A DNA stretch of 64,000 bases from contig NZ_VFMS01000001.1 in NCBI RefSeq assembly GCF_006715165.1, forward strand, positions 1,550,001-1,614,000, in the 5' to 3' direction. The DNA is from Arthrobacter sp. SLBN-122 (GTDB lineage: Bacteria; Actinomycetota; Actinomycetes; Actinomycetales; Micrococcaceae). The position numbers were made by a program, and so were the translations under genes. Shown here piece by piece: positions 1-64,000 of the stretch; positions within the stretch are counted from its first letter, which is position 1; every line of letters begins with the position of its first letter. A model generated the notes under the pieces. The model searched no databases, was not told where the DNA came from, and saw only the letters and a program-made list of their open reading frames with translations.

Positions 1-61
1 TGGCACGCCACCCCCGCAGGTGCCACAGATTTCGCCGGTGTGGCTATGAGCCCGCTGGAAC

Positions 62-460
62 CTAAAGTGTGGGCTTCGTCGTCTGCTGCTCTGAAGGAAG
101 TGAAACCAAGGCGAGATAACGCATTACCAGGGCCGCTGAAATCAGCGCTGCCGAGAACGGCAGGCAACCCTGGGCTGCCAGAACATAGATTTGCGTCAAG
201 GCGAAGAAAAAGCCGTTGGAACCGTTCAACGTATAGGTTCCGATCGTCTGCATAAACGTATTTGAGAACAACAGGATCAACAGGCCCACCGCACCCAGGA
301 TGATTCCCGCCCACAAGGTGCGCCGATACAACATCGACTTCGCGTTTTCCACCAATTCAATCCCCCAATTACAAGAGCAGCCCATGCCACCGATAACCCA
401 CCTAAGCACGGGCTGCAACGCTCGACAAGGCTCGGGGAAATCGGGCCGGCTGTCCCTCAA
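62..460 (-). CDS. small membrane protein of unknown function
   Basis: I do not recognise a family. The C-terminal 85 residues contain two hydrophobic segments (around [16 protein letters not shown] and [17 protein letters not shown]), so an inner-membrane protein is likely. The start is uncertain. The longest form begins at a TTG that overlaps the stop of the upstream ligase gene as TTGA, which would couple the two. In-frame ATGs at 385 and 334 would give shorter proteins beginning MGCSCN or MLYRR, and none has a good ribosome binding site. It lies downstream of the YbdK-like gene on the same strand. Confidence 0.45.
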
Positions 461-1734
461 GACTGGCGGACGCGCAGCAATTCGGGCGTGGCCTCCACAT
501 CTGCAAGATCCAGGGCATCGCGCATTGTGACGTGGACGGCCTGCCTGACCACCGCGCCGAAGCCCATGTCCTCCGGGGGCGGGCCTGCCAGGGCCTTTTC
601 CCGGGCGCGCCGCTGCTCAGCGGCTCCTGTTCCGCGGGCGATGACATCCTCCACGCCCTGCCGGGCCAGGGCCAGCTCGCCCTGTTCAGCCAGGACGGGA
701 GCCAGGTAGTCCACCAGTGAGCGCACCACGTCCGCGGCCGGCGCGGGTCGGAAATTGCCGAAATCCAGGAGTTCACCACTGAGGCCGGCGCTGCTGGCCT
801 GCCAGGAGGCCATCCGTAAAAGGACAGTCGGAACCGGCGCGGGGTCCACGCCGTCCCGCCATTCCCTGCTGGCGGATTCCACCAGCGCCCGGACCAGCAC
901 GGCAATGAGCGCGGCGTCCTCGGCACGAAGGCACACGTCCGCCACGCGGACCTCCACCGTGGGGTGGTTGCGGGAAAGCCGGGCATCGAAATACAGCATG
1001 CCCTCATCGAGCATGACGCCGCTCTCCAGCAGCCGGGTGACAACCCGCCGGTAGGCAGCGTAGGTGCCATAAATACCGGCAGGTCCTGCGGTGGGCCACC
1101 GGTTCCAGGCCTGCGTGCGGTAGCTTTCGAAGCCGGTGGGAACGCCGTTCCAGAAGGGCGAATTGGCGCTTAGGGCCGTCAGCACTGCCAGCTTGTCCCG
1201 GATCCGGTCCAGGACCGCCACGCCCTCTTCGGGCGATTCGATAAAGGTGTGCACGTGGAAGCCGCAGGTCAACTGTTCCTGGGCGGTGAGGCCAAAGCGC
1301 TCCAGCATCCTTGCGTAGCGCGGGTCAGGAGTGGTGTGGGTGGTGGACGCCATCGGCGAGGTGGCCAGTGCCGCCACCCGGGCGCCGTGTCTCCTGGCGG
1401 ACTGATCAGCCAGGGAGCGGCCCGCGCGGATCTGTTCGAGCAGGCTCCCGTATTCCAGGCACGGCCGGGTCTGCGTCTCGATCTGCTCAAGCTTCAGCTC
1501 GGCACTCAAGCCCATCTCGTCGTCGTAATCCGCCTGCTTTCCCGTGTGGTGGACCTCCGGGTCCACGGGAAGATCGTCGGCTGCAACGTGGTGGTTGGCC
1601 AGGAGGGCGTCGGCCAAGGCAAGGGGCTCCCCGGACTCCGGATCAACGATCAGGAGTTCTTCCTCCACGCCAAAAGTACGCATACCAACATTCTGCGATA
1701 CTTGCCCGGCATTGAAAGGCCACCAGCGGTTCAT
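457..1734 (-). CDS. carboxylate-amine ligase, YbdK/GCS2 family (glutamate-cysteine ligase-like)
   Basis: The family hallmark [18 protein letters not shown] is near the N terminus. It is followed by a GCS2-type ATP-grasp-like body containing [23 protein letters not shown] and the [16 protein letters not shown] segment that forms the glutamate/Mg-ATP pocket in this family. Members ligate glutamate to cysteine or another amine, but the true substrate of actinobacterial copies is often unproven. Two starts are possible: ATG 1734 (425 aa), or ATG 1683, which gives MRTFGVEEE and matches the usual family N terminus of about 400 aa. It follows the HTH-MurA gene by 15 bp, so co-transcription is likely. 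Confidence 0.85.
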
Positions 1735-1749
1735 GACGAACCGTGAATC

Positions 1750-3273
1750 CTAGTCCTGGAAGTACTCCACCTTGGCACCGATGGTGTTCAGGCGCTCGGC
1801 CAGGTCCTCGTAGCCACGCTCGATCACGTAGATGTTCCGCAGCTCGGACACGCCCCGCGCGGCGAGCATGGCCAGCAGCAGGCAGGCGGCCGGACGCAGC
1901 GCAGGCGGGCAGCCCACCTCGGCGGCGCGCCACTTGGTGGGTCCGTTGACGTAGATCCGGTGCGGATCCAGGAGCTGCACCTGCGCCCCAAGCCGGTTCA
2001 GCTCCGTCAGGTAGATCGCCCGGTTCTCGTACACCCAGTCATGGATCATGGTCTGGCCCTGCGCGTTCGCGGCGATGACCGCGAAGAACGGCAGGTTGTC
2101 GATGTTCAGCCCGGGGAACGGCATGGGGTGGATCTTGTCCTCCGGGGCACGCAGCGTGGAGGGCTTGGTGGTGACGTCCACCAGCCTGGTGCGGCCGTTG
2201 CGTGCCATGTACTCACCGGAGATTTCCAGCTCCTGCCCCATTTGGCCCAGGGTGGCCAACTCAATCTCCATGAATTCGATGGGCACCCGGCGCACCGTGA
2301 CCTCGGAGTTGGTGACGATGCCGGCCGTGATAAGGCTCATGGCCTCAATGGGGTCCTCGGACGGGAAGTACTCAATCTCGGCGTCGATTTCGGGCCGGCC
2401 GGTGATCTTCAGGGTGGTGGTGCCCACACCCTCGATGGTGACGCCGAGCATCTGCAGGTAGAAGCACAGATCCTGCACCATGTAGTTGGGGCTCGCATTC
2501 CGGATCACGGTGGTACCGGGCCGGTGCGCCGCAGCCATGATGGCATTCTCGGTAACGGTGTCCCCGCGTTCGGTAAGGACGAAGGAGCGGTCGCGGGTAT
2601 CGGCAGGAGGCGCCTGGACGGTGTAGAAACCTGAAGTGGCCTCCACCGAAAGGCCAAACTGGCGCAATGCCTGCATGTGCGGTTCCACGGTGCGGGTGCC
2701 AAGGTCGCAGCCGCCGGCGTACGGCAGCCGGTACTCCCGCGACTCATCCAGGAGTGGACCCAGCAGCATGATGACGCTCCGGGTCCTGCGGGCCGCGTCA
2801 ACGTCCATGGCATCCAGGTCCAGGACGGCGGGACGGCGCAGGCGCAGGTCGGTGTCGTTGAGCCAGGTGCACTCCACGCCGATGCTGGTCAGCACTTCGA
2901 CGATGCGGTTGACTTCCTCGATCCGGGCCAGCCGGCGGAGCACGGTGGTGCCGCGGTTGATCAGGCTGGCGCAGAGCAGGGCCACGCCGGCATTCTTGCT
3001 GCTGTTGACGTCCACGGCGCCGGACAGGGTGTGGCCGCCCTCTACGCGGAGATGCGTCATTTGCGGTTTGCCGACGTTGACAATGCTGCGGTCGAAGATG
3101 GTTTCCAGCCTCTGGATCATCTTCAGGCTCAGGTTCTGCTTGCCCTGTTCCATTCGGGCGACAGCGCTTTGGCTGGTGCCGAGTTCGGCGGCCAGTTGAC
3201 CCTGGGTCCAGCCCTTCTCGGTGCGGGCGTCCCTCAACATGGCGGCAACGTGCTCAGCGGTTTCCTGCGTCAT
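1750..3273 (-). CDS. murA: UDP-N-acetylglucosamine 1-carboxyvinyltransferase (MurA-like) with N-terminal XRE helix-turn-helix
   Basis: Residues about 6-65 form an XRE-type HTH (GWTQGQLAAELGTSQSAVARMEQG). From about residue 72 the protein is a full EPSP-synthase-fold MurA of about 435 residues. The loop cysteine is Cys189 in LPYAGGCDLGTRTVEPH, matching catalytic Cys115 of E. coli MurA. SSKNAGV carries the conserved substrate lysine. MurA transfers enolpyruvate from PEP to UDP-GlcNAc in the first committed peptidoglycan step. The residue after the loop arginine is Thr, where the E. coli enzyme has Pro. ATG 3273 is preferred over the upstream TTG 3279. There is no Shine-Dalgarno; the upstream DNA is unusually AT-rich. 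The HTH suggests DNA binding or autoregulation. Confidence 0.88.
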   Translation of the reverse strand: MTQETAEHVAAMLRDARTEKGWTQGQLAAELGTSQSAVARMEQGKQNLSLKMIQRLETIFDRSIVNVGKPQMTHLRVEGGHTLSGAVDVNSSKNAGVALLCASLINRGTTVLRRLARIEEVNRIVEVLTSIGVECTWLNDTDLRLRRPAVLDLDAMDVDAARRTRSVIMLLGPLLDESREYRLPYAGGCDLGTRTVEPHMQALRQFGLSVEATSGFYTVQAPPADTRDRSFVLTERGDTVTENAIMAAAHRPGTTVIRNASPNYMVQDLCFYLQMLGVTIEGVGTTTLKITGRPEIDAEIEYFPSEDPIEAMSLITAGIVTNSEVTVRRVPIEFMEIELATLGQMGQELEISGEYMARNGRTRLVDVTTKPSTLRAPEDKIHPMPFPGLNIDNLPFFAVIAANAQGQTMIHDWVYENRAIYLTELNRLGAQVQLLDPHRIYVNGPTKWRAAEVGCPPALRPAACLLLAMLAARGVSELRNIYVIERGYEDLAERLNTIGAKVEYFQD

Positions 3274-3300
3274 AAGCAAAAATATATCATAAATGAGTTA
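3274..3300 (-). promoter_or_regulatory. AT-rich promoter/operator candidate of the HTH-MurA gene
   Basis: In a very GC-rich region, the 27 bp before the start codon are almost entirely A and T. Read on the minus strand they contain TTTATGATATATTTTTG, including -10-like TATGAT and TATATT. This places transcription start at or very near the ATG and offers a possible binding site for the protein's own HTH. There is no ribosome binding site. Confidence 0.4.
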
Positions 3301-3390
3301 TCGTGGCCGTTGTCGCACCACGAGCGGGGTCAATGGAAAGCCTTTACCCGATACATGCGATACAAATCACCAGTAGGGTAACCGCCAGCC

Positions 3391-4191
3391 TCAGCTGCCC
3401 AGCCACACCATGTTCCATGTTCCGGCAGCCAGCGCCGCAAAAAGGGCAAGCCCGGCCACCAGGACACCGCCGGCCACCACCCCAAGATCCAGCGTGCTGA
3501 ACGTGGATTCCCGGGCCCAGGTCCGTTGGCCACCGCCGAAACCCCGGGCTTCCATGGTCACGGCGAGCCGGGACGCGCGGCGGACGGCCTGTACCAGAAG
3601 CCCGAAGCTCTGCCCCAGGGTCGCTTTCACGCGCTGGCCCAAGCTGCCGCGGGAACCCACACCGCGTGCACGGCGCGCCATCCCGATGGTCTGCCACTCC
3701 TCGGCCATCAGCCCCACCAGGCGCATCGCGGCGAGCGTTCCCAGGACGAACCGGTGCGGCAGGCGTGCCTTCTGCGCCAGCGCGTCCGCAAGGTCGGTGG
3801 GATCCGTGCAGCTCATCAGGAGCACCGCCGGAAGCGCGATGGCAAAGCCGCGCAGCATGAAGCCGACGCCCAGCTGCAGGGAACCTTCGCTCATGGTCCA
3901 GATGCCGGCGTCGAGCAGGATCCTGCCGCTGTCCGGCGCCAGGATGGACGTGCTCCAGCCGCCCACGGCGGCGGCGATGATGAGCGGCCACCCGCGCTGC
4001 CACAGCAGGGACAGGGTGAGCCCGGCCAGGGGGAACAGCAGGAGCTCGAAAACCAGGGCCACGGAGGCCGACACCCAGTCGATGGACAGCGCCAGGACCG
4101 CGGTGATGAGCAGGACGGCCGCGAACTTGCTCAGTGGATTGGCGCGGGCCAGGAGGGCATGGTTGCCGGCCAAGGTGAGTTGCTGCCTCAT
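3391..4191 (-). CDS. ykoC: ECF transporter T component (YkoC/CbiQ-like)
   Basis: This is a polytopic membrane protein of about 266 aa with four to six hydrophobic segments. It carries the two Ala-Arg-Gly coupling motifs of EcfT proteins: ARRARGVGSRG and, about 50 residues later, MEARGFGGGQ. These helices dock on the ATPase pair. It is the last gene of a three-gene operon and its ATG overlaps the stop of the ATPase gene by 4 bp. With the YkoE-type S component and the TPP riboswitch upstream, it is most likely part of a thiamine or hydroxymethylpyrimidine importer. Confidence 0.9.
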   Translation of the reverse strand: MRQQLTLAGNHALLARANPLSKFAAVLLITAVLALSIDWVSASVALVFELLLFPLAGLTLSLLWQRGWPLIIAAAVGGWSTSILAPDSGRILLDAGIWTMSEGSLQLGVGFMLRGFAIALPAVLLMSCTDPTDLADALAQKARLPHRFVLGTLAAMRLVGLMAEEWQTIGMARRARGVGSRGSLGQRVKATLGQSFGLLVQAVRRASRLAVTMEARGFGGGQRTWARESTFSTLDLGVVAGGVLVAGLALFAALAAGTWNMVWLGS

Positions 4192-5735
4192 GGTGCCACC
4201 GCTTCCGCCGCAGCCATCCGCAGTTCGGTCCCGCCCAAGGCTTCGGTGAACTCGGCGTCATGCGTCACGGAGACCACCGCGGTGCCGGCATCCAGGAGTT
4301 CGGACAGGAATGAGGCCAACTCAGCCCACGTGTTGGCGTCCTGCCCGAACGTGGGCTCGTCCAGGACCAGGACCTGCGGGCTGGCGGCAAGGACGGTGGC
4401 CACGGACAGCCGCCGCTTCTCGCCGCCGGAGAGCGTATAGGGGTTGGCGTCCACCAGGTGGGTGAGCCGCAGCCGCTCCAGCAGTTCGTCCACCCGGTCT
4501 TCGCCACGGCCAAGGTGCCGGGGGCCGAACAGCAGCTCATCCAGCACCTTGCCGGTCACGAACTGGTGCTCCGGCTCCTGGAACACCGTCCCCACGCGCG
4601 AAATCAATTGCTCGGCCTTCCACCGGTACGGGTCAATGCCGGCCCCGCGGCTGAGGTCCAGGGTGGCTGACACTTTTCCGGAGACCGGCTCCAGCAGCCC
4701 GGCCAGGGTCAGCGCGAACGTGGACTTGCCGGCACCGTTGGGACCTGTGACGGCGAGCGCCTGCCCGGCCCGGACCTGCGCGGCCAGGCCTTCCTGGACC
4801 GGTACCGGCGGGATCTTCCGGAAGCCCTTGCGGCGGGGACGTTCGCGGGAAACACCCAGCTGTTCGGCGGCCAGCAGCAGCTTTCCCGTGCCCGGCGCCG
4901 GGACAAGGGCGCGGGCGCGGGTTGCCGGCACGTAGCCGGGGACCCACACACCGGCTGCGGCGAGCATGGCCCGCGCCTCCGTGAGCACCCGGTCCGGCGG
5001 CCCATCCAGGAGCACGGCAGGATTGGTGCCGGAGCCCGGCTGTAGGACCACGATCCGGTCCACCAGGTCCTTCCACACGGAAACCCGGTGTTCCACCACC
5101 ACCAGTGTGGCCCCGGTCTTGTCGAGGCAGCGCGCCACGGCATCGCGGACCTCCAGCACGCCGTCCGGGTCCAGGTTGGCGGTTGGCTCATCCAGCAGGA
5201 TCAGGCCCGGGCGCATGGCCAGGATGCCGGCCAGCGCCAGGCGCTGCTTTTGCCCGCCGGACAGGGCCGACGTGGGGTGGTCCAGCGGCAGGTGGGACAG
5301 TCCGACGTCGGCAAGCGCCTCGTGCACCCGCGCCCAGATTTCCTCCCGCGGCACCGCAAGGTTTTCGGCACCGAAGGCGGCGTCGTCCCCCACGCGCGAC
5401 AGGACCACCTGCGTCTCGGGGTCCTGCTGCATGAGCCCGGCGCGCCCGCGCTGGGCGCGGGGCACGGCGCCGTCAACCAGCAGCGAACCTGACTCGTCGG
5501 CATCCCCCGCCTCGCCGCCGTCGTCGTTAATGTCCTCCCCCAGCACCCCGGCGAGCGCATGCAGGAGCGTGGACTTGCCGGCGCCCGAGGGGCCGAGCAG
5601 GAGCACCCGCTCCCCCGGGCTGATGTCCAGGTCGAGGGCGTGGACGGCGGGCTTGACCCTGCCGGCATGCCGCCAGCCCCAGCCGCGGGCGGTGACAGCG
5701 GCAGGGCGGACCGCCGTGCCCTGGGCCATTGCCAT
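4188..5735 (-). CDS. ykoD: ECF transporter double ATPase (YkoD-like)
   Basis: Two ABC ATPase domains sit in one chain. The first has Walker A GPSGAGKST (about residue 50), signature LSGGQKQR and Walker B LILLDEPT. The second has GPNGAGKST, LSGGEKRR and LVLDEPT. Both are complete, so both sites should hydrolyse ATP. An insertion rich in Asp/Glu/Gly (GEDINDDGGEAGDADESG) interrupts the first domain after Walker A. The gene overlaps both neighbours (1 bp with the YkoE gene, 4 bp with the YkoC gene), showing translational coupling. It energises uptake through the S and T components. Confidence 0.92.
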   Translation of the reverse strand: MAMAQGTAVRPAAVTARGWGWRHAGRVKPAVHALDLDISPGERVLLLGPSGAGKSTLLHALAGVLGEDINDDGGEAGDADESGSLLVDGAVPRAQRGRAGLMQQDPETQVVLSRVGDDAAFGAENLAVPREEIWARVHEALADVGLSHLPLDHPTSALSGGQKQRLALAGILAMRPGLILLDEPTANLDPDGVLEVRDAVARCLDKTGATLVVVEHRVSVWKDLVDRIVVLQPGSGTNPAVLLDGPPDRVLTEARAMLAAAGVWVPGYVPATRARALVPAPGTGKLLLAAEQLGVSRERPRRKGFRKIPPVPVQEGLAAQVRAGQALAVTGPNGAGKSTFALTLAGLLEPVSGKVSATLDLSRGAGIDPYRWKAEQLISRVGTVFQEPEHQFVTGKVLDELLFGPRHLGRGEDRVDELLERLRLTHLVDANPYTLSGGEKRRLSVATVLAASPQVLVLDEPTFGQDANTWAELASFLSELLDAGTAVVSVTHDAEFTEALGGTELRMAAAEAVAP

Positions 5736-6358
5736 CAGGAGAAGACAGGCTCCGTGGCAGCCTTGCGCGAGGCGAAGGAGCTCAGCACTCCTGTACGTGC
5801 CAGGCCGCGCGTGGCCACCCAGGACAGGGCGCCGGCAATGACTGCTCCGGAAATCATGCAGAAGACGATGTAGGCCAGCTTGTCACCGCCGGAGTAGGCG
5901 ATGTTCCAGCCCCACGGCGCAAAGGAGTCGTTCAGGCCGCAGAAGAGACCTGCTGCCGCACCTGCCAGCAGGGATACGGGCAGGTTGAACTTGCGGTAGA
6001 CGAAGATGGCGAAGATGATTTCCGCACCCAGGCCCTGGACGAAGCCGGAGAAGAGGACCGAGGCGCCGTACTGGGAGCCCATGAGCAGTTCCCCGGTGGC
6101 GGCCACGGTTTCGCAGAACAGTGCGGCCCCCGGCTTGCGGATGATCAGCATGCCCAGCACCCCCGGAATCATCCATCCGCCGGCGATGATGCCGGTCAGG
6201 GGCGGGTAGGCGGCGTTCATCGGCACGGATACTGCCGCCGCGCCTTGGGACCAGGCCCAGAAAATAACGCCGCCGGCGATGGCCACCAGCGCGGCGACGA
6301 CGATGTCCACGACGCGCCAGGACTTACTGGTGGTCTTCTTGATTGCTGCAGTGCTCAT
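5735..6358 (-). CDS. ykoE: ECF transporter S component, YkoE family (thiamine/HMP)
   Basis: This hydrophobic protein of 207 aa resembles YkoE, the substrate-binding membrane subunit of thiamine-precursor ECF transporters, with about six membrane segments. Family-typical stretches include PPLTGIIAGGWMIPGVLGMLIIRKPGA (split here as two adjacent helices) and LNDSFAPWGWNIAYSG. It starts at ATG 6358 behind the site AGGAGGATTCC (minus strand). It is the first gene after the TPP riboswitch, so it should be expressed when thiamine pyrophosphate is low. Confidence 0.92.
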   Translation of the reverse strand: MSTAAIKKTTSKSWRVVDIVVAALVAIAGGVIFWAWSQGAAAVSVPMNAAYPPLTGIIAGGWMIPGVLGMLIIRKPGAALFCETVAATGELLMGSQYGASVLFSGFVQGLGAEIIFAIFVYRKFNLPVSLLAGAAAGLFCGLNDSFAPWGWNIAYSGGDKLAYIVFCMISGAVIAGALSWVATRGLARTGVLSSFASRKAATEPVFS

Positions 6359-6441
6359 TGGAATCCTCCTGGGAAACAGGAGGGGAAAGTGGACCCGGCT
6401 GACGGCCCGATGCCGTGCAGCCGCGACACTTTGAGAACTCG

Positions 6442-6558
6442 ACTCCCTTGCGCCGGTACTAACCGGATCAGGTTCGAGGGTCTGCGGCTGTCCGCACTCT
6501 CAGCGCCCACCTGCGGTGCCCGGCGGATGCCAGGATGCCCGACGGCGGCGCTCCCCTG
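6442..6558 (-). ncRNA. TPP riboswitch (THI element)
   Basis: Read on the minus strand, the aptamer shows the conserved parts in order: GGGGAGC, a P3 stem, GCTGAGAG (the pyrimidine-binding CUGAGA), and then CCCTCGAACCTGATCCGG, followed by GTTAGTACCGGCG and AAGGGA. These match the Rfam TPP family core almost exactly. It ends about 85 nt before the YkoE start codon, leaving room for an expression platform. The AGGAGG sites at 6363-6380 and their CCTCC partner could be the switching element. It controls the YkoEDC operon. Confidence 0.95.
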
Positions 6559-6637
6559 TCGTTTGTAGTGTTGCTTTTTGTTGGGTAAGGCTTTTGATTG
6601 CCCTTCCGGGCGTGGTCAAGTTTACACCGGGCGGGGG

Positions 6638-6643
6638 TAGATT
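6638..6643 (+). promoter_or_regulatory. -10 box TAGATT placing transcription start at the ATG
   Basis: TAGATT ends 7 nt before the ATG of the UPF0303 gene, the spacing expected for a leaderless transcript. No clear -35 hexamer is visible at 17 bp. Confidence 0.4.
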
Positions 6644-6650
6644 GAAGGCC

Positions 6651-7193
6651 ATGAGCGCCATTCCACCGGATGTGACCGGGTTCGATCCTGATTCCGCCGA
6701 CGCCCAGCTTGAGGGGTCGCTGGAGGCACTGGTTGCCCGGGTCGAGGCGGAGGTCCGGGAGCTCCATTTCTCCGGTTTTTCGGTGGATGACGCGTTGAAC
6801 CTGGGCCTGCTCCTGGTGGAACTGGGCAAGGAGCGGTCGCTTCCCATCGCGATCGACATCACCAAGGGCGAGCAGGTCCTTTTCCACGTCGCGCTTCCCG
6901 GCGCCACTCCTGACAACGGGCACTGGATCCGGGCCAAGCAGCGCACGGCCGCCCGGTACGAGGTACCGTCCCTTTTGGTGGGGCTGCGGGGCCGGCTGGG
7001 CGGCGGCCGGATCGAGGACAACGCCTGGTTCGACCAGTCCCGGTATGCAGCCCACGGCGGCTCCTTTCCTATTTATGTCACCGGCGTGGGCGCGGTGGCC
7101 ACGGTCACCGTCTCCGGATTGCCGCAGCTGCAGGACCATGACCTGGTGGTGGAAGCGCTGCGCGACATCTTGGGGTCAGCCCTGTCTGACTGA
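6651..7193 (+). CDS. UPF0303 / haem-degrading-domain family protein
   Basis: This 180-residue protein resembles the UPF0303 group, distantly related to the GlcG/HbpS haem-binding fold. The family-like core includes FPIYVTGVGAVATVTVSGLPQLQDHDLVVEAL (seen here as two adjacent strands and a helix) and a final helix. The role is unproven; some relatives bind haem or iron. ATG 6651 is chosen because the upstream in-frame sequence belongs to the divergent TPP riboswitch region. It has only AAGG as a weak ribosome site plus a -10 box 7 nt away. Confidence 0.8.
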   Translation: MSAIPPDVTGFDPDSADAQLEGSLEALVARVEAEVRELHFSGFSVDDALNLGLLLVELGKERSLPIAIDITKGEQVLFHVALPGATPDNGHWIRAKQRTAARYEVPSLLVGLRGRLGGGRIEDNAWFDQSRYAAHGGSFPIYVTGVGAVATVTVSGLPQLQDHDLVVEALRDILGSALSD

Positions 7194-7274
7194 ACTGTCT
7201 GACTTGCCGTTGTCCGGCTTGCTACTGGGGGACCAGCGAAACCCCCCATATACAAAGACTGCTTAGCTTTTATT

Positions 7275-7295
7275 AGTAATCATGCTTACTATATT
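7275..7295 (+). promoter_or_regulatory. imperfect palindrome and -10 region before the diiron-enzyme cluster
   Basis: AGTAATCATGCTTACT (7275-7290) is a 16-bp palindrome with one mismatched pair. It abuts a TATATT -10-like hexamer (7290-7295). It lies in an AT-rich pocket about 30 bp before the first ORF of the cluster. It looks like a MarR/GntR-type operator over a promoter; the regulator is unknown. Confidence 0.4.
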
Positions 7296-7323
7296 GTTCC
7301 CCGGGTTTCGAGGAGGACAGGGC

Positions 7324-7392
7324 ATGGCAGTCACCATGGGCGGTCCCGCGTTCGTTCCCGTCACCAGCGCGGCAGACCAAGGAGCACCATGA
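7324..7392 (+). CDS. 22-codon ORF translationally coupled to the diiron enzyme gene
   Basis: An ATG at 7324 follows a perfect AGGAGG (7311-7316) at 7-nt spacing, the best ribosome site in this area. The peptide begins MAVTMGGPAFVPV and ends ADQGAP. Its TGA (7390-7392) overlaps the ATG of the next gene as ATGA. It could be a regulatory leader peptide, a device to couple translation, or a small substrate peptide for the enzymes downstream. No cysteine, lysine or obvious leader/core boundary is seen. It is too short to assign by homology. Confidence 0.45.
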   Translation: MAVTMGGPAFVPVTSAADQGAP

Positions 7393-8444
7393 GAATCCCG
7401 GAAACCAGAGGCCCCCTCAGCAGCGCCCTGTTCGAGGTCCTGGCGCAGGCTCCGGACTCCGCCGGGACGGAACTGGACGCCCTGTACCGCCTGGCCGCAG
7501 GGCAGGTGGCCGGCACCGCTGACATTATTGGCGACGAGGACATCCAGCTGGCCCTCTTCTGCCTCTACGAACTCCATTACTCCGGGCTGGACGGCGTCTC
7601 TGACCACTGGGAGTGGGAGCCCGCGGTAATCAAGGTCCGGCAGCTGCTCGAGGAACCGTTTGAGGTTGCCCTCCGCGCCGCCGCACAACAGGCCGCTGGA
7701 ACCCTCGAACTGCCCGTCGACGGTGCCATGAGCAGCGACCAGGTGGCAGATGTCCTGTTCGGCCTCGCCGGCAAGGACACCGGCCCCAGCGTCTCCCGCT
7801 ACGTTGCCCGGAAGGCAACCCTGGATCAGCTCAGGGAGTTCCTGGTCCACAAGTCCATGTACCAGCTGAAGGAAGCCGATCCTCACACGTGGGCCATCCC
7901 GCGCCTCAGCGGACGACCCAAAGCGGCCCTGGTGGAAATCCAGGCGGACGAATACGGCGGCGGCCGCCCCGAGCGGATGCACAGCGCGCTGTTCGCCCGG
8001 ACAATGCGCGGCCTGGGCCTCGATGACAACTACGGCGCCTACGTTGACGCCGTTCCCGCCGTCTCCCTCGCATCGGTAAACCTCATGTCCCTTTGCGGAC
8101 TGAACCGGCGGCTCCGCGGTGCCATCACCGGCCACCTGGCGATCTACGAAATGACCTCTTCCCAGCCCAACCGGTTCTACGGCAACGGCTTCCGCCGCCA
8201 CGGTTTCGGTGCAGACGTCACGCACTACTTCGACGAGCATGTGGAGGCCGACGCCGTCCACGAACAGATCGCAGGGCGGGACCTGGCCGGCGGGCTCGTC
8301 GAAGCCGAGCCGGAACTCCTCGCGGACGTCCTGTTCGGGGCGACGGCGGTCATGGCCATCGACGGCCGGCTCTCCGCCCACCTCCTGTCCTCGTGGGAAG
8401 CCGGGACATCATCGCTGCGGGCGGCCGTGCCGGCGGCAGCGTGA
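7389..8444 (+). CDS. iron-containing redox enzyme family protein (haem-oxygenase-like diiron oxidase, HDO superfamily)
   Basis: This 351-aa protein resembles the actinobacterial iron-containing redox enzyme family, related to TENA/PqqC-like and haem-oxygenase-like diiron folds. Candidate metal ligands are seen in helices ELHYSGLDG (E61, H63), EIQADEYGGGRPERMH (E183, D187/E188, H198) and YFDEHVEADAVHEQ (about 272-285). Such enzymes use O2 at a diiron centre for oxidation or C-C cleavage of small molecules, lipids or amino acids; the substrate here is unknown. ATG 7389 has AAGGAG at good spacing. The stop overlaps the GTG of the glycosyltransferase gene, so the cluster is translated together. 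Confidence 0.82.
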   Translation: MRIPETRGPLSSALFEVLAQAPDSAGTELDALYRLAAGQVAGTADIIGDEDIQLALFCLYELHYSGLDGVSDHWEWEPAVIKVRQLLEEPFEVALRAAAQQAAGTLELPVDGAMSSDQVADVLFGLAGKDTGPSVSRYVARKATLDQLREFLVHKSMYQLKEADPHTWAIPRLSGRPKAALVEIQADEYGGGRPERMHSALFARTMRGLGLDDNYGAYVDAVPAVSLASVNLMSLCGLNRRLRGAITGHLAIYEMTSSQPNRFYGNGFRRHGFGADVTHYFDEHVEADAVHEQIAGRDLAGGLVEAEPELLADVLFGATAVMAIDGRLSAHLLSSWEAGTSSLRAAVPAAA

Positions 8445-9541
8445 CGGGCCGAGCGGTGCAGGACCTGCACGGCGTGACCCCCGGGGCGGAGTACATCCTT
8501 CCCCTGCGCTGGAGTGAAGACTCCGGCCTGGCTGATCTGTCGGACTACCTCCGGCGCCTCGTGGCCTGGATCCCGGTCACCGTGGTGGACGGCTCCGCCC
8601 CCCACCTCTTCGAACGCCACCGCGCCGCGTTTCCCGCCGCCGTGCGCCACCTCTGCCCGGACTCCGATGGTTCCCCGGGCCAGAACGCTTTCCCGGACCG
8701 CCCCGTCGTCGGGCGCGACGCCCACAACGGAAAGGTGGCGGGCGTGATGACGGGCATCCGCGCCTCCAGCGCGGAGTTCCTTGTCATTGCCGATGACGAC
8801 GTCCGCTACACGCGCGAGGCCCTCGCCGCCGTCGTCCATCACCTTGCATCCGCGGACCTGGTGCGGCCGCAGAACTACTTCGACCCCCGCCCGTGGCACG
8901 CCTTGTGGGACACGGCCAGGACGCTGCTCAACCGCGCATGGTCCGCCGACTATCCCGGAACGCTGGGAGTCCGCCGCAGCGCACTCCTGGCCACCGGCGG
9001 CTATGACGGTGTCCTGTTCGAGAACCTGGAGCTCATCCGGACCGTCAAGGCCGCCGGCGGTAGGGAACGGATCCTGCCCGGCCTGTTCGTGGCCCGGCGG
9101 CCGCCAACTGCCCGGCACTTCCTGCGCCAACGCATACGGCAGGCGTACGACGATTTTGCCCAGCCGCGGCGGCTTGCCGCCGAGCTTGCCCTGCTCCCGG
9201 CAGTCATCGGGGCAGCACTTTTTCCTGCCCGAGCAAGGCGGAACGCCCTCCTGGGGCTGGCCGGCGCGGCCGTCACCTGCGCGGAAATTGGTCGACGGCG
9301 GCACCACGGGACCGCCGTCTTTCCCGCCTCGGCAGCGTGGTTTGCGCCGCTTTGGGCACTGGAGCGGGCCGTGTGCGTCTGGCTGGCGGCCGCCTTCAGG
9401 CTGGCTGGCGGGGTCCCCTACGCAGGCAGCAGGATCAGGACGGCGGCGCACTCGGAGGCGGAACTCCGGCGGCGCCATGCTGGAAAGCTCCGCCGGGTGA
9501 CCGGCAACCAGGAAGCAACGACGAAAGCGGTGCAGGGATGA
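8441..9541 (+). CDS. family 2-like glycosyltransferase
   Basis: The protein has 366 aa, starting at GTG 8441, which overlaps the previous stop as GTGA. The nucleotide-sugar-binding DXD motif is seen as VIADDDVRYTREALAAVV (about residues 115-132), preceded by a Rossmann-like part (IPVTVVDGS). The C-terminal third has hydrophobic segments (LLPAVIGAALFPARA and APLWALERAVCVWLAAAF), suggesting membrane association. It would transfer a sugar to an unknown acceptor. It sits between an HDO diiron enzyme and a CDGSH protein, an uncommon setting for a glycosyltransferase. Confidence 0.8.
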   Translation: MTGRAVQDLHGVTPGAEYILPLRWSEDSGLADLSDYLRRLVAWIPVTVVDGSAPHLFERHRAAFPAAVRHLCPDSDGSPGQNAFPDRPVVGRDAHNGKVAGVMTGIRASSAEFLVIADDDVRYTREALAAVVHHLASADLVRPQNYFDPRPWHALWDTARTLLNRAWSADYPGTLGVRRSALLATGGYDGVLFENLELIRTVKAAGGRERILPGLFVARRPPTARHFLRQRIRQAYDDFAQPRRLAAELALLPAVIGAALFPARARRNALLGLAGAAVTCAEIGRRRHHGTAVFPASAAWFAPLWALERAVCVWLAAAFRLAGGVPYAGSRIRTAAHSEAELRRRHAGKLRRVTGNQEATTKAVQG

Positions 9542-9783
9542 ACCCCGGACAGCATGGAACAGAAGCCCACATGGATCAGGAAGCAGCCAGCTCCATCGTG
9601 GTGTGCCCGGACGGGCCCCTGATTATCAGGGGCGAGTTTGAGATCGTCACCCCGTCCGGGGACGCCGTGCCCCGCGACCGCAAGACCGTTGCCTTGTGCC
9701 GCTGCGGGGCCTCGGCCATCAAGCCGTACTGCGACGGCACGCACAAGATGATCAAGTTCCGAACCGAGCCGCCCGCCGGTTAG
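9538..9783 (+). CDS. CDGSH-type iron-sulfur protein
   Basis: An 81-aa protein with the exact CDGSH signature CRCGASAIKPYCDGTH, which holds a 2Fe-2S cluster with three Cys and one His. A short beta-rich region precedes it (GPLIIRGEFEIVTPSG). Such proteins serve in electron or cluster transfer. The ATG overlaps the TGA of the glycosyltransferase gene as ATGA. With the diiron enzyme upstream, an electron-donor or cluster-supply role is a reasonable inference. ATG 9571 (MDQEAA) is an alternative start. Confidence 0.9.
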   Translation: MNPGQHGTEAHMDQEAASSIVVCPDGPLIIRGEFEIVTPSGDAVPRDRKTVALCRCGASAIKPYCDGTHKMIKFRTEPPAG

Positions 9784-9901
9784 TCCAACAGGCTGTTAGT
9801 CCAATAAGCCGCCTGCAGCACGCCACGCCCTTGCCCGGACCGGCACGGGGGTACGGCTAGGCTGGAGGCAGTCCGTTTTCCGCCCGCAAGGAGTAATAGG
9901 A

Positions 9902-10165
9902 ATGAACCTTTTCATCAAGCTGCTCGGGACCGGGGTGAGCCTGGGTGCAGGCCTGGTCGGTACCAAGCTCGTCAACACCATCTGGGAAAAGACCACCGGG
10001 CAGAAGGCCCCCACCGGCAAGAACGAGGACGTCCCCACCAGCCTGCGTTCGGCGTTGACCTTCGCGCTGATCTCGGCGTCGGTGAGCGCCATCATCCAGG
10101 TCCTGGCCAACCGCGGCACCCAGCGCGCCATCACCAGGTTCGCCAAGACTCAGGACATCGTCTAG
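9902..10165 (+). CDS. DUF4235 membrane protein
   Basis: An 87-aa protein typical of actinobacterial DUF4235: an N-terminal glycine-rich hydrophobic helix (LLGTGVSLGAGLVGTKLVNTIW), a charged centre (EKTTGQKAP), and a second helix (ALTFALISASVSAIIQVLA) ending in a basic tail. The function is unknown; it is probably a small integral membrane protein. ATG 9902 is preceded by AAGGAG. A TAGGCT -10 box lies at 9858-9863. It converges on the Mrp operon, whose last stop is 10 bp away. Confidence 0.85.
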   Translation: MNLFIKLLGTGVSLGAGLVGTKLVNTIWEKTTGQKAPTGKNEDVPTSLRSALTFALISASVSAIIQVLANRGTQRAITRFAKTQDIV

Positions 10166-10174
10166 CGTCAAGCG

Positions 10175-10579
10175 CTACCGGCCGCCGTCGGGGCTGTCCG
10201 TCCGGGCAGCCTCGGCGGCGGCTTTTTGCACTACGGCCTCCAGCTCGTCGGCCGTGAGCAGTTCCCGGTGCAGGTGCTTGGTGCGGTACCCGGCGCGGCC
10301 CACCATGTGCGCGGACACTGGAACGGTGAGCAGCTGGAAGATCCAGGCCACCGCCAGGACCGGCCACACCCACCACGTCCGCATCTGCAGCCCAATGGCC
10401 GCCAGCAGCAGGAACAGGCCCAGGACCTGCGGTTTGGTGGCCGCGTGCATGCGGCTCAGCAGGTCCGGGAAGCGGAGCAGGCCAATTGCCGCACCCAGGG
10501 ACAGGAGTGCCCCCGCCACCATGAAGACGGCGGACACGGCGTCGATCCAGCCGTCGGGACCGGAGAGGTCAGGATTCAT
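10175..10579 (-). CDS. mnhG: Mrp Na+/H+ antiporter subunit G
   Basis: A 134-aa MnhG/MrpG family protein with three membrane helices and the typical FPDLLSRMHAATKPQVLGL motif. The tail is charged. It is the terminal gene of the mrpACDEFG operon and overlaps mnhF by 11 bp. It forms part of the multisubunit antiporter that exports Na+ in exchange for protons. Confidence 0.93.
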   Translation of the reverse strand: MNPDLSGPDGWIDAVSAVFMVAGALLSLGAAIGLLRFPDLLSRMHAATKPQVLGLFLLLAAIGLQMRTWWVWPVLAVAWIFQLLTVPVSAHMVGRAGYRTKHLHRELLTADELEAVVQKAAAEAARTDSPDGGR

Positions 10580-10847
10580 CAGGCTTCACCCTTCGGTCCG
10601 CCACGAAACGGGCCACGGTCACGGATCCGATGAAACCGATGATGGAAATGGCCACGACCAGCATGAGGTTGTTCAGGTGCCGGTTCACGGCCATGTCGAT
10701 GCACAGGGCCCCGGCCAGGATGGCCAGCAGCACATCGGCCGCCAGCACCCGGTCCAGCAGCGACGGGCCACGGGAGATCCGCAGGATGGCGCCGGCCGCG
10801 GCAAGCGAGAAGATGACGGCTGTAACAGCCAGGACAACGTGCATCAT
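10569..10847 (-). CDS. mnhF: Mrp Na+/H+ antiporter subunit F
   Basis: A 92-aa, three-helix MnhF/MrpF protein with the family motif RGPSLLDRVLAADVL near helix 1-2. It overlaps mnhE by 4 bp and mnhG by 11 bp, so all are translated as a unit. It is an integral part of the antiporter membrane complex. Confidence 0.92.
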   Translation of the reverse strand: MMHVVLAVTAVIFSLAAAGAILRISRGPSLLDRVLAADVLLAILAGALCIDMAVNRHLNNLMLVVAISIIGFIGSVTVARFVADRRVKPDES

Positions 10848-11389
10848 GCGGCGGCCTCCATTCGGACGGCTTCGAGTTCCTCAGGGCTGCCCATGATGCG
10901 GATCAGGCCGGCTTCGATGGACCGCACTTCGTTCCGCAGGCCCTCCACGTCCTGCTTGGAGGTGATGTTGAGCGCGTGCAGGTACAGGGTGGATGTGGAG
11001 CGGTCCACCTCCACCACCAGGGATCCCGGGATCAGGGAGATCACGTGGCCGGTGGCGGTGACGATCAGGTCCTGGTGGCTGCGCAGCTTCACCGCGACGA
11101 CGGCGTTGGTCACCTTGGGGCCGCGGACCGTGGCCAGGTACAGGACCTGGGCGCTGGCCACCACCACTTTGCCCACGAACGCCAGCGCAAAGGGCACGGC
11201 GTGGAGGATGTTGAAGCGGCCGCTGAGCTCCACCGGCGGAAGGTAGAAGAGCCGGGCGACGCCCACCGCCAGCAGGGCCCCGAACAGGAGGTTCCCGGGG
11301 CTGAAATCCTGCCAGAGGGCGCCCCAGACAATCACCAGCCACACCAGGAGGGGCAACTCCTGGCGCAGGGAAATGCGTTTGCGGCTCAT
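10844..11389 (-). CDS. mnhE: Mrp Na+/H+ antiporter subunit E
   Basis: A 181-aa MnhE/MrpE family protein with N-terminal membrane helices (LLVWLVIVWGALW) and the family segment VISLIPGSLVVEVD near HALN. The C-terminal part is a soluble domain ending in an acidic helix. The ATG overlaps the mnhD stop by 4 bp. It belongs to the Mrp complex. Confidence 0.92.
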   Translation of the reverse strand: MSRKRISLRQELPLLVWLVIVWGALWQDFSPGNLLFGALLAVGVARLFYLPPVELSGRFNILHAVPFALAFVGKVVVASAQVLYLATVRGPKVTNAVVAVKLRSHQDLIVTATGHVISLIPGSLVVEVDRSTSTLYLHALNITSKQDVEGLRNEVRSIEAGLIRIMGSPEELEAVRMEAAA

Positions 11390-12993
11390 CGCACTCCTCC
11401 CACCGCAGTTGTGGCCGGGATGGGGACATCACTGCCCAGGACCGCCTGGATGTACGGGGACCGGTCCAGCATGTCCCGCGCGGCCCGGTCCGAAAGCCCG
11501 AACAGCGGACCCGCAAAGACGGTCAGGGCAACGCCGAGCACCACCAGGCCCAAGGTAGAGCCCACCATGGTGCGCGGCAGGAGCGTCACGGTGCTGCTGA
11601 GCTTGGCACCCGGTCCGGCCACCCTGGCCGCCGGGTGGGCAAGCAGCACCGGATCAGGATGTTCGGCGTCCGTGGGGCGGCGCCAGAATGCGCGGTTCCA
11701 TACCCTGGCGATGGCCAGCAGCGTCAGGAGGCTGGTCACCACCCCGCCGATCACCAGCGCATACGCCAGCGGCGTTCCCAGTTCAACGCCGGCCTGCAGC
11801 AGCCCCACCTTGCCGAGGAAGCCGGAAAACGGTGGGATGCCGGCCAGGTTCATGCCGGGGATGAAGAAGAGCAGCGCCAGCAGGGGCGACAGTTTGGCCA
11901 GGCCGCCCAGCCGGTCCACGGACGAGCTGCCGCCGCGCCGCTCGATCAGGCCCGTGACCAGGAAGAGGCTGGTCTGGATGGTGATGTGGTGGGCCACGTA
12001 GAACACGGCAGCGGCCAGCCCGGCGACGGAGGACATGGCCAGCCCGAACACCATGTAGCCGATGTGGCTGACCAGGGTGAACGACAGGAGCCGCTTGATG
12101 TCGCTTTGGGCCAGGGCGCCCAGGATGCCCACCACCATGGTCAGCAGCGCAGCCACCATCAAAGGGGTGTTCAGGGTGTCCCCCGGGAACAGCAGGGTTT
12201 CGGTCCGGACCATGGCGTACACGCCCACCTTGGTGAGCAGCCCCGCGAACACGGCGGTGACGGGTGCCGGCGCGGTGGGGTAGGAGTCAGGGAGCCAGAA
12301 GGACAGCGGGAAGACGGCAGCCTTGATGCCGAACGCCACGAGCAGCATGACGTGAAGCAGGGTCTTGGTGCCCTGGTCCAGTTCGCCCAGCTTGATGGCC
12401 AGGTCCGCCATGTTGACCGTTCCGGTGGCTCCGTAGACCATGGCGATGGAGATCAAGAACAGCACCGAGGACACCACGGACACCACCACGTAGGTGACGC
12501 CCGCCCGGATGCGCGGGCCGGTGCCGCCCAGGGTCATCAGAACGTAGCTGGCGGTCAGCAGGATCTCGAAGCCGACGTAAAGGTTGAACAGGTCCCCGGA
12601 CAGGAACGCATTGGACACCCCCGCCACCAGGATCAGATAGGTGGGGTGGAAGATCGAGACCGGGGCGTCGTGGTCGCCGTCGGCCATGCCCTGCCCCGTG
12701 GCGTACACCAGCACGGCCAGGCTGATCGCGGAGGACACCACCAGCATCAGGGATGAGAACTGGTCCACCACCATGACGATCCCCCACGGCGGCAGCCAGC
12801 CGCCGATGGTCACCGCTGCGGTCCCGCCGTTCCACGCCGACGCCAGCAGGAGGCATTCCAGCGTAAGGGTCAGCGAGAGCAGGGCGATGCTGACCGTGCG
12901 CTGGGCCCGGGTGTGCCGGATCAGCAGGAAGGTCAGGGCGGCGCCCAGGATGGGAAGTACGACGGCGAGCGGGGCAAAGCTTGCGATGTTCAC
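11386..12993 (-). CDS. mnhD: Mrp Na+/H+ antiporter subunit D
   Basis: A 535-aa, 14-helix protein of the NuoN/NuoM/MrpD family. It shows typical segments for a proton-translocating subunit: FALYVG-like LFNLYVGFEILL, GIKAAVFPLSFWLPDSYP with the conserved Lys, and KRLLSFTLVSHIGYM. A polar C-terminal extension follows the last helices. It overlaps both neighbours by 4 bp. It is a proton-pathway subunit of the antiporter. Confidence 0.93.
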   Translation of the reverse strand: MNIASFAPLAVVLPILGAALTFLLIRHTRAQRTVSIALLSLTLTLECLLLASAWNGGTAAVTIGGWLPPWGIVMVVDQFSSLMLVVSSAISLAVLVYATGQGMADGDHDAPVSIFHPTYLILVAGVSNAFLSGDLFNLYVGFEILLTASYVLMTLGGTGPRIRAGVTYVVVSVVSSVLFLISIAMVYGATGTVNMADLAIKLGELDQGTKTLLHVMLLVAFGIKAAVFPLSFWLPDSYPTAPAPVTAVFAGLLTKVGVYAMVRTETLLFPGDTLNTPLMVAALLTMVVGILGALAQSDIKRLLSFTLVSHIGYMVFGLAMSSVAGLAAAVFYVAHHITIQTSLFLVTGLIERRGGSSSVDRLGGLAKLSPLLALLFFIPGMNLAGIPPFSGFLGKVGLLQAGVELGTPLAYALVIGGVVTSLLTLLAIARVWNRAFWRRPTDAEHPDPVLLAHPAARVAGPGAKLSSTVTLLPRTMVGSTLGLVVLGVALTVFAGPLFGLSDRAARDMLDRSPYIQAVLGSDVPIPATTAVGGVR

Positions 12994-13586
12994 TTTCCGC
13001 CTCCTTCCGTGCTGGCGTCGATGTTGAGTGAGCCGGGCTTTTCCTCCGCGGCGGCATGCATCTCCAGGCCGCCGGCCACGACGGTGGCCACCGGCTGGCC
13101 CGTTTCCGGGCCCCCATTCCCGCCGGACGTTGCGTGGTTTGAGACGTCCCGGCCGTCCGATCCCAGCATGGTGAGCGGGAACTCGGAGGTTTCTGCCGGC
13201 ACTTCCGCGTCATCCTCGGCGTCGAAGCTGGGGGTTGCCGCCACGCGGCGGTCTTCCAGGTCGTCCTGGATGTCGTCCTGCCGCGCCAGCACCCAGGTGC
13301 GGTAGATGATGCCGAGCATGAACGCCGTGACAGCGAAGGAGATGACGATCGAGGTCAGGATCAGGGCCTGCGGCAGCGGATCGTTGTAGTCCTGTGCGGG
13401 CGTGTCCTTGGCGAACAACGGCGCCAGGCCCGCGTATCCCCCGGTGGCCAGGATCAGGAGGTTGGTGGCGTTGGCCAGGAGCATCAGCCCCAGCAGCACC
13501 CGGGTGAGGCTGCGTTCCAGGATCAGGTAGATGCCGCAGGCATACAGGGCGCCCATGACGATCAGCAGGGTCAGGTTGACGCTCAT
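12990..13586 (-). CDS. mnhC: Mrp Na+/H+ antiporter subunit C with acidic C-terminal extension
   Basis: The first about 115 residues are a standard NuoK-like MnhC: three helices, with LGLMLLANATNLLILATGG and ALILTSIVISFAVTAF. About 80 further residues are hydrophilic and rich in Asp, Glu and Gly (QDDIQDDLEDRR; EDDAEVPAETSE), so the protein is almost twice the usual 110-120 aa. The extension is presumably cytoplasmic. It overlaps mnhA and mnhD by 4 bp each. Confidence 0.92.
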   Translation of the reverse strand: MSVNLTLLIVMGALYACGIYLILERSLTRVLLGLMLLANATNLLILATGGYAGLAPLFAKDTPAQDYNDPLPQALILTSIVISFAVTAFMLGIIYRTWVLARQDDIQDDLEDRRVAATPSFDAEDDAEVPAETSEFPLTMLGSDGRDVSNHATSGGNGGPETGQPVATVVAGGLEMHAAAEEKPGSLNIDASTEGGGK

Positions 13587-16500
13587 GCGTGGCCCTTTGC
13601 GGTGGTCTCGGCGGGCACGGTGTGGGCCGGCATGGTCTGGGCCGGGACGGTGTCGGGCTCCAGCGGCGGTTCAGGATCGCGTTCAGCTTCCAGTTCCGGC
13701 TGCACCGGACGGTCCTCCTCCGGCTCGTCCTGGTGCGCGGGCGCGGCGGACCGCTCCTCCATGTGCTCGTCGATCTCGGCGCCGAGGCTGCGGAGCACGT
13801 CAAGCACCAGCCCCACCACCACGATGTACACGCCGATGTCGAAGATGGTGGAGGTGACGAATTTGATGTCGCCGAAGACGGGCAGCCAGACCTGGATGAT
13901 GGCGGACTGGAACACCTGGCCGCCCAGCAGCAGGGGCACCACCCCGGACACGGCAGCCAGGGCCAGGCCCGTGCCCAGCAGCGCACCGGCGCTCAGCGGC
14001 GCAGCTTCCCGCAGTTCGAACCGTCCGCCGGCCAGGTAGCGGATGGTCAGCGCCAGCCCGGCGGTGAGGCCGCCGGCGAAACCGCCGCCCGGCAGGTTGT
14101 GCCCGGCCAGCAGCAGGTAGAGCGAGAAGATGATCATCGAGTGGAAGATCAGGCGGGTGACCACTTCGAAGATGATGGAGCGCCGTTCGGGAGCCAGGGT
14201 CCGGCCGGCCACGATCCAGGGATCGCGGGCGGCGGCTGCGAACTTCCGGCTGATGGCCAGGGCCGCGCCGTCGCGGGAGCCGGGGTCCACGCCGTGATGC
14301 CGCCCCACCGTGCCTTCGGCAACGGAGGCGGAGGTCTGGAGGCGGTCGCCGCGGCCGCGGATGAAGATCAGGCTGGCCACGCCGGTGGCGGCGAGCGCCA
14401 GGACGCTGATCTCGCCGAACGTGTCCCAGGCGCGGATGTCCACCAGGGTCACGTTGACCACGTTGAGGCCGCCGCCGCCCTCGTAGGCAAGCTGCGGGAA
14501 CTGCAGTGACACCGGAATGGCGGTCCGGGCGCCCATCGCAAAGATCGCCGCGAAGACCATGGTCACGCCGAATCCCAGGCCGATGATGACGCGCACCACC
14601 CGGTATTTGCCGCCCGTGCGGTCCCGCAGTTCGGGCGGCAGGCTGCGCATGGCCAGGACGAACGCCACCAGGATGATGGTTTCCACCAGCATCTGGGTCA
14701 GGGCCAGGTCCGGTGCGCGCTGCAGGGCGAACACCAGCGCGATGCCGTAGCCGGTCACGGACACCATCAGCACGGCAAGGAACCGTTTGTTCGCCTTGAC
14801 GGCGGCCAGGGCGCCGATCACGATGCCCACGCCCGCCACGAGCTGAAGCGGGGAGTTCGGGTCCACCAGGTAGACGTCCTGCGGCAGGGCATTTCCGCCC
14901 AGGAGGATGGCCGTCAGCGGCAGGACGAACGCCACGCTGAGGATCACCGCAAGGTAGAAATACAGTGAACCGCGCTGGGTCCGGCCTGTAATCCACACCG
15001 CAACGTCGTCCAGGGCGCCGATGGTCAGCTGGTAGCCGCGGTCGCCGTCCACCCAGGCCGGAACCAGGGACTGGACACGGGCCACCGCGTTGCGGCCAAA
15101 GTACATCGCCGCGCCCAGCACGAAGGTGACCGCCGTCAGCCCAAGGGCCGGGGTCAGCCCGTGCCACAACGCAAGGTGACCCGCCTGCTCAGCCGGAGTG
15201 CCGGCGTCGGGCGCTGTGGAAGCGAACAGTGCCGCGTACGGCTGGATCCACGCGTCCACCGGCACCGGCCAGAGCCCATAGGCGATGGTCAGGACGCTGA
15301 GGACCGCAGGCGCGGCGAGGAAGGAGGGCGTAATCGCTTTGAAAGGGGTGGGGTCGACGCCGGGCTTGGCGGCGAACGCCCCCCACATAAAGCGGGCGCT
15401 GTAGGCGAAGGTCAGGATGGATCCCACCACCAGCCCGGCCAGGACCACCATGCCCCAGAGTCCGGAGTGCGGGTCCGCAGCATGGTGGACGAACGCTTCC
15501 AGCACGGATTCCTTGGCGACGAAGCCGCCCAGCAGCGGAACGCCCGCCATGGAGGCGGCGCCGATACCGGCCACGATGCCCAGCGCACGGGAGGAACGGA
15601 AGACGCCGGACAGTTTGCGCACGTCGCGGGTCCCGGACTGGTGGTCGATGATGCCCACCACCAGGAAGAGGGTGGCTTTGAACAGGCCGTGGGCCAGCAG
15701 CATGGCCAGGCCCGCCAGCGCGGCGTCGGGCGTGCCCAAGCCCACCACCATGGTGAGGAAGCCGAGCTGGCTGACGGTGCCGTACGCCAGGATCAGCTTG
15801 ATGTCGGTCTGCCGCAGTGCCCGGTACCCGCCCACCAGCATGGTGGCCAGGCCCAGCCCCAGGACCACAGGCTGCCAGTACGCTGTCTCCGAGAACCCAG
15901 GGGCGAGCCGCGCCACCAGGTAAATGCCTGCCTTCACCATCGCCGCGGCATGCAGGTAGGCGCTGACAGGAGTGGGCGCAGCCATGGCGCCGGGGAGCCA
16001 GAAGTGGAACGGCACCAGCGCGGACTTGGTGATTGCACCCACCAGGATCAGGACGACGGCGGCGCCCACCATGCTGCCGGACGTCCCGGAAACGAGCGCG
16101 GGGGCCTGTTCCAGGATGCCGGAGATACGGTACGTGCCGGCGGTGTAGCCCAGCATGATCAGGCCCACCAGCATGGCCAGGCCGCCGGCGGTGGTGACCA
16201 TCAGTGCCTGGAGGGCGGAACGGCGGGCGGCCAGCCGGGTCCGGGCAAAGCCAATCAGCAGGTAGGAAAGGATGGTGGTCAGTTCCCAGAAGATGAACAG
16301 CAGCAGCAGGTCATCCGCCACCACGAGCCCGAACATGGCCCCGGCGAACGCCAGCAGCTGGGCGCCAAACCCGCCCAGGTCCTGGTCTTCCCTTTTGAAG
16401 TACCGGGCGCAGTAGACCAGCACCAGGGCGCCGACGCCAAGCACCAGCAGGGACATGACCCACGCCAGCGCGTCCATGCGGAAGGCGAATTCCAGGTGGA

Positions 16501-16693
16501 GGCTGGGGATCCAGTCGAAGGCTTCGGTGACGGCCCCGGACCCTGAGTAGATGGGGTTGTGCTGGAACATCAGCCAGCCGAAGGAAACCCCCGGAACAGC
16601 GGCCAGCGCGTAGAAGGCGTTGCGGCCCCACAGCCTGAAGAGGAAGGGCGCGAGGACAGCCACCGAAAAGTGCACGGCAAGGACTGTGATCAC
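13583..16693 (-). CDS. mnhA: Mrp Na+/H+ antiporter subunit A fused to subunit B
   Basis: A protein of about 1036 aa: the NuoL-like MrpA core (GAMAAPTPVSAYLHAAAMVKA and YGTVSQLGFLTMVVG), a DUF4040/MrpA C-terminal region (ALQRAPDLALTQMLVETI), then a full MrpB domain (HNLPGGGFAGGLTAGLAL), then an acidic Pro/Glu-rich tail with repeats like TVPAQTMPAHTVPAETT. Because subunit B is fused, the operon needs only six genes. GTG 16693 is chosen because minus-strand GGAGAATACA precedes it; the longer TTG start at 16747 has no ribosome site. It is the first gene of the operon. Confidence 0.93.
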   Translation of the reverse strand: MITVLAVHFSVAVLAPFLFRLWGRNAFYALAAVPGVSFGWLMFQHNPIYSGSGAVTEAFDWIPSLHLEFAFRMDALAWVMSLLVLGVGALVLVYCARYFKREDQDLGGFGAQLLAFAGAMFGLVVADDLLLLFIFWELTTILSYLLIGFARTRLAARRSALQALMVTTAGGLAMLVGLIMLGYTAGTYRISGILEQAPALVSGTSGSMVGAAVVLILVGAITKSALVPFHFWLPGAMAAPTPVSAYLHAAAMVKAGIYLVARLAPGFSETAYWQPVVLGLGLATMLVGGYRALRQTDIKLILAYGTVSQLGFLTMVVGLGTPDAALAGLAMLLAHGLFKATLFLVVGIIDHQSGTRDVRKLSGVFRSSRALGIVAGIGAASMAGVPLLGGFVAKESVLEAFVHHAADPHSGLWGMVVLAGLVVGSILTFAYSARFMWGAFAAKPGVDPTPFKAITPSFLAAPAVLSVLTIAYGLWPVPVDAWIQPYAALFASTAPDAGTPAEQAGHLALWHGLTPALGLTAVTFVLGAAMYFGRNAVARVQSLVPAWVDGDRGYQLTIGALDDVAVWITGRTQRGSLYFYLAVILSVAFVLPLTAILLGGNALPQDVYLVDPNSPLQLVAGVGIVIGALAAVKANKRFLAVLMVSVTGYGIALVFALQRAPDLALTQMLVETIILVAFVLAMRSLPPELRDRTGGKYRVVRVIIGLGFGVTMVFAAIFAMGARTAIPVSLQFPQLAYEGGGGLNVVNVTLVDIRAWDTFGEISVLALAATGVASLIFIRGRGDRLQTSASVAEGTVGRHHGVDPGSRDGAALAISRKFAAAARDPWIVAGRTLAPERRSIIFEVVTRLIFHSMIIFSLYLLLAGHNLPGGGFAGGLTAGLALTIRYLAGGRFELREAAPLSAGALLGTGLALAAVSGVVPLLLGGQVFQSAIIQVWLPVFGDIKFVTSTIFDIGVYIVVVGLVLDVLRSLGAEIDEHMEERSAAPAHQDEPEEDRPVQPELEAERDPEPPLEPDTVPAQTMPAHTVPAETTAKGHA

Positions 16694-16874
16694 TGTATTC
16701 TCCGCAACGTCAGGAATTCGATTGTCAAAAGTTGGAGCAGGCGGCAAAAAGTAAGGTCCGGGAGGGTTCAGTTTACCAAGGGCCGTCAGGTATCCTGCCT
16801 CTTCCGTGGCTCAAGGGCAGGCGGAATCCCCGCCACCAAGGGCCCGTCGTCCCAAGGGTGTTCGCCACAGGCGG

Positions 16875-16890
16875 ATACGATGCATCGTAT
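16875..16890 (+). promoter_or_regulatory. perfect 16-bp palindrome over the start of the MFS gene
   Basis: ATACGATGCATCGTAT is an exact palindrome covering a possible -10 box (TACGAT, 16876-16881) and both candidate ATGs (16880, 16889). A dimeric repressor bound here would block both transcription and start-codon access. No regulator gene is adjacent. Confidence 0.55.
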
Positions 16891-18292
16891 GAACAGCGCC
16901 AGCGCTCCGGGAGCAATGCAGCCTGCCTCGGAACTCGAAACCGGACCCGGGAAATCCAGCAAGGGCCGGGTGCTGGCCTGGGCTTCCTGGGACTGGGGCT
17001 CGGCGGCCTTCAACGCCGTGATGACCACATTCGTGTTCACCGTCTACCTGACGTCCAACGCTTTCGGCGGCGAGGACAATGCTTCGGCGGTCCTGGGCGC
17101 GGCACTGGCCGTTGCCGGGTTTGCCATCGCGCTGCTGGCGCCGGTCACCGGCCAGCGCTCTGATGCGGGCGGCCGGCGGAAGCTGTGGCTGGGGGTGAAC
17201 TCGGCCGCCGTCGCCATCCTTACGGCCCTGTGCTTCTTCGTGTTCCCGCACCCGGAATTCCTGCTCCTGGGTGTATCGCTGATCGCGCTGGGCAACGTGT
17301 TCTTCGAATTCGCCGGCGTCAACTACAACGCCATGCTGGCCCAGGTCTCCACGCCGCACAACATCGGAAAAGTCAGCGGCTTCGGCTGGGGCGCGGGCTA
17401 CCTCGGCGGCATCGTGGCCCTCCTGATCGTCCTGCAGCTGTTCGTGCAGCCGGCCTTCGACTGGTTCGGCGCGTCCACCCAGGACAGCCTCAACATCCGG
17501 CTGGTGGCAGTCTTCTCCGCCCTGTGGTTCCTCGTCTTCGCGCTCCCGGTCCTGTTTGCCGTCCCCGAGCTGCCCCGGTCCGCCCAGGCCGCCCGGCTCG
17601 GGTTCTTCGCCAGCTACGGGCTGTTGTTCCGGCGGATCAAGGCGATCTACGCCACCAGCCCGCACACCATCTACTTCCTGCTGGCCAGTGCCGTGTTCCG
17701 CGACGGCCTCGCCGCCGTCTTCACGTTTGGCGGCATCATCGCCGCCGGCACTTTCGGCTTTGCCCTCTCCCAGGTCATTTTCTTCGCCATCTTCGGGAAC
17801 GTGGTGGCGGCGGTGGGTGCGGTGATCGGTGGCTTCCTGGATGACAAGGTTGGCCCGAAAGCCGTGATCACCGGTTCCCTGGTGGGGCTGCTGATCGCCG
17901 GAACGGCCATCCTGGCCCTGGGCAACGGGAACTATGTCTTCTTCGGCATGAAATGGGCCGGCAGCACCACGTTCTGGGTGTTCGGGCTCTTCCTCTGCCT
18001 GTTCGTCGGGCCCGCCCAGTCCGCGTCCCGCGCCTACCTGGCCCGGCTCGCGCCGCATGGCGAATCCGGCGAACTGTTTGGCCTTTATGCCACCACCGGC
18101 CGCGCCGTCAGCTTCCTGGCCCCGGCCCTGTTCACGCTCTGCATCACGGTGGCAACGCCGCTGGTGCCCGCCGGGCAGGCACAGCGGTGGGGCATCCTCG
18201 GCATCATGGTCGTCCTCCTGGCCGGGCTCCTGGTGCTGCTGCCGGTGAAGTCCCCGGAGAAGGCACCCATCGCGGTGGTCCCCGCCAGCTGA
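16889..18292 (+). CDS. MFS transporter, UMF1/Atg22-like
   Basis: A protein of about 467 aa with 12 predicted helices. The start of the fold, LAWASWDWGSAAFNAVMTTFVF, is typical of the UMF1 (Atg22-like) major-facilitator group, and GSAAFNAV-type residues are conserved there. The substrate is unknown; some relatives export amino acids or are of unknown specificity. ATG 16889 lies 7 nt after a TACGAT box, favouring a leaderless transcript; ATG 16880 adds MHR. It is divergent from the Mrp operon across about 190 bp. Confidence 0.85.
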   Translation: MNSASAPGAMQPASELETGPGKSSKGRVLAWASWDWGSAAFNAVMTTFVFTVYLTSNAFGGEDNASAVLGAALAVAGFAIALLAPVTGQRSDAGGRRKLWLGVNSAAVAILTALCFFVFPHPEFLLLGVSLIALGNVFFEFAGVNYNAMLAQVSTPHNIGKVSGFGWGAGYLGGIVALLIVLQLFVQPAFDWFGASTQDSLNIRLVAVFSALWFLVFALPVLFAVPELPRSAQAARLGFFASYGLLFRRIKAIYATSPHTIYFLLASAVFRDGLAAVFTFGGIIAAGTFGFALSQVIFFAIFGNVVAAVGAVIGGFLDDKVGPKAVITGSLVGLLIAGTAILALGNGNYVFFGMKWAGSTTFWVFGLFLCLFVGPAQSASRAYLARLAPHGESGELFGLYATTGRAVSFLAPALFTLCITVATPLVPAGQAQRWGILGIMVVLLAGLLVLLPVKSPEKAPIAVVPAS

Positions 18293-18344
18293 AGACACCC
18301 TCCGGGTCCTCTGCCAAGGCCCGGCCAAGGGTTGCCAGGCAGAC

Positions 18345-18350
18345 TAGGCT
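18345..18350 (+). promoter_or_regulatory. -10 box TAGGCT, leaderless promoter candidate
   Basis: TAGGCT ends 6 nt before the ATG at 18357. This puts the transcription start on the start codon of the antiporter regulatory subunit. Confidence 0.45.
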
Positions 18351-18356
18351 GGACGT

Positions 18357-18839
18357 ATGAACGTGGACGAAACCAACCTTCCCGGCCTGGGCCGCAGGAA
18401 GGATTTCATGACCGCTTCCGGGCGCCGCATCGGCGTCGTCGAGCGGCGGGAAGGCCAGACGGAACTGATCGTTTCCACCTGGGACGACCCCGATACCTGC
18501 CAGGCTTCCATTCCACTCACCAGTGATGAAGCCGCCACACTGGGCAACCTCCTGGGCGGCACGCACCTGGCCATGAAGCTCACTGAGGAACACAAAGACG
18601 TTCCGGGCATCGTCACCCGGCAGTTCTCCATCGCCGCGGATTCCCCGTTCCAGAACCAGCCCATGGGCAAGGCGTGCATCCGCACCCGGTGCGGCGTATC
18701 CATCGTGGCCATCATGCGCGAAGGCGAAGTACTGCCTTCGCCCGGGCCAGACGTCGTGCTGCACCCCGGCGACCTGCTCGTGGCGGTTGGCACCCAGGAA
18801 GGCCTCGACTCAGCGGCCGATATCCTGCGCCACGGTTAG
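18357..18839 (+). CDS. TrkA-C domain regulatory subunit of a cation:proton antiporter (KhtT-like)
   Basis: A 160-aa soluble protein. The C-terminal half (FSIAADSPFQNQPMGKACIR, then GVSIVAIMREGEVLPSPGPD and LHPGDLLVAVGTQ) is a TrkA-C/RCK_C ligand-binding domain. The N-terminal half resembles KhtT-like subunits that gate CPA2 antiporters in response to a nucleotide or pH. It is followed 5 bp later by the antiporter gene, so the two form a two-gene unit. Confidence 0.88.
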   Translation: MNVDETNLPGLGRRKDFMTASGRRIGVVERREGQTELIVSTWDDPDTCQASIPLTSDEAATLGNLLGGTHLAMKLTEEHKDVPGIVTRQFSIAADSPFQNQPMGKACIRTRCGVSIVAIMREGEVLPSPGPDVVLHPGDLLVAVGTQEGLDSAADILRHG

Positions 18840-18844
18840 TTCCT

Positions 18845-20026
18845 ATGGACCCGTTGGCCCTGACCCTCATTGAACTGGGGGCCGTTGTGTTCTGCCTGGG
18901 CCTGCTGGCCAGGCTGGCCGGACGGATCGGAATGTCGCCCATCCCGCTCTACCTGCTGGGCGGCCTGGCTTTTGGCGCCGGCGGGATCGTCAAGCTCGAA
19001 GGCATGCATGAGTTCGCACATCTCTCCGGCGAGATCGGCGTCATCCTGCTGCTGCTTATGCTCGGACTGGAATATACCGCGTCCGAGCTTTTCACCGGCC
19101 TGCGCCGGTCCTGGCAGGCCGGCGTCCTGGACCTGGTCCTGAACTTCCTGCCCGGCGCCGGACTCGCCCTGCTCCTGGGCTGGGGCGGCGTGGGGGCCAT
19201 GGTCATGGGCGGTGTCACGTACATTTCCTCGTCAGGCATCGCCGCCAAGGTCATTACCGACCTCGGGCGCCTTGGTAACCGCGAAACCCCAGTGGTGCTG
19301 TCCATCCTGGTCTTCGAGGACCTGGCGATGGCCGTCTACCTGCCCATCCTCACTGCCACGCTCGCGGGCGTGAGCTTCCTGGGCGGGCTCACCACGGTGG
19401 GAATCGCCCTGGCCGTCGTCAGCCTGGTGCTCATGGTGGCGCTGCGGCACGGACACCACGTCTCCAAGGCCGTGCACAGCGAGAACTCCGAAGTCTTCCT
19501 GCTCAACGTCCTCGGGGCCGCCCTGCTGGTGGCGGGGGCCGCGTCAGCCATGCAGGTTTCAGCCGCGGTGGGGGCCTTCATGCTGGGCATCGCCATCTCG
19601 GGCGCCACTGCCCACAACGCCACGCGGATCCTTGAGCCGCTGCGGGACCTGTTCGCCGCCATCTTCTTCGTGGCCTTCGGGCTCAACACCGACCCCTCAT
19701 CCATTCCCCCGGTCCTGGGCTGGGCCCTGGTCCTGGCGGCAGCCACCACGGCCACCAAAATGGCCACCGGGATCTGGGCCGCCAAACGCGCCGGCATCGC
19801 CAGGCCCGGCCGGTTCCGCGCAGGCGCCGCGCTCGTTGCCCGCGGCGAATTCTCCATCGTGATCGCCGGCCTGGCCGTTGCTTCGGGAGTGGTCCCGCAT
19901 GAGCTCGCGGCGCTGGCCACAGCGTACGTGCTGCTGATGGCAGTACTGGGCCCGCTGGCCGCACGCTACGTGGAAGCGCTGGCCAGGCCGTTCCTCCGCA
20001 GGCCGGCCGTCGCCCCACAGCTCTAG
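18845..20026 (+). CDS. cation:proton antiporter, CPA2 family (KhtU/KefB-like)
   Basis: A protein of about 393 aa with about 12 helices of the Na+/H+ exchanger fold. The family core YISSSGIAAKVITDLGRLGNRETP, with LVFEDLAMAVYLP a little later, includes the acidic ion-binding position. There is no C-terminal TrkA-N domain, consistent with control in trans by the KhtT-like subunit upstream. ATG 18845 is chosen because the longer frame runs into the upstream gene. It probably expels K+ or Na+ in exchange for H+. Confidence 0.9.
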   Translation: MDPLALTLIELGAVVFCLGLLARLAGRIGMSPIPLYLLGGLAFGAGGIVKLEGMHEFAHLSGEIGVILLLLMLGLEYTASELFTGLRRSWQAGVLDLVLNFLPGAGLALLLGWGGVGAMVMGGVTYISSSGIAAKVITDLGRLGNRETPVVLSILVFEDLAMAVYLPILTATLAGVSFLGGLTTVGIALAVVSLVLMVALRHGHHVSKAVHSENSEVFLLNVLGAALLVAGAASAMQVSAAVGAFMLGIAISGATAHNATRILEPLRDLFAAIFFVAFGLNTDPSSIPPVLGWALVLAAATTATKMATGIWAAKRAGIARPGRFRAGAALVARGEFSIVIAGLAVASGVVPHELAALATAYVLLMAVLGPLAARYVEALARPFLRRPAVAPQL

Positions 20027-20057
20027 GCCACACCAGCGCTCCGGGCTGCTGTGGCCT
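20025..20057. terminator. bidirectional hairpin between antiporter and dcd genes
   Basis: AGGCCACA (20025-20032) pairs with TGTGGCCT (20050-20057), an 8-bp perfect stem between convergent genes. There is no long T run on either side. Confidence 0.5.
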
Positions 20058-20075
20058 GACTGCGTACTGCTCTGG

Positions 20076-20651
20076 CTAAATGCTGGTGCGGTGGAAGTTC
20101 AGGTGGCTGCGGCTGGCGGTGGGACCGCGCTGGCCCTGGTACCGGTTGCCGTACTCGCCCTGGCCGTAGGGGTACTCCGCAGCCGAGCTCAGCCGGAAGA
20201 AGCAGAGCTGCCCGATCTTCATGCCCGGCCACAGCTTGATGGGCAGGGTTGCCATGTTGGAAAGCTCGAGGGTGACGTGGCCGGAAAAGCCGGGGTCGAT
20301 AAAGCCGGCGGTGGAGTGCGTCAGCAGGCCGAGCCGGCCCAGGGATGATTTGCCTTCCAGGCGGGCCGCGATGTCATCCGGCAGCGTCACGGTTTCATAG
20401 GTGGAACCCAGGACGAACTCCCCCGGGTGCAGGATGAAGGCCTCGTCCTGCTCCACTTCCACCAGCCGCGTCAGCTCAGGCTGCTCCTGCGCCGGATCAA
20501 TGTGTGCGTACTTGTGGTTGTCGAACAACCGGAAGAATTTGTCGATCCGGACATCCACGGACGACGGCTGGACCATCGCGGGATCAAACGGTTCCAGCAC
20601 GATCCGCTGGGAATCAATTTCGGCACGAATGTCGCGGTCGGAGATCAGCAC
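20076..20651 (-). CDS. dcd: dCTP deaminase (probably the dUMP-forming actinobacterial type)
   Basis: A 191-aa Dcd with the start [14 protein letters not shown], the conserved nucleotide loop [20 protein letters not shown] and the trimer segment [12 protein letters not shown]. The enzyme deaminates dCTP. Actinobacterial relatives such as the M. tuberculosis protein also hydrolyse the product to dUMP; whether this one does is inference. The gene is divergent from the CAP-protein gene. Confidence 0.95.
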
Positions 20652-20775
20652 CGTCCCAAATTACCGTATTGGTTATCCACAGCCACATTCCCCCGTTGTT
20701 GCTGTGGCCTTGTGGGGCTAATGTTGCGAATGATAGCCGCCGGAATGGTCTCCCGGAGGCGTAACAGAGCTGGGG

Positions 20776-22515
20776 ATGTTTGTGAATAAATTTGTGGCGC
20801 CCTCTTTTATTGGCGTGCTCTGCGCGTGGGCACTGGTCTCTTCGTCAGTTGCGGTGCCTCCCGCGCCGCTGCAGTTGGGCCAGGCAGGAGCAGCGGGCAT
20901 CTCGCTGGCGGCTCCCATCGTGCACGACGCCGGGACATCCGCCCAGAGGGACGGCACCGCCGGGAGCCTCACCCCCGCCGTGGACCCGGACATCCGGGTC
21001 GCTTCACCCCTGCCGAATGTCATCGCCGCGCCCACTGCAACTTCCGCGCCCACTGCAACCGCCGGCACAGCTTCACCTTCCACGGCTGAGCCCGCGGCCG
21101 CCACGGAATCGGCACCGGCGCCCTCCGTCGTTTCGCCGGAGCCGGCCCCCCAAACAGTTTCGCTCCCCCCGCTGTGGGCGCCGGACCAGGAACTGGCTTC
21201 GCCTCCCGCCACCAGGCTGGCGGCCCCGGAATCCGCCACAGCGCTTCCCTCCACGGAGGCACTGGTCCCGGATTCCAACGCAGCGGCCATCCTTACCGTG
21301 TTCACCAGGATCAACGAGTACCGGGTGGCCAACGGCCTGAACAAGGTCAAGTACCACCCCACGGTGGCCGGCCTGTCGCAGGAATGGTCGGACAGCATCG
21401 CCAGCCGCGAGGTGATCGAACACCGGGCAAGCTTCTGGACGGATCCCCGCGCCCTCAGCCCCAACAACGGCGCCGGCGAGGTCATCGCCATCCGTACCGA
21501 CCGCGACGCCGCCCAGCTGGTGGAATGGTGGAAGGGATCACCGGGCCACAACGCCATGCTCTTGGACCCGCGTTTCAACGTGATGGGCGCCGGAATCTCC
21601 TACACCAACTCCACCTACCAGATCTGGGGCGTGGTGAACTTCTTCGGCTACACCACGCTGCCGGCGGGCACCCTCGATTCGCCGGGCGGCGCAGGAGCCA
21701 GCGGCGCCTTCCCGGCACCGCCGCCAAGCCTGTGCGACGCCCCGGTCAAACACATGCCGCCCACCCTCAACCTCACCGCCGCGGCGATCACCGGCCCGGC
21801 AGACCTCGTGTCGGTTGACTCCGCCGGGCAGCTGCTGGACAGGGCATCCACCGGGCCCCGCACCTATGCCGCGGCCAAGGTCATCGGTTCAGGCTTCAGC
21901 GGAGCCAAGGAAGTCTTCGTCACCGACTGGGACCGTGACGGCATATACGACGTCCTGACCCAGTGGACCGGCGGTGACCTGACACTGCACCGCGGCAACT
22001 CCGGCGGCGGGTTCCAGGCCGCCATCGCTCTCGGCAGGGGCGGATGGAACACGCTCACCCTGGCGGTTGGCGGCTGGTGCGCCAACAACCGGATGCCCCA
22101 GATCCTGGCCCTGGACGGTGCCGGGAACCTGTTCCTCTACGCCAACAAGGGCACGGGTGATATCGCGGAGCGTGCCGCCGTTGCGGCCGGCGTCTACGCT
22201 TCCCGCCTCGCCATGGTGGACTACGACGCCGATGGCTTCCAGGACCTGCTGGGACTGAAGGGCGACGGAAGCGTGCAGCTCTACCGCGGGTGGGGCACCA
22301 CCGCCCTTCGTGCGGAGGCGCGGCCTACCGTGGCCACCGGCTGGACGGATGTCACCGGAATCAAGGCGCTGCGCAATGTCACCGGGCTGAACTCCACGGG
22401 TATAGCACTCCGCCGGGCCAACGACACCGTGCAGTACTGGGACCTGACCGGGGGAAGCCTGGCCTCGGCGTCGGCCATTGCCGGGCCCTGGACCGGTCAG
22501 CGGCTGGCCCAGTAA
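20776..22515 (+). CDS. secreted CAP (SCP/PR1) domain protein with C-terminal FG-GAP/VCBS-like repeats
   Basis: An N-terminal signal peptide (FIGVLCAWALVSSSVAVPPAP) is followed by a Pro/Ala/Thr-rich low-complexity linker to about residue 165. A CAP domain follows at about residues 170-285 (INEYRVANGLNKVKYHPTV, EWWKGSPGHNAMLLDPRFN). The C-terminal half has beta-propeller-like repeats with Asp-rich loops DWDRDGIYD and DYDADGFQD that could bind calcium. It is likely an exported surface or matrix protein. ATG 20776 has poor ribosome spacing; GTG 20782 is an alternative. Confidence 0.87.
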   Translation: MFVNKFVAPSFIGVLCAWALVSSSVAVPPAPLQLGQAGAAGISLAAPIVHDAGTSAQRDGTAGSLTPAVDPDIRVASPLPNVIAAPTATSAPTATAGTASPSTAEPAAATESAPAPSVVSPEPAPQTVSLPPLWAPDQELASPPATRLAAPESATALPSTEALVPDSNAAAILTVFTRINEYRVANGLNKVKYHPTVAGLSQEWSDSIASREVIEHRASFWTDPRALSPNNGAGEVIAIRTDRDAAQLVEWWKGSPGHNAMLLDPRFNVMGAGISYTNSTYQIWGVVNFFGYTTLPAGTLDSPGGAGASGAFPAPPPSLCDAPVKHMPPTLNLTAAAITGPADLVSVDSAGQLLDRASTGPRTYAAAKVIGSGFSGAKEVFVTDWDRDGIYDVLTQWTGGDLTLHRGNSGGGFQAAIALGRGGWNTLTLAVGGWCANNRMPQILALDGAGNLFLYANKGTGDIAERAAVAAGVYASRLAMVDYDADGFQDLLGLKGDGSVQLYRGWGTTALRAEARPTVATGWTDVTGIKALRNVTGLNSTGIALRRANDTVQYWDLTGGSLASASAIAGPWTGQRLAQ

Positions 22516-22531
22516 GCCGGGGATGCCGGCT
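22515..22531. terminator. short bidirectional hairpin
   Basis: AGCCGG/CCGGCT with a 5-nt loop lies between the convergent CAP-protein and SRPBCC genes. It is weak and has no T run. Confidence 0.35.
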
Positions 22532-22536
22532 GCGGC

Positions 22537-22998
22537 TCAGATGACCGGTTGAAGTTCCAGCACGTGCTTCAGCCGGTCCAGTTGGGCCACATCCGCGCTG
22601 ACGCGGCGCTGCAGCATTCCATTCAGGAATCCAAACCTGCTCAGGAAACCGAAACGGCCCTCGCGTTTGGCTTCCATGGCAAACCGGACCCGCGTCCCGG
22701 CGTCGTCGGTGCTCAGGTAGTAACCGCCCCAGCGGGTAGCAGGCCCGGAAACAACATGGAACTGGATTTCTGCACCGGGCCGGACATTGGTGACTTCCAG
22801 GTCCGCGGGAATGCTCAGGCCGGAGCGCCCCGCCACCATTTTGCGGTAGACGGCACCGGCGGCCTCGGCCGGGCCCTGCACGAGCTTTACACTGCGGACA
22901 TCGTTCCGCCAGGCGGGGAGATTGGTGGCGTCAAGGAGGTACTGGTAGACGGCCATGGCGTCGCGCTCTATGAGGACCTCGTATTCTGCGATTGCCAT
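22537..22998 (-). CDS. SRPBCC (START-like) family protein
   Basis: A 153-aa protein with the fold of polyketide cyclase/START-like lipid-binding proteins: the N-terminal strand IAEYEVLIERDAMAVYQYLLD, NLPAWRNDVRSV, and the C-terminal helix. The ligand is unknown. ATG 22998 is chosen because minus-strand AGGAAA sits 9 nt upstream; a longer frame to 23034 runs into a structured leader. It is preceded by a TPP-riboswitch-like element. Confidence 0.82.
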   Translation of the reverse strand: MAIAEYEVLIERDAMAVYQYLLDATNLPAWRNDVRSVKLVQGPAEAAGAVYRKMVAGRSGLSIPADLEVTNVRPGAEIQFHVVSGPATRWGGYYLSTDDAGTRVRFAMEAKREGRFGFLSRFGFLNGMLQRRVSADVAQLDRLKHVLELQPVI

Positions 22999-23029
22999 GT
23001 AGATATTTCCTGTGGTTGACGTCGGCTGC

Positions 23030-23115
23030 CGCAATAGCTGCCTCCCCCACTGCGGCCGCTACCCGGATCAGGTTAGCCAGCGCTCAACGGCCAAACCTAG
23101 CCGGCAGCGCCGACG
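23030..23115 (-). ncRNA. degenerate TPP-riboswitch-like leader
   Basis: On the minus strand, AACCTGATCCGGGTA (plus 23060-23074) matches the 3' core of the THI element exactly for 15 nt and is followed by GCCGCAGTGGGGGA, close to the usual GCCGGCGTAGGGA. The 5' half has TTGAGCG in place of the essential CUGAGA, and the outer stem GTCGG/CCGAC is present. It lies about 32 nt before the SRPBCC start. It may be a decayed or altered-specificity riboswitch. Confidence 0.45.
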
Positions 23116-23238
23116 TTATTGAAGAGTTACTGGATGACGTCATGCGTGCCGGGACACGGTACCCGCCGCCTGCCGGGTTGGCGGGGAGCCCCGAGATCTG
23201 CGCTAAGCTAAGTTCTGCCCCGCGCGAGTGGCGGCACT

Positions 23239-23309
23239 GCGGCTGTAGCTCAATGGTAGAGCGCTAGCTTCCCAAGCTTGATACGCGGGTTCGATTCCCG
23301 TCAGCCGCT
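23239..23309 (+). tRNA. tRNA-Gly (anticodon CCC)
   Basis: A complete 71-nt cloverleaf: acceptor GCGGCTG/CAGCCGC with T73, D arm GCTC-AATGGTA-GAGC, anticodon loop TTCCCAA (anticodon CCC), and T arm GCGGG-TTCGATT-CCCGT. The anticodon stem CTAGC/GCTTG has one T-T mismatch. CCA is not encoded. No integrase lies nearby. Confidence 0.95.
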
Positions 23310-23415
23310 CTGATCTCCCGCTTCCCATAAAGGGCAGCCTCCCCCGGAGCCCATTAGGTGCACGGGTGTAGTGTCGGTAGCCAGGAACCTTTTCGGTTCC
23401 GCTACAGGAGCAATC

Positions 23416-23556
23416 ATGGCTGATAAGTCCCCGCGTCAAACGGCATCAAAAAAGTCCGGAAAGTCCATTAAGGAAAAGCGCGCAGACAAGAAGGCCGCCG
23501 CGGCGCCGGCCAGCTCCTTGGACACCACGTCCAGCAAGGCCGCTAAAAAGAAGTGA
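23416..23556 (+). CDS. lysine-rich 46-residue protein coupled to the CEOS-like gene
   Basis: ATG 23416 follows AGGAG at 5-nt spacing. The protein is very basic and disordered in character, with Lys-Lys and Lys-Ala blocks (SKKSGKSIKEKRADKKAAAA and SKAAKKK at the end). A hairpin GGAACC-ttttc-GGTTCC flanked by GTAG/CTAC lies just before the ribosome site (23377-23405). The stop overlaps the next gene's GTG as GTGA. No family is recognised; nucleic-acid or polyanion binding is only a guess from composition. Confidence 0.7.
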   Translation: MADKSPRQTASKKSGKSIKEKRADKKAAAAPASSLDTTSSKAAKKK

Positions 23557-24722
23557 GCGGCCAACAGACCCAGCTGAGCCTGGGCGTCCTGGCCTCTACG
23601 CTGAAACCGGACGAGCGCCGTGTTCCCATCCACCCGCTGCACTTTGAGCGGATCGAACCCGGACTGCGGCAGCGCATCATCCTGGAGCAGGGCTATGGCG
23701 AACGCTTCGGCGTCCCGGACAGCCACCTCTCACCTTTGGTGGGACGAATGGCGGCCAGGAAAGAGCTGTTGGCCGCGGCCGACGTCGTACTCCTGCCCAA
23801 ACCCCAGCCGGAAGACCTTGCCGACATGCGCGACGGGCAGGTCCTCTGGGGGTGGCCGCACTGCGTCCAGGACCGGGCCATCACCCAGCTCGCCATCGAC
23901 AAGAAGCTCACCCTCATCGCGTTCGAGGCGATGAACCACTGGGCCAGCGACGGCGGGTTCGGCCTGCATGTGTTCCACAAGAACAACGAGCTGGCCGGAT
24001 ACTGCTCGGTCCTGCATGCGCTGGCATTGACCGGCTCCACGGGAGACTACGGACGCCGCCTGAGCGCGGTCGTGATCGGCTTCGGCGCCACGGCCCGGGG
24101 TGCAGTGACGGCGCTGAATGCGCACGGCATCCACGACGTCCAAGTGCTCACCAACCGCGGTGTGGCCGCGGTGGGCGCACCGATCCATTCGGTGAACATC
24201 GTGCAGTTTGACCACGACGCCGAGGCCCCCTTCCTGAGCCAGGTCATCACGGAGCGTGGCCGGGTTCCCCTGGCGCCGTTCCTGGCCGAAAGCGACATCG
24301 TGGTCAACTGCACCCTGCAGGACCCGAACAATCCCCTGACGTACCTGCGGACAGAGGACCTCACGGCCTTCCGCCCGGGCAGCCTCATCATCGATGTCTC
24401 CTGCGACGACGGCATGGGATTCAGCTGGGCCCGGTCCACCACGTTCGCCGATCCCATGTTCACGGTGGGTGACCACATCAACTACTACGCGGTGGACCAC
24501 AGCCCCTCCTACCTCTGGAACTCTTCCAGTTGGGAGATCAGCCAGGCCCTGCAGCCGTTCCTCGAAACCGTGATGGCCGGCCCGGCCGCGTGGGAAGGCA
24601 ACGACACCATTGCGCGGGCCATCGAGATCCGTGACGGTGTCATCCGCAATGACACCGTCCTCCAGTTCCAGGAGCGGGGCCCGGAGTATCCGCACCGGCC
24701 GCTCCACCTGGCTGCCCTCTAG
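23553..24722 (+). CDS. N5-(carboxyethyl)ornithine synthase-like dehydrogenase (alanine dehydrogenase/PNT family)
   Basis: The 389-aa protein has the AlaDH/PNT N-terminal domain (KPDERRVPIHPLHFERI), the Rossmann segment RLSAVVIGFGATARGAVTAL and a C-terminal domain. The layout and motifs fit N5-(1-carboxyethyl)ornithine synthase, an NADPH-dependent reductive condensation of pyruvate with ornithine (or lysine). That function is known mainly from lactococci, so the substrate here is inferred. GTG 23553 overlaps the preceding lysine-rich ORF. Confidence 0.78.
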   Translation: MSGQQTQLSLGVLASTLKPDERRVPIHPLHFERIEPGLRQRIILEQGYGERFGVPDSHLSPLVGRMAARKELLAAADVVLLPKPQPEDLADMRDGQVLWGWPHCVQDRAITQLAIDKKLTLIAFEAMNHWASDGGFGLHVFHKNNELAGYCSVLHALALTGSTGDYGRRLSAVVIGFGATARGAVTALNAHGIHDVQVLTNRGVAAVGAPIHSVNIVQFDHDAEAPFLSQVITERGRVPLAPFLAESDIVVNCTLQDPNNPLTYLRTEDLTAFRPGSLIIDVSCDDGMGFSWARSTTFADPMFTVGDHINYYAVDHSPSYLWNSSSWEISQALQPFLETVMAGPAAWEGNDTIARAIEIRDGVIRNDTVLQFQERGPEYPHRPLHLAAL

Positions 24723-24743
24723 GCACCGCGCCTACGCGCAGCA

Positions 24744-24797
24744 CCTGGGCACCTGGGCACCTAGGCACCAGCGTGCCCAGGCTCCTGCGTGCCTAGG
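24744..24797. terminator. interleaved inverted repeats between convergent genes
   Basis: The left arm holds three 8-bp-period copies of CCTGGGCAC/CCTAGGCAC (24744, 24752, 24760). The right arm holds GTGCCCAGG (24773-24781) and GTGCCTAGG (24789-24797). Alternative 9-bp stems can form. It overlaps the 3' end of the MFS gene and separates it from the CEOS-like gene, so a bidirectional terminator is likely. Confidence 0.6.
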
Positions 24798-26169
24798 CTC
24801 CTGCCCGGCTGACGATCCTGACCGGCTGGCCGCCCTTCAGATCCATCCGGAGCTTCAATCCCCCCTTCCGTGCCAGGATGACGCCCACGGTCATGGCCGC
24901 CAGCGCGGGAACGCCGCCGGAGACCAGCAACGCAACGTGGGGATCGGCATGTTCGGCGATCCAGCCCAGCATGGGGCCGCCCAGTGCCTGGCCGCCGATC
25001 AGCACCATGATGTACAGGCTCATCACCCGCCCGCGGATGCCCATGTTGGAACTGACCTGCACCAGCTGGTTGGAGCCGGTGAGGAACATCAGGCACCAAA
25101 AACCAGACAGCACCATGACGGCGCCAAACCACACCATGGACGGGGCCAGAACTGCAAGGCAGAGCATCAGGCCGTACATTCCGGCGCAGAACACCACGGA
25201 CCGCAGGCGGAGCTGCCGACGGCGGGTGGACGCCACGGCGCCGGACAGCGCGCCCAGTGCCACCAAGGCATTGAGGAGCCCGTACCCGCCGGCGCCGACC
25301 TTGAAGACGTGGTCCGCGAAGGCGGCCAGAAGCACCGGCAGGCTCATGGCGAAGACAGAGATGAAGCCGGCCATGAGCCACGGCCAGTAGATGGTGGGCT
25401 TGCTCAAGGCATAGCGCAGCCCCTCACGGAGCATGCCCTTGGTCTTGGGCGCGGGGGCGCTGACATACAGCTGGTCCTTGCGCAGGATCAGGAGCATCGC
25501 CACGGTGGAGCAGCAGGCCACCGCGTTGGCGGCGAAGGCCCAGCCGGCCCCCACCGCTGTGAGGAGCAGCCCGGCAAGCGCAGGGCCGATCAGGCCGCCC
25601 AGCTGGAAGGTGGTGGAGTTGACGCTGATGGCGTTCCGCAAATACCGGGGGCCAACGAGCTCGTTCACGAACACCTGGCGGGCCGGCTGGTCAAGGACGG
25701 TCACCAGGCCCAGTACCAGCGCGATGGCGTAGACATGCCACACCATGATGGCCCCGGTGAGGGCCAGGGTGGCCAGTGTCGCGGCCAGGATGGCGGCCAT
25801 CCCTTGGCAAAGGATGAGGATCTTCCGCTTGGCGAACCGGTCGGCGATCATGCCGCCCCATGGCCCCAGCAGCAGGGAGGGCAGGAACTGCAGCGCCACG
25901 GTAATGCCCACAGCGGTCACGGATCCCGAGAGCTGCAGCACCAGCCAGTCCTGGGCGATCCGCTGCATCCAAATGGCGATGACTGCGATGAAGTGGCCGG
26001 CGGCGAAGATCCGGAAGTTGGGCACTTTCAGCGAGATGAAGGTGTGCTTCCAGGGGAGCCGCTCCGCGACGACGGGAAGCGGCTGGGTCTGGCTGTCCGG
26101 CGGCGCTGAGCCCGCCGCGTCGATAACTGGCTGGGAGACGGAGGCCGACGAAGGCGGTGGGGGTGCCAC
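24793..26169 (-). CDS. MFS transporter, EntS/MFS_3-type exporter
   Basis: A 458-aa, 12-helix protein. FRIFAAGHFIAVIAIWMQRIAQDWLVL is the typical opening of the MFS_3/EntS group (seen here as one helix), followed by GPWGGMIADRFAKRKILI (motif A). The N-terminal about 45 residues are polar and Pro/Ser-rich. The start is GTG 26169. The substrate is unknown; siderophore or drug export is typical for the group. It is divergent from a LysR regulator across 140 bp, suggesting that regulator controls it. Confidence 0.85.
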   Translation of the reverse strand: MAPPPPSSASVSQPVIDAAGSAPPDSQTQPLPVVAERLPWKHTFISLKVPNFRIFAAGHFIAVIAIWMQRIAQDWLVLQLSGSVTAVGITVALQFLPSLLLGPWGGMIADRFAKRKILILCQGMAAILAATLATLALTGAIMVWHVYAIALVLGLVTVLDQPARQVFVNELVGPRYLRNAISVNSTTFQLGGLIGPALAGLLLTAVGAGWAFAANAVACCSTVAMLLILRKDQLYVSAPAPKTKGMLREGLRYALSKPTIYWPWLMAGFISVFAMSLPVLLAAFADHVFKVGAGGYGLLNALVALGALSGAVASTRRRQLRLRSVVFCAGMYGLMLCLAVLAPSMVWFGAVMVLSGFWCLMFLTGSNQLVQVSSNMGIRGRVMSLYIMVLIGGQALGGPMLGWIAEHADPHVALLVSGGVPALAAMTVGVILARKGGLKLRMDLKGGQPVRIVSRAGA

Positions 26170-26261
26170 AGGAGTGTCCTCAAAATTGCGGGCGGTCTGG
26201 GATGCCCTTAACGCTAGGCTGGCGGAGCAGATTATGGAGGCGTATGGTCCCTATAACTCGT

Positions 26262-26276
26262 ATTGCAAAACGCAAT
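26262..26276. promoter_or_regulatory. LysR-type binding box between MFS and lysR genes
   Basis: ATTGC-aaaac-GCAAT is a perfect interrupted palindrome of the T-N11-A class, 34 bp before the LysR start. A second ATTGC half-site lies near 26187. This is the classic arrangement for a LysR-type regulator and its divergent target. Confidence 0.6.
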
Positions 26277-26309
26277 GACCTATCAGAGCGGAAGGCCGGG
26301 GAGCCAATC

Positions 26310-27164
26310 ATGTTCGAGCCAGCCCAGCTGCGTTCCTTCCTCGCGGTGGCGGACACCCTCAGCTTCACCAAGGCCGCCGAGCGGCTGGGGCTGGCGCAGC
26401 CCACCATCAGCCAGCACATCCGCAAACTCGAAGCGGCAGCCAAGCGCAGCCTGATCACCCGGGACACCCGGGACGTCCGGCTCACCGACAACGGCGATGC
26501 GATGGCAGGCTTCGCCCGGAACATCCTGTCCGCGCATGACGCCGCCGCCCGCTACTTCTCCGGCTCCGCGATGCGGGGACGCCTGCGGTTCGGCACCGCG
26601 GATGACCTCGCCATCACCGGGCTGCCCCGGATCCTGCGTGAATTCCGGCAGATCTACCCCCAGATCAACCTGGAACTGACAGTGGGGCAAAGCGATCAGC
26701 TGTACCGCAAGCTCAACGCCGGCCAGCTGGACCTGGTATTCGTGAAATGGGTGGCGGGTGCAAAGGACGGCACCGTGGTCCAGCATGACTCGTTCTCCTG
26801 GGTGGGGCTGGAGCAGACAGTATTGGAGCCGGGGACCCCGGTGCCCCTGATCGCCTACCCGGCTCCCAGCCTCAGCCGGAAGCTGGCCATCGACGCGCTG
26901 GAAGCCAACGGCAGGACCTGGCGGATCACCTGCACCACCCGCCAGATCAGCGGCGTGCTCGCGGCGGTTCGCGCCGGCATCGGCGTGGCCGTCATGCCCA
27001 CGTCGCTGGTGCCCGAGGATCTGAAGATCATCACCCGGCGCTTCGACCTTCCCGCCGTCGGGGACGTGGACTTCACCCTGATCCGCAACCCGCTGGCGAA
27101 CGCCGAAGTCATCGATGCCCTCACCCAATCGATCGTGGGCCGGACCATTAACCGCCAAACTTGA
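26310..27164 (+). CDS. LysR family transcriptional regulator
   Basis: A 284-aa LTTR. The N-terminal winged HTH is LRSFLAVADTLSFTKAAERL followed by GLAQPTISQHIRKLE. The C-terminal effector domain begins near LRFGTADDLAI. ATG 26310 follows GGGGAG; the upstream extension in the same frame has no coding character. It is divergent from an MFS exporter and is presumably its regulator. Confidence 0.9.
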   Translation: MFEPAQLRSFLAVADTLSFTKAAERLGLAQPTISQHIRKLEAAAKRSLITRDTRDVRLTDNGDAMAGFARNILSAHDAAARYFSGSAMRGRLRFGTADDLAITGLPRILREFRQIYPQINLELTVGQSDQLYRKLNAGQLDLVFVKWVAGAKDGTVVQHDSFSWVGLEQTVLEPGTPVPLIAYPAPSLSRKLAIDALEANGRTWRITCTTRQISGVLAAVRAGIGVAVMPTSLVPEDLKIITRRFDLPAVGDVDFTLIRNPLANAEVIDALTQSIVGRTINRQT

Positions 27165-27220
27165 CCCCCCGCTGTCGCAATTTCCAGCATTTAGGGGAGT
27201 TAGGGGGCCCGTGTCCATTG

Positions 27221-27243
27221 ATAGGGGAAGTGGCATCCCCTAT
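27221..27243. repeat. inverted repeat upstream of the zinc-ribbon gene
   Basis: ATAGGGGA (27221-27228) and TCCCCTAT (27236-27243) form a perfect 8-bp stem with a 7-nt loop. Two more TAGGGG copies lie at 27192 and 27201. It is either a terminator of the lysR gene or an operator for the next ORF; there is no T run. Confidence 0.4.
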
Positions 27244-27332
27244 GCTGATCTCCAAGGTCAAGCAGCAGGCCAGTTCACCCAAAACAAGTGCGCATCCGCA
27301 TGCCGGAACGCCGCCCTTGGGACAGGCAGCCA

Positions 27333-27647
27333 ATGACGACAGCCAGGAACACCCATCTCAGTTCTGCGCACGCGCGACCGTACTCCACAGCACGGCCGTC
27401 CACCCGCCAGAACACCCTCGGAACCGGACACGCCTCCGTAGACTCCGGATACGTGGGAAGACCCACCTGCGACAAATGCCGTACCGACGAATTCGTCTAC
27501 CTTGAGTCGTACATTCCGCCCACGTACCGCCGTGACGGAACAGTGGCCACACTGGGCGAAGTGGCCTACACCTGCACCCGCTGTGAGGAATTCTCAGCCC
27601 ACAGCGTCCCCGTTACCTGGACGCCGCCCGGCTGGTATCTGGGCTAA
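27333..27647 (+). CDS. small zinc-ribbon-like protein, unknown function
   Basis: A 104-aa protein whose C-terminal half has CDKC and CTRC pairs about 40 residues apart (VGRPTCDKCRTDEFVYLE and GEVAYTCTRCEEFSAH), a likely Zn ribbon. The N-terminal half is polar and probably disordered. ATG 27333 has no strong ribosome site. A good rho-independent terminator follows, which supports a real gene. Confidence 0.75.
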   Translation: MTTARNTHLSSAHARPYSTARPSTRQNTLGTGHASVDSGYVGRPTCDKCRTDEFVYLESYIPPTYRRDGTVATLGEVAYTCTRCEEFSAHSVPVTWTPPGWYLG

Positions 27648-27675
27648 AACCACCTGGTCTCCGGGCTAAAGCGAT

Positions 27676-27716
27676 AAGGCCGGGCAATCACCATCAGGTG
27701 GCTGCCCGGCCTTTTT
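27676..27716 (+). terminator. rho-independent terminator
   Basis: AAGGCCGGGCA pairs with TGCCCGGCCTT (11 bp, 16-nt loop) and is followed by TTTTT. It ends the zinc-ribbon gene and faces putA. Confidence 0.88.
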
Positions 27717-27757
27717 AGCGCCGGGAACTTATCCCGGACGGCTCAATCCCGTACTGA

Positions 27758-30700
27758 TCAGATCAGCGCGTCCGACAGGTGGTTCGGGGTGCCGAACCGG
27801 TGTGCGGTGATGCTGACGGCCTGTTCGTGCAGGAACGGCAGCAGCTCCACCCGCCCGGCCTCGGTGACGGCGTGGGCGTAGATGGCCAGGTCGGGCCTTC
27901 CGCCGGTGGCCTCGGCCAGCGCCGAAGAGTCACCGCCGATAAGGCGGATGCGGGCTCCGGACAGCTTGCCCGCGGAGGCGAGGTGTCCCGCCGACGCCAG
28001 CCAGCCGGCGTCGGACTCCACCGTTACCTCGATGTCCTGTGCGGTGAGTACGGAGCGCAGCTGGGCGGGAAGTTCGACGGCGGAGGACACGGTGAGTGCG
28101 GATCCCGCCACAACGCCGGCGGCCACGGTCCGGACGAGGTGGGCCAGCGGTTCGCCTTCGGACAGCCGGATGGTGACCGGCAGGCTGCGGTAGCGGAAGA
28201 TATTGCGCTCGGCGCTCAGCCCGGAAACGTCCTTTGCCGTGCCGAACTCCCCAGCCCATGCTTCGGCGTCAGAGGCCAGGGCACGCTGGACGGACTCAAG
28301 CTCAGCCGGTTGCAGGGCGGAGCTCGCCGCGTTGAGGATGCGGCTGACGGCCGGGTGCGTGACCGGGGCCGTGGCGGTGCTGGCTGCGGGGGTCCAGTCA
28401 CCCAGGCCGGCCAGGTAATTGGGGCCGCCCGCCTTGGTGCCGGCGCCGACGGCGGACTTCTTCCAGCCGCCGAAAGGCTGGCGCTGCACGATGGCGCCGG
28501 TGATGCCGCGGTTGACGTAGAGGTTGCCGGCCTGGATGGTATCCAGCCAGATGCCCAGTTCCTCCGAGTTCAGCGAGTGCAGGCCGGCAGTGAGGCCGTA
28601 CTCAATCTGGTTCTGGATGGCGATGGCCTCTTCCAGGGTGTCCGCGGTCATGACGCCCAGGACCGGCCCGAAGAACTCGGTCAGGTGGAAGTAGGAACCG
28701 CGCTTGACGCCGTAGCGCACGCCCGGGCTCCAGAGACGGCCGGCGTCGTCCAGCTTCTTCGGTTCCACCGCCCAGTTCTCGCCGTCACCCAGGGTGGTGA
28801 GGGCGTTGAGAAGCTTTCCGTTAGCGGGCTCAATGATGGGCCCCATCTGGCTGGTGGGATCCTCCGGGTAGCCCACCTTCAGCGAGGTGACGGCGTCGAT
28901 GAGCTGGTTGTGGAACCGCTTGGACTTGGCCACGGAACCCACCAGGATCACCAGTGAGGCCGCGGAGCACTTCTGGCCGGCATGGCCGAACGCGGAGTAG
29001 GCCACGTCCTTGGCCGCCAGGTCCAGGTCGGCGCTGGGGGTCACAATGATGGCGTTCTTGCCGCTGGTTTCGGCCAGCAGCGGCAGGTCCTTGCGGAAGG
29101 ACCGGAACAGTTCGGCGGTCTCGTAGCCGCCCGTGAGAATCACGCGGTCCACCGCCGGGTGGCTGATCAGCTGCTTGCCGAGCTCCCGCTCCCCCAGCTG
29201 CACCATGGTCAGCACGCCCTTGGGCACGCCGGCTTCCCACAGCGCCTCCACCATGACGGCGCCGCTGCGGGCGGCCTGCTTGGCGGGCTTGATCACGACG
29301 GCGGAGCCGGCGGCGAGTGCCGCAAGGGTGGACCCTGCCGGGATGGCCACCGGGAAGTTCCATGGCGGCGTTACAACGGTGAGCTTGGCAGGGACGAACG
29401 TGGCGCCGTCGACCTTGTCCAGCTTCCGCGCGGACTCCGCGTAGTAGTGGGCGAAGTCCACTGCTTCGCTGACTTCCGGATCACCCTGGTCAATGGTCTT
29501 GCCGGTCTCGCTGGCCATGACCTCCAGGAGGTCTGCCCTGCGGGCCTCCAGGATCTCGCCGGCCCGGTGCAGGATTTCGGCACGCTCGGCGCCGGACATG
29601 GCACCCCAGGCTTTGCCCTTGTCCACGGCATTGGCGATGGCGGAGTTGAGGGTTTCTTCGTCGTTAATGAACGCGGCCTTCACCGAGGCGTTGCCCAGCG
29701 TCGACGTCGCGACGCGTTCCAGGATGGCGCGTCCCCAGGTGCGGTTGGCAGGCAGCGCGGGGTCGGTGTCCGGGGTGTTCCGGAAACCGTTGTGCGGCAT
29801 GGCCTCCGGGGGAAGGTTCCGGTCCTGGCGGCGGTTGGGCAGTGGCACGCTGTTGTCCAGGGCTTCAAGGGAGGCGAGGAAGCGCTGCTTCTCGCGCTCG
29901 AACAGGCCTTCGTTCTCACTGAGTTCGAACACGGCCGACATGAAGTTGTCCTGGCTGGCGCCCTCTTCGAGGCGGCGGATCAGGTAGGCAATGGCGACGT
30001 CGAACTCGGACGGGTGCACCACGGGGGTGTAGAGCAGGAGGGAGCCCACGTCCTTCTTGACGGCCTCCGCCTGGCCTTGCGCCATGCCCAGCAGCATCTC
30101 GAACTCGATGCCGGATTCCACGCCGCGCTGCTTGGCCAGGAGCCAGGCGAAGGCGATGTCGAATAGGTTGTGGCCGGCAACGCCGATGCGGATGTTCTTG
30201 ATCCGATCAGGGTGCAGTGAGTAGTTGATGACGCTCTTGTAGCTGGTGTCTGAATCCTGCTTGCTGCCCCAGGTTGCCAGCGGCCAGTCGTGCAGGGAGG
30301 CTTCCACCTGCTCCATCGGCAGGTTGGCGCCCTTGACCACGCGGACCTTGATGCTGGCGCCGCCATTGGCACGGCGTTCAGCGGCCCACTCCTGCAGGCG
30401 GATCATGGCGGACAGGGCATCCGGAAGGTAGGCCTGGAGCACGATGCCGGCCTCAAGGTCCTTGAACTCGGGCTTGTCCAGGATCCTGGTGAAGACCGCG
30501 ATGGTCATGTCCAGGTCCTTGTACTCCTCCATGTCCAGGTTGATGAACTTGGCCTTCTTACCCGGGCCGGCGAAGGAGTTGGCGCGCTGGAAGAGCGGGG
30601 TGAGCTTTTCGACGACGTGTTCCACGGCTTCGTCGAAGGCCCAGGCCGAGTGCGGGGCAACGGTGGAGGAGACCTTGATGGAGACGTAGTCGACGTCGGG

Positions 30701-31264
30701 GCGCGCCAGCAGGGTGTGGGTGCCTTCGAGCCGGCGGGAGGCCTCGTGCTCACCCAGGACTGCCTCGCCCAGGAGGTTGACGTTGAGCTTGATGCCGTCC
30801 TTGCGGATCTTGGCGATGGCCGGGCCCAGCTTGGCGTCGGTGGCGTCAACGATCAGGTGTCCCACCATCTCGCGGAGGACTTTGCGGGCGATGGGGATGA
30901 CCACCTGCGGCATCACCGGGGCCATGGTTCCGCCCAGTGCCACGGCGCTGCGCATGTACCAGGGCAGGAAGGCCGGAACCTTCGGGGCCAGGGCGGCCAG
31001 GTTGCGGGCTGCCACCTTCAGGTCCTCGGGGCGGACCACGCCGTCCACGAAGCCAACGGTGAATTCCAGCCCGTTGGGGTCCTTCAGGACGCCGGCGAGC
31101 TGCTGGGCGGAGGCGTCCACCGGGACCTTGGCGGCCTCGGTGAGCCAGCGCCGGACCAGGGCCACTGCGTCATTGGCGAGGGCCTTTGCCTGGGGGACGT
31201 CGACGTCAACGGTCTGCTGTGCGGTACCGGCGGAAACTGCTGGTTCCATTGCAACGTGGGTCAT
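27758..31264 (-). CDS. putA: bifunctional proline dehydrogenase / glutamate-semialdehyde dehydrogenase PutA
   Basis: The protein has about 1168 aa. The N-terminal PRODH barrel (about 130-480) contains NLDMEEYKDLDMTIAVF and RVVKGANLPMEQ. The P5C dehydrogenase domain (about 530-1010) contains the catalytic stretch FGHAGQKCSAASLVILV and ETSGKNAI. There is no N-terminal ribbon-helix-helix, so it is not the autorepressing type. It oxidises proline to glutamate using FAD then NAD+. ATG 31264 follows GGGAAA; longer in-frame sequence lacks conservation. Upstream lies a motif shared with the permease/LysR promoter. Confidence 0.96.
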   Translation of the reverse strand: MTHVAMEPAVSAGTAQQTVDVDVPQAKALANDAVALVRRWLTEAAKVPVDASAQQLAGVLKDPNGLEFTVGFVDGVVRPEDLKVAARNLAALAPKVPAFLPWYMRSAVALGGTMAPVMPQVVIPIARKVLREMVGHLIVDATDAKLGPAIAKIRKDGIKLNVNLLGEAVLGEHEASRRLEGTHTLLARPDVDYVSIKVSSTVAPHSAWAFDEAVEHVVEKLTPLFQRANSFAGPGKKAKFINLDMEEYKDLDMTIAVFTRILDKPEFKDLEAGIVLQAYLPDALSAMIRLQEWAAERRANGGASIKVRVVKGANLPMEQVEASLHDWPLATWGSKQDSDTSYKSVINYSLHPDRIKNIRIGVAGHNLFDIAFAWLLAKQRGVESGIEFEMLLGMAQGQAEAVKKDVGSLLLYTPVVHPSEFDVAIAYLIRRLEEGASQDNFMSAVFELSENEGLFEREKQRFLASLEALDNSVPLPNRRQDRNLPPEAMPHNGFRNTPDTDPALPANRTWGRAILERVATSTLGNASVKAAFINDEETLNSAIANAVDKGKAWGAMSGAERAEILHRAGEILEARRADLLEVMASETGKTIDQGDPEVSEAVDFAHYYAESARKLDKVDGATFVPAKLTVVTPPWNFPVAIPAGSTLAALAAGSAVVIKPAKQAARSGAVMVEALWEAGVPKGVLTMVQLGERELGKQLISHPAVDRVILTGGYETAELFRSFRKDLPLLAETSGKNAIIVTPSADLDLAAKDVAYSAFGHAGQKCSAASLVILVGSVAKSKRFHNQLIDAVTSLKVGYPEDPTSQMGPIIEPANGKLLNALTTLGDGENWAVEPKKLDDAGRLWSPGVRYGVKRGSYFHLTEFFGPVLGVMTADTLEEAIAIQNQIEYGLTAGLHSLNSEELGIWLDTIQAGNLYVNRGITGAIVQRQPFGGWKKSAVGAGTKAGGPNYLAGLGDWTPAASTATAPVTHPAVSRILNAASSALQPAELESVQRALASDAEAWAGEFGTAKDVSGLSAERNIFRYRSLPVTIRLSEGEPLAHLVRTVAAGVVAGSALTVSSAVELPAQLRSVLTAQDIEVTVESDAGWLASAGHLASAGKLSGARIRLIGGDSSALAEATGGRPDLAIYAHAVTEAGRVELLPFLHEQAVSITAHRFGTPNHLSDALI

Positions 31265-31347
31265 GGTTTTTCCCGATCTTTCTGGCTCTGGGAGGAGGTC
31301 TTTCCACCAGTATGAGCTTCCGCTCACATAAGATAAAGCGATCTTTT

Positions 31348-31366
31348 CCAACCAATACAGGTTAGG
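31348..31366 (-). promoter_or_regulatory. putative LysR operator upstream of putA
   Basis: On the minus strand, CTAACCTGTATTGGTTGG matches 15 of 18 positions of CTAACCTATATTCGTTAG in the permease/lysR intergenic region. It lies about 85 bp before the putA start codon. Confidence 0.65.
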
Positions 31367-31412
31367 AAAACCGATGCATTTCTCGGGCCTCCCAGGCGCC
31401 CTTAAACTCCAA

Positions 31413-31520
31413 GCGGCAAGCCCGGCCCCTCCCGTTGCTCCATCACTTTTGGTCCCTAAAACGGCTGTTTAGGGACCAAAAGTGATAGAGGAACTGGTGT
31501 TGAGGGGCAGGGCTTGCCGC
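31413..31520. repeat. 108-bp long inverted repeat (MITE-like or strong terminator)
   Basis: The core is a perfect 19-bp stem, ATCACTTTTGGTCCCTAAA (31442-31460) and its complement (31468-31486), with a 7-nt loop. It extends imperfectly through GTTGCTCC/GGAAC flanks and again through GCGGCAAGCCC-GCCCCTC (31413-31431) against GAGGGGC-GGGCTTGCCGC (31502-31520), each with one mismatch. It starts 48 bp downstream of the permease stop and lies before the putA promoter. Confidence 0.75.
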
Positions 31521-31568
31521 GCGTCCCGGGACAACCCGCCAAAAGTGGGCGGGCGTCGGGAGCGAGGG

Positions 31569-33032
31569 TTAGCCGACTGGCCGGTGCATCTCCACAATTT
31601 CCTGGTGCCGGGGGCTGTTGGGGTTCATCAGGGAGTGCTTCCGGCCATAGCCGAAGTAAATGACCAGGCCGACGATCAGCCACACGACGAACCGCAGCCA
31701 GGTCTCCCAATGCAGCTGCAGCATCAGGAAGGCCGAGGCCAGGACACCGAAGGCCGGGACCACTGGCATCAGCGGCAGTCGGAACGTGCGCGGCGCGTCG
31801 GGTCGCTTGTAGCGGAAGATGATCACGGACAGGCAGACGACGACGAACGCGGCCAGGATGCCGATGTTGGTCAGGTCCGCGACCGCCTTGATGGGGAAGA
31901 CACCCGCCAGGAAGGCGGACGCGATGCCGCCGATCCAGGTGACGCGCTGCGGGGTGCCGTGGCGGTCGGTCTTGGAGAACCAGCCGGGAAGCAGGCCGTC
32001 ACGGCTCATGGAGAACCAGACGCGGGTGACGCCCAGCAGGAAGGTGAGCATCACGGTGAGGATGGAGAGCACGGCGAACACGGAGATGATGGTGGCGATG
32101 ACGGGCAGGCCAACCGAGGTGAAGGCGGAGGCGAAGCCTGCCTTGGGGTCGATGTCCTTGTAGTTCTGCATGCCGGTCAGCACCAAGGTGGCGGCAACGT
32201 AGAGCAGCATGGCGATGATGAGCGAGAGCACGATCGCCTTGGGCATGTGCTTCTTGCCGTCCTTGGCTTCCTCGGCCGCGGTGCTCATGGCGTCGTAACC
32301 GAAGACTGCGAAGAAGACAGTGGCGGAGCCGGCAACCACAGGGCCGAAACCGCTGGGCATGAACGGGTTGTAGTTGTTGGTGTCGATGTAGAACACGCCG
32401 AGCCCGATGATGAAGAGGATCAGGATCACCTTGATGGCCACGGCCACGAGCTCGAACCGGCCGAAGGCCTTGGTGCCGCGGGAGAGGATCCACGTGACCA
32501 GCAGGCAGACCAAGATGGCGGGGATGTTGACGATGCCGCCCTTGCCCTCGTCTGCGGTTGAGGTCATCCAGATCGGCAAATGGATGCCGATACCGGACAG
32601 GAAGGCGTCAAGGTAGCCGGAGATGCCGATTGCCACCACGGCCACAATGGCGATGTATTCCAGCAGCAGGTCCCAGCCGATGAACCAGCCGATCACCTCG
32701 CCAAGCGCTACATAGCCGTAGGTGTAGGCAGAGCCGGCGCGCGGGATCATGCCCGCGAACTCTGCGTAGGACAGGGCTGCGGCCGCTGAAGCCAGGCCTG
32801 CAATAAGGAAGGAAATCAATACCGCGGGCCCCACCCCGGGTGTACTTTCGCTGCCGGCGGCCACCAGTCCCGCAAGGGAAAAGATGCCGACGCCGATAAT
32901 TCCGCCAACACCGATGGCGGTGAGCTGCCACAGCCCAAGGGACTTAAACAGTCCACTGTGCTTGTTTTCTTCTTCGATGTCATCAATGGGCTTTCGCCGC
33001 ATTATCGATTGGCTCAAGTCTTTAGTGCTCAT
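31569..33032 (-). CDS. APC-superfamily amino acid permease (cationic amino acid transporter-like)
   Basis: A 487-aa protein with 12 or more helices. The family opening is LGLWQLTAIGVGGIIGVGIF, then SYAEFAGMIPRAGSAYTYGY and FFAVFGYDAMSTAAEEAKD, as in YfnA/CAT transporters. ATG 33032 follows AGGAG at 6-nt spacing. Placement between putA and a divergent LysR gene, with a shared operator motif, suggests uptake of proline or a related amino acid; the specificity is inferred. Confidence 0.9.
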   Translation of the reverse strand: MSTKDLSQSIMRRKPIDDIEEENKHSGLFKSLGLWQLTAIGVGGIIGVGIFSLAGLVAAGSESTPGVGPAVLISFLIAGLASAAAALSYAEFAGMIPRAGSAYTYGYVALGEVIGWFIGWDLLLEYIAIVAVVAIGISGYLDAFLSGIGIHLPIWMTSTADEGKGGIVNIPAILVCLLVTWILSRGTKAFGRFELVAVAIKVILILFIIGLGVFYIDTNNYNPFMPSGFGPVVAGSATVFFAVFGYDAMSTAAEEAKDGKKHMPKAIVLSLIIAMLLYVAATLVLTGMQNYKDIDPKAGFASAFTSVGLPVIATIISVFAVLSILTVMLTFLLGVTRVWFSMSRDGLLPGWFSKTDRHGTPQRVTWIGGIASAFLAGVFPIKAVADLTNIGILAAFVVVCLSVIIFRYKRPDAPRTFRLPLMPVVPAFGVLASAFLMLQLHWETWLRFVVWLIVGLVIYFGYGRKHSLMNPNSPRHQEIVEMHRPVG

Positions 33033-33151
33033 CAGGGACTCCTGCTCGGGGGTGCGACCCCGCCGCGGCACGCCAAGGAAACTGGCTGTGACGGGGGTAA
33101 CTCGGTTTCAACAGTATGCGTGCGCGGTTGCGTTAGATAAAGTGGCTACTT

Positions 33152-33179
33152 CTAACCTATATTCGTTAGTTTCAGTTAG
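33152..33179. promoter_or_regulatory. LysR operator between permease and lysR
   Basis: CTAAC-N8-GTTAG (33152-33169) is followed by another GTTAG (33175-33179), with one more at 33132-33136. This cluster lies directly before the LysR start, at the expected autoregulatory and divergent-activation position. Confidence 0.65.
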
Positions 33180-33188
33180 GAATCCGCC

Positions 33189-34103
33189 ATGCTTGACGTT
33201 CGCAGGCTCCGGCTGCTCCGTGAGTTAAGCATCCGGGGGACGCTCGCCGAGGTGGCTGAGGCACTGCAGTACAGCCCGTCGTCGGTATCGCAGCAGCTGG
33301 CCCTCCTGGAGAAGGAAGTGGGCGTGGAACTGCTCCGGAAGACGGGGCGGCGGGTGCAGCTGACGCCCCAGGCCGAGGTGCTGGTGGCGCACACGGCGCA
33401 GCTGCTCGAAACCATGGAGCAGGCGGAGGCGGACCTGGCCGCATCCCTGACCACCGTCACCGGAACGGTGCGGATCGCGGTGTTCCAGTCCGCGGCGCTG
33501 GCCCTGATGCCGGACACCTTGACTCGGATGGCCGCCACCTATCCCGAGGTCCGGATCGAAATGATCCAGCGTGAGCCCGAGACCGCTCTGCATGAGACGT
33601 GGGCGCGCGACTTCGACCTGGTGATCGCCGAGCAGTATCCCGGGCACGCTGCGCCGCGCTACCCGGAGCTGGACCGGGTCAAGCTGACCACCGACGCCAT
33701 CCGGCTGGCCGTTCCCCCTGCGTCCGACGACGGTCCCGGCATCCGTTCGCTGGCGGACACGGCGGAGCTCGCCTGGGTCATGGAACCGAGGGGTGCGGCG
33801 TCGCGCCACTGGGCGGAGCAGGCTTGCCGCAGCGCCGGCTTCGAGCCGGATGTGCGCTTTGAAACCGCCGATCTGCAGGCCCAGGCCAGGCTCATCGAGT
33901 CCGGTAATGCCGTGGCCCTGATGCCGGACCTGGTGTGGACCGGCCGCGGCACCACAGCCCAGCTGCTGGAGCTTCCCGGCACACCGCACCGCACCATCTT
34001 TACCTCGGTCCGCCGCTCCAGCGCCCAGCGCCCCGCCATCCTGGCCGCCCGGGAGACCCTCGCTGCGGCCGCCGCCGCAGTGGCACGGGACGACGACGGG
34101 TGA
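33189..34103 (+). CDS. LysR family regulator of the proline-utilisation block
   Basis: A 304-aa LTTR: HTH MLDVRRLRLLRELSIRGTL then VAEALQYSPSSVSQQLALLE, and an effector domain from about residue 90 (VRIAVFQSAALALMPD). It is divergent from the permease gene. The 18-bp motif in this promoter is repeated upstream of putA, so this is likely the activator of both genes. The start ATG 33189 is within 10 bp of the GTTAG repeat, so autorepression is plausible. Confidence 0.9.
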   Translation: MLDVRRLRLLRELSIRGTLAEVAEALQYSPSSVSQQLALLEKEVGVELLRKTGRRVQLTPQAEVLVAHTAQLLETMEQAEADLAASLTTVTGTVRIAVFQSAALALMPDTLTRMAATYPEVRIEMIQREPETALHETWARDFDLVIAEQYPGHAAPRYPELDRVKLTTDAIRLAVPPASDDGPGIRSLADTAELAWVMEPRGAASRHWAEQACRSAGFEPDVRFETADLQAQARLIESGNAVALMPDLVWTGRGTTAQLLELPGTPHRTIFTSVRRSSAQRPAILAARETLAAAAAAVARDDDG

Positions 34104-34258
34104 CCGGCCGCCGTCGTCCGCGTCCCAAACTGCGCCATCACGCACCACTTCACTGCGCAGGCGCGCCCCCTGCGCACTGAGGTCCGGCATCGCTGGGCAA
34201 GCGTGCACCTGAAATGCGTTGTGTTTCCTGCGTCACTGCAGGTAAAGGGCCGCAGGTC

Positions 34259-34264
34259 TAGACT
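34259..34264 (+). promoter_or_regulatory. -10 box TAGACT of panD
   Basis: TAGACT ends 9 nt before the panD ATG, implying a leader of 0-3 nt. Confidence 0.45.
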
Positions 34265-34273
34265 GGAGCCGTT

Positions 34274-34699
34274 ATGAATCGAACAATGTTCAAGTCCAAA
34301 ATCCACCGGGCCACCGTCACGCACGCCGACCTGCACTATGTAGGGTCAGTCACCGTGGACCTTGACCTGCTCGAGGCCGCCGACATCCTGCCCGGCGAGC
34401 TGGTGTCCATTGTGGACGTCACCAACGGCGCCCGACTTGAGACCTACACCATCGCCGGCGAGCGCGGTTCCGGCGTGATCGGCATTAACGGTGCAGCGGC
34501 GCACCTTATGCACGAGAACGACATTGTCATCCTGATTACTTACGCCCAGATGACCACCGAAGAGGCCCACGCCTACCAGCCGCGCGTGGTCCACGTGGAC
34601 GCAAACAACCGGATCATCCAGCTGGGCAACGATCCCGCAGAGGGCCTCACTCCCGGCATGATGCGCCCCCCTTTCGCGCTTAACAACTCCACCCTGTAA
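34274..34699 (+). CDS. panD: aspartate 1-decarboxylase (PanD proenzyme)
   Basis: A 141-aa pyruvoyl enzyme precursor. [21 protein letters not shown] leads to the Gly-Ser autocleavage site (HYVGSV, Ser about 28), which makes the pyruvoyl group. [16 protein letters not shown] and the C terminus match the family. It converts aspartate to beta-alanine for pantothenate and CoA synthesis. The C-terminal tail is somewhat longer than in E. coli (126 aa), as in other actinobacteria. Confidence 0.96.
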
Positions 34700-34750
34700 C
34701 CGGCGCGTGCGTCCCGGTCCCTTCCTCCGCTGTGCCCAAAAGGCTGATCC

Positions 34751-35677
34751 TTGTTAGGGGTGCTGGCGGGGTTCTTCGTGGTCTGGTGCATCATCCTGGT
34801 GGGATGGTTCGTGGGCCGGCGGAGAATCCTCGGCGATAACGCCCGCCCTGTACTCAGTGGCCTGACGTTCTTCGTCGCCAGCCCAGCACTGCTTTTCGAA
34901 ACCCTCAGCAAGGCGCGCCTGCAGGAAGTGTTCGCCGAACCGCTGCTGGTTACCGCGGTGGCCGCCATTATTACCGCCGCCGCATTCTTCGGCCTCGCCA
35001 GGTTCTGGCTGAAGCGGGCACTCCCCGAAGCGCTGATGTCCGCCATGTCCGCGTCGCTGGCGAACTCCGCAAACCTTGGTATTCCCATTGCGGTATATGT
35101 CTTGGGCGACGCCAGTTACGTGGCGCCGCTGCTGATCTTCCAGCTGGCGTTCTTCACACCGATGTTTCTGATGATCCTTGACTCGAGCACCAGCACGCAC
35201 CGCACCACCGCCGTGGGGTTTTTCCTGATGATCCTGCGGAATCCCATGATCGTGGGCTCGGGCCTGGGGCTGCTGGTGGCCGGCACCGGCTTCCAGGTTC
35301 CGGCGCTGGTCATGGAGCCCATCCACCTTATTGGCGGCGCGGCGATCCCTGCCATGCTGATCGCTTTCGGGATGAGCCTGAACGGCACCCGCCCGCTGCA
35401 GGCTTCCGCCGGCCGGCGGGTGGACACGCTGCTGGCGAGCGGCTTCAAGCTGGCGGTCCAGCCGGCCCTTGCCTATGTTTTCGCCCGCTTCGCCTTGGGG
35501 ATGGACGGGCACGCGCTGTTCGCGGTGGTGGTCACGTCGGCCCTGCCCACCGCCCAGAACGTGTTCGTGGCCGCCAGCCGGTACCAGACCGGGCTTACGG
35601 TGGCCAAGGACACCGTGCTGATCACCACCGTGGTGGCAGTGCCGGCGATGATCGGCGTCGCGCTCCTGCTGGCGTAA
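34751..35677 (+). CDS. AEC family transporter (auxin-efflux-carrier-like)
   Basis: A 308-aa, 10-helix membrane protein. FVASPALLFETLSKA and SLANSANLGIPIAVYVLGD are typical of the bile-acid/AEC fold permeases that move malonate, malate or auxin-like acids. TTG 34751 has AAGG 9 nt upstream; GTG 34760 is an alternative. The substrate is unknown. It lies upstream of the amine-oxidase gene and may be co-transcribed with it (42 bp gap). Confidence 0.82.
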   Translation: MLGVLAGFFVVWCIILVGWFVGRRRILGDNARPVLSGLTFFVASPALLFETLSKARLQEVFAEPLLVTAVAAIITAAAFFGLARFWLKRALPEALMSAMSASLANSANLGIPIAVYVLGDASYVAPLLIFQLAFFTPMFLMILDSSTSTHRTTAVGFFLMILRNPMIVGSGLGLLVAGTGFQVPALVMEPIHLIGGAAIPAMLIAFGMSLNGTRPLQASAGRRVDTLLASGFKLAVQPALAYVFARFALGMDGHALFAVVVTSALPTAQNVFVAASRYQTGLTVAKDTVLITTVVAVPAMIGVALLLA

Positions 35678-35719
35678 GGCTGCTTTACAACGTGACCACA
35701 ACCGCTGCTTGGAGGGCTG

Positions 35720-36886
35720 ATGAACACTGTTCTTGACACCGTGGTGATCGGCGGCGGCGCCATGGGTTCTGCCGCGGCATGGGCGCTGTCGCGCCGGGGC
35801 CGGCAGGTGACGCTGGTGGAGCAGTTCGGTCCGGGGCACAAGATCGGCGCGTCCCACGGGGCAACCCGGAACCTGAACCCCGGCTACCACCGGCCGGAGT
35901 ACGTGGCCATGCTCGCCGAGGGGCTGGCGCTGTGGGACGAGCTGGAGCAGGAAAGCGGTACGCAGCTGCTGGCGCGCACCGGAATCGTCAACCACGGCCC
36001 GGGCGGGGACCTCCAAAAGGTTTCAGATGCCCTCACCGCTGCCGGGATCCGCGCCGAATTCCTGGACCCGGCGGAGGCCCATGAACGCTGGCGCGGCATC
36101 CGCTTCGACCAGCAGGTCCTGCATATGCCCGACGGCGGCCAGCTCAACCCTGAAGCGGCGCTGCCGGCTTTCCAGCGGCTGGCCTCCGCCCGGGGCGCCG
36201 AGATCAGGCACCACACCAAGGCCGTGGACTTTGAGGTGTTCGACGACGGCGTGCGGCTGACGCTGGAATCGGCTGCGGGCACCGAGGTGGTCACCGCAGC
36301 ACAGGCAGTGGTGACGGCGGGCGGCTGGACGGAGAAGCTGCTGGAGATGGCTTCCGGCAGGGTTTCAGGCACCGCTTCAGACCGGGAGGCTCCCGCGATC
36401 CGGATTCCCCGGCTCAGGGTCACACAGGAGCAGCCGGCGCATTTCCGGGTGGTGGATGAACGGGCGCTGTGGCCCGGCTTCAACCACTACCCGGGGCCGG
36501 ACTACCGGGGCTGGTACTCCCCCGTCTACGGCATGCAGACCCCGGGCGAGGGCATCAAGGCCGGCTGGCACGGGGTGGGCCCGGTGGTAGATCCGGACCA
36601 CCGCGATTTCCGGCCCGAACCGACCCAGCTCGCAGCCCTGCAGGATTACGCGCGGCAGTGGCTGCCGGGAGTGGACCCCGATGACCTGGAGGCCATCAGC
36701 TGCACCTACACCACCACGCCTGACGAGGACTTCATCCTGGACCGGGTGGGGCCCGTGGTGATCGGCGCCGGTTTCTCCGGGCACGGCTTCAAGTTCACGC
36801 CGGTGGTGGGGCGGATCCTGGCTGATCTTGCCACCGGAACCCGGCCCGCGCCGTCGATCTTCCGCGCGTCCCGCCAGGCACCCTAA
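35720..36886 (+). CDS. FAD-dependent oxidase, monomeric sarcosine oxidase / N-methyltryptophan oxidase family
   Basis: A 388-aa protein: GxGxxG DTVVIGGGAMGSAAAWALSR, then the family segment ASHGATRNLNPGYHRPEY. Near the C terminus, ISCTYTTTPDEDFILDR contains the cysteine that binds FAD covalently in this family. It oxidises an N-methyl amino acid or amine to H2O2 and formaldehyde. ATG 35720 has GGAGGGCTG before it. The stop overlaps the convergent exporter gene by 4 bp. Confidence 0.88.
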   Translation: MNTVLDTVVIGGGAMGSAAAWALSRRGRQVTLVEQFGPGHKIGASHGATRNLNPGYHRPEYVAMLAEGLALWDELEQESGTQLLARTGIVNHGPGGDLQKVSDALTAAGIRAEFLDPAEAHERWRGIRFDQQVLHMPDGGQLNPEAALPAFQRLASARGAEIRHHTKAVDFEVFDDGVRLTLESAAGTEVVTAAQAVVTAGGWTEKLLEMASGRVSGTASDREAPAIRIPRLRVTQEQPAHFRVVDERALWPGFNHYPGPDYRGWYSPVYGMQTPGEGIKAGWHGVGPVVDPDHRDFRPEPTQLAALQDYARQWLPGVDPDDLEAISCTYTTTPDEDFILDRVGPVVIGAGFSGHGFKFTPVVGRILADLATGTRPAPSIFRASRQAP

Positions 36887-38394
36887 CCGGCACGGCCCTC
36901 CGAGCTGGGCACGGATTCCTCCACGGGTTCCGCGGAATCCGCCGCAGGTTCCCCAGTTTCCGCCGCCGGTTCCGCAGTTTCCGCCTTGACCGCGGGCATG
37001 GCCAGCACTGCCGCGACGGTCAGCAGCCCGGCCACCAGCGCTGCCAGGAACACCGCCCCGGATGCGGAAATCACGGTGGCGGGGTCCCCCTCGCCGCCGC
37101 TGCTGCCGCCGTAGATGGAGTTGGCCACGGCACCGAACACGGCCACGCCCAGGGCACTGCCGATGGAGCGGGCAAACATGTTGGTGCTGGTCACCACGCC
37201 GCGCTCGTGCCAGGGCACGCTGGACTGGGCGGCGATCAGGGTGGGGGTGGCCAGCAGGCCCAGGCCCAGCCCGACGACGAAGCAACTGACGGCGATCAGC
37301 GCCACGTTGGGTGCGGCCGCAGTCAGTGACAGGATCAGCAGGCCCACCACGGAGATGGCTATGCCGATCAGGGCGGTGGACTTGAAGCCGATCCGCAGGT
37401 AGAACTTGCCGGCCTGCGAGGCGCTAAGCGGCCAGCCGAGGGTCAGGGCCGCAAGGGCCAGGCCGGCCACCAGGGGTGAGGAGGACAGTGCCCCCTCCAG
37501 GAAGGTGGGCACGTAGGAGGTCAGGCCGATCATCACCGTGCCAACCCCGAAGGACACCAATGCGGTGGTGCCCAGCAGGCGCCGCGAAACCACCCAGGAG
37601 GGCAGGATGGGTTCGGCCGCCCGCCGCTCCACCAGGAGGAACGCGGCCAGGAGGACTGCGCCCACCGCAAAGACGCCAATGCTGACGGGGGAGTTCCATG
37701 CCCAGGCCTGGCCGCCTTGCAGGGCGCCGAGAATGAGCAGGCCAAGCGAGCCGGCCAGGAGCACGGCGCCGGCGTAGTCCACCTTGTGCTTTGCCCGTTC
37801 CACGTTTTCGTGGAGGGTGCGCACCAGCATCCAGCCAGCCAGCAGGCAGAGCGGGACGTTGACCAGGAAGATCCCGCGCCAGATGCCCAGCGCGGAGAAG
37901 ATGCCGCCCAGGCTGGGGCCCACTACCGAGGAAACGGCCCAGACGCTGGCCAGGTAGCCCTGGACCTTGGCGCGCTCCTGCAGGGTGTAGATGTCGCCCG
38001 CGATGGTGATGGATACCGGCAGCACCGCGCCGGCGCCCAGTCCCTGCAGGGCGCGGAAGGCAATCAGGGACGGCATGCTCCAGGCCAGCCCGCAAAGCAC
38101 CGAGCCCAGCAGGAACAGGCCAATGCCGGTCAGGATGATGGGCTTGCGGCCCGCCATGTCAGAGAGCTTGCCGTAGATGGGCACGGTCACGGCCTGCGCC
38201 AGCAGGTAGGCGGAAAAGAGCCAGGGGAAGGAGGAGAAGCCGCCCACGTCACGGACGATCGACGGCACGGCCGTGGCCACGATGGTGGAGTCGATGGCCA
38301 CGAGTCCCGTGGACAGCATAAGGGCGATGAGGATGGGCCCGCGGTCGGACCGGAAGCCTACGCCTTCCTTTGCATTCGCTTGTGCCTTCGCCAT
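36883..38394 (-). CDS. MFS multidrug exporter, DHA2 (14-helix) type
   Basis: The 503-aa protein opens with LIALMLSTGLVAIDSTIVAT followed by AVPSIVRD, the standard DHA2/EmrB start, and has motif A-like YGKLSDMAGRKPII. It has about 14 helices. The C-terminal tail is an imperfect Glu/Pro/Ala repeat (AETAEPAAETGEPAADSAEP). The stop overlaps the convergent oxidase gene by 4 bp, so there is no terminator between them. It is probably co-transcribed after no promoter-proximal gene; the substrate is unknown. Confidence 0.88.
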   Translation of the reverse strand: MAKAQANAKEGVGFRSDRGPILIALMLSTGLVAIDSTIVATAVPSIVRDVGGFSSFPWLFSAYLLAQAVTVPIYGKLSDMAGRKPIILTGIGLFLLGSVLCGLAWSMPSLIAFRALQGLGAGAVLPVSITIAGDIYTLQERAKVQGYLASVWAVSSVVGPSLGGIFSALGIWRGIFLVNVPLCLLAGWMLVRTLHENVERAKHKVDYAGAVLLAGSLGLLILGALQGGQAWAWNSPVSIGVFAVGAVLLAAFLLVERRAAEPILPSWVVSRRLLGTTALVSFGVGTVMIGLTSYVPTFLEGALSSSPLVAGLALAALTLGWPLSASQAGKFYLRIGFKSTALIGIAISVVGLLILSLTAAAPNVALIAVSCFVVGLGLGLLATPTLIAAQSSVPWHERGVVTSTNMFARSIGSALGVAVFGAVANSIYGGSSGGEGDPATVISASGAVFLAALVAGLLTVAAVLAMPAVKAETAEPAAETGEPAADSAEPVEESVPSSEGRAG

Positions 38395-38395
38395 C

Positions 38396-39388
38396 TCAGA
38401 CCCGGACCAGTCCGGCGGCCTCGGCCAGCAGCTCCACGGACCGCAGCCTCTCCTGGGTCCCCGGGCTCTGGTGCGCCACGATGAGTTCGTCGGCGTCGGC
38501 GTGCTTTCCGAAACTGTCCAGGTACTCGATGACCGCGTCGGGCGTCCCCACGGCGGAGTACGTCATCATCTGTGCCATGTGGCGTCCCTGCGGCGAGTCG
38601 AGGATCATGTCCGCCTCGTCGTCGGTGAATTCGCGGGTGCCCCCGCCGAAGAACAGGGAGACACGGGCACGCTTGGTGGCCTGCAACATCTCCTGCGCCT
38701 CGGCTGCGGAGTCGGCGGCGATGACATTGACGCCGGCGATCACGTGCGGGGCATCCAGCTGGGCGGACGGCTTGAACTCCCGGCGGTAAATGGCCACGGC
38801 CTCCTGCAGCGCGGCGGGGGCAAAGTGCGAGGCAAAGGCGTAGGGCAGGCCCAGCTGCGCGGCCAGGCGGGCGCCAAACAGGGACGAGCCCAGGATGTAC
38901 AGCGGCACATTGGTCCCCTTGCCGGGGGTGGCCTCGACGCCCTGGATGCGGGTGGGGCCGGTCAGGTAGCCCTGCAGTTCAAGGACATCCTGCGGGAAGC
39001 TGTCGGCAGACATGGGGTCCCGGCGCAGTGCGCGCATGGTGTTCTGGTCGCTGCCCGGCGCCCGGCCCAGGCCGAGGTCGATCCGGCCGGGGTGCAGGGT
39101 TTCCAGGGTGCCGAACTGCTCGGCGATGGTCAGCGGGGAGTGGTTGGGCAGCATGACGCCGCCGGCGCCCAGCCGGATGCTTTCGGTGTGCGCGGCCACG
39201 TGGGCGATCAGCACGCTGGTGGCGGAGGAGGCGATGGAGGACATGTTGTGGTGCTCCGCGTACCAGACCCGCCGGTAGCCCAGCTTTTCGGCGCTTTGGG
39301 CCATGGCCACACTGCCCGCGAAGCTCTCCGCCGCCGTCTGGCCTTTGCCGATGGTTGCCAGGTCAAGGATGGAGAGGGGAAGAGTCAC
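38396..39388 (-). CDS. LLM-class flavin-dependent oxidoreductase (luciferase-like)
   Basis: A bacterial luciferase-like TIM barrel. [19 protein letters not shown] and [20 protein letters not shown] are the family N terminus. [20 protein letters not shown] and [20 protein letters not shown] follow. It probably uses FMNH2 or F420 and O2; the substrate is unknown. GTG 39388 gives 330 aa, typical of the family, with GAAAGG 12 nt upstream. ATG 39457 is possible but adds a Pro/Arg-rich tail with no ribosome site. Confidence 0.85.
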
Positions 39389-39528
39389 GTCAGGTGCCGG
39401 CCTTTCAAAAAGTTTCGTAGGGCGCGCCGGCCGGATTGCGGCGGGCACTTGAGGCATAACGACGGCGGGCCCCACCTTATTTCTGTGATGTGCGGAATAC
39501 TCAGCACACTGATGAGGTTGCCGCCCCT

Positions 39529-40401
39529 ATGAGCCATGATTCAACGAACCAGCTGGAACTGTCCGCAACGATTGAACTCGAGGACCTGGGAACCGTGCAC
39601 CGGCTCGGTTTTGGTGCCATGCGCATCGTGGGTGACGGCGTCTGGGGTGAGCCCGCAGACCGCCAGGCCGCCCTGGCCGTGGTGCGCCGCGCCGTCGAAC
39701 TCGGCGTGGACTTCATCGGCACCGCCGATTCCTACGGCCCCAACATCAGCGAGGAAATCATCGCCGAGGCCCTCCACCCCTACAAGGAAGGGCTGAAGAT
39801 CGCCACCAAGGTGGGCTTCACCCGCACCGGGCCCAACAAGTGGATTCCCGTTGGCCGGCCGGAATACCTGCGCCAGCAGACCGAACTGAGCCTGCGCAAG
39901 CTCAAGGTGGACACGCTGGACCTGCTGCAGCTGCACCGGATCGATCCCAAGGTGGACGCCGAGGAGCAGTTCGGCGTGCTGCGTGAGCTCCAGGACGAAG
40001 GCAAAGTCCGCGCCCTGGGCCTGTCGCAGGTGAGCGTGGCAGAGCTCGAAGCCGCCGGAAAGCACTTCACCGTGTCCACCGTGCAGAACCGCTACAACCT
40101 GACCGACCGCAGCTCAGAGGACGTGCTGCGCTACTCGGAGGAGAACGGCATCGGCTTCATCCCCTGGGCGCCGATTTCCGCCGGCCAGCTGGCCCAGCCG
40201 GGAGGCCCACTGGACGAGGCCGCCAAGCGCTTGGTTGCCACCACCTCGCAGGTCGCCCTGGCCTGGCTGCTGCGCCGCTCCCCCGTCATGATGCCCATTC
40301 CGGGCACCGGCTCCGTTCAGCACCTTGAGGAGAACATGGCTGCTGCGGACATCACGCTCGACGACGACACGTACGCCGAGCTTGAAGCAGCCGGCAAGTA
40401 A
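39529..40401 (+). CDS. aldo/keto reductase
   Basis: A protein of about 290 aa with a TIM barrel and the AKR tetrad: Asp and Tyr in GTADSYGPN, Lys in IATKVGF, His in LLQLHRID. The cofactor loop [14 protein letters not shown] is at the C terminus. ATG 39529 is the best start, since the upstream frame lacks conservation. It reduces carbonyls with NADPH. It precedes a DJ-1/PfpI protein by 24 bp, so a carbonyl-stress unit is plausible. Confidence 0.9.
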
Positions 40402-40425
40402 AGAATTAGAGACAGGAGCGACAGC

Positions 40426-41124
40426 ATGGCAAACATTCTGATGGTTGTATCGGCCGCCGATTCCCTCACCATGAAGGACGGCAGCGCGCACCCCACCGGC
40501 TACTGGGCGGAGGAACTGGTGGTATCCCACCAGACCCTGACCGAGGCCGGCAACACGGTGCATATCGCAACTCCCGGCGGGAAGAAGCCCACCGTGGACC
40601 AGGTCAGCCTGGCCGCCGAGTCCGCCGGTGGCGAGGAACGCGCGCAGGGCTTCCGCGACTACCTGGCGAAGATCGACGGCGAGCTGGCGCACCCGCTGGT
40701 CCTTGCCGACGTCGACCTTGCCGCCTATGACGCCCTGGTGCTGCCCGGTGGGCACGGCCCCATGGCGGACCTCTACAAGGACGGCGACCTGGGCCGCCTG
40801 CTGGTGGCAGCCAACAAGGATGGCAAGATCATCGCCCCGTTCTGCCACGGCCCGGCGGGCCTGCTGAGTGCAACGGACGACGACGGCGGGTTCGCGTTCC
40901 AGGGACGGCGCCTTACGGTCTTCACCAACGAGGAAGAGCTCGGCGGCGGGACCGGCGAGAACACCCCCTGGCTGGTGGAGGACGCGCTCAAGGAGAAGGG
41001 GGCCGTCATCGAAAACGGTGCCGCCTGGACCTCCAATGTGGTGCGCGACGGCAACCTCATCACCGGGCAGAACCCGCAGTCCAGCGAGGACGTGGCCAAG
41101 GAAGTCCTCGCGGCCCTCAGCTGA
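40426..41124 (+). CDS. DJ-1/PfpI family protein (Hsp31-like type 1 glutamine amidotransferase domain)
   Basis: A 232-aa protein. HPTGYWAEELVVSHQTL, VLPGGHGPMADL and the nucleophile elbow IIAPFCHGPAGLLSA with the catalytic Cys match Hsp31/glyoxalase III-like members. Such proteins detoxify methylglyoxal or act as chaperones; the activity is inferred. ATG 40426 has GACAGGAGCGACAGC upstream. It forms an apparent operon with the aldo/keto reductase and ends before a strong terminator. Confidence 0.9.
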   Translation: MANILMVVSAADSLTMKDGSAHPTGYWAEELVVSHQTLTEAGNTVHIATPGGKKPTVDQVSLAAESAGGEERAQGFRDYLAKIDGELAHPLVLADVDLAAYDALVLPGGHGPMADLYKDGDLGRLLVAANKDGKIIAPFCHGPAGLLSATDDDGGFAFQGRRLTVFTNEEELGGGTGENTPWLVEDALKEKGAVIENGAAWTSNVVRDGNLITGQNPQSSEDVAKEVLAALS

Positions 41125-41152
41125 GTAACGCCGGCTTTTTAGCAACAGCAGA

Positions 41153-41181
41153 GGGGACCAGTTCGAAATGAACTGGTCCCC
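41153..41181. terminator. strong bidirectional hairpin
   Basis: GGGGACCAGTTC pairs perfectly with GAACTGGTCCCC across a 5-nt loop, between convergent genes. There is no long T run. Confidence 0.7.
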
Positions 41182-41220
41182 ACCTTGCGGCGCGCGTCAT
41201 TGTGCGCCGGCCTTATCAGG

Positions 41221-43551
41221 TCAGGCGCAGCCGCCGTTAGCAATGGTCGGATCGATGGCCGTGATCTGGTCCTGCACCTTTGCCAGCTGAAGCTGGAGGT
41301 TGCCCACCACGGTCCTCTGCGCCTCCACGGCGTCTTTCTTAACGCCCTTCTGGGTTTGCACCTCCCGGAGCTTTGTCTGGGCGGCCGTGAGCTGTCCGTC
41401 GAGGGTTGTCAGCTGCGACTGCAAGGACGAGAGGTTTGCCTCCGCGGCGCTGATTTCTCCGTTGAGCTTGTCCAGCAGGGCCAGCAGCGGCTTCACTTGG
41501 TCCTGTAACCCGAGGATCTCGGCTTCTTTTGTCGCAATCTGACCGTTCAGCACCGTGAGTTGCGCTATAAGGCTGTCGCCAATCTTGTTGAGCGAGCTGA
41601 TCTCAGTTGTCTTATCGCCAACTGCTTTGTTGGCATCGTCGACTGCCTTCTGAAGGGCCGGGAGCTGCTCCTGCAGTCCTACCAGCTCTGTTGCCTTGGC
41701 ATCCACGGCAGCAACTGCATCTTCCTGCGCTTTTTGCGCTTCGGCCAAGGCAGACCGGAGAGCTTCGAGGACCGCTCGCTGCTCCGTGATCTTTGCCTGG
41801 GCTTCGGAGACATTCCCTGCCAGTGCCGGCAGCGCCGCTTCGAGATCTGCCACCACCTTCGCTTGGGCGGCTACTTTGTCCGCCGCCGACGTAGCAGCGC
41901 CCTGAAGGGCTGCAAGCCCATTCTGCAGGGTGGTCAGCTCCGCTTGCTTGGTAGTCACCGCGCCATTCGCCTGGTTGACCGCATCCTGCAGCCCAGTCAC
42001 TTGGCCCTTGAGGGCAGCAATCTCGGCTTCCTTCGAAGCGACTGCGGCGTTTGCAGCGGTCAGCACGTCCTGGAGGGGCTTTGCCTTCAATTGCAGGTCG
42101 CTGCTTTCCTGCTGCTTTGTCAGCAACTGGTCGTTGAGGCTGTTGACCTGGCTCTGCAATTTTGTCAGGTCACCCTGGAGCGCGGAGATGCTGGCGTTCT
42201 TGGCGCTGATTTCGGCGTTCACTTTGCTCAGATCGGCCACGGCGGCGTCTCGCTGCGCTTCCAACTGTCGCTTAGCGTTGGAGTTGCCATTGATTCCGGC
42301 GATCTGGGAGTTCAGGTCCGCGATTTGCTTTGTAAGGGCGTCCTTTTTCGTGGTGAGAGTGGCCAAGTCACTTTGGGCCTTCGTGATCTCGGCCTGCTTG
42401 GCCGTAACCGCCGAGTTTGCGTCGGCAATCTGGCCCTGCAGGGCGGTGATTTCGGCGTTGACGGCGGCGATCTTGTCGGCGTTGTCGCTGACAGCCGTCG
42501 CCGCTGCTGCCGCCTTGGCCCGCAGCGTCACCAGGGCGTCCTGGGCTGCAATGATTTCGGCGTTCTTGGCGTCGAGGGCTTCCTTTGCCAGGGAGGCCGT
42601 CGACTTCAAGCCTGCGAGCTGGGCCTCGGCACCCCCTATCTGGTCCTTCTTCGCGGTGACAGCGGCGTCCGCGGCGGCGGCATCGCGCTGCAGCCCGGCC
42701 AGCGTCTCATTCGCGGCGTCGACCAGAGCCTGCTGGTCCTCCAGTTGCGCTGTCGCGGTGGTTCCTGCTGCCTGAAGTACCTTCAGCTGATTTTCGGCAT
42801 CAGAGACTGCCTGCTGCGCAGCATTTACCTCGACAGCCGCCTGCTCTGCCTTGGTATTCAGTGCAACGAGGTCGATTTGGGCCTGCTGGATTTCGGCGTT
42901 CTTGTCCGCGAGGTCGGAGTCTGCCTGGTCCGCTGCCTGCTGCAGCACACCAAGCTCCGTCTTGGCGGTCTCAAGGTTCTGCGTGTTGGCGGTCTGCTGT
43001 GCCTGAACGTCGGCAAGCGTGCTCTTCAGGTTCGCGGATTCGGACTGCGCCATTGCCAGTTCCTCCTGCAGTGGCGCCAGGTCGCTTGCAACCTTTGCCT
43101 GCTGGCCCTGCAGGTCGGCGAGCTCAGCCTGGGCAGCCTCCACGGCAGCGGTGATGTCCTCCTGCTCAGTGGTCAGCCTGTCCACCTCTGCCTGGGCAGC
43201 AGCCTCCTGGTCGCCCAGTTGCTTCTCCTGCGCCGCGAGAGCGTCCAGCTCCTGCTGTGCTGCCGCAACCTGGGCGGTGAGCGAATCCTTGGAGGTTTGA
43301 AGCTTCGCGTTGTCCGCCTGCAGCGCAGCGATCGCATCGGCGTTCTTCTTGGCAGCGGCCTTGAGGAGGTTCTCCTGGACAGCACCACGGTGCGCGAGCT
43401 GGTTCACCACACCGTTGCACATGCCAGTGGTGGACGTGGTAGCTGCAGTCGCCGGCTGGACCAGCACCATGCTGGTGGCAAGCAGCCCCGGCAGGACAAT
43501 GGCGGCAGCCAAGCGGCGGGCACGGACAGAGGGGGGCGGGGAAGTGTGCAT
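41221..43551 (-). CDS. secreted giant coiled-coil protein, unknown function
   Basis: A 776-aa protein. It has an N-terminal signal peptide (RARRLAAAIVLPGLLATSM then VLVQPATAA), and nearly all the rest is heptad-repeat coiled coil rich in Ala, Gln, Leu and Lys (for example AALQADNAKLQ, EITALQGQIADAN, AEITKAQSDLATL). The mature protein starts just before TGMCNGVV and ends IANGGCA, so one Cys sits near each end. It has no LPXTG motif or membrane anchor. ATG 43551 follows AGGAGC. It resembles a rod or spacer protein; no function is assigned. Confidence 0.85.
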   Translation of the reverse strand: MHTSPPPSVRARRLAAAIVLPGLLATSMVLVQPATAATTSTTGMCNGVVNQLAHRGAVQENLLKAAAKKNADAIAALQADNAKLQTSKDSLTAQVAAAQQELDALAAQEKQLGDQEAAAQAEVDRLTTEQEDITAAVEAAQAELADLQGQQAKVASDLAPLQEELAMAQSESANLKSTLADVQAQQTANTQNLETAKTELGVLQQAADQADSDLADKNAEIQQAQIDLVALNTKAEQAAVEVNAAQQAVSDAENQLKVLQAAGTTATAQLEDQQALVDAANETLAGLQRDAAAADAAVTAKKDQIGGAEAQLAGLKSTASLAKEALDAKNAEIIAAQDALVTLRAKAAAAATAVSDNADKIAAVNAEITALQGQIADANSAVTAKQAEITKAQSDLATLTTKKDALTKQIADLNSQIAGINGNSNAKRQLEAQRDAAVADLSKVNAEISAKNASISALQGDLTKLQSQVNSLNDQLLTKQQESSDLQLKAKPLQDVLTAANAAVASKEAEIAALKGQVTGLQDAVNQANGAVTTKQAELTTLQNGLAALQGAATSAADKVAAQAKVVADLEAALPALAGNVSEAQAKITEQRAVLEALRSALAEAQKAQEDAVAAVDAKATELVGLQEQLPALQKAVDDANKAVGDKTTEISSLNKIGDSLIAQLTVLNGQIATKEAEILGLQDQVKPLLALLDKLNGEISAAEANLSSLQSQLTTLDGQLTAAQTKLREVQTQKGVKKDAVEAQRTVVGNLQLQLAKVQDQITAIDPTIANGGCA

Positions 43552-43878
43552 GCGAGCTCCTGTTAAGACCACTGAAGCGGCCCACTCTGGCCGCCTGATG
43601 GCTCAACCGTAAGATCCGGCGTGGGGGGAGAACACGCGTAATCACCACCTGTCTTTCTTCCCCGGGTACTCGTTTTCTGATGAATCGGTGACGGGCCGCC
43701 ACTTGGGACAAAGCAGCCAAGGCAGACCAAATATGACCGCCGCGGTCCTCTGGTTAACCGCCGTTACTCCCTGTATCCCAGCATTTCGGGGCCTTTGATT
43801 CCCCCTCGGGGGCTGCCGGATAGTTGCTGCAAACGCGCACATGCCGTTGCATCCCCGCCACCCTTCCAAGGAGGAACC

Positions 43879-44856
43879 ATGGCCTTCAAACCCAAGCCGG
43901 CCGCCGTCGTTGCCCTGGCCGTCTCAGCGCTGCTGGGACTGGCTGCCTGCTCAGATCCCGGCGCCTCGGCGGCGACAGCCCCGTCGTCGTCCGCCACCAG
44001 CTCCAGCGGCAAGACCTTCAATTTGTCCCCGCAGCAGGACCGCTTCAAGGTGACCAAGGATGACGGCGCAGCCGCCCTGGTGCCGGAGGCCATCAAGGCG
44101 GACGGCAAGCTCACGGTCGTCACCACCGGCGGCACGGCCCCACTCAGCACATTCGCCACAGACAACAAGACCCTGATTGGCAGCGAGGTGGACATCGCCT
44201 ACGCCGTGGGTGAGGCGCTGGGCCTGCAGGTCGAGGTCCTGCCCGTCGCCTGGGCGGACTGGCCGCTGGGCATCGAATCCTCCAAGTACGAGGCCGTCCT
44301 CTCCAACGTCACGGTCACCGAGGCGCGCAAGGAGAAGTTCGACTTCGCCACCTACCGGAATGACCTGCTGGGCTTCTACGCCAAGAGCGATTCGGACATC
44401 GGGGAGGTCAAGGAAGCCAAGGACGTGGCAGGCAAGAAAATCATCGTGGGCTCCGGCACCAACCAGGAAGCCATCCTGGTGCGCTGGGACGAGGAGAACA
44501 AGAAGAATGGCCTGAAGCCGGTTGAGTTCCAGTATTACGACGACGACTCCGCCTCCACGCTGGCCCTCCAGTCGGGCCGCGCGGACCTGACGTTCGGCCC
44601 CAATGCGGCTGCCGCCTACAAGGCAGCACAGGACGGGAAGACGAAGCAGGTGGGCACGCTGAACGGTGGCTGGCCGCTGACCGCGCAGATCGCCTTCACC
44701 ACCAAGAAGGGCAACGGTCTGGCGGTCGCCGCCGAGGCGGCACTGAACCACCTGATCGAGGGCGGCACCTATGCCAAAATCCTGGACCGCTGGGGCCTCT
44801 CCTCGGAGGCCATCCAGAAGTCCGAACTGAACCCGGCGGGCCTGCCCAAGAAGTAG
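43879..44856 (+). CDS. lipoprotein amino-acid-binding protein (ABC transporter SBP family 3)
   Basis: A 325-aa protein. The lipobox is LLGLAACS (Cys24), then a Ser/Ala linker, then a PBP family 3 domain (GSEVDIAYAVGEALGLQVEV, SNVTVTEARKEKFDFATY, LQSGRADLTFGPNAAAAY). It should bind a polar amino acid such as glutamate or glutamine outside the cell. AAGGAGG before ATG 43879 predicts strong translation. No permease or ATPase gene is nearby, so its partner must lie elsewhere. Confidence 0.9.
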   Translation: MAFKPKPAAVVALAVSALLGLAACSDPGASAATAPSSSATSSSGKTFNLSPQQDRFKVTKDDGAAALVPEAIKADGKLTVVTTGGTAPLSTFATDNKTLIGSEVDIAYAVGEALGLQVEVLPVAWADWPLGIESSKYEAVLSNVTVTEARKEKFDFATYRNDLLGFYAKSDSDIGEVKEAKDVAGKKIIVGSGTNQEAILVRWDEENKKNGLKPVEFQYYDDDSASTLALQSGRADLTFGPNAAAAYKAAQDGKTKQVGTLNGGWPLTAQIAFTTKKGNGLAVAAEAALNHLIEGGTYAKILDRWGLSSEAIQKSELNPAGLPKK

Positions 44857-44873
44857 GCGGCCTGCCGACGAAT

Positions 44874-44925
44874 GAATCCCCGCCGGGTGTGCGCTGGTTG
44901 AAGTGCGCCCGGTGGGGATTCTTCT
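44874..44925 (+). terminator. terminator of the binding-protein gene
   Basis: GAATCCCCGCCGGG pairs with CCCGGTGGGGATTC (one mismatch), 20-nt loop, followed by TTCT. Confidence 0.7.
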
Positions 44926-45246
44926 GTGTCAGCGCGGGTCCGGCTCCACTGCCCACGCCAACCGGTGCAGGAACGTGGCGGTCCTGCTCCGGGCCGCCGT
45001 CCAGGCAGCCGACATCCGCGAAGGCCTGGCAATGATTTGCGGGGCGTTGGGCTCGGCGCTCCGGCCTCCGCCGACAGCACCTACAAATAGCAGGGCCATG
45101 AGGCTTGCGCTTTCCATCGATCTCCAAAGCTGTACAGACAAAATCCTGGTGCACAAGCAAAGTGCCCCGCCGAAGAAGGCTTCAAACAAAAATCAACAGC
45201 CGCTCGCCTGGTTCCCGGGAAAGTGCGCTCCCGGCCGCTTAGGCAA
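44926..45246. other. intergenic region without recognised gene
   Basis: About 320 bp between the binding-protein terminator and the TetR promoter. Open frames exist on both strands but have poor starts, no ribosome sites and low-complexity translations. I see no repeat or RNA motif. Confidence 0.5.
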
Positions 45247-45252
45247 TAGTCT
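45247..45252 (+). promoter_or_regulatory. -10 box TAGTCT, leaderless promoter of the TetR gene
   Basis: TAGTCT ends 6 nt before ATG 45259. There is no Shine-Dalgarno. Confidence 0.45.
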
Positions 45253-45258
45253 GGCCAG

Positions 45259-45840
45259 ATGGGGACCAGTGCCGTGAACTCCGGCGAACAGACTGACAGA
45301 CAGACCCGCATTCTCGAGGCGGCGATGGATCTGCTGTCCCGGCACGGCATTTCCGGTGTGAGCATGCGGGCCGTGGCACGGGAAGCCGGCGTGGCGCTGG
45401 GCCTGGTCAACTACTACTACGACGACAAGACCACCCTGATCCGGGCAGCCCTGCGCCGGGTGGATGAGCATGACCTTCTGCTCGTTGCCCCGGACCCGTC
45501 GTCGCCCCCGGATGAGCAGCTGCGCAAGGCCCTCCGGCGCGTGGCCGCCACCGACCTGCTGACCACCCGCTACCTGTCCCTGCGCCTGCACCTCTGGGCC
45601 CTCGCCCAGGCCGACGAGGACTACGCGCAGATCAACGCCGCGGCCTTCGACCGGTACATCGACGGGCTCGCAGCACTGGTGTCCAGCGCCAAACCCGACC
45701 TGCCATGGGAGGCCTGCCGGGAGCGGGCGGCGGACATCGTGGTGATCCAGAACGGCATGTGGCTGACGGCGCTGCTCGGCGTGGACAAGGCCTCCATCCA
45801 GCGGAGTATCGAGCGCACAGAGCAGATCGCTTTCGCCTAA
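45259..45840 (+). CDS. TetR family regulator (BetI-like)
   Basis: A 193-aa protein. The N-terminal TetR HTH spans about residues 13-60 (TRILEAAMDLLSRHGISGVS, then VAREAGVALGLVNYYYDDK). The C-terminal ligand domain resembles BetI. It is followed by two 16-bp palindromes and the betB-betA-permease genes, so it likely represses choline oxidation until choline or betaine aldehyde binds. Its own transcript appears leaderless. Confidence 0.85.
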   Translation: MGTSAVNSGEQTDRQTRILEAAMDLLSRHGISGVSMRAVAREAGVALGLVNYYYDDKTTLIRAALRRVDEHDLLLVAPDPSSPPDEQLRKALRRVAATDLLTTRYLSLRLHLWALAQADEDYAQINAAAFDRYIDGLAALVSSAKPDLPWEACRERAADIVVIQNGMWLTALLGVDKASIQRSIERTEQIAFA

Positions 45841-45879
45841 AACAGCTGCCGCAAGGCAACGGTAGCCTCCCCAAAGTCA

Positions 45880-45919
45880 TTGAACAAGTGTTCAAGAAAT
45901 GTATTGAACACTCGTTCAA
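45880..45919. promoter_or_regulatory. two tandem TetR operators
   Basis: TTGAACAAGTGTTCAA (45880-45895) and TTGAACACTCGTTCAA (45904-45919) share TTGAAC-N4-GTTCAA with centres 24 bp apart. The second supplies the -35 box TTGAAC of the betB promoter (17-bp spacer to TACTGT 45927-45932). Confidence 0.85.
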
Positions 45920-45926
45920 CGTGCGT

Positions 45927-45932
45927 TACTGT
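45927..45932 (+). promoter_or_regulatory. -10 box TACTGT, leaderless betB promoter
   Basis: It lies 17 bp after the -35-like TTGAAC and ends 7 nt before ATG 45940, so transcription should start at the ATG. Confidence 0.6.
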
Positions 45933-45939
45933 CCTTCCT

Positions 45940-47478
45940 ATGACTTACGCCACACCGGTTCGGGATGCAGCCCCAACCGAAGAAACTGAGACAGCTTCCT
46001 CCCTGTTCATCAACGGCGTTTGGGAGCCGGCGGCCTCCGGCGCTGTGCGCCGGATCCACAACCCGGCAGACGGCGAACTGGTGGCCACGGTCTCCGAGGC
46101 CGGCCGCGAAGATTCCGAACGCGCCATTGCAGCTGCCCGTGCCGCCTTCGACTCCGGCGTCTGGTCCTCGGTCCCGGCCCCCGAGCGCGGGTCCTTCCTC
46201 CTGAAGGTCGCGGCGGGCCTTCGCGACCGCCGGGAAAAGTTCGCCCGGGCCGAGTCCCTGGACACCGGCAAGCGGATGGTCGAAAGCCGCATCGACATGG
46301 ACGACATCGCCGCTTGTTTTGAATACTTCGGCAGGCTCGCAGGACAGCAGGCCGGCCGGGTGGTGGACGCCGGTGACCCCGGGGTCGTGAGCAGGATCGT
46401 CTACGAACCCGTCGGCGTCTGCGGCCTGATCACGCCGTGGAACTACCCCCTGCTCCAGGCAGCGTGGAAGATCGCCCCCGCCTTGGCCGCCGGCTGCACT
46501 TTCGTCCTCAAGCCTTCCGAGCTGACGCCGTCCACCAGCATCCTGGCCATGCAGCTGCTGCAGGACCTCGGCCTGCCGGACGGGGTGGCCAACCTCGTCA
46601 CCGGCGCCGGCGCCCAGGCGGGCGCACCGCTCTCTGAACATCCCGACGTCGACCTCGTCTCCTTCACGGGCGGCCTGGAAACCGGGAAGCGCATCGCCGC
46701 TGCCGCCGCCGGCACCGTCAAGAAGGTGGCGCTGGAGCTGGGCGGCAAGAACCCCAATGTGGTGTTCGCCGACGCCGACTTCGATGCCGCCGTGGACAAC
46801 GCCCTCAACGGTGCCTTCGTCCATTCCGGCCAGGTCTGCTCGGCCGGGGCACGGCTGCTGGTAGAGGAATCCATCGCCGAACGCTTCACGGCCGAGCTGG
46901 TCCGGCGCGCTGAGGCAATCCGGCTCGGCGGCCCGTTTGACGACGCCGCGGAAACCGGCCCGCTGATCTCCGCCGCCCACCGCGACAAGGTGCACGCCTA
47001 CGTCCAGCGCGGGATCCAGGAAGGCGCGCGGCTGCGCACCGGCGGCGCGGCACCTTCCGGAGAGAAGTACGACGCCGGGTTCTACTACCAGCCCACCATC
47101 CTGGACCAGGTGCAACGCGGCATGTCCGTGGTCACCGACGAGGCATTCGGCCCCGTGGTCACCGTGGAAACCTTCCGCACCGAGGACGAGGCCGTGGCCA
47201 CCGCCAACGACACCATCTACGGGCTTGCCGGGGCGGTGTGGACGCAGGACGCCGGGAAGGCGCAGCGTGTGGCATCCCGGCTGCGGCACGGCACCATCTG
47301 GATCAACGATTACCACCCCTACCTCCCGCAGGCCGAGTGGGGAGGCTTCGGCCAGTCCGGCGTCGGCCGCGAGCTGGGGCCCACCGGCCTGGCGGAGTAC
47401 CAGGAAGCCAAGCACATCTACCAGAACACCAACCCCCAGGTAACCGGCTGGTTCGCTGACCACGGCAAGGAGAACTAG
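45940..47478 (+). CDS. betB: betaine-aldehyde dehydrogenase
   Basis: A 512-aa NAD(P)-dependent aldehyde dehydrogenase. [39 protein letters not shown] with the catalytic Glu, and [19 protein letters not shown] with the catalytic Cys match BetB/GbsA. It oxidises betaine aldehyde to the osmoprotectant glycine betaine. The assignment rests on the neighbouring choline dehydrogenase-like gene, whose ATG follows directly after the stop codon. There is no ribosome site (leaderless). Confidence 0.9.
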
Positions 47479-49134
47479 ATGCACGTCGACAACATCGAGG
47501 ACCTCAGCGGGCGCTCGTTCGATTACATCGTCATCGGCGGCGGATCCGCCGGCGCCGCAGTGGCCGCACGCCTGAGCGAGGACCCGGACGTCACCGTGGC
47601 CCTAGTGGAGGCCGGGCCGGATGACCGCAACATCCCGGAAATCCTGCAGCTGGACCGCTGGATGGAGCTGCTGGAATCCGGCTACGACTGGGACTATCCG
47701 GTGGAACCGCAGGAAAACGGCAACTCCTTCATGCGCCACGCCCGCGCCAAGGTCATGGGTGGCTGCTCCAGCCACAACTCCTGCATCGCTTTCTGGGCCC
47801 CCCGGGAGGACCTGGACGAGTGGGAGTCCAAGTACGGAGCCGCCGGCTGGAACGCCGACGCGGCCTGGCCGCTGTACAAGCGGCTGGAAACCAACGAGGA
47901 CGCCGGCCCGGACGCACCGCACCACGGGGACTCCGGCCCCGTGCACCTGATGAACGTGCCCCCGGTGGATCCTGCCGGCGTCGCGCTTCTGGATGCCTGC
48001 GAGCAGGCCGGGATACCCCGTGCCAGGTTCAACACCGGAAAAACGGTGGTCAACGGCGCCAACTTCTTCCAGATCAACCGGCGGGCGGACGGCACGCGGG
48101 CCTCGAGCTCCGTGTCCTACATCCACCCGATCATGGAACGCGAAAACTTCACCCTGCTGACCGGCCTCCGCGCCCGCCAGCTGGTGTTCGACGCGGACAA
48201 GCGCTGCACCGGCGTGGAAGTGGTGGACTCGGCGTTCGGCCGCACCCACCGGCTCACCGCGCGGCAGGAGGTGGTCCTGTCCACCGGCGCCATCGACTCC
48301 CCCAAGCTGCTCATGCTGTCCGGGATCGGCCCGGCCGCCCACCTGGCCCAGCACGGCATTGAGGTCCTGGTGGACTCCCCCGGCGTGGGCGAGCACCTGC
48401 AGGACCACCCCGAAGGCGTGGTCCAGTTCGAGGCCAGGCAGCCCATGGTGCAGACCTCAACGCAGTGGTGGGAGATCGGGATCTTCACCCCCACCGAGGA
48501 CGGCCTGGACCGCCCCGACCTGATGATGCATTACGGCTCCGTCCCGTTCGACATGAACACCCTGCGGCACGGCTACCCCACCACGGAGAACGGCTTCAGC
48601 CTCACCCCGAACGTCACCCATGCCCGCTCCCGCGGCACCGTCCGGCTGCGCAGCCGCGACTTCCGCGACAAGCCCATGGTGGACCCCCGCTACTTCACGG
48701 ACCCCGAAGGCCATGACATGCGCGTCATGGTGGCCGGCATCCGGAAGGCCCGCGAAATCGCCGCCCAGCCCGCCATGGCGGAATGGACCGGCCGCGAACT
48801 CTCGCCCGGCGTCGAGGCGCAGACGGACGAGGAACTCCAGGACTACATCCGCAGGACCCACAACACCGTCTACCACCCGGTAGGCACCGTCCGCATGGGC
48901 CCGGCCGACGACGACATGTCGCCGCTGGACCCCCAACTGCGGGTCAAGGGCGTCACCGGCCTCCGCGTCGCCGATGCGTCCGTCATGCCCGAACACATCA
49001 CCGTCAACCCCAACATCACCGTCATGATGATCGGCGAGCGCTGCGCCGATCTGATCCGCGCCGACCACCTTCGCGCCGACCGGCCAGAAGAAACGTCGAC
49101 GGCGGAACTGGAGCTCAGCGCGTCGCTCGCCTGA
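47479..49134 (+). CDS. betA: choline dehydrogenase-type GMC oxidoreductase
   Basis: A 551-aa GMC-family flavoprotein: FDYIVIGGGSAGAAVAARLS, then MGGCSSHNSCIAFWAPRED (FAD loop), and near the C terminus YHPVGTVRMGP and HITVNPNITVMMIGER with the active-site His/Asn pair. It fits BetA (choline to betaine aldehyde), although GMC members vary in substrate. It starts with zero spacing after betB, behind GGAGAACTAG. Confidence 0.88.
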   Translation: MHVDNIEDLSGRSFDYIVIGGGSAGAAVAARLSEDPDVTVALVEAGPDDRNIPEILQLDRWMELLESGYDWDYPVEPQENGNSFMRHARAKVMGGCSSHNSCIAFWAPREDLDEWESKYGAAGWNADAAWPLYKRLETNEDAGPDAPHHGDSGPVHLMNVPPVDPAGVALLDACEQAGIPRARFNTGKTVVNGANFFQINRRADGTRASSSVSYIHPIMERENFTLLTGLRARQLVFDADKRCTGVEVVDSAFGRTHRLTARQEVVLSTGAIDSPKLLMLSGIGPAAHLAQHGIEVLVDSPGVGEHLQDHPEGVVQFEARQPMVQTSTQWWEIGIFTPTEDGLDRPDLMMHYGSVPFDMNTLRHGYPTTENGFSLTPNVTHARSRGTVRLRSRDFRDKPMVDPRYFTDPEGHDMRVMVAGIRKAREIAAQPAMAEWTGRELSPGVEAQTDEELQDYIRRTHNTVYHPVGTVRMGPADDDMSPLDPQLRVKGVTGLRVADASVMPEHITVNPNITVMMIGERCADLIRADHLRADRPEETSTAELELSASLA

Positions 49135-49307
49135 GCGGCAGGTACCCCGGGCCCACCAGGCCACCACTCAACAACCACCGCCCCGCAACCCCAGCGGGCC
49201 AACCCGGCCCCGTCCACAAGACGGCGTCAGGCCACACCCTCCCCGACCTTCCCCGCACCACAGGTCGGGCCGGTCCCCATCGTGCTTTTCTGATCTAGGA
49301 GTCCATA

Positions 49308-50930
49308 TTGGAACCCAGCAAGAGTATTGATTCAAGCGGCATGGACGAATTCGGCTACACCCAGACCCTGGACCGGAGCATCGGCAAGTTTGCCAGCTTC
49401 GCCGCAGGCGTCAGCTACATCTCCATCCTCACCGGTGTCTTCCAACTGTTCTACTTCGGTTTTTCCATGGCCGGCCCTGCCTACGCCTGGTCCTGGCCCA
49501 TCGTGTTCGCCGGCCAGCTGATGGTGGCCCTCTGTTTTGCCGAACTGGCCGGCCGCTACCCGGTGGCCGGGTCCGTGTACAACTGGGCCAAACGGCTCGC
49601 ATCCGGGACCACCGCTTGGCTGGCCGGCTGGCTGCTGATGCTGTCCAGCATCATGGCGCTGGGAGCCGTGGCACTGGCCCTGCAGCTGACGCTGCCGCAG
49701 CTCTGGTCCGGCTTCCAGTTCGTTGGCGACGGCACCGGCCCGTACGACTTCGCCATGAACGGCGTGGTGCTGGCTACCATCATGATCACCATCTCCACCC
49801 TCATCAACGCGTTCGGCGTGAAGCTGATGACCCGGATCAACAGCATCGGCGTCTTTGTGGAACTGATCGCCGCCGTGCTGCTCATCCTCGCACTGGGCTG
49901 GCACGTGGTGCGGGGACCTGAGGTCTTCTTCGACACCGCGGGCTTCGGGGAAGGCAACGACCTGGGCTTCTTCGGTGTCTTCCTCATCGGCGCCATGGCT
50001 TCCGGCTACGTGATGTACGGCTTCGACACCGCAAGCTCCCTGGGCGAGGAAACGAAGGACCCTAAGCGCACGGCGCCCAAAGCCATCCTGCGCGCCGTCA
50101 CGGCCTCGTTCGTGCTGGGCGGCCTGATCCTGCTGTTCGGCATCCTGGCCGCACCGGACCTGACCGACCCCAAGGTGGGATCTGCCGACGGCGGCCTGCA
50201 GCACATCGTGCTCTCCGTCCTTGGCGGGCCTTTCGGCAAGGCTTTCCTGCTGTGCATCGTGGTGGCCGTGGTGGTCTGCACGCTCGCGGTCCACGCGGCA
50301 GCCATCCGCATGGTGTTCGCCATGGCCCGGGACAACAACCTGCCGTTCAGCCGGCAGCTCAGCAAGGTGGATCCGGTCCGCAGGACTCCCACCGTCGCGG
50401 CTATCGTGGTGGGCGTCCTGGCCGTCGTCCCGCTGCTCATCAACGTCATGCAGCCGGCCATCTTCACCATCCTGTCCAGCATCAGCATCGTGCTGATCTA
50501 CCTGTCCTACCTCCTGGTCACGGTGCCCATGCTGCGCAACCGCTTCCTGAAGAAATGGCCCCTGGCGCACGACGGCTCCGAACCCGGTTTCAGCATGGGC
50601 AAGTGGGGTGTTCCCGTGAACATCCTGGCGGTCCTGTGGGGCGGCGCCATGACCCTGAACCTGATCTGGCCCCGCCCCGAGATCTACAACTCGGTGCCGC
50701 CTTTTGAGTGGTACCTGCAGTGGGGCGGCGTGATGTTCGTCGCCGCCGTGGTCATAGGCGGGACCCTGCTCTACCGCCTCAAGATCCAGCACCAGACCGG
50801 GGTGCTGGCCGAGCACGCCGCCGCCGTCGCCGCCCACCCGTCGTCAGGCCCCGCGCAGCACCACGCAACTCACGAGGCACCGCAGGATGCCCTGGCGGCC
50901 GACGGAGCCCTGGCAACAGAACCCGCGTAA
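49308..50930 (+). CDS. APC-family permease, amino acid/choline transporter subgroup
   Basis: A 540-aa protein with 12 helices. FASFAAGVSYISILTGVFQL, VALCFAELAGRYPVAGSVYN and YGFDTASSLGEETKDPKRTA are typical of the ACT (amino acid/choline) branch. TTG 49308 follows AGGAG at 7-nt spacing. The C-terminal tail is polar and His/Ala-rich. Being last in the bet cluster, it probably imports choline or a related amine. Confidence 0.85.
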   Translation: MEPSKSIDSSGMDEFGYTQTLDRSIGKFASFAAGVSYISILTGVFQLFYFGFSMAGPAYAWSWPIVFAGQLMVALCFAELAGRYPVAGSVYNWAKRLASGTTAWLAGWLLMLSSIMALGAVALALQLTLPQLWSGFQFVGDGTGPYDFAMNGVVLATIMITISTLINAFGVKLMTRINSIGVFVELIAAVLLILALGWHVVRGPEVFFDTAGFGEGNDLGFFGVFLIGAMASGYVMYGFDTASSLGEETKDPKRTAPKAILRAVTASFVLGGLILLFGILAAPDLTDPKVGSADGGLQHIVLSVLGGPFGKAFLLCIVVAVVVCTLAVHAAAIRMVFAMARDNNLPFSRQLSKVDPVRRTPTVAAIVVGVLAVVPLLINVMQPAIFTILSSISIVLIYLSYLLVTVPMLRNRFLKKWPLAHDGSEPGFSMGKWGVPVNILAVLWGGAMTLNLIWPRPEIYNSVPPFEWYLQWGGVMFVAAVVIGGTLLYRLKIQHQTGVLAEHAAAVAAHPSSGPAQHHATHEAPQDALAADGALATEPA

Positions 50931-50950
50931 CACCGCACGCAACAAGGGCA

Positions 50951-50987
50951 GACGGCGGCACTCACCCGAGTGCCGCCGTCGGCCCTT
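50951..50987 (+). terminator. strong rho-independent-like terminator of the bet operon
   Basis: GACGGCGGCACTC pairs perfectly with GAGTGCCGCCGTC, a 13-bp stem with loop ACCC, then ggcccTTTT. Confidence 0.88.
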
Positions 50988-51020
50988 TTGGGTCTGAAGG
51001 CACCGTTCCAAGCACAATGC

Positions 51021-52301
51021 TCACCTGCCCAGGCGTGCCAGCTCCTCCCCCATGGCCCGCGCAAACACGTCGCCTGGGACATTCGAGGCATCGAAGTGGA
51101 TGCCGCAACACAGGTTGCCGGCGTAGGAGACCGCAGCGACGCCGAGCCGCACGTTGCCGGCAAGCACCGCAACCGGCCAGAGCGCGGTGACCGGAGCCCC
51201 CGCGAGGAGAAAAGCTCCTTTCGGACCCGGCACGTTGGTGACGAACCCGCCCACCAGATGCTGCCTTCTGGCGAGGTGGTCCATGACGCGCGCGCCGATC
51301 GGGCCGCGCATGAACTCCAGGGTGCCCTGGTCCCTGGCCCGAAGCTTCTCGTCACGCGTCTGGGCTGCGATGAGCCGCAAGCGCTCATCCGGGTCCGGCT
51401 CGCCGAGTGGCAGCCGCACCAGCATGACTCCCACCTGGTTCCCCGCAGTGCCGCGGCGCCTCAAAGCCACCGGTTCCGAGACCGGCAACCAAGCCGGAAC
51501 CGGTTCAGCGGCCGCCAACAAAGCTGCCCGGAACCCAGCCGCCGACGCAGCAAGCAGTGCATCGTTGACGGTGGCACCCCACGGGCGCACCGCCGCTTCA
51601 AGGGCTTCGATTTCTGTCTGCAGGAAAGCGACGCCATGGTGGGCGCTGCGCTCACCGAGCAGCACGGTGCGGCCCACGCCATTGCCCCATAAAGTTTTGC
51701 GGATGCGGCGAAGCCCCGTCCCGAGGCGACGAAGTGTGCCGCGCGGATCGTTGTGGGGATGGTGTCGGGGAGCCTCCGGCAGCCCGCGCATAGACGGCTG
51801 GTTTGATGGACTCTCCAGCGGTTCGCCGGGGTCAAAAAGCCGCTGCACGATGACAGCCGCCGTCATCCCGTCGGCCACCGCGTGATGGATACGCAGCACG
51901 ACGCCGAGCCCTCCCGCGGTGGCACCCGGTACCACCAGGATCTCCCACATCGGACGGTCCCCTGCCAGCGGCTGCCCCATAAGCTCGGCGCACCTGTCCC
52001 CAAGCCCTGTGAGGCCATCCACGGGTTCTACCGTGCGAATGTGGTGCTCGGGGTCGGGAACCGTTTCAATCCAGTAGTGTCGGCGGCCTGCCTGGACGGC
52101 GCTTTTGCGGAGTGCCGGCAACTCCGCAATCCGTTCACGGAGGACCGCCCTCAGCGCTGCGATGTCCGCGGTGCCGTCCGGAGCCAGGAAGCCGCCGGGT
52201 GCGAGCAGCGCAGCGACGAGGAACACGTTGACCTGGCCGGCGTGGTCGAGCACCAGGTTCGCCTCATCAGCAGGGGCCAGCCGTTGTGTCGCTGGGCGCA
52301 T
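51021..52301 (-). CDS. WS/DGAT-family acyltransferase (wax ester synthase/diacylglycerol acyltransferase)
   Basis: About 426 aa. The catalytic motif RIHHAVADGMTAA (HHxxxDG) is at about residue 140. FVTNVPGPKGAFLLAGAPV and the C-terminal NLCCGIHFDASNVPG match the WS/DGAT C-terminal domain. It would make triacylglycerol or wax ester from acyl-CoA, common in actinobacteria. ATG 52301 (MRPATQRLAPADEANLVLD) matches the usual start; GTG 52373 is possible but its AGGAGG lies only 2 nt away. Confidence 0.86.
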   Translation of the reverse strand: MRPATQRLAPADEANLVLDHAGQVNVFLVAALLAPGGFLAPDGTADIAALRAVLRERIAELPALRKSAVQAGRRHYWIETVPDPEHHIRTVEPVDGLTGLGDRCAELMGQPLAGDRPMWEILVVPGATAGGLGVVLRIHHAVADGMTAAVIVQRLFDPGEPLESPSNQPSMRGLPEAPRHHPHNDPRGTLRRLGTGLRRIRKTLWGNGVGRTVLLGERSAHHGVAFLQTEIEALEAAVRPWGATVNDALLAASAAGFRAALLAAAEPVPAWLPVSEPVALRRRGTAGNQVGVMLVRLPLGEPDPDERLRLIAAQTRDEKLRARDQGTLEFMRGPIGARVMDHLARRQHLVGGFVTNVPGPKGAFLLAGAPVTALWPVAVLAGNVRLGVAAVSYAGNLCCGIHFDASNVPGDVFARAMGEELARLGR

Positions 52302-52401
52302 GTCTCGAGAGTAGCCTTGAACCAGCCGGACTGTCAGTGGTTCTGATGGAGACCTGGCGTCATACAAGGGCACGGCCTCCTGCTCCGGACGGGCAACGCC
52401 C

Positions 52402-52407
52402 TACCCT
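52402..52407 (+). promoter_or_regulatory. -10 box TACCCT, leaderless promoter
   Basis: TACCCT ends 6 nt before the GTG start of the lipoprotein gene. Confidence 0.4.
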
Positions 52408-52413
52408 TGACAG

Positions 52414-52992
52414 GTGACTTTGACTAACATCCGTACCGCCGCCGCAGGCTCACTCGCCGCCGCCGGTCTCCTGATTGCCCTCGCCGGCTGTTCCACGCCG
52501 ACTGCCAACCAGCCCAGCCCCTCCGCCTCCTCGGCACCGGCTTCAACCGGTGCTTCATCCAGCGCCGCCTCTTCCAGCGCCGCAAGCGAGCCCTGCGCGG
52601 GCGTGAAGGTCATCGTTGATTCCGGCGCCCTGAAGCAGTCCGCCGCAACCACCTCCACCTGCGTGTCCGTGGACGGACCCACCGTGGCGTCCAAGGTGCT
52701 CGACGAGGCAAAGATCAAGACCGAAGGCACCACGCAGTACCCCAACGAAATCGTCTGCCGCGTGAACGGCGTCCCTGCCGCCGATTTCGACATCAAGCAC
52801 AAGGACGGCACCTACCGCGAGGAATGCAAGGGCATGCCCGCCGCCTTCGCCTACTGGGGCCTGTGGGTCAAGCCCGCCTCCGGTGAATGGGCCTACGCCC
52901 AGGAAGGCCTGGCCACCTTGAAGGTCAACCCCGGAGAGAGCCTGGAACTGCTCTTCACGGTCGACGGCGAGCCGGCCGCCCCCGCGGCATGA
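52414..52992 (+). CDS. DUF4430-like secreted lipoprotein coupled to an ECF transporter
   Basis: A 192-aa protein starting at GTG. The lipobox is LLIALAGCS, followed by a Ser/Ala/Pro linker to about residue 58. The C-terminal domain, with YWGLWVKPASGEWAYAQEG then NPGESLELLFTVDG, resembles DUF4430, the beta domain also found in transcobalamin-type proteins. Two further Cys pairs could form disulfides (SEPCAG, STCVSV, EIVCRV, REECKG). The stop overlaps the ECF gene by 4 bp, so it likely captures or presents the same unknown substrate. Confidence 0.75.
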   Translation: MTLTNIRTAAAGSLAAAGLLIALAGCSTPTANQPSPSASSAPASTGASSSAASSSAASEPCAGVKVIVDSGALKQSAATTSTCVSVDGPTVASKVLDEAKIKTEGTTQYPNEIVCRVNGVPAADFDIKHKDGTYREECKGMPAAFAYWGLWVKPASGEWAYAQEGLATLKVNPGESLELLFTVDGEPAAPAA

Positions 52993-55817
52993 CCTTCCGG
53001 CCCGCGCCGTTGCGCGCAGCGGCAGTCCTCGCCGCTGTGTTCATCGCGGCGCGGGTCGTCTACCGCGTCCTCTTCAACGGCGCGGGCACCGGCAGCCCCA
53101 TCCTGCTCGACCTGCCGCCGCTGCGCCTTCCCGCCCCCTATGCCCACGTGGTCTTCCTCGGTCCGGTCACCGGGCCCGGCCTGTGGGCGGCGGTGCTGTC
53201 CGCCCTGCCCATCGCCGCGATCATCCTGGGCTTCGGCCTCCTCAATGCCTGGGTGGATATTTCCCGCGGCTTCGTCCGGCTAGCCCGCGGCGGCCCCCTG
53301 CAGGGCGTTGCCCGGATGCTGGTGGTGGCGTGGGCGGCACTTCCGGCACTGGCCGACGCCGTGGCCTCCGTCCGCCTTGCGTTCCGCTTGCGGGGTGAAC
53401 GCTTTGGGCCCCGCGCCCTGGTGCCCGTGCTGGAGCGCACCCTGGAACACGCCGGCCGGGTTGCCGCGGCGCTGGAGCTGCGCGGCTTCGGAAGCCGGGC
53501 AGCGCAAACGCAAGGGTTCGACGGCGGTGCGCCGCTTGTGCTCCGGAACGCCCGGTTCCGGATTGGGGACACCTGCATCAACGTAGGCGGGTTCGCCCCG
53601 CCGGGCGGGTCCGTCACGGTGGTCACCGGACCGACTGGCTCCGGCAAGTCAACCATCCTGCGCGGCATCGCCGGCCTGCTCTCCCACGTTGACGGTGGAG
53701 AGGCTTCCGGGACTGTGCGCGTGGGCGGACTGGACCGCGCGTCCGCCCCACCGCGGGATACCGCCCGCCTCGTTGGAGTCGTCCTGCAGAACCCCCGCGC
53801 GGCCTTTGCCACCACCCTTGTGCGCGACGAAATTGGCCTGGCCCTGGAGCTGCGCGGCGCGCCTGCCTCTGCTGCAAAGGCGCAGGTGCTGGAGGTGGCC
53901 GAGCGCATGGGGGTTTCCAGGCTCCTGGACCGGAACGTCAGCACCCTTTCGGCCGGTGAGGCGACGCTCGTGGCCATCGCCGCCGCCGTCGTGGATTCTC
54001 CTGCCCTGCTCCTGGCTGACGAGCCCCTGGCGGACCTTGACGCCACCGCACGCGCACGCGTCATCACCGTGCTCAGCGCCCTGGCCCGGGAGGAGGGTGT
54101 CTGCGTCATCGTGGCGGAGCACCGGGCGGAAGCACTCGCCCCCATTGCCGACTCGTGGTGGACCATCGACGATGGGGCCCTGGTGCCGGGTACTGCGCCG
54201 TCAACCCCCGCTGCCCACTCCGAAGCCGGCCCGGCGCGGGAGGTGCCGGACTCCGTGCCCGTGCTCACCGCGGAACACCTCGCGGTGCACCGCAAGGGCA
54301 AGCCGCTGGTGCGCGACGCGTCCCTGGCCCTTCACCCCGGCGAAATAGTGGCCCTGGTGGGGCCGAACGGGGCCGGGAAGTCCTCCCTCCTGGTGGCGCT
54401 GGCCCTGGGTGACGGATCTGTTGAAGGCAAGGTCGACGGCGCCAGGGTGGCACTGGTGCCGGATGCCTCGGACGATCTGTTCACCCGGGACACCGTTTCC
54501 GGCGAGCTCCGCGCGGCCGAGCGGCGACTGGCACGTGGAAAGGGCCTCCAGCCTTCTGCGCGCGGATTTGCCGCCACACGCCTGGCCCGGCTGCGGGGAG
54601 GCGTGCAGATTCCCATTGGCCATGAACATCCCCGGGACCTCTCTGCCGGCGAGCGCCGGATCCTGGCCATCGCACTGCAGACCATTGACTGCCCGCAGGC
54701 GCTGCTGATCGATGAGCCCACGCGCGGCCTGGATCCCGAAGCGCGGACAGCCGTCTCGGCGGCTCTGCGGGCAGCGGCGGACAACGGCGCAGCAGTCCTG
54801 ATCGCCACCCACGACCTCGAGTTCGCCCGCGGCGTGGGCGCCCGCATCCTGCCGATGCGGGACGGTGTGGCACCTGCAGCCGAACCAGCCATCAGCCCCG
54901 AGCCGCTTGTCCTCCCACCCCGGCCGGCAGCAACCAGGCCCCAGCCGGACACCCTCAACGAGCAGGCTGACCCACGGGACACTGTAAAGCCCCGCCGCCT
55001 TCGGATGCCGCGCCCGGTCGAGCTGGCAGTCCTCGCAACCGCAAACCTGCTGGCCCTCGCGGCGTTCTGCTGGCCGCTGCTCGCAGCCGCCCTGCCGCAG
55101 GATGCCACCGCTGCCCTCCCCTACGCGGCGCTGGCCATCGCACCCGTGGCGGCTGTCGCCGTCGTGGTGTCCCTTGATGGCTCCGTCCGGTCGGCACACA
55201 CGGTGGCACTGCTCGGCGTGCTGGCCGCCGTCGGTTCCGCTGTCCGGGTGGCGAGCACCGGCGTCGGCGGCGTGGAAGCCGTTTTCATCCTGCTGATCCT
55301 GGCCGGCCGGGCGTTCGGCGCGCGTTTCGGCCTGCTCCTGGGCGCGGCCACCATCGCCGTCTCCAGCGTCCTGTGGGGTGGCGTTGGGCCGTGGACGCCG
55401 TTCCAGATCTTCGCGTGCGCGTGGGTGGGCGCGGGCGCTGGTCTGCTCCCCCGCCGGGTGCGGGGCAGGGCGGAACTGTGGATGCTGGCCGGCTACGGCG
55501 TCGTGGCGTCCTACCTGTTCGGGCTGCTGACCAACCTGTGGTTCTGGCCGTTCGCAGTGGGCGCCGGCACCGGCATTTCCTATGTGCCGGGCGCGCCGCT
55601 GGGCACCAACCTCAGTAGCTTTTTCTTGTACTCGCTGTTGACGTCGACGGCGGGCTGGGACACCCTGCGCGCCGTCACTACGGTCATCGGCATCGCCGTG
55701 GTTGGCCGGGCCATCCTCGCCGCACTGCGGCGGGTGAAGCCGGTCTCCAGCGCGGGCGGGCAGGCCGCGAAGGCCCAGTCCACCCCCGTCAGGGACCGGC
55801 TACAACTCAAGGCCTGA
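52989..55817 (+). CDS. single-chain ECF transporter: T component - ATPase - ATPase - S component
   Basis: The 942-aa chain joins all four parts of an ECF importer. Residues 1-175 are EcfT-like, with coupling motifs LRGERFG and LELRGFG. ATPase 1 (about 180-430) has Walker A GPTGSGKST at 214-222, LSAGE and LLLADEP. ATPase 2 (about 445-640) has GPNGAGKSS, LSAGERR and LLIDEP. A Pro-rich linker follows, then an S component of about six helices (about 680-920). The ATG overlaps the lipoprotein stop (ATGA). The substrate is unknown: a vitamin, possibly a corrinoid, is suggested only by the DUF4430-like partner. Confidence 0.88.
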   Translation: MTFRPAPLRAAAVLAAVFIAARVVYRVLFNGAGTGSPILLDLPPLRLPAPYAHVVFLGPVTGPGLWAAVLSALPIAAIILGFGLLNAWVDISRGFVRLARGGPLQGVARMLVVAWAALPALADAVASVRLAFRLRGERFGPRALVPVLERTLEHAGRVAAALELRGFGSRAAQTQGFDGGAPLVLRNARFRIGDTCINVGGFAPPGGSVTVVTGPTGSGKSTILRGIAGLLSHVDGGEASGTVRVGGLDRASAPPRDTARLVGVVLQNPRAAFATTLVRDEIGLALELRGAPASAAKAQVLEVAERMGVSRLLDRNVSTLSAGEATLVAIAAAVVDSPALLLADEPLADLDATARARVITVLSALAREEGVCVIVAEHRAEALAPIADSWWTIDDGALVPGTAPSTPAAHSEAGPAREVPDSVPVLTAEHLAVHRKGKPLVRDASLALHPGEIVALVGPNGAGKSSLLVALALGDGSVEGKVDGARVALVPDASDDLFTRDTVSGELRAAERRLARGKGLQPSARGFAATRLARLRGGVQIPIGHEHPRDLSAGERRILAIALQTIDCPQALLIDEPTRGLDPEARTAVSAALRAAADNGAAVLIATHDLEFARGVGARILPMRDGVAPAAEPAISPEPLVLPPRPAATRPQPDTLNEQADPRDTVKPRRLRMPRPVELAVLATANLLALAAFCWPLLAAALPQDATAALPYAALAIAPVAAVAVVVSLDGSVRSAHTVALLGVLAAVGSAVRVASTGVGGVEAVFILLILAGRAFGARFGLLLGAATIAVSSVLWGGVGPWTPFQIFACAWVGAGAGLLPRRVRGRAELWMLAGYGVVASYLFGLLTNLWFWPFAVGAGTGISYVPGAPLGTNLSSFFLYSLLTSTAGWDTLRAVTTVIGIAVVGRAILAALRRVKPVSSAGGQAAKAQSTPVRDRLQLKA

Positions 55818-56143
55818 GGACCCCGCCGAAAGTAGTGGGGCAGTTATGAACTGTGGACCGATCATGCATCTATTCCGCATGGTTATCTTCAAAATCTCGC
55901 GCTTTTGTTGTACGCCTTGTGACCCTAGTCTCATCATTGCAAGCTCTTCGATCATCAGAGGCATGAAGAGCTGTCCCATACCCGTGAAGGGTGCTTCGGT
56001 GGCCTGAAACCTGGGGAGGTATCCCTATCGAAGCACCGCTCTCGGGCCATGGGGCAGCGTCTCGTCTGCAACGTTGCAGGACCAGTGCAAGGCCATCCGA
56101 ATGGAAGGTTTTGCACCAAATACCCCTACCAAAAGGAGTGTCC
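55818..56143 (+). other. long structured leader before the FdhA-like gene
   Basis: A 326-bp gene-free stretch, less GC-rich than its flanks. It can form AGCTCTTC/GAAGAGCT (55942-55949 with 55965-55972) and GGTGCTTCG/CGAAGCACC (55990-55998 with 56029-56037), the latter enclosing GGGGA/TCCC. I recognise no riboswitch class. Confidence 0.45.
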
Positions 56144-57361
56144 ATGTCAGGAAACAGAGCCGTTGCCTACAAAGAACCCGGTGTCGTCGAAATCATCACC
56201 ACCGACTACCCGACGTTCGAACTCAAGGATGGGCCTGGCGTCAACCCTGCCAATGTGGGCCGAAAAGTACCCCACGGCGCCATCCTGCGCACGGTGACCA
56301 CCAATATCTGCGGCTCGGACCAGCACATGGTCAGGGGCCGGACCACGGCCCCGAAGGACCTCGTCCTTGGCCATGAAATCACCGGCGAAGTGGTGGAGGT
56401 CGGTCCGGATGTGGAGTTCATTAAGGTGGGAGACATTGTCTCTGTACCTTTCAACATCTCCTGCGGCCGTTGCCGCAACTGCAAGGAGCGCAAGACGGGC
56501 ATCTGCCTGAACGTCAACCCGGACCGCCCGGGCAGCGCCTATGGCTATGTGGATATGGGCGGCTGGGTGGGCGGCCAAGCCGAATACGTGCTGGTCCCCT
56601 ATGCCGACTGGAATCTGCTCAGGTTCCCGGACCGCGACCAGGCCCTGGAAAAAATCATGGACCTGACCATGCTCTCCGATATTTTCCCCACAGGCTTTCA
56701 CGGCGCTGTCACCGCAGGAGTGGGTGTCGGATCCACCGTCTACATTGCCGGTGCCGGCCCGGTGGGCCTCGCGGCCGCCGTCGGTGCGCAGCTGCTCGGT
56801 GCAGCCGTTGTGATCGTCGGTGACATGAACGAAGACCGGCTGGCTCAGGCCCGCTCCTTCGGCTGCGAAACGGTGAACGTCACCAAGGGCGATCCGAAGG
56901 ACCAGATCGAGCAAATCCTTGGCGTCCCCGAAGTCGATTGCGGCGTTGACGCCGTAGGTTTCGAAGCCCGCGGTCATGGCAAGGACGCCTCCCACGAGGC
57001 CCCCGCCACCGTGCTGAACTCGCTCATGGACATCACCGCTGCAGGCGGGGCCCTTGGCATTCCCGGCTTGTATGTCACCGGCGACCCCGGTGGAATCGAC
57101 GAGGCAGCAAAGCACGGCTCCCTGTCACTGTCCCTGGGCACCGGATGGGCAAAGTCCCTTTCGTTTACCACTGGACAGTGCCCGGTCATGTCGTACAACC
57201 GCCAGCTGATGATGGCGATCCTGCACGACAAGGTCCAGATCGCCAAGGCAGTAAACGCCACAGCGATCCCACTTGAGGACGCACCGCGCGGCTACGCCGA
57301 ATTCGACGCCGGTTCTGCAACGAAGTTCGTGCTGAATCCGAACGGATACGTCGCGGCGTAG
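56144..57361 (+). CDS. zinc-dependent formaldehyde dehydrogenase/dismutase-type (glutathione-independent FdhA-like)
   Basis: A 405-aa medium-chain dehydrogenase. NICGSDQHMVRGRT and LGHEITGEVVEVG carry the catalytic Zn ligands. SCGRCRNCKERKTGIC carries the structural Zn cysteines. YIAGAGPVGLAAAVGAQLLG binds NAD+. AEYVLVPYADWNLLRFPDRD with a long insertion is typical of Pseudomonas-type formaldehyde dehydrogenase. It probably oxidises formaldehyde or another aldehyde/alcohol. AAAAGGAG before ATG 56144 predicts strong translation. Confidence 0.87.
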   Translation: MSGNRAVAYKEPGVVEIITTDYPTFELKDGPGVNPANVGRKVPHGAILRTVTTNICGSDQHMVRGRTTAPKDLVLGHEITGEVVEVGPDVEFIKVGDIVSVPFNISCGRCRNCKERKTGICLNVNPDRPGSAYGYVDMGGWVGGQAEYVLVPYADWNLLRFPDRDQALEKIMDLTMLSDIFPTGFHGAVTAGVGVGSTVYIAGAGPVGLAAAVGAQLLGAAVVIVGDMNEDRLAQARSFGCETVNVTKGDPKDQIEQILGVPEVDCGVDAVGFEARGHGKDASHEAPATVLNSLMDITAAGGALGIPGLYVTGDPGGIDEAAKHGSLSLSLGTGWAKSLSFTTGQCPVMSYNRQLMMAILHDKVQIAKAVNATAIPLEDAPRGYAEFDAGSATKFVLNPNGYVAA

Positions 57362-57498
57362 AACCGCAGCTGGTGGGGCATCCCCACCGTCACACCCCGG
57401 CATCTAAACCGAGACAGTACGCAGGCCGTTCACCGTAAGCAGCAACCCGCCCGGGTGGCACGCGCATCCACTCTCCATATATCAGCAGAGGCAATCAC

Positions 57499-57687
57499 AT
57501 GACCCTTCTCACCGACCAAGAATCAATTCTCCGCCTTAGCAGCAACGGGCAGGAGCATGTCGACATCCGGCTCGAAGCATCGAGTCCGGTGACCGTTCGG
57601 CTGCAGCTGGATGGTGGCTGCAATTGCCAGCATGGCACTCAGGTCCGCCCGGGTTCGTATGTGGACACCGACCGCGGCGTCCGCTGA
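57499..57687 (+). CDS. hypothetical 62-residue protein
   Basis: ATG 57499 has CAGAGGC 7 nt upstream. The peptide (starting MTLLTDQESIL) has two Cys in GGCNCQHG and no recognised family. It ends just before the ECF-gene fossil. It may be a real small gene or debris of the scarred region. Confidence 0.35.
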   Translation: MTLLTDQESILRLSSNGQEHVDIRLEASSPVTVRLQLDGGCNCQHGTQVRPGSYVDTDRGVR

Positions 57688-57689
57688 TA

Positions 57690-57760
57690 GTGGCTGGTGG
57701 GGCGGGCCATCCTTGCCGCGCTCCACCCAGGCCAGTGACCGGCTACAACTCACGGTTTGA
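57690..57760 (+). pseudogene. 3' fossil of an ECF S-component gene
   Basis: Two blocks resemble the end of the 52989-55817 gene: GGGCCATCCTTGCCGC (like 55707-55722) and TCCACC...GTGACCGGCTACAACTCA plus a final stop (like 55779-55817). They can be read as VGRAILAAL and, in another frame, SDRLQLTV-stop against RDRLQLKA-stop. About 50 bp between the blocks are deleted. Confidence 0.7.
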
Positions 57761-57780
57761 CGCGACGGAACCTCAAGTAA

Positions 57781-58299
57781 CTACCCGCGAACCTCGATGT
57801 CCGGGTGGTTCTCCTCGACCCATTTAGCCATGCGCTGCGCCCGCTTGTTGATGAAATCCAGTACGTTCTCCCGGTACTCCACGTACTCTGCAGTCGTGGC
57901 CGGTGTCCCGCGACGCTGGAAGTTGTCGAACGGCAGGAAGAACCGTACCTCGTTGTAGTCGGTCGTAATCAGGTCCTGGAAGTGGAAGAAGTCCACAAAA
58001 CACCTGAACCTCTCCTCCTGCTCACCGAAGAGCGCGAAGAAGTCCGCGTAGGCTGTGATGACATCGGCAAGCGGACTCTCCGGTTCTCCTGCGTAGTGGC
58101 GCCTGATGCACTCAAGGGTGAGGTCCATGCGGTCAGAGATCAGCGACCTGATCCCTCGTGCCTGGTTCATGGTGGGTCGGTCCTTGGACCTGACCGGCCA
58201 AATCATCGCACTGCCGACGGTGTACGTCGGGTTGAGGTAGCGGGCCCGCTGCTCCTCGGTTAGACCGGCAATGGCGTCGACCAAAGCCTTTGGACGCAT
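57781..58299 (-). CDS. DUF6994-like protein, probably 5'-truncated
   Basis: From ATG 58299 it encodes about 172 aa. TMNQARGIRSLISDRMDLTL then ECIRRHYAGEPESPLADVI and FRCFVDFFHFQDLITTDYNE match, as I recall it, the DUF6994 family, whose function is unknown. Family members usually have about 60-80 more residues at the N terminus. The frame stays open upstream to 58533 but reads as low-complexity sequence crossing strong hairpins. There is no ribosome site at the ATG. It may be a 5' remnant created by rearrangement. Confidence 0.55.
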   Translation of the reverse strand: MRPKALVDAIAGLTEEQRARYLNPTYTVGSAMIWPVRSKDRPTMNQARGIRSLISDRMDLTLECIRRHYAGEPESPLADVITAYADFFALFGEQEERFRCFVDFFHFQDLITTDYNEVRFFLPFDNFQRRGTPATTAEYVEYRENVLDFINKRAQRMAKWVEENHPDIEVRG

Positions 58300-58331
58300 A
58301 TATGTCGTGTAGGAGGCGGACCTGAAGATGG

Positions 58332-58374
58332 GGCGGCTTCTCACGCCGTTTGGTTCCCCGCGTGAGAAGCCGCC
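58332..58374. repeat. perfect 15-bp inverted repeat
   Basis: GGCGGCTTCTCACGC and GCGTGAGAAGCCGCC flank a 13-nt loop (58347-58359), just upstream of the DUF6994-like ATG. Confidence 0.7.
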
Positions 58375-58488
58375 GTGAGCAAGACCCAACGCTCCTGAAC
58401 ATGAAGCGGAGGGCTGCCGCGAGGAACAAGGTTTTAAACCGTTGGGGACGTTGCCCTCTGGGCAGGGGAACGGGGGGCGGCGTTCCCG

Positions 58489-58517
58489 ATAGCGCCGTCT
58501 GTTACTCGCGGCGCTAT
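58489..58517. repeat. perfect 9-bp inverted repeat
   Basis: ATAGCGCCG/CGGCGCTAT with an 11-nt loop. A second small stem GGAACG/CGTTCC lies just before it (near 58467-58486). This 230-bp gene-free stretch (58375-58580) holds no other feature I recognise. Confidence 0.5.
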
Positions 58518-58580
58518 ATGGCGGCGTTTTCACGACACTGAATGTCGCCCCAGATGACGCTGTGAATGAGGAAGCTCGGA

Positions 58581-58605
58581 CCTAAAAAGCCTGCGCGGTT
58601 TTAGG
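58581..58605 (-). terminator. terminator of the GntR gene
   Basis: On the minus strand CCTAAAA pairs with TTTTAGG, with an inner GC-rich loop and a CTTTTT run. The hairpin overlaps the stop codon. Confidence 0.6.
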
Positions 58606-59299
58606 CGGTTCTCTCAAGGTCGGACGGGGATTCGTTCTCCCGCTCCTCCAAGGCACCTGTTACCGATGCTGTGAGGCTGTTTGCGATGTGGGTGCGAGCG
58701 AGTTCTGCCGCGCCGGGCCCGTCTCCCGTGGTGACGAGTTCAAGGATTTGGTGGTGCTGGTTCAGGTCGATGGTGCGGGGCTCGTCGCCGGAAGGCAGCT
58801 CCAGGCCGATGCGCCGGTAGCGGTCGGACTTGTCCCAGAGGTCATCGAGGAGCTTGATCAGGGTCGCGTTGTGAGAAGCCGTGTAGACGGCGCGGTGGAA
58901 GTCGCGGTGAGCGATGATGGCGTCTTCGCCCCACACGCGCGTGACGGGGAGCAGTTTTTCGGCGGCCGCCCGGATGATGGCAATGTCAGTGTCGGTCCGG
59001 CGGTAGGCGGCCAGTTCCGTTGCGGACGGCTCCAGGGAGAGGCGGACTTCCAGCAGTTCGCGGGCTTCGGCGGCGCTCATGTCAGCCACCTTGGAGTCGC
59101 GGTGGGTGTCCATCGTGATCAGGCCCTCACTCGAGAGCCGGCGGATGGCTTCACGCAGGGGGGTGATGCTCATCTGCATATTTTCGGCCAACTCGTATTG
59201 AGAGATGCGCGAGCCGGGGGCCAAGGCGCCGGAGAGGATCATCTGACGCAATTCGCTGTACGCCAGGCTGCCCTTGCTCGAAAAGACGTTGGTACTCAT
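58601..59299 (-). CDS. GntR family regulator, FCD (FadR) subfamily, of the tartrate operon
   Basis: A 232-aa protein. The winged HTH is LAYSELRQMILSGALAPGSR then YELAENMQMSITPLREAIRR. The FCD effector domain has Asp/His metal ligands in DFHRAVYTASHN and HHQILELVTTGD. ATG 59299 follows GGAG. It is divergent from the D-tartrate dehydratase gene, and the intergenic region holds three copies of TCTTATAAGA, so it likely represses the operon and itself until tartrate or a product binds. Confidence 0.9.
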   Translation of the reverse strand: MSTNVFSSKGSLAYSELRQMILSGALAPGSRISQYELAENMQMSITPLREAIRRLSSEGLITMDTHRDSKVADMSAAEARELLEVRLSLEPSATELAAYRRTDTDIAIIRAAAEKLLPVTRVWGEDAIIAHRDFHRAVYTASHNATLIKLLDDLWDKSDRYRRIGLELPSGDEPRTIDLNQHHQILELVTTGDGPGAAELARTHIANSLTASVTGALEERENESPSDLERTA

Positions 59300-59362
59300 C
59301 TGCCGCTCCAAATCTGTGGGAGCGTTGCCCCCGTCCCGCTAAGTGTAGCCCTCCAAGCAACA

Positions 59363-59502
59363 TCTTATAAGAAATCTCGATGCCAGGCTTGTGCTCCGGG
59401 TCACGGCCCGCTAACCGCAATTCAACGTCTTATAAGATATTTGCATCCCCCACCCGCCAGATGCGCAGCCAATGCCATGGCGCGAGCATCAATCTTATAA
59501 GA
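59363..59502. promoter_or_regulatory. three identical operators TCTTATAAGA, 65 bp apart
   Basis: Perfect palindromes TCTTATAAGA lie at 59363-59372, 59428-59437 and 59493-59502. Both steps are exactly 65 bp. They stand out as AT-rich boxes between the divergent GntR and tartrate genes. Confidence 0.85.
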
Positions 59503-59531
59503 AATAAGATCCGACCAAGAGAGATTCAAAG

Positions 59532-60698
59532 ATGAAAATCGTTTCCGCCCACGTAGGCACCATCCCGATCAGTTCCTCGATTCGGAACGCGTTCATTGAC
59601 TTCACCAAGATGGACTGCACGATCATCGCGCTCGTCTCCGATGTGTTTGTCGACGGCAAACCCCTGATCGGCTACGGGTTCAACTCCAACGGCCGCTACA
59701 ACGCTACGGGCATCCTGCAGGACCGCATCCTGCCGCGCCTGTTGGATGCTCCTGCCGAGGATCTCATCGATGAGAACGGCGAACTGTCACCGGAGAAGGC
59801 ATGGGACATCATGATGTCCAACGAAAAGCCCGGTGGCCACGGCGAACGGTCGGTCGCCGTCGGCGTGGCCGACATGGCGCTGCACGACCTCGCCGCAAAG
59901 ATCGCCGGTGTCCCCTTGTACCGCTGGATCTCGGACCACTACGGTGACGGCAATCCGGACAAGGACGTCTTCGTTTATGCCGCCGGCGGCTACTACGCCC
60001 CCGGCAAGACCTTGGAAGACCTGCAGAACGAAATGCGCGGCTTCCTTGACCAGGGCTACAACATTGTCAAGATGAAGATCGGCGGCGCCGACCTGGCGGA
60101 GGACCTTCGCCGCATCGAGGCCGTGATCGAGGTCCTCGACGGCGATGCTTCCCGCCTGATGGTGGACGTCAACGGCAAGTTCGACCTGGACACCGCCCTG
60201 GAATATGGAAAAGCCATCGATAAGTACGGACTGTTCTGGTACGAAGAAGTCGGCGACCCGCTGGACTACGCCCTGAACGCCACCCTTTCCGAGCACTACA
60301 GGAACCCCATCGCCACGGGAGAGAACTTGTTCTCCCTCCAGGACGCACGGAACCTGGTCCGCTACGGCGGCATGCGCCCGGACCGGGATTTCATCCAGGT
60401 CGACCCGGCCCTGAGCTACGGCCTCACCGAATACCGCCGGATCCAGGACATGCTTGCCCAGCACGGCTGGTCCTCCCGCCGCTGCATCCCGCACGGCGGA
60501 CACCAGTTCTCCCTGCACATCGCCGCAGCCCTCAAGCTCGGCGGCAACGAGTCCTACCCCGGCGAATTCCAGCCCACCGGCGGCTTCACCGACGACGCAG
60601 TCGTCGTCAACAGCCGCGTAGCCCCCGGCGACCTGCCCGGCATTGGCCTGGAAGGCAAGGCCGAGTTCTACAAGGTCCTGCGCGGCCTGCACGAGTAA
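59532..60698 (+). CDS. tarD: D-tartrate dehydratase (enolase superfamily, mandelate racemase-like)
   Basis: A 388-aa protein closely resembling, as I recall it, the characterised Bradyrhizobium D(-)-tartrate dehydratase: PISSSIRNAFIDFTKMDC, GYGFNSNGRYNATGIL, MMSNEKPGGHGERSVAVG, the base lysine in YNIVKMKIGG, FWYEEVGDPLDYALNA, GMRPDRDFIQVDPALSYG, and the base His in RCIPHGGHQFSLHIA. It dehydrates D-tartrate to oxaloacetate. It is the first gene of the operon, divergent from GntR. Confidence 0.93.
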   Translation: MKIVSAHVGTIPISSSIRNAFIDFTKMDCTIIALVSDVFVDGKPLIGYGFNSNGRYNATGILQDRILPRLLDAPAEDLIDENGELSPEKAWDIMMSNEKPGGHGERSVAVGVADMALHDLAAKIAGVPLYRWISDHYGDGNPDKDVFVYAAGGYYAPGKTLEDLQNEMRGFLDQGYNIVKMKIGGADLAEDLRRIEAVIEVLDGDASRLMVDVNGKFDLDTALEYGKAIDKYGLFWYEEVGDPLDYALNATLSEHYRNPIATGENLFSLQDARNLVRYGGMRPDRDFIQVDPALSYGLTEYRRIQDMLAQHGWSSRRCIPHGGHQFSLHIAAALKLGGNESYPGEFQPTGGFTDDAVVVNSRVAPGDLPGIGLEGKAEFYKVLRGLHE

Positions 60699-60710
60699 AC
60701 CACCCACACC

Positions 60711-60749
60711 TGTCTGGTCCCGGGCAGCAGAACCGCCCGGGACCAGACA
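60711..60749. terminator. perfect 15-bp hairpin between tarD and the symporter gene
   Basis: TGTCTGGTCCCGGGC pairs perfectly with GCCCGGGACCAGACA (9-nt loop). There is no T run. It is possibly a transcript-stabilising or partial-attenuation element within the operon. Confidence 0.6.
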
Positions 60750-60793
60750 ACCACCCCAAACTTCTCTGTCTGACGTGCAAAGGAGCACCCAAG

Positions 60794-62167
60794 ATGTCTT
60801 CCCACACTGTCCAGGACCACCAGCATTCCCCACACCCGCCCAAACAGTCGTCCCGGTTCGGGCGTCTGATCCGTGAACTCTGGTTCCAGGTACTCCTCGG
60901 AGGAGTCCTCGGCATCCTCGTAGGCATGTTCATCCCGCAGGTCGGCTCGCAGCTGACCCCGCTCAGCGACTGGTTCATCGCCCTGGTCAAGATGATCATC
61001 ATCCCGGTCGTCTTCTGCGTCGTCACCCTCGGCGTTGCGTCCATGGACAGCCTCCGCAAAGCAGGACGAATCGGCATCAAGGCCCTCGGTTACTTCATCG
61101 TCCTCTCCCTCATCTCGATGCTCATCGGCCTGCTCGTCGCCAACATCTTCCACCCCGGCGACGGCATGAACATCGACGTGTCCAAGCTGAACGCCGACAA
61201 AATCCCCGGCGCCGGCAAGAGCTTTGACGGCATCGAGTTCGTCACCAGCCTGATCCCCACGTCATTCTTCGGCGCCCTCACCAGCAGCGCCATCCCGGCC
61301 GCCCTCCTGGTCTCCATCGTCTTCGGCGCAGCACTGAACCTCTCGGGCGAATCCGGTGTCCTGCTCACCGGCGGCATCCGCGCCCTATCCACCGTTATTT
61401 TCCGGATCGTTGGCTGGCTCATGCGCCTGGCACCCATCGGCACCTTCGGCGCCCTCGCCGCTACCGTGGCCAAGTACGGGGCCACCAGCCTTCAGCAGCT
61501 CGGCTTCCTCATCCTGCTCTTCACCGCCACCTGCATCGTTTACGTCCTCGTCGTCCTCGGCATCATCGCCCGGACCTGCGGCCTGAACATCTTCACCGTC
61601 ATGCGCTACTTCAAAGACGAGCTCCTGATCGCCCTGGCAACATGCTCCAGCGAGGCCGTCCTCCCGCAGGTCATGAAGAAGCTCGAAAACATGGGCGTCG
61701 GCAAGCCGACCGTCGGCATCGTCATCCCATCCGCGTTCTCCTTCAACCTCGACGGATCCGCGATCTACCTGACCATGGCATCCGTCTTCCTGGCCCAGGC
61801 CGTCGGGATCCACCTCTCCTGGGAACAGCAGCTGGCCATGGTCGGCATCATGATGATTTCCAGCAAGGGAACAGCCGGCGTCGCCGGCGGAGCCTTCATC
61901 GTGCTCGCCGGCTCCCTGGGAGCCGTCAGCGCGATCCCCACCGCGGCCCTCGCCCTCATCGTCGGCGTTGACCGCCTCCTGAACGAAGGCCGCGTCTTCA
62001 TCAACGTCATCGGCAACGTGCTGGCAACAGTCGTCGTCGGCAAATGGGAGAAAGACTTCGACCTGGCACAGGCCCGCGACGTGATACACGCATCGGGTCG
62101 AAAGAAAAACGAACTCCCGGCAAGGACGGCCGACCACGTCGAGACCGAGACGGTCGACGCCCACTAA
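60794..62167 (+). CDS. dicarboxylate:cation symporter (DctA/GltP family)
   Basis: A 457-aa DAACS-family protein. FIALVKMIIIPVVFCVVTLG, AIPAALLVSIVFGAAL, LATCSSEAVLPQVMKKLENM and PSAFSFNLDGSAIYLTMASV with the substrate-binding loops match DctA. It probably imports tartrate or related dicarboxylates with Na+ or H+. ATG 60794 follows AAAGGAG. It belongs to the tartrate operon. Confidence 0.92.
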   Translation: MSSHTVQDHQHSPHPPKQSSRFGRLIRELWFQVLLGGVLGILVGMFIPQVGSQLTPLSDWFIALVKMIIIPVVFCVVTLGVASMDSLRKAGRIGIKALGYFIVLSLISMLIGLLVANIFHPGDGMNIDVSKLNADKIPGAGKSFDGIEFVTSLIPTSFFGALTSSAIPAALLVSIVFGAALNLSGESGVLLTGGIRALSTVIFRIVGWLMRLAPIGTFGALAATVAKYGATSLQQLGFLILLFTATCIVYVLVVLGIIARTCGLNIFTVMRYFKDELLIALATCSSEAVLPQVMKKLENMGVGKPTVGIVIPSAFSFNLDGSAIYLTMASVFLAQAVGIHLSWEQQLAMVGIMMISSKGTAGVAGGAFIVLAGSLGAVSAIPTAALALIVGVDRLLNEGRVFINVIGNVLATVVVGKWEKDFDLAQARDVIHASGRKKNELPARTADHVETETVDAH

Positions 62168-62175
62168 ACCCTGTC

Positions 62176-62206
62176 AGGGCCGCCTCTCTCCCCGGGGGGC
62201 GGCCCT
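62176..62206. terminator. hairpin after the symporter gene
   Basis: AGGGCCGCC/GGCGGCCCT with a 13-nt loop. There is no T run, so partial readthrough into the next gene is likely. Confidence 0.45.
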
Positions 62207-62266
62207 GCCCGGTGCGTACTTCACCCAGCACCAGCCCACCGCTATACCGACGAGGAACACCACACC

Positions 62267-63214
62267 ATGGCCCGGCGCATACTCATCACTACCGACTACC
62301 TGCACGCCGGAGATGCCGTCTACGACCTCCTCCGCGACCATGGCCTGGAACCCGTCTACGCACCGTCCAGAGGCTCACGGACACTGGAGGAACGCCGCTC
62401 GTTGTTCGACGGCATCTCCGGAGCCATCCTCGCCAGCGAACCGGTCACCGCCGACATGCTCTCCGCCGCCGCATCCCTGAAAGTCATCGCCCGCAGCGGC
62501 GTGGGATACGACTCCATCGACGTCGAGGCCGCGGCCGCACAAGGAATCAAGGTCTGCAACGCCCCGGGCACCAACCACCACTCCGTCGCCGAACTGGCCA
62601 TCGGACTGATCATCATGTCCGCACGCCGCCTACTGGAGGTCACCACCGCCGTCCGCCACGGCCGCTGGCCCCGGGAAGCCGGCCACGAACTGCGCGGATC
62701 CACTCTCGGCATCATCGGCTACGGTCCCAGCGGACGCGCCACCGCGAACCTGGGCGCAGCGCTCGGCATGAACGTGCTGGTCAGCACCGCCCACCCGGAC
62801 CCAGCAAACACCACATTCCAGTACACGGATCTCGACACCGTCATCGCCAGCGCCGACTACCTCTCCCTGCATACCCGCGGAGGCCAAAGCCCCCGCAAAC
62901 TCATCGACGCGCCCCGGCTGCAAACAATGAAACCCACCGCGGTCCTCATCAACACCGCACGCGGCTCCCTCGTGGACGAACAAGCCTTGGCCAAAGCACT
63001 CTCCGACGGAACCATCGCCGGCGCCGCGCTGGACGTACTCGAGAGCGAACCCCTACCCGACGACAGCCCTCTACGCGGCCTGGACAACCTGGTCATCACC
63101 TCCCACCTCGCCGGACAAACGATCGAGGCACGGGCACGGGCCGGCCTGGCAGCCGCACACGCCGTCATCGACGTCCTCGAAAACCGCGAACCGGCCCACC
63201 CGGTCGATCGCTAA
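62267..63214 (+). CDS. NAD-dependent 2-hydroxyacid dehydrogenase
   Basis: A 315-aa D-isomer-specific 2-hydroxyacid dehydrogenase. SGVGYDSIDVEAAAAQGIKV, Rossmann GxGxxG LGIIGYGPSGRATANLGAAL, catalytic Arg in LINTARGSLVDEQAL, Glu in ESEPLPDDSPLRG and His in ITSHLAGQTIEARA. In this operon it may reduce hydroxypyruvate or tartronate semialdehyde made from tartrate; the substrate is inferred. ATG 62267 follows GAGGA. Confidence 0.88.
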   Translation: MARRILITTDYLHAGDAVYDLLRDHGLEPVYAPSRGSRTLEERRSLFDGISGAILASEPVTADMLSAAASLKVIARSGVGYDSIDVEAAAAQGIKVCNAPGTNHHSVAELAIGLIIMSARRLLEVTTAVRHGRWPREAGHELRGSTLGIIGYGPSGRATANLGAALGMNVLVSTAHPDPANTTFQYTDLDTVIASADYLSLHTRGGQSPRKLIDAPRLQTMKPTAVLINTARGSLVDEQALAKALSDGTIAGAALDVLESEPLPDDSPLRGLDNLVITSHLAGQTIEARARAGLAAAHAVIDVLENREPAHPVDR

Positions 63215-63250
63215 CCCCAAACACCCGACAACGACGAAGAAGGTTCCCTG

Positions 63251-64000
63251 ATGTCGAAACCCCACCGCATCGCAGTCATTCCCGGCGACGGAATCGGCAC
63301 CGAAGTCGTACCCGAAGGACTGCGCGTCCTGGACGCCGCAGCCTCAGCCTTCGACCTCAACCTCAAATACGAGCACTTCGATTACGCCTCGGCTGACTAC
63401 TACACCCGGCACGGCAAAATGCTGCCCGACGGGTGGTTCGAGGAACTAAACCAGTTCGACTCCATCTTCTTCGGCGCCGTCGGCTGGCCCGACGTCGTCC
63501 CTGACCACGTATCGCTGTGGGGAAGCCTGCTGCAGTTCCGCCGGCATTTCGACCAGTACGTCAGCCTGCGCCCGGTCAAGCTCCTTCCCGGGGTGCCCAG
63601 CCCCCTGACCGGCCGCGTCCCGGGCGACGTGGACTTCTACGTCGTGCGCGAAAACACCGAAGGCGAATACTCCAGCATCGGTGGGAAAATCTTCGAAGGC
63701 ACCGACCGCGAAACCGTGGTCCAGGAAACCGTCATGACCCGCACCGGCGTGGACCGGATCCTCAAGTACGCCTTCGACCTCGCCCAAAGCCGGCCCAAGA
63801 AGCACCTGACCTCCGCCACGAAGAGCAACGGCATCTCCATCACCATGCCCTACTGGGACGAACGCGTGGAAGCCATGGCGAAGGGTTTCAAGGACCTGAA
63901 GGTCGACAAATACCACATCGACATCCTGGCCGCGAACTTCGTCATGCACCCGGACTGGTTCGACGTCGTCGTCGCCAGCAACCTCTTCGGCGACATCCTT
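63251..64000 (+). CDS. tartrate dehydrogenase / D-malate dehydrogenase (partial, cut by window end)
   Basis: At least 250 residues of an isopropylmalate-dehydrogenase-type beta-decarboxylating enzyme. IAVIPGDGIGTEVVPEGLRV, FFGAVGWPDVVPDHVSLWG, FRRHFDQYVSLRPVKLLPGV and DFYVVRENTEGEYSSIGGKI match TtuC/DmlA-type tartrate dehydrogenase. It starts at ATG 63251 after GAAGAAGG. The 3' end lies outside the window. It oxidises tartrate or D-malate with NAD+. Confidence 0.9.
   Translation, partial: MSKPHRIAVIPGDGIGTEVVPEGLRVLDAAASAFDLNLKYEHFDYASADYYTRHGKMLPDGWFEELNQFDSIFFGAVGWPDVVPDHVSLWGSLLQFRRHFDQYVSLRPVKLLPGVPSPLTGRVPGDVDFYVVRENTEGEYSSIGGKIFEGTDRETVVQETVMTRTGVDRILKYAFDLAQSRPKKHLTSATKSNGISITMPYWDERVEAMAKGFKDLKVDKYHIDILAANFVMHPDWFDVVVASNLFGDIL

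Follow-up and report, generated by a model that had tools for sequence, protein, structure and literature searches.

Which common task might hold together a putative diiron enzyme, a membrane glycosyltransferase (GT), an iron-sulfur protein and a 22-codon ORF, all joined by consecutive stop-start overlaps, is the question raised by this locus of Arthrobacter sp. SLBN-122, whose nearest named relatives are found in Arthrobacter and Pseudarthrobacter. It was analysed within a stretch of 64,000 nucleotides, referred to as the window. A preliminary description had regarded the four ORFs as a single translational unit devoted to oxidative modification plus glycosylation of one product, with the small peptide acting as a regulatory leader, a coupling device or a modified substrate.

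Layout of the locus

The four ORFs are present as described, with overlaps ATGA at 7389, GTGA at 8441 and ATGA at 9538, the AGGAGG of the small ORF being confirmed at its 7-nt spacing (Table 1). Pfam likewise agrees with the family names, namely heme-oxygenase-like diiron oxidase/oxygenase (HDO; PF14518, 202.9 bits), GT (PF13506, 25.1 bits versus a cut-off of 21.7) and CDGSH protein (PF09360, 67.3 bits, the sole match in its 81 residues). At the HDO stop, ATGA or GTGA occurs in 43 of 50 loci from the same family, both with and without GT, and may provide the next start.

Table 1. Features of the cluster and its upstream region, in window coordinates.
Feature	Position	Strand	Basis or remark
Operator-like palindrome TAGTAATCATGCTTACTA	7274..7291	+	Sole window match, genome sites, kept in relatives
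TATATT, putative -10-like hexamer overlapping the right arm of the palindrome	7290..7295	+	Sequence reading
AGGAGG, ribosome-site-like motif preceding the small ORF	7311..7316	+	7-nt spacing
Small ORF, 22 codons, MAVTMGGPAFVPVTSAADQGAP	7324..7392	+	Lineage-specific, coding selection not detectable
AAGGAG, ribosome-binding-like site of HDO itself	7379..7384	+	4 nt before the HDO ATG
HDO, heme-oxygenase-like diiron oxidase/oxygenase, 351 aa	7389..8444	+	PF14518, SznF alignment, ligands, fold
GT, 366 aa, family 2/21-like glycosyltransferase of membrane type (third gene, optional)	8441..9541	+	PF13506
CDGSH iron-sulfur protein (type-4-like CISD), 81 aa	9538..9783	+	PF09360, 3tbm as top PDB match

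Around the cluster, a TPP riboswitch (6427-6567, minus strand, 61.1 bits) points away from it, towards minus-strand ORFs; a gene for an HbpS-like 'heme-degrading domain' protein lies immediately 5' (6651-7193, plus strand), a relative of which is also close to HDO in L138-L145, eight of the 112 wide loci; and a gene for a DUF4235 small protein lies 3' (9902-10165, plus strand) and in some relatives is again close to HDO. At 12 of the 112 wide loci a gene for a DUF4383 protein is likewise close to HDO, immediately upstream of it in L138-L145.

Predicted fold and likely metal ligands of HDO

The likely metal ligands of HDO, E162, E188, H198, H284, D288 and H291, do not vary in any of 19 sequences, the most distant of them at 37% identity, and would provide the three His and three carboxylate ligands of the superfamily. 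They align with positions 189, 215, 225, 311, 315 and 318 of SznF chain 6m9r_A, which we take to be the SznF metal ligands. The predicted model (pLDDT 94.8) displays a heme-oxygenase-like fold whose closest match among solved HDOs is, by a clear margin, HrmI, followed by RohS, by SznF and FlcD in a tie, and then by CADD, BesC and UndA. N-oxygenation is the reaction of HrmI, RohS and SznF, but not of FlcD (PMC11363339, in its available part), whose match is about equal to that of SznF, and the fold does not prove the reaction catalyzed by HDO. Within the superfamily, HrmI and BelK, which both N-oxygenate lysine, share 19-21% identity with HDO; this locus differs by its CDGSH partner, and hormaomycin-type genes were not recognised at it.

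Pairing of the CDGSH protein with HDO

The 3Cys-1His motif of the CDGSH protein (C54, C56, C65 and H69) is invariant in 19 of 19 sequences, and its best PDB match, 3tbm, makes it type-4-like by similarity. Type 4 proteins likewise contain one CDGSH motif and are reported mostly from Actinobacteria and Firmicutes (excerpts of PMC3174974, where the words oxygenase, operon and neighbor, and under them any HDO partner, are absent).

Within the fetched stretches, CDGSH accompanies HDO in 50/50 loci of the family, 6/6 further loci of the same order, 39/64 of the phylum and 77/80 named loci, these being overlapping sets with flanks of ~1.5 to 5 kb in which some genomes give two loci. The three named exceptions are L150 together with L153 and L169, where the contig ends soon after HDO and GT. 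Placement of CDGSH in the 45 same-order and phylum loci is varied (downstream convergent in 20, downstream on the same strand in 13, upstream on the same strand in 7 and upstream divergent in 5), indicating that the linkage outlived rearrangement. This genome contains one PF14518 and one PF09360 match. Among 206 genomes of the genus, 73 carry both genes, one (G187, 68% complete) HDO only, none CDGSH only, and 132 neither, a profile that is not evidence independent of the linkage, since neighbouring genes enter and leave genomes jointly. In G077 and G192, both among the 73, HDO survives only in fragments, with the CDGSH frame still open.

The pair, strong in most lineages seen, is not universal, since 12 of 20 genomes picked for a CDGSH-less HDO copy lack any CDGSH match, the other 8 having one elsewhere or beside another HDO copy (the unlinked loci L095 and L126-L128 were outside this check). 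At 12 CDGSH-less loci, the ORFs of 80 aa or more lying up to 1.3 kb away included no recognisable replacement redox protein, and six of the encoded proteins, compared with Pfam, gave Ku, DUF7218, a peroxidase, a methyltransferase, a TPP enzyme and one protein without a match. Loose motif scans revealed no clear difference between 25 loci without and 39 with CDGSH (ferredoxin 1 versus 0, Rieske 3 versus 2, plant-type 2Fe2S 4 versus 3, rubredoxin 0 in both). An apparent CDGSH-HDO fusion in L027 was discarded, its open frame being misleading and the two genes lying in different frames.

The closest known arrangement is MboA/MboB, likewise an HDO encoded with a [2Fe-2S] redox protein. MboB, however, is an NAD(P)H- and flavin-containing reductase (PMC13185094, as far as available), and the 81-aa CDGSH protein has no flavin/NAD(P)H reductase domain.

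An optional glycosyltransferase

The GT carries an invariant DDD, and D107-D109 of its aligned piece, a DXD-type metal motif, are invariant in 23 of 23 sequences. The motif of family 21 glycosyltransferases is (Q/R)XXRW; the GT mostly shows QRxRQ, with the final W missing, so that the assignment is limited to the wider membrane GT2-like class.

That the three enzyme genes belong together is borne out by the phylum-wide HDO-CDGSH linkage and by the recurrence of GT beside the pair in several gene orders. A fixed pathway of oxidation plus glycosylation is not, given that GT is missing in 20/50 family and 47/80 named loci, nearly all of which keep HDO-CDGSH (44 of the 80 named loci in the plain order HDO-CDGSH). 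A HemK2-type methyltransferase is present at some loci, mutually exclusive with GT. GT is spread nearly randomly on the HDO tree, a poor fit with an essential GT step. GT and HDO distances agree (Spearman 0.90 over 28 loci, two partial ones left out; nearest neighbours coincide in 19/28), which argues against horizontal exchange as the main source of GT, some exchange being possible. Judging from these sequences, recurrent loss of GT appears likelier than repeated import.

Putative promoter region and possible stress links

The palindrome upstream of the cluster is the single window match at up to three mismatches (0.00 expected), and the genome holds 11 sites with up to two mismatches, versus none for a reversed control. 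It is kept in all 16 loci with HDO identity of at least 83%, one of them with a single mismatch, and a TATATT or TATGTT-like hexamer accompanies it in most of the relatives that bear it. The consensus scan did not report the -10-like TATATT, and the terminator and sigma-70 scans were empty at the promoter. Palindrome sites in this genome include L062 and L067, together with L001-L004, L063-L066 and L068; at L062, a divergent MarR gene is accompanied by a protein without Pfam match that resembles one beside the L067 site. ORFs mechanically assigned as adjoining the sites encode Transgly_assoc proteins (one over and one under the cut-off), a MarR regulator, and GCS2/YbdK-like, Pyrid_ox_like and DUF7793 proteins, all presumably stress genes, and 4 of 10 tested neighbours have no Pfam match.

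In the wider set, members of five stress families occur close to HDO at 19 of 112 loci versus 1 of 80 stretches at arbitrary positions, although the families were picked post hoc and the p-values are optimistic. Single families reach p values of 0.04 to 0.11, PNPOx-type proteins are near 0/112, and a KatG-type peroxidase gene, discarded as a recurrent neighbour, stands beside HDO at one locus (L104) of the 112. A SigF-like promoter was found before HDO at 6 of 148 loci, as compared with 25 of 7697 background windows. Recurrent-neighbour clusters (the best 30 of at least four loci, partly annotated and with shadow ORFs included) serve as leads only. Altogether, stress control of the operon is possible, as read from sequence.

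A stress setting is already described for DtpC, the desiccation-tolerance HDO of Acinetobacter baumannii, whose E143/H153 spacing, compared by published residue positions, equals that of E188/H198 here, and for which six such ligand positions are named as shared (PMC13232832, in its available part). An oxidative-stress setting would be common to both, the link here being indirect. DtpC is co-transcribed with the catalase KatE, and the word CDGSH is absent from the main text of PMC13232832.

Proposed function of the operon

Considering (i) the association of the genes, (ii) the invariant ligand residues, (iii) the predicted fold, (iv) the optional GT, and (v) the operator-like sites, we infer, with slightly less than even confidence, a two-protein oxygenase system formed by HDO and the CDGSH protein, the latter as electron donor, with an optional third enzyme, N-oxygenation as the probable reaction and a stress-held operon. 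HDO would bind two irons and oxidise a small substrate with O2, most likely at an amine nitrogen, and the [2Fe-2S] CDGSH protein would be its dedicated partner, delivering electrons to the diiron site between turnovers. The GT would then, in some lineages, glycosylate the oxidised product at the membrane, the HemK2-type methyltransferase taking its third place in others. In this lineage, a palindrome-binding repressor, for which the MarR-type protein is a candidate, would keep the operon off until stress, and the downstream genes would be made by stop-start coupling.

Several observations count against parts of this proposal. The donor role is at odds with the 12 selected genomes devoid of a CDGSH match and, as the CDGSH protein has no reductase domain, it needs a further reductase, none being recognised among the recurrent neighbours listed, which are partly annotated. 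To our knowledge, HrmI, SznF and RohS have no CDGSH partner. Moreover, HDOs studied to date are stated to need no protein-based effector (excerpts of PMC13108848). The fit of FlcD weakens the N-oxygenation reading, and the stress links are patchy, the SigF-like motif being missing in 142 of the 148 loci.

A less probable, yet serious, competitor is that the CDGSH protein supplies or guards iron or clusters for the building of a labile diiron site in HDO, or is a redox sensor that switches HDO. The diiron cluster is labile in many HDOs (PMC13108848, in part), as is the cluster of NEET proteins (PMC6006223, in part), and the linkage data are equally compatible with such roles. Nonetheless, no iron-uptake or Fe-S assembly gene was recognised among the neighbours listed (best 30 clusters of at least four loci, partly annotated), and CDGSH is dispensable in some lineages. 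A bolder extension of the preferred oxygenase system, which we hold to be similarly doubtful, would make it a phylum-wide stress system, where a NEET-type [2Fe-2S] protein is the dedicated donor of a diiron HDO and N-oxygenation of a cellular amine yields a protective metabolite, with GT and HemK2-type methyltransferase being exchangeable.

It is unlikely that the operon instead belongs to a specialised-metabolite or lipid pathway yielding an oxidised, glycosylated product with no tie to stress, since no synthetase or other pathway gene was recognised among the recurrent neighbours listed, and HDO and CDGSH stand without GT in the plain order at more than half of the named loci. Still somewhat harder to sustain is that HDO protects by sequestering iron or consuming reactive oxygen, without any organic product, GT and methyltransferase being bystanders. 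Both functions are options discussed for DtpC, which limits H2O2 in dried cells (PMC13232832, in part), and Mn-catalase near 4/112 loci (p 0.11), as well as the KatG-type gene at L104, would suit them; however, a GT recurring in several orders and a methyltransferase exclusive with it suggest a product, and the HDO fold is nearest to enzymes with small-molecule substrates.

The small ORF and its leader

Leaders were compared at 56 oriented HDO loci, 50 from the same family (49 of these from the same genus) and 6 from the same order; the genus search gave 74 genomes with a match, with upstream DNA read for about two thirds, chiefly the better-scoring ones. An ORF with its ATG at -65 and ending in the ATGA overlap with HDO appears in 9 of the 56. 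All nine are among the 16 palindrome-bearing loci whose HDO is 83% or more identical; the ORF is missing, owing to indels, a lost start or a changed frame, in L031, L033, L035, L011, L010, L036 and L037, the leader ATG being in frame with HDO instead in L035 and L036, and the AGGAGG is altered in, for example, L010 and L011. Of the 47 loci without the -65 ORF, 12 show an overlapping ORF at an unrelated position (ATG, GTG or TTG start within 140 nt), with ATG in six cases, indicating that chance produces such ORFs. For codons 2-17 in the nine loci, pN/pS is 1.00 (1.64 and 1.92 in shifted frames, 0.43 for HDO), within the limits set by few variable sites, and the small ORF was thus rejected as a conserved gene. 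Homologous loci keep the same style of overlap without conserving the ORF, the outcome that the preliminary description had itself named as contrary to its proposals, and neither a conserved regulatory leader nor a substrate peptide can be upheld. A peptide modified by HDO and GT, suggested by position alone, is scarcely credible, being missing in 47 of 56 homologous loci, all with HDO and CDGSH, and showing amino-acid conservation no greater than that of its nucleotides.

The leader differs at 9.6% of sites in the nine ORF-bearing loci, versus 33% at HDO four-fold sites, so that, together with the pN/pS of 1.00, something in its DNA or RNA may be constrained, the peptide not visibly so. A ribosome-site-like 5-mer precedes HDO in 49 of the 50 family loci and, with less certainty about the start codon, in 1 of the 6 same-order loci. 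As HDO has its own AAGGAG here, its translation could be independent of the small ORF.

The HDO start codon is predicted as paired in 7 of the 9 ORF-bearing loci, 1 of 8 ORF-less ones with promoter or remnant, and 0 of 12 others, for a limit (P unpaired up to 0.16) set post hoc and nine close relatives. Most leader folds do not exceed shuffled sequences in stability (z from -2.4 to 0.3 in the nine), for which reason a stable RNA structure was discarded, the predicted pairing being retained as a weak lead. Coupling by the small ORF would thus survive in a weak, lineage-limited version, a translational switch in which ribosomes on the small ORF would unfold the leader and make the HDO start accessible. 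The slow change of the leader would fit such a switch, as would the predicted opening of the HDO ATG to 0.43-0.66 in the seven paired loci once the upstream leader part is removed. It is nonetheless improbable, given the absence of the ORF from 7 of the 16 loci sharing the promoter, the frame of the ATG in L035 and L036, the pN/pS and z values, the ribosome site of HDO itself, and a predicted openness of the window leader's ribosome site that falls from 0.63 to 0.38 upon the same removal.

Implications

Open-access searches found no paper joining CDGSH with heme-oxygenase-like enzymes, HrmI included, none on the iron-containing redox enzyme family in Arthrobacter, and nothing useful joining CDGSH with sigma factor and general stress. 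According to PMC13185094 (in part), MboA/MboB may be the first dedicated pair of HDO and redox partner to be characterised, and the natural reductants of most HDOs therefore seem open. The HDO-CDGSH pair, linked across many actinobacteria and with single family copies in this genome, offers a direct test case for an HDO reductant, and its pairing with HDO suggests what type 4 CDGSH proteins of bacteria might do. DtpC is called by its authors the sole HDO tied to oxidative stress or desiccation (PMC13232832, in part); if stress-related, the HDO system of this locus would join it and offer a genetic system in soil bacteria.
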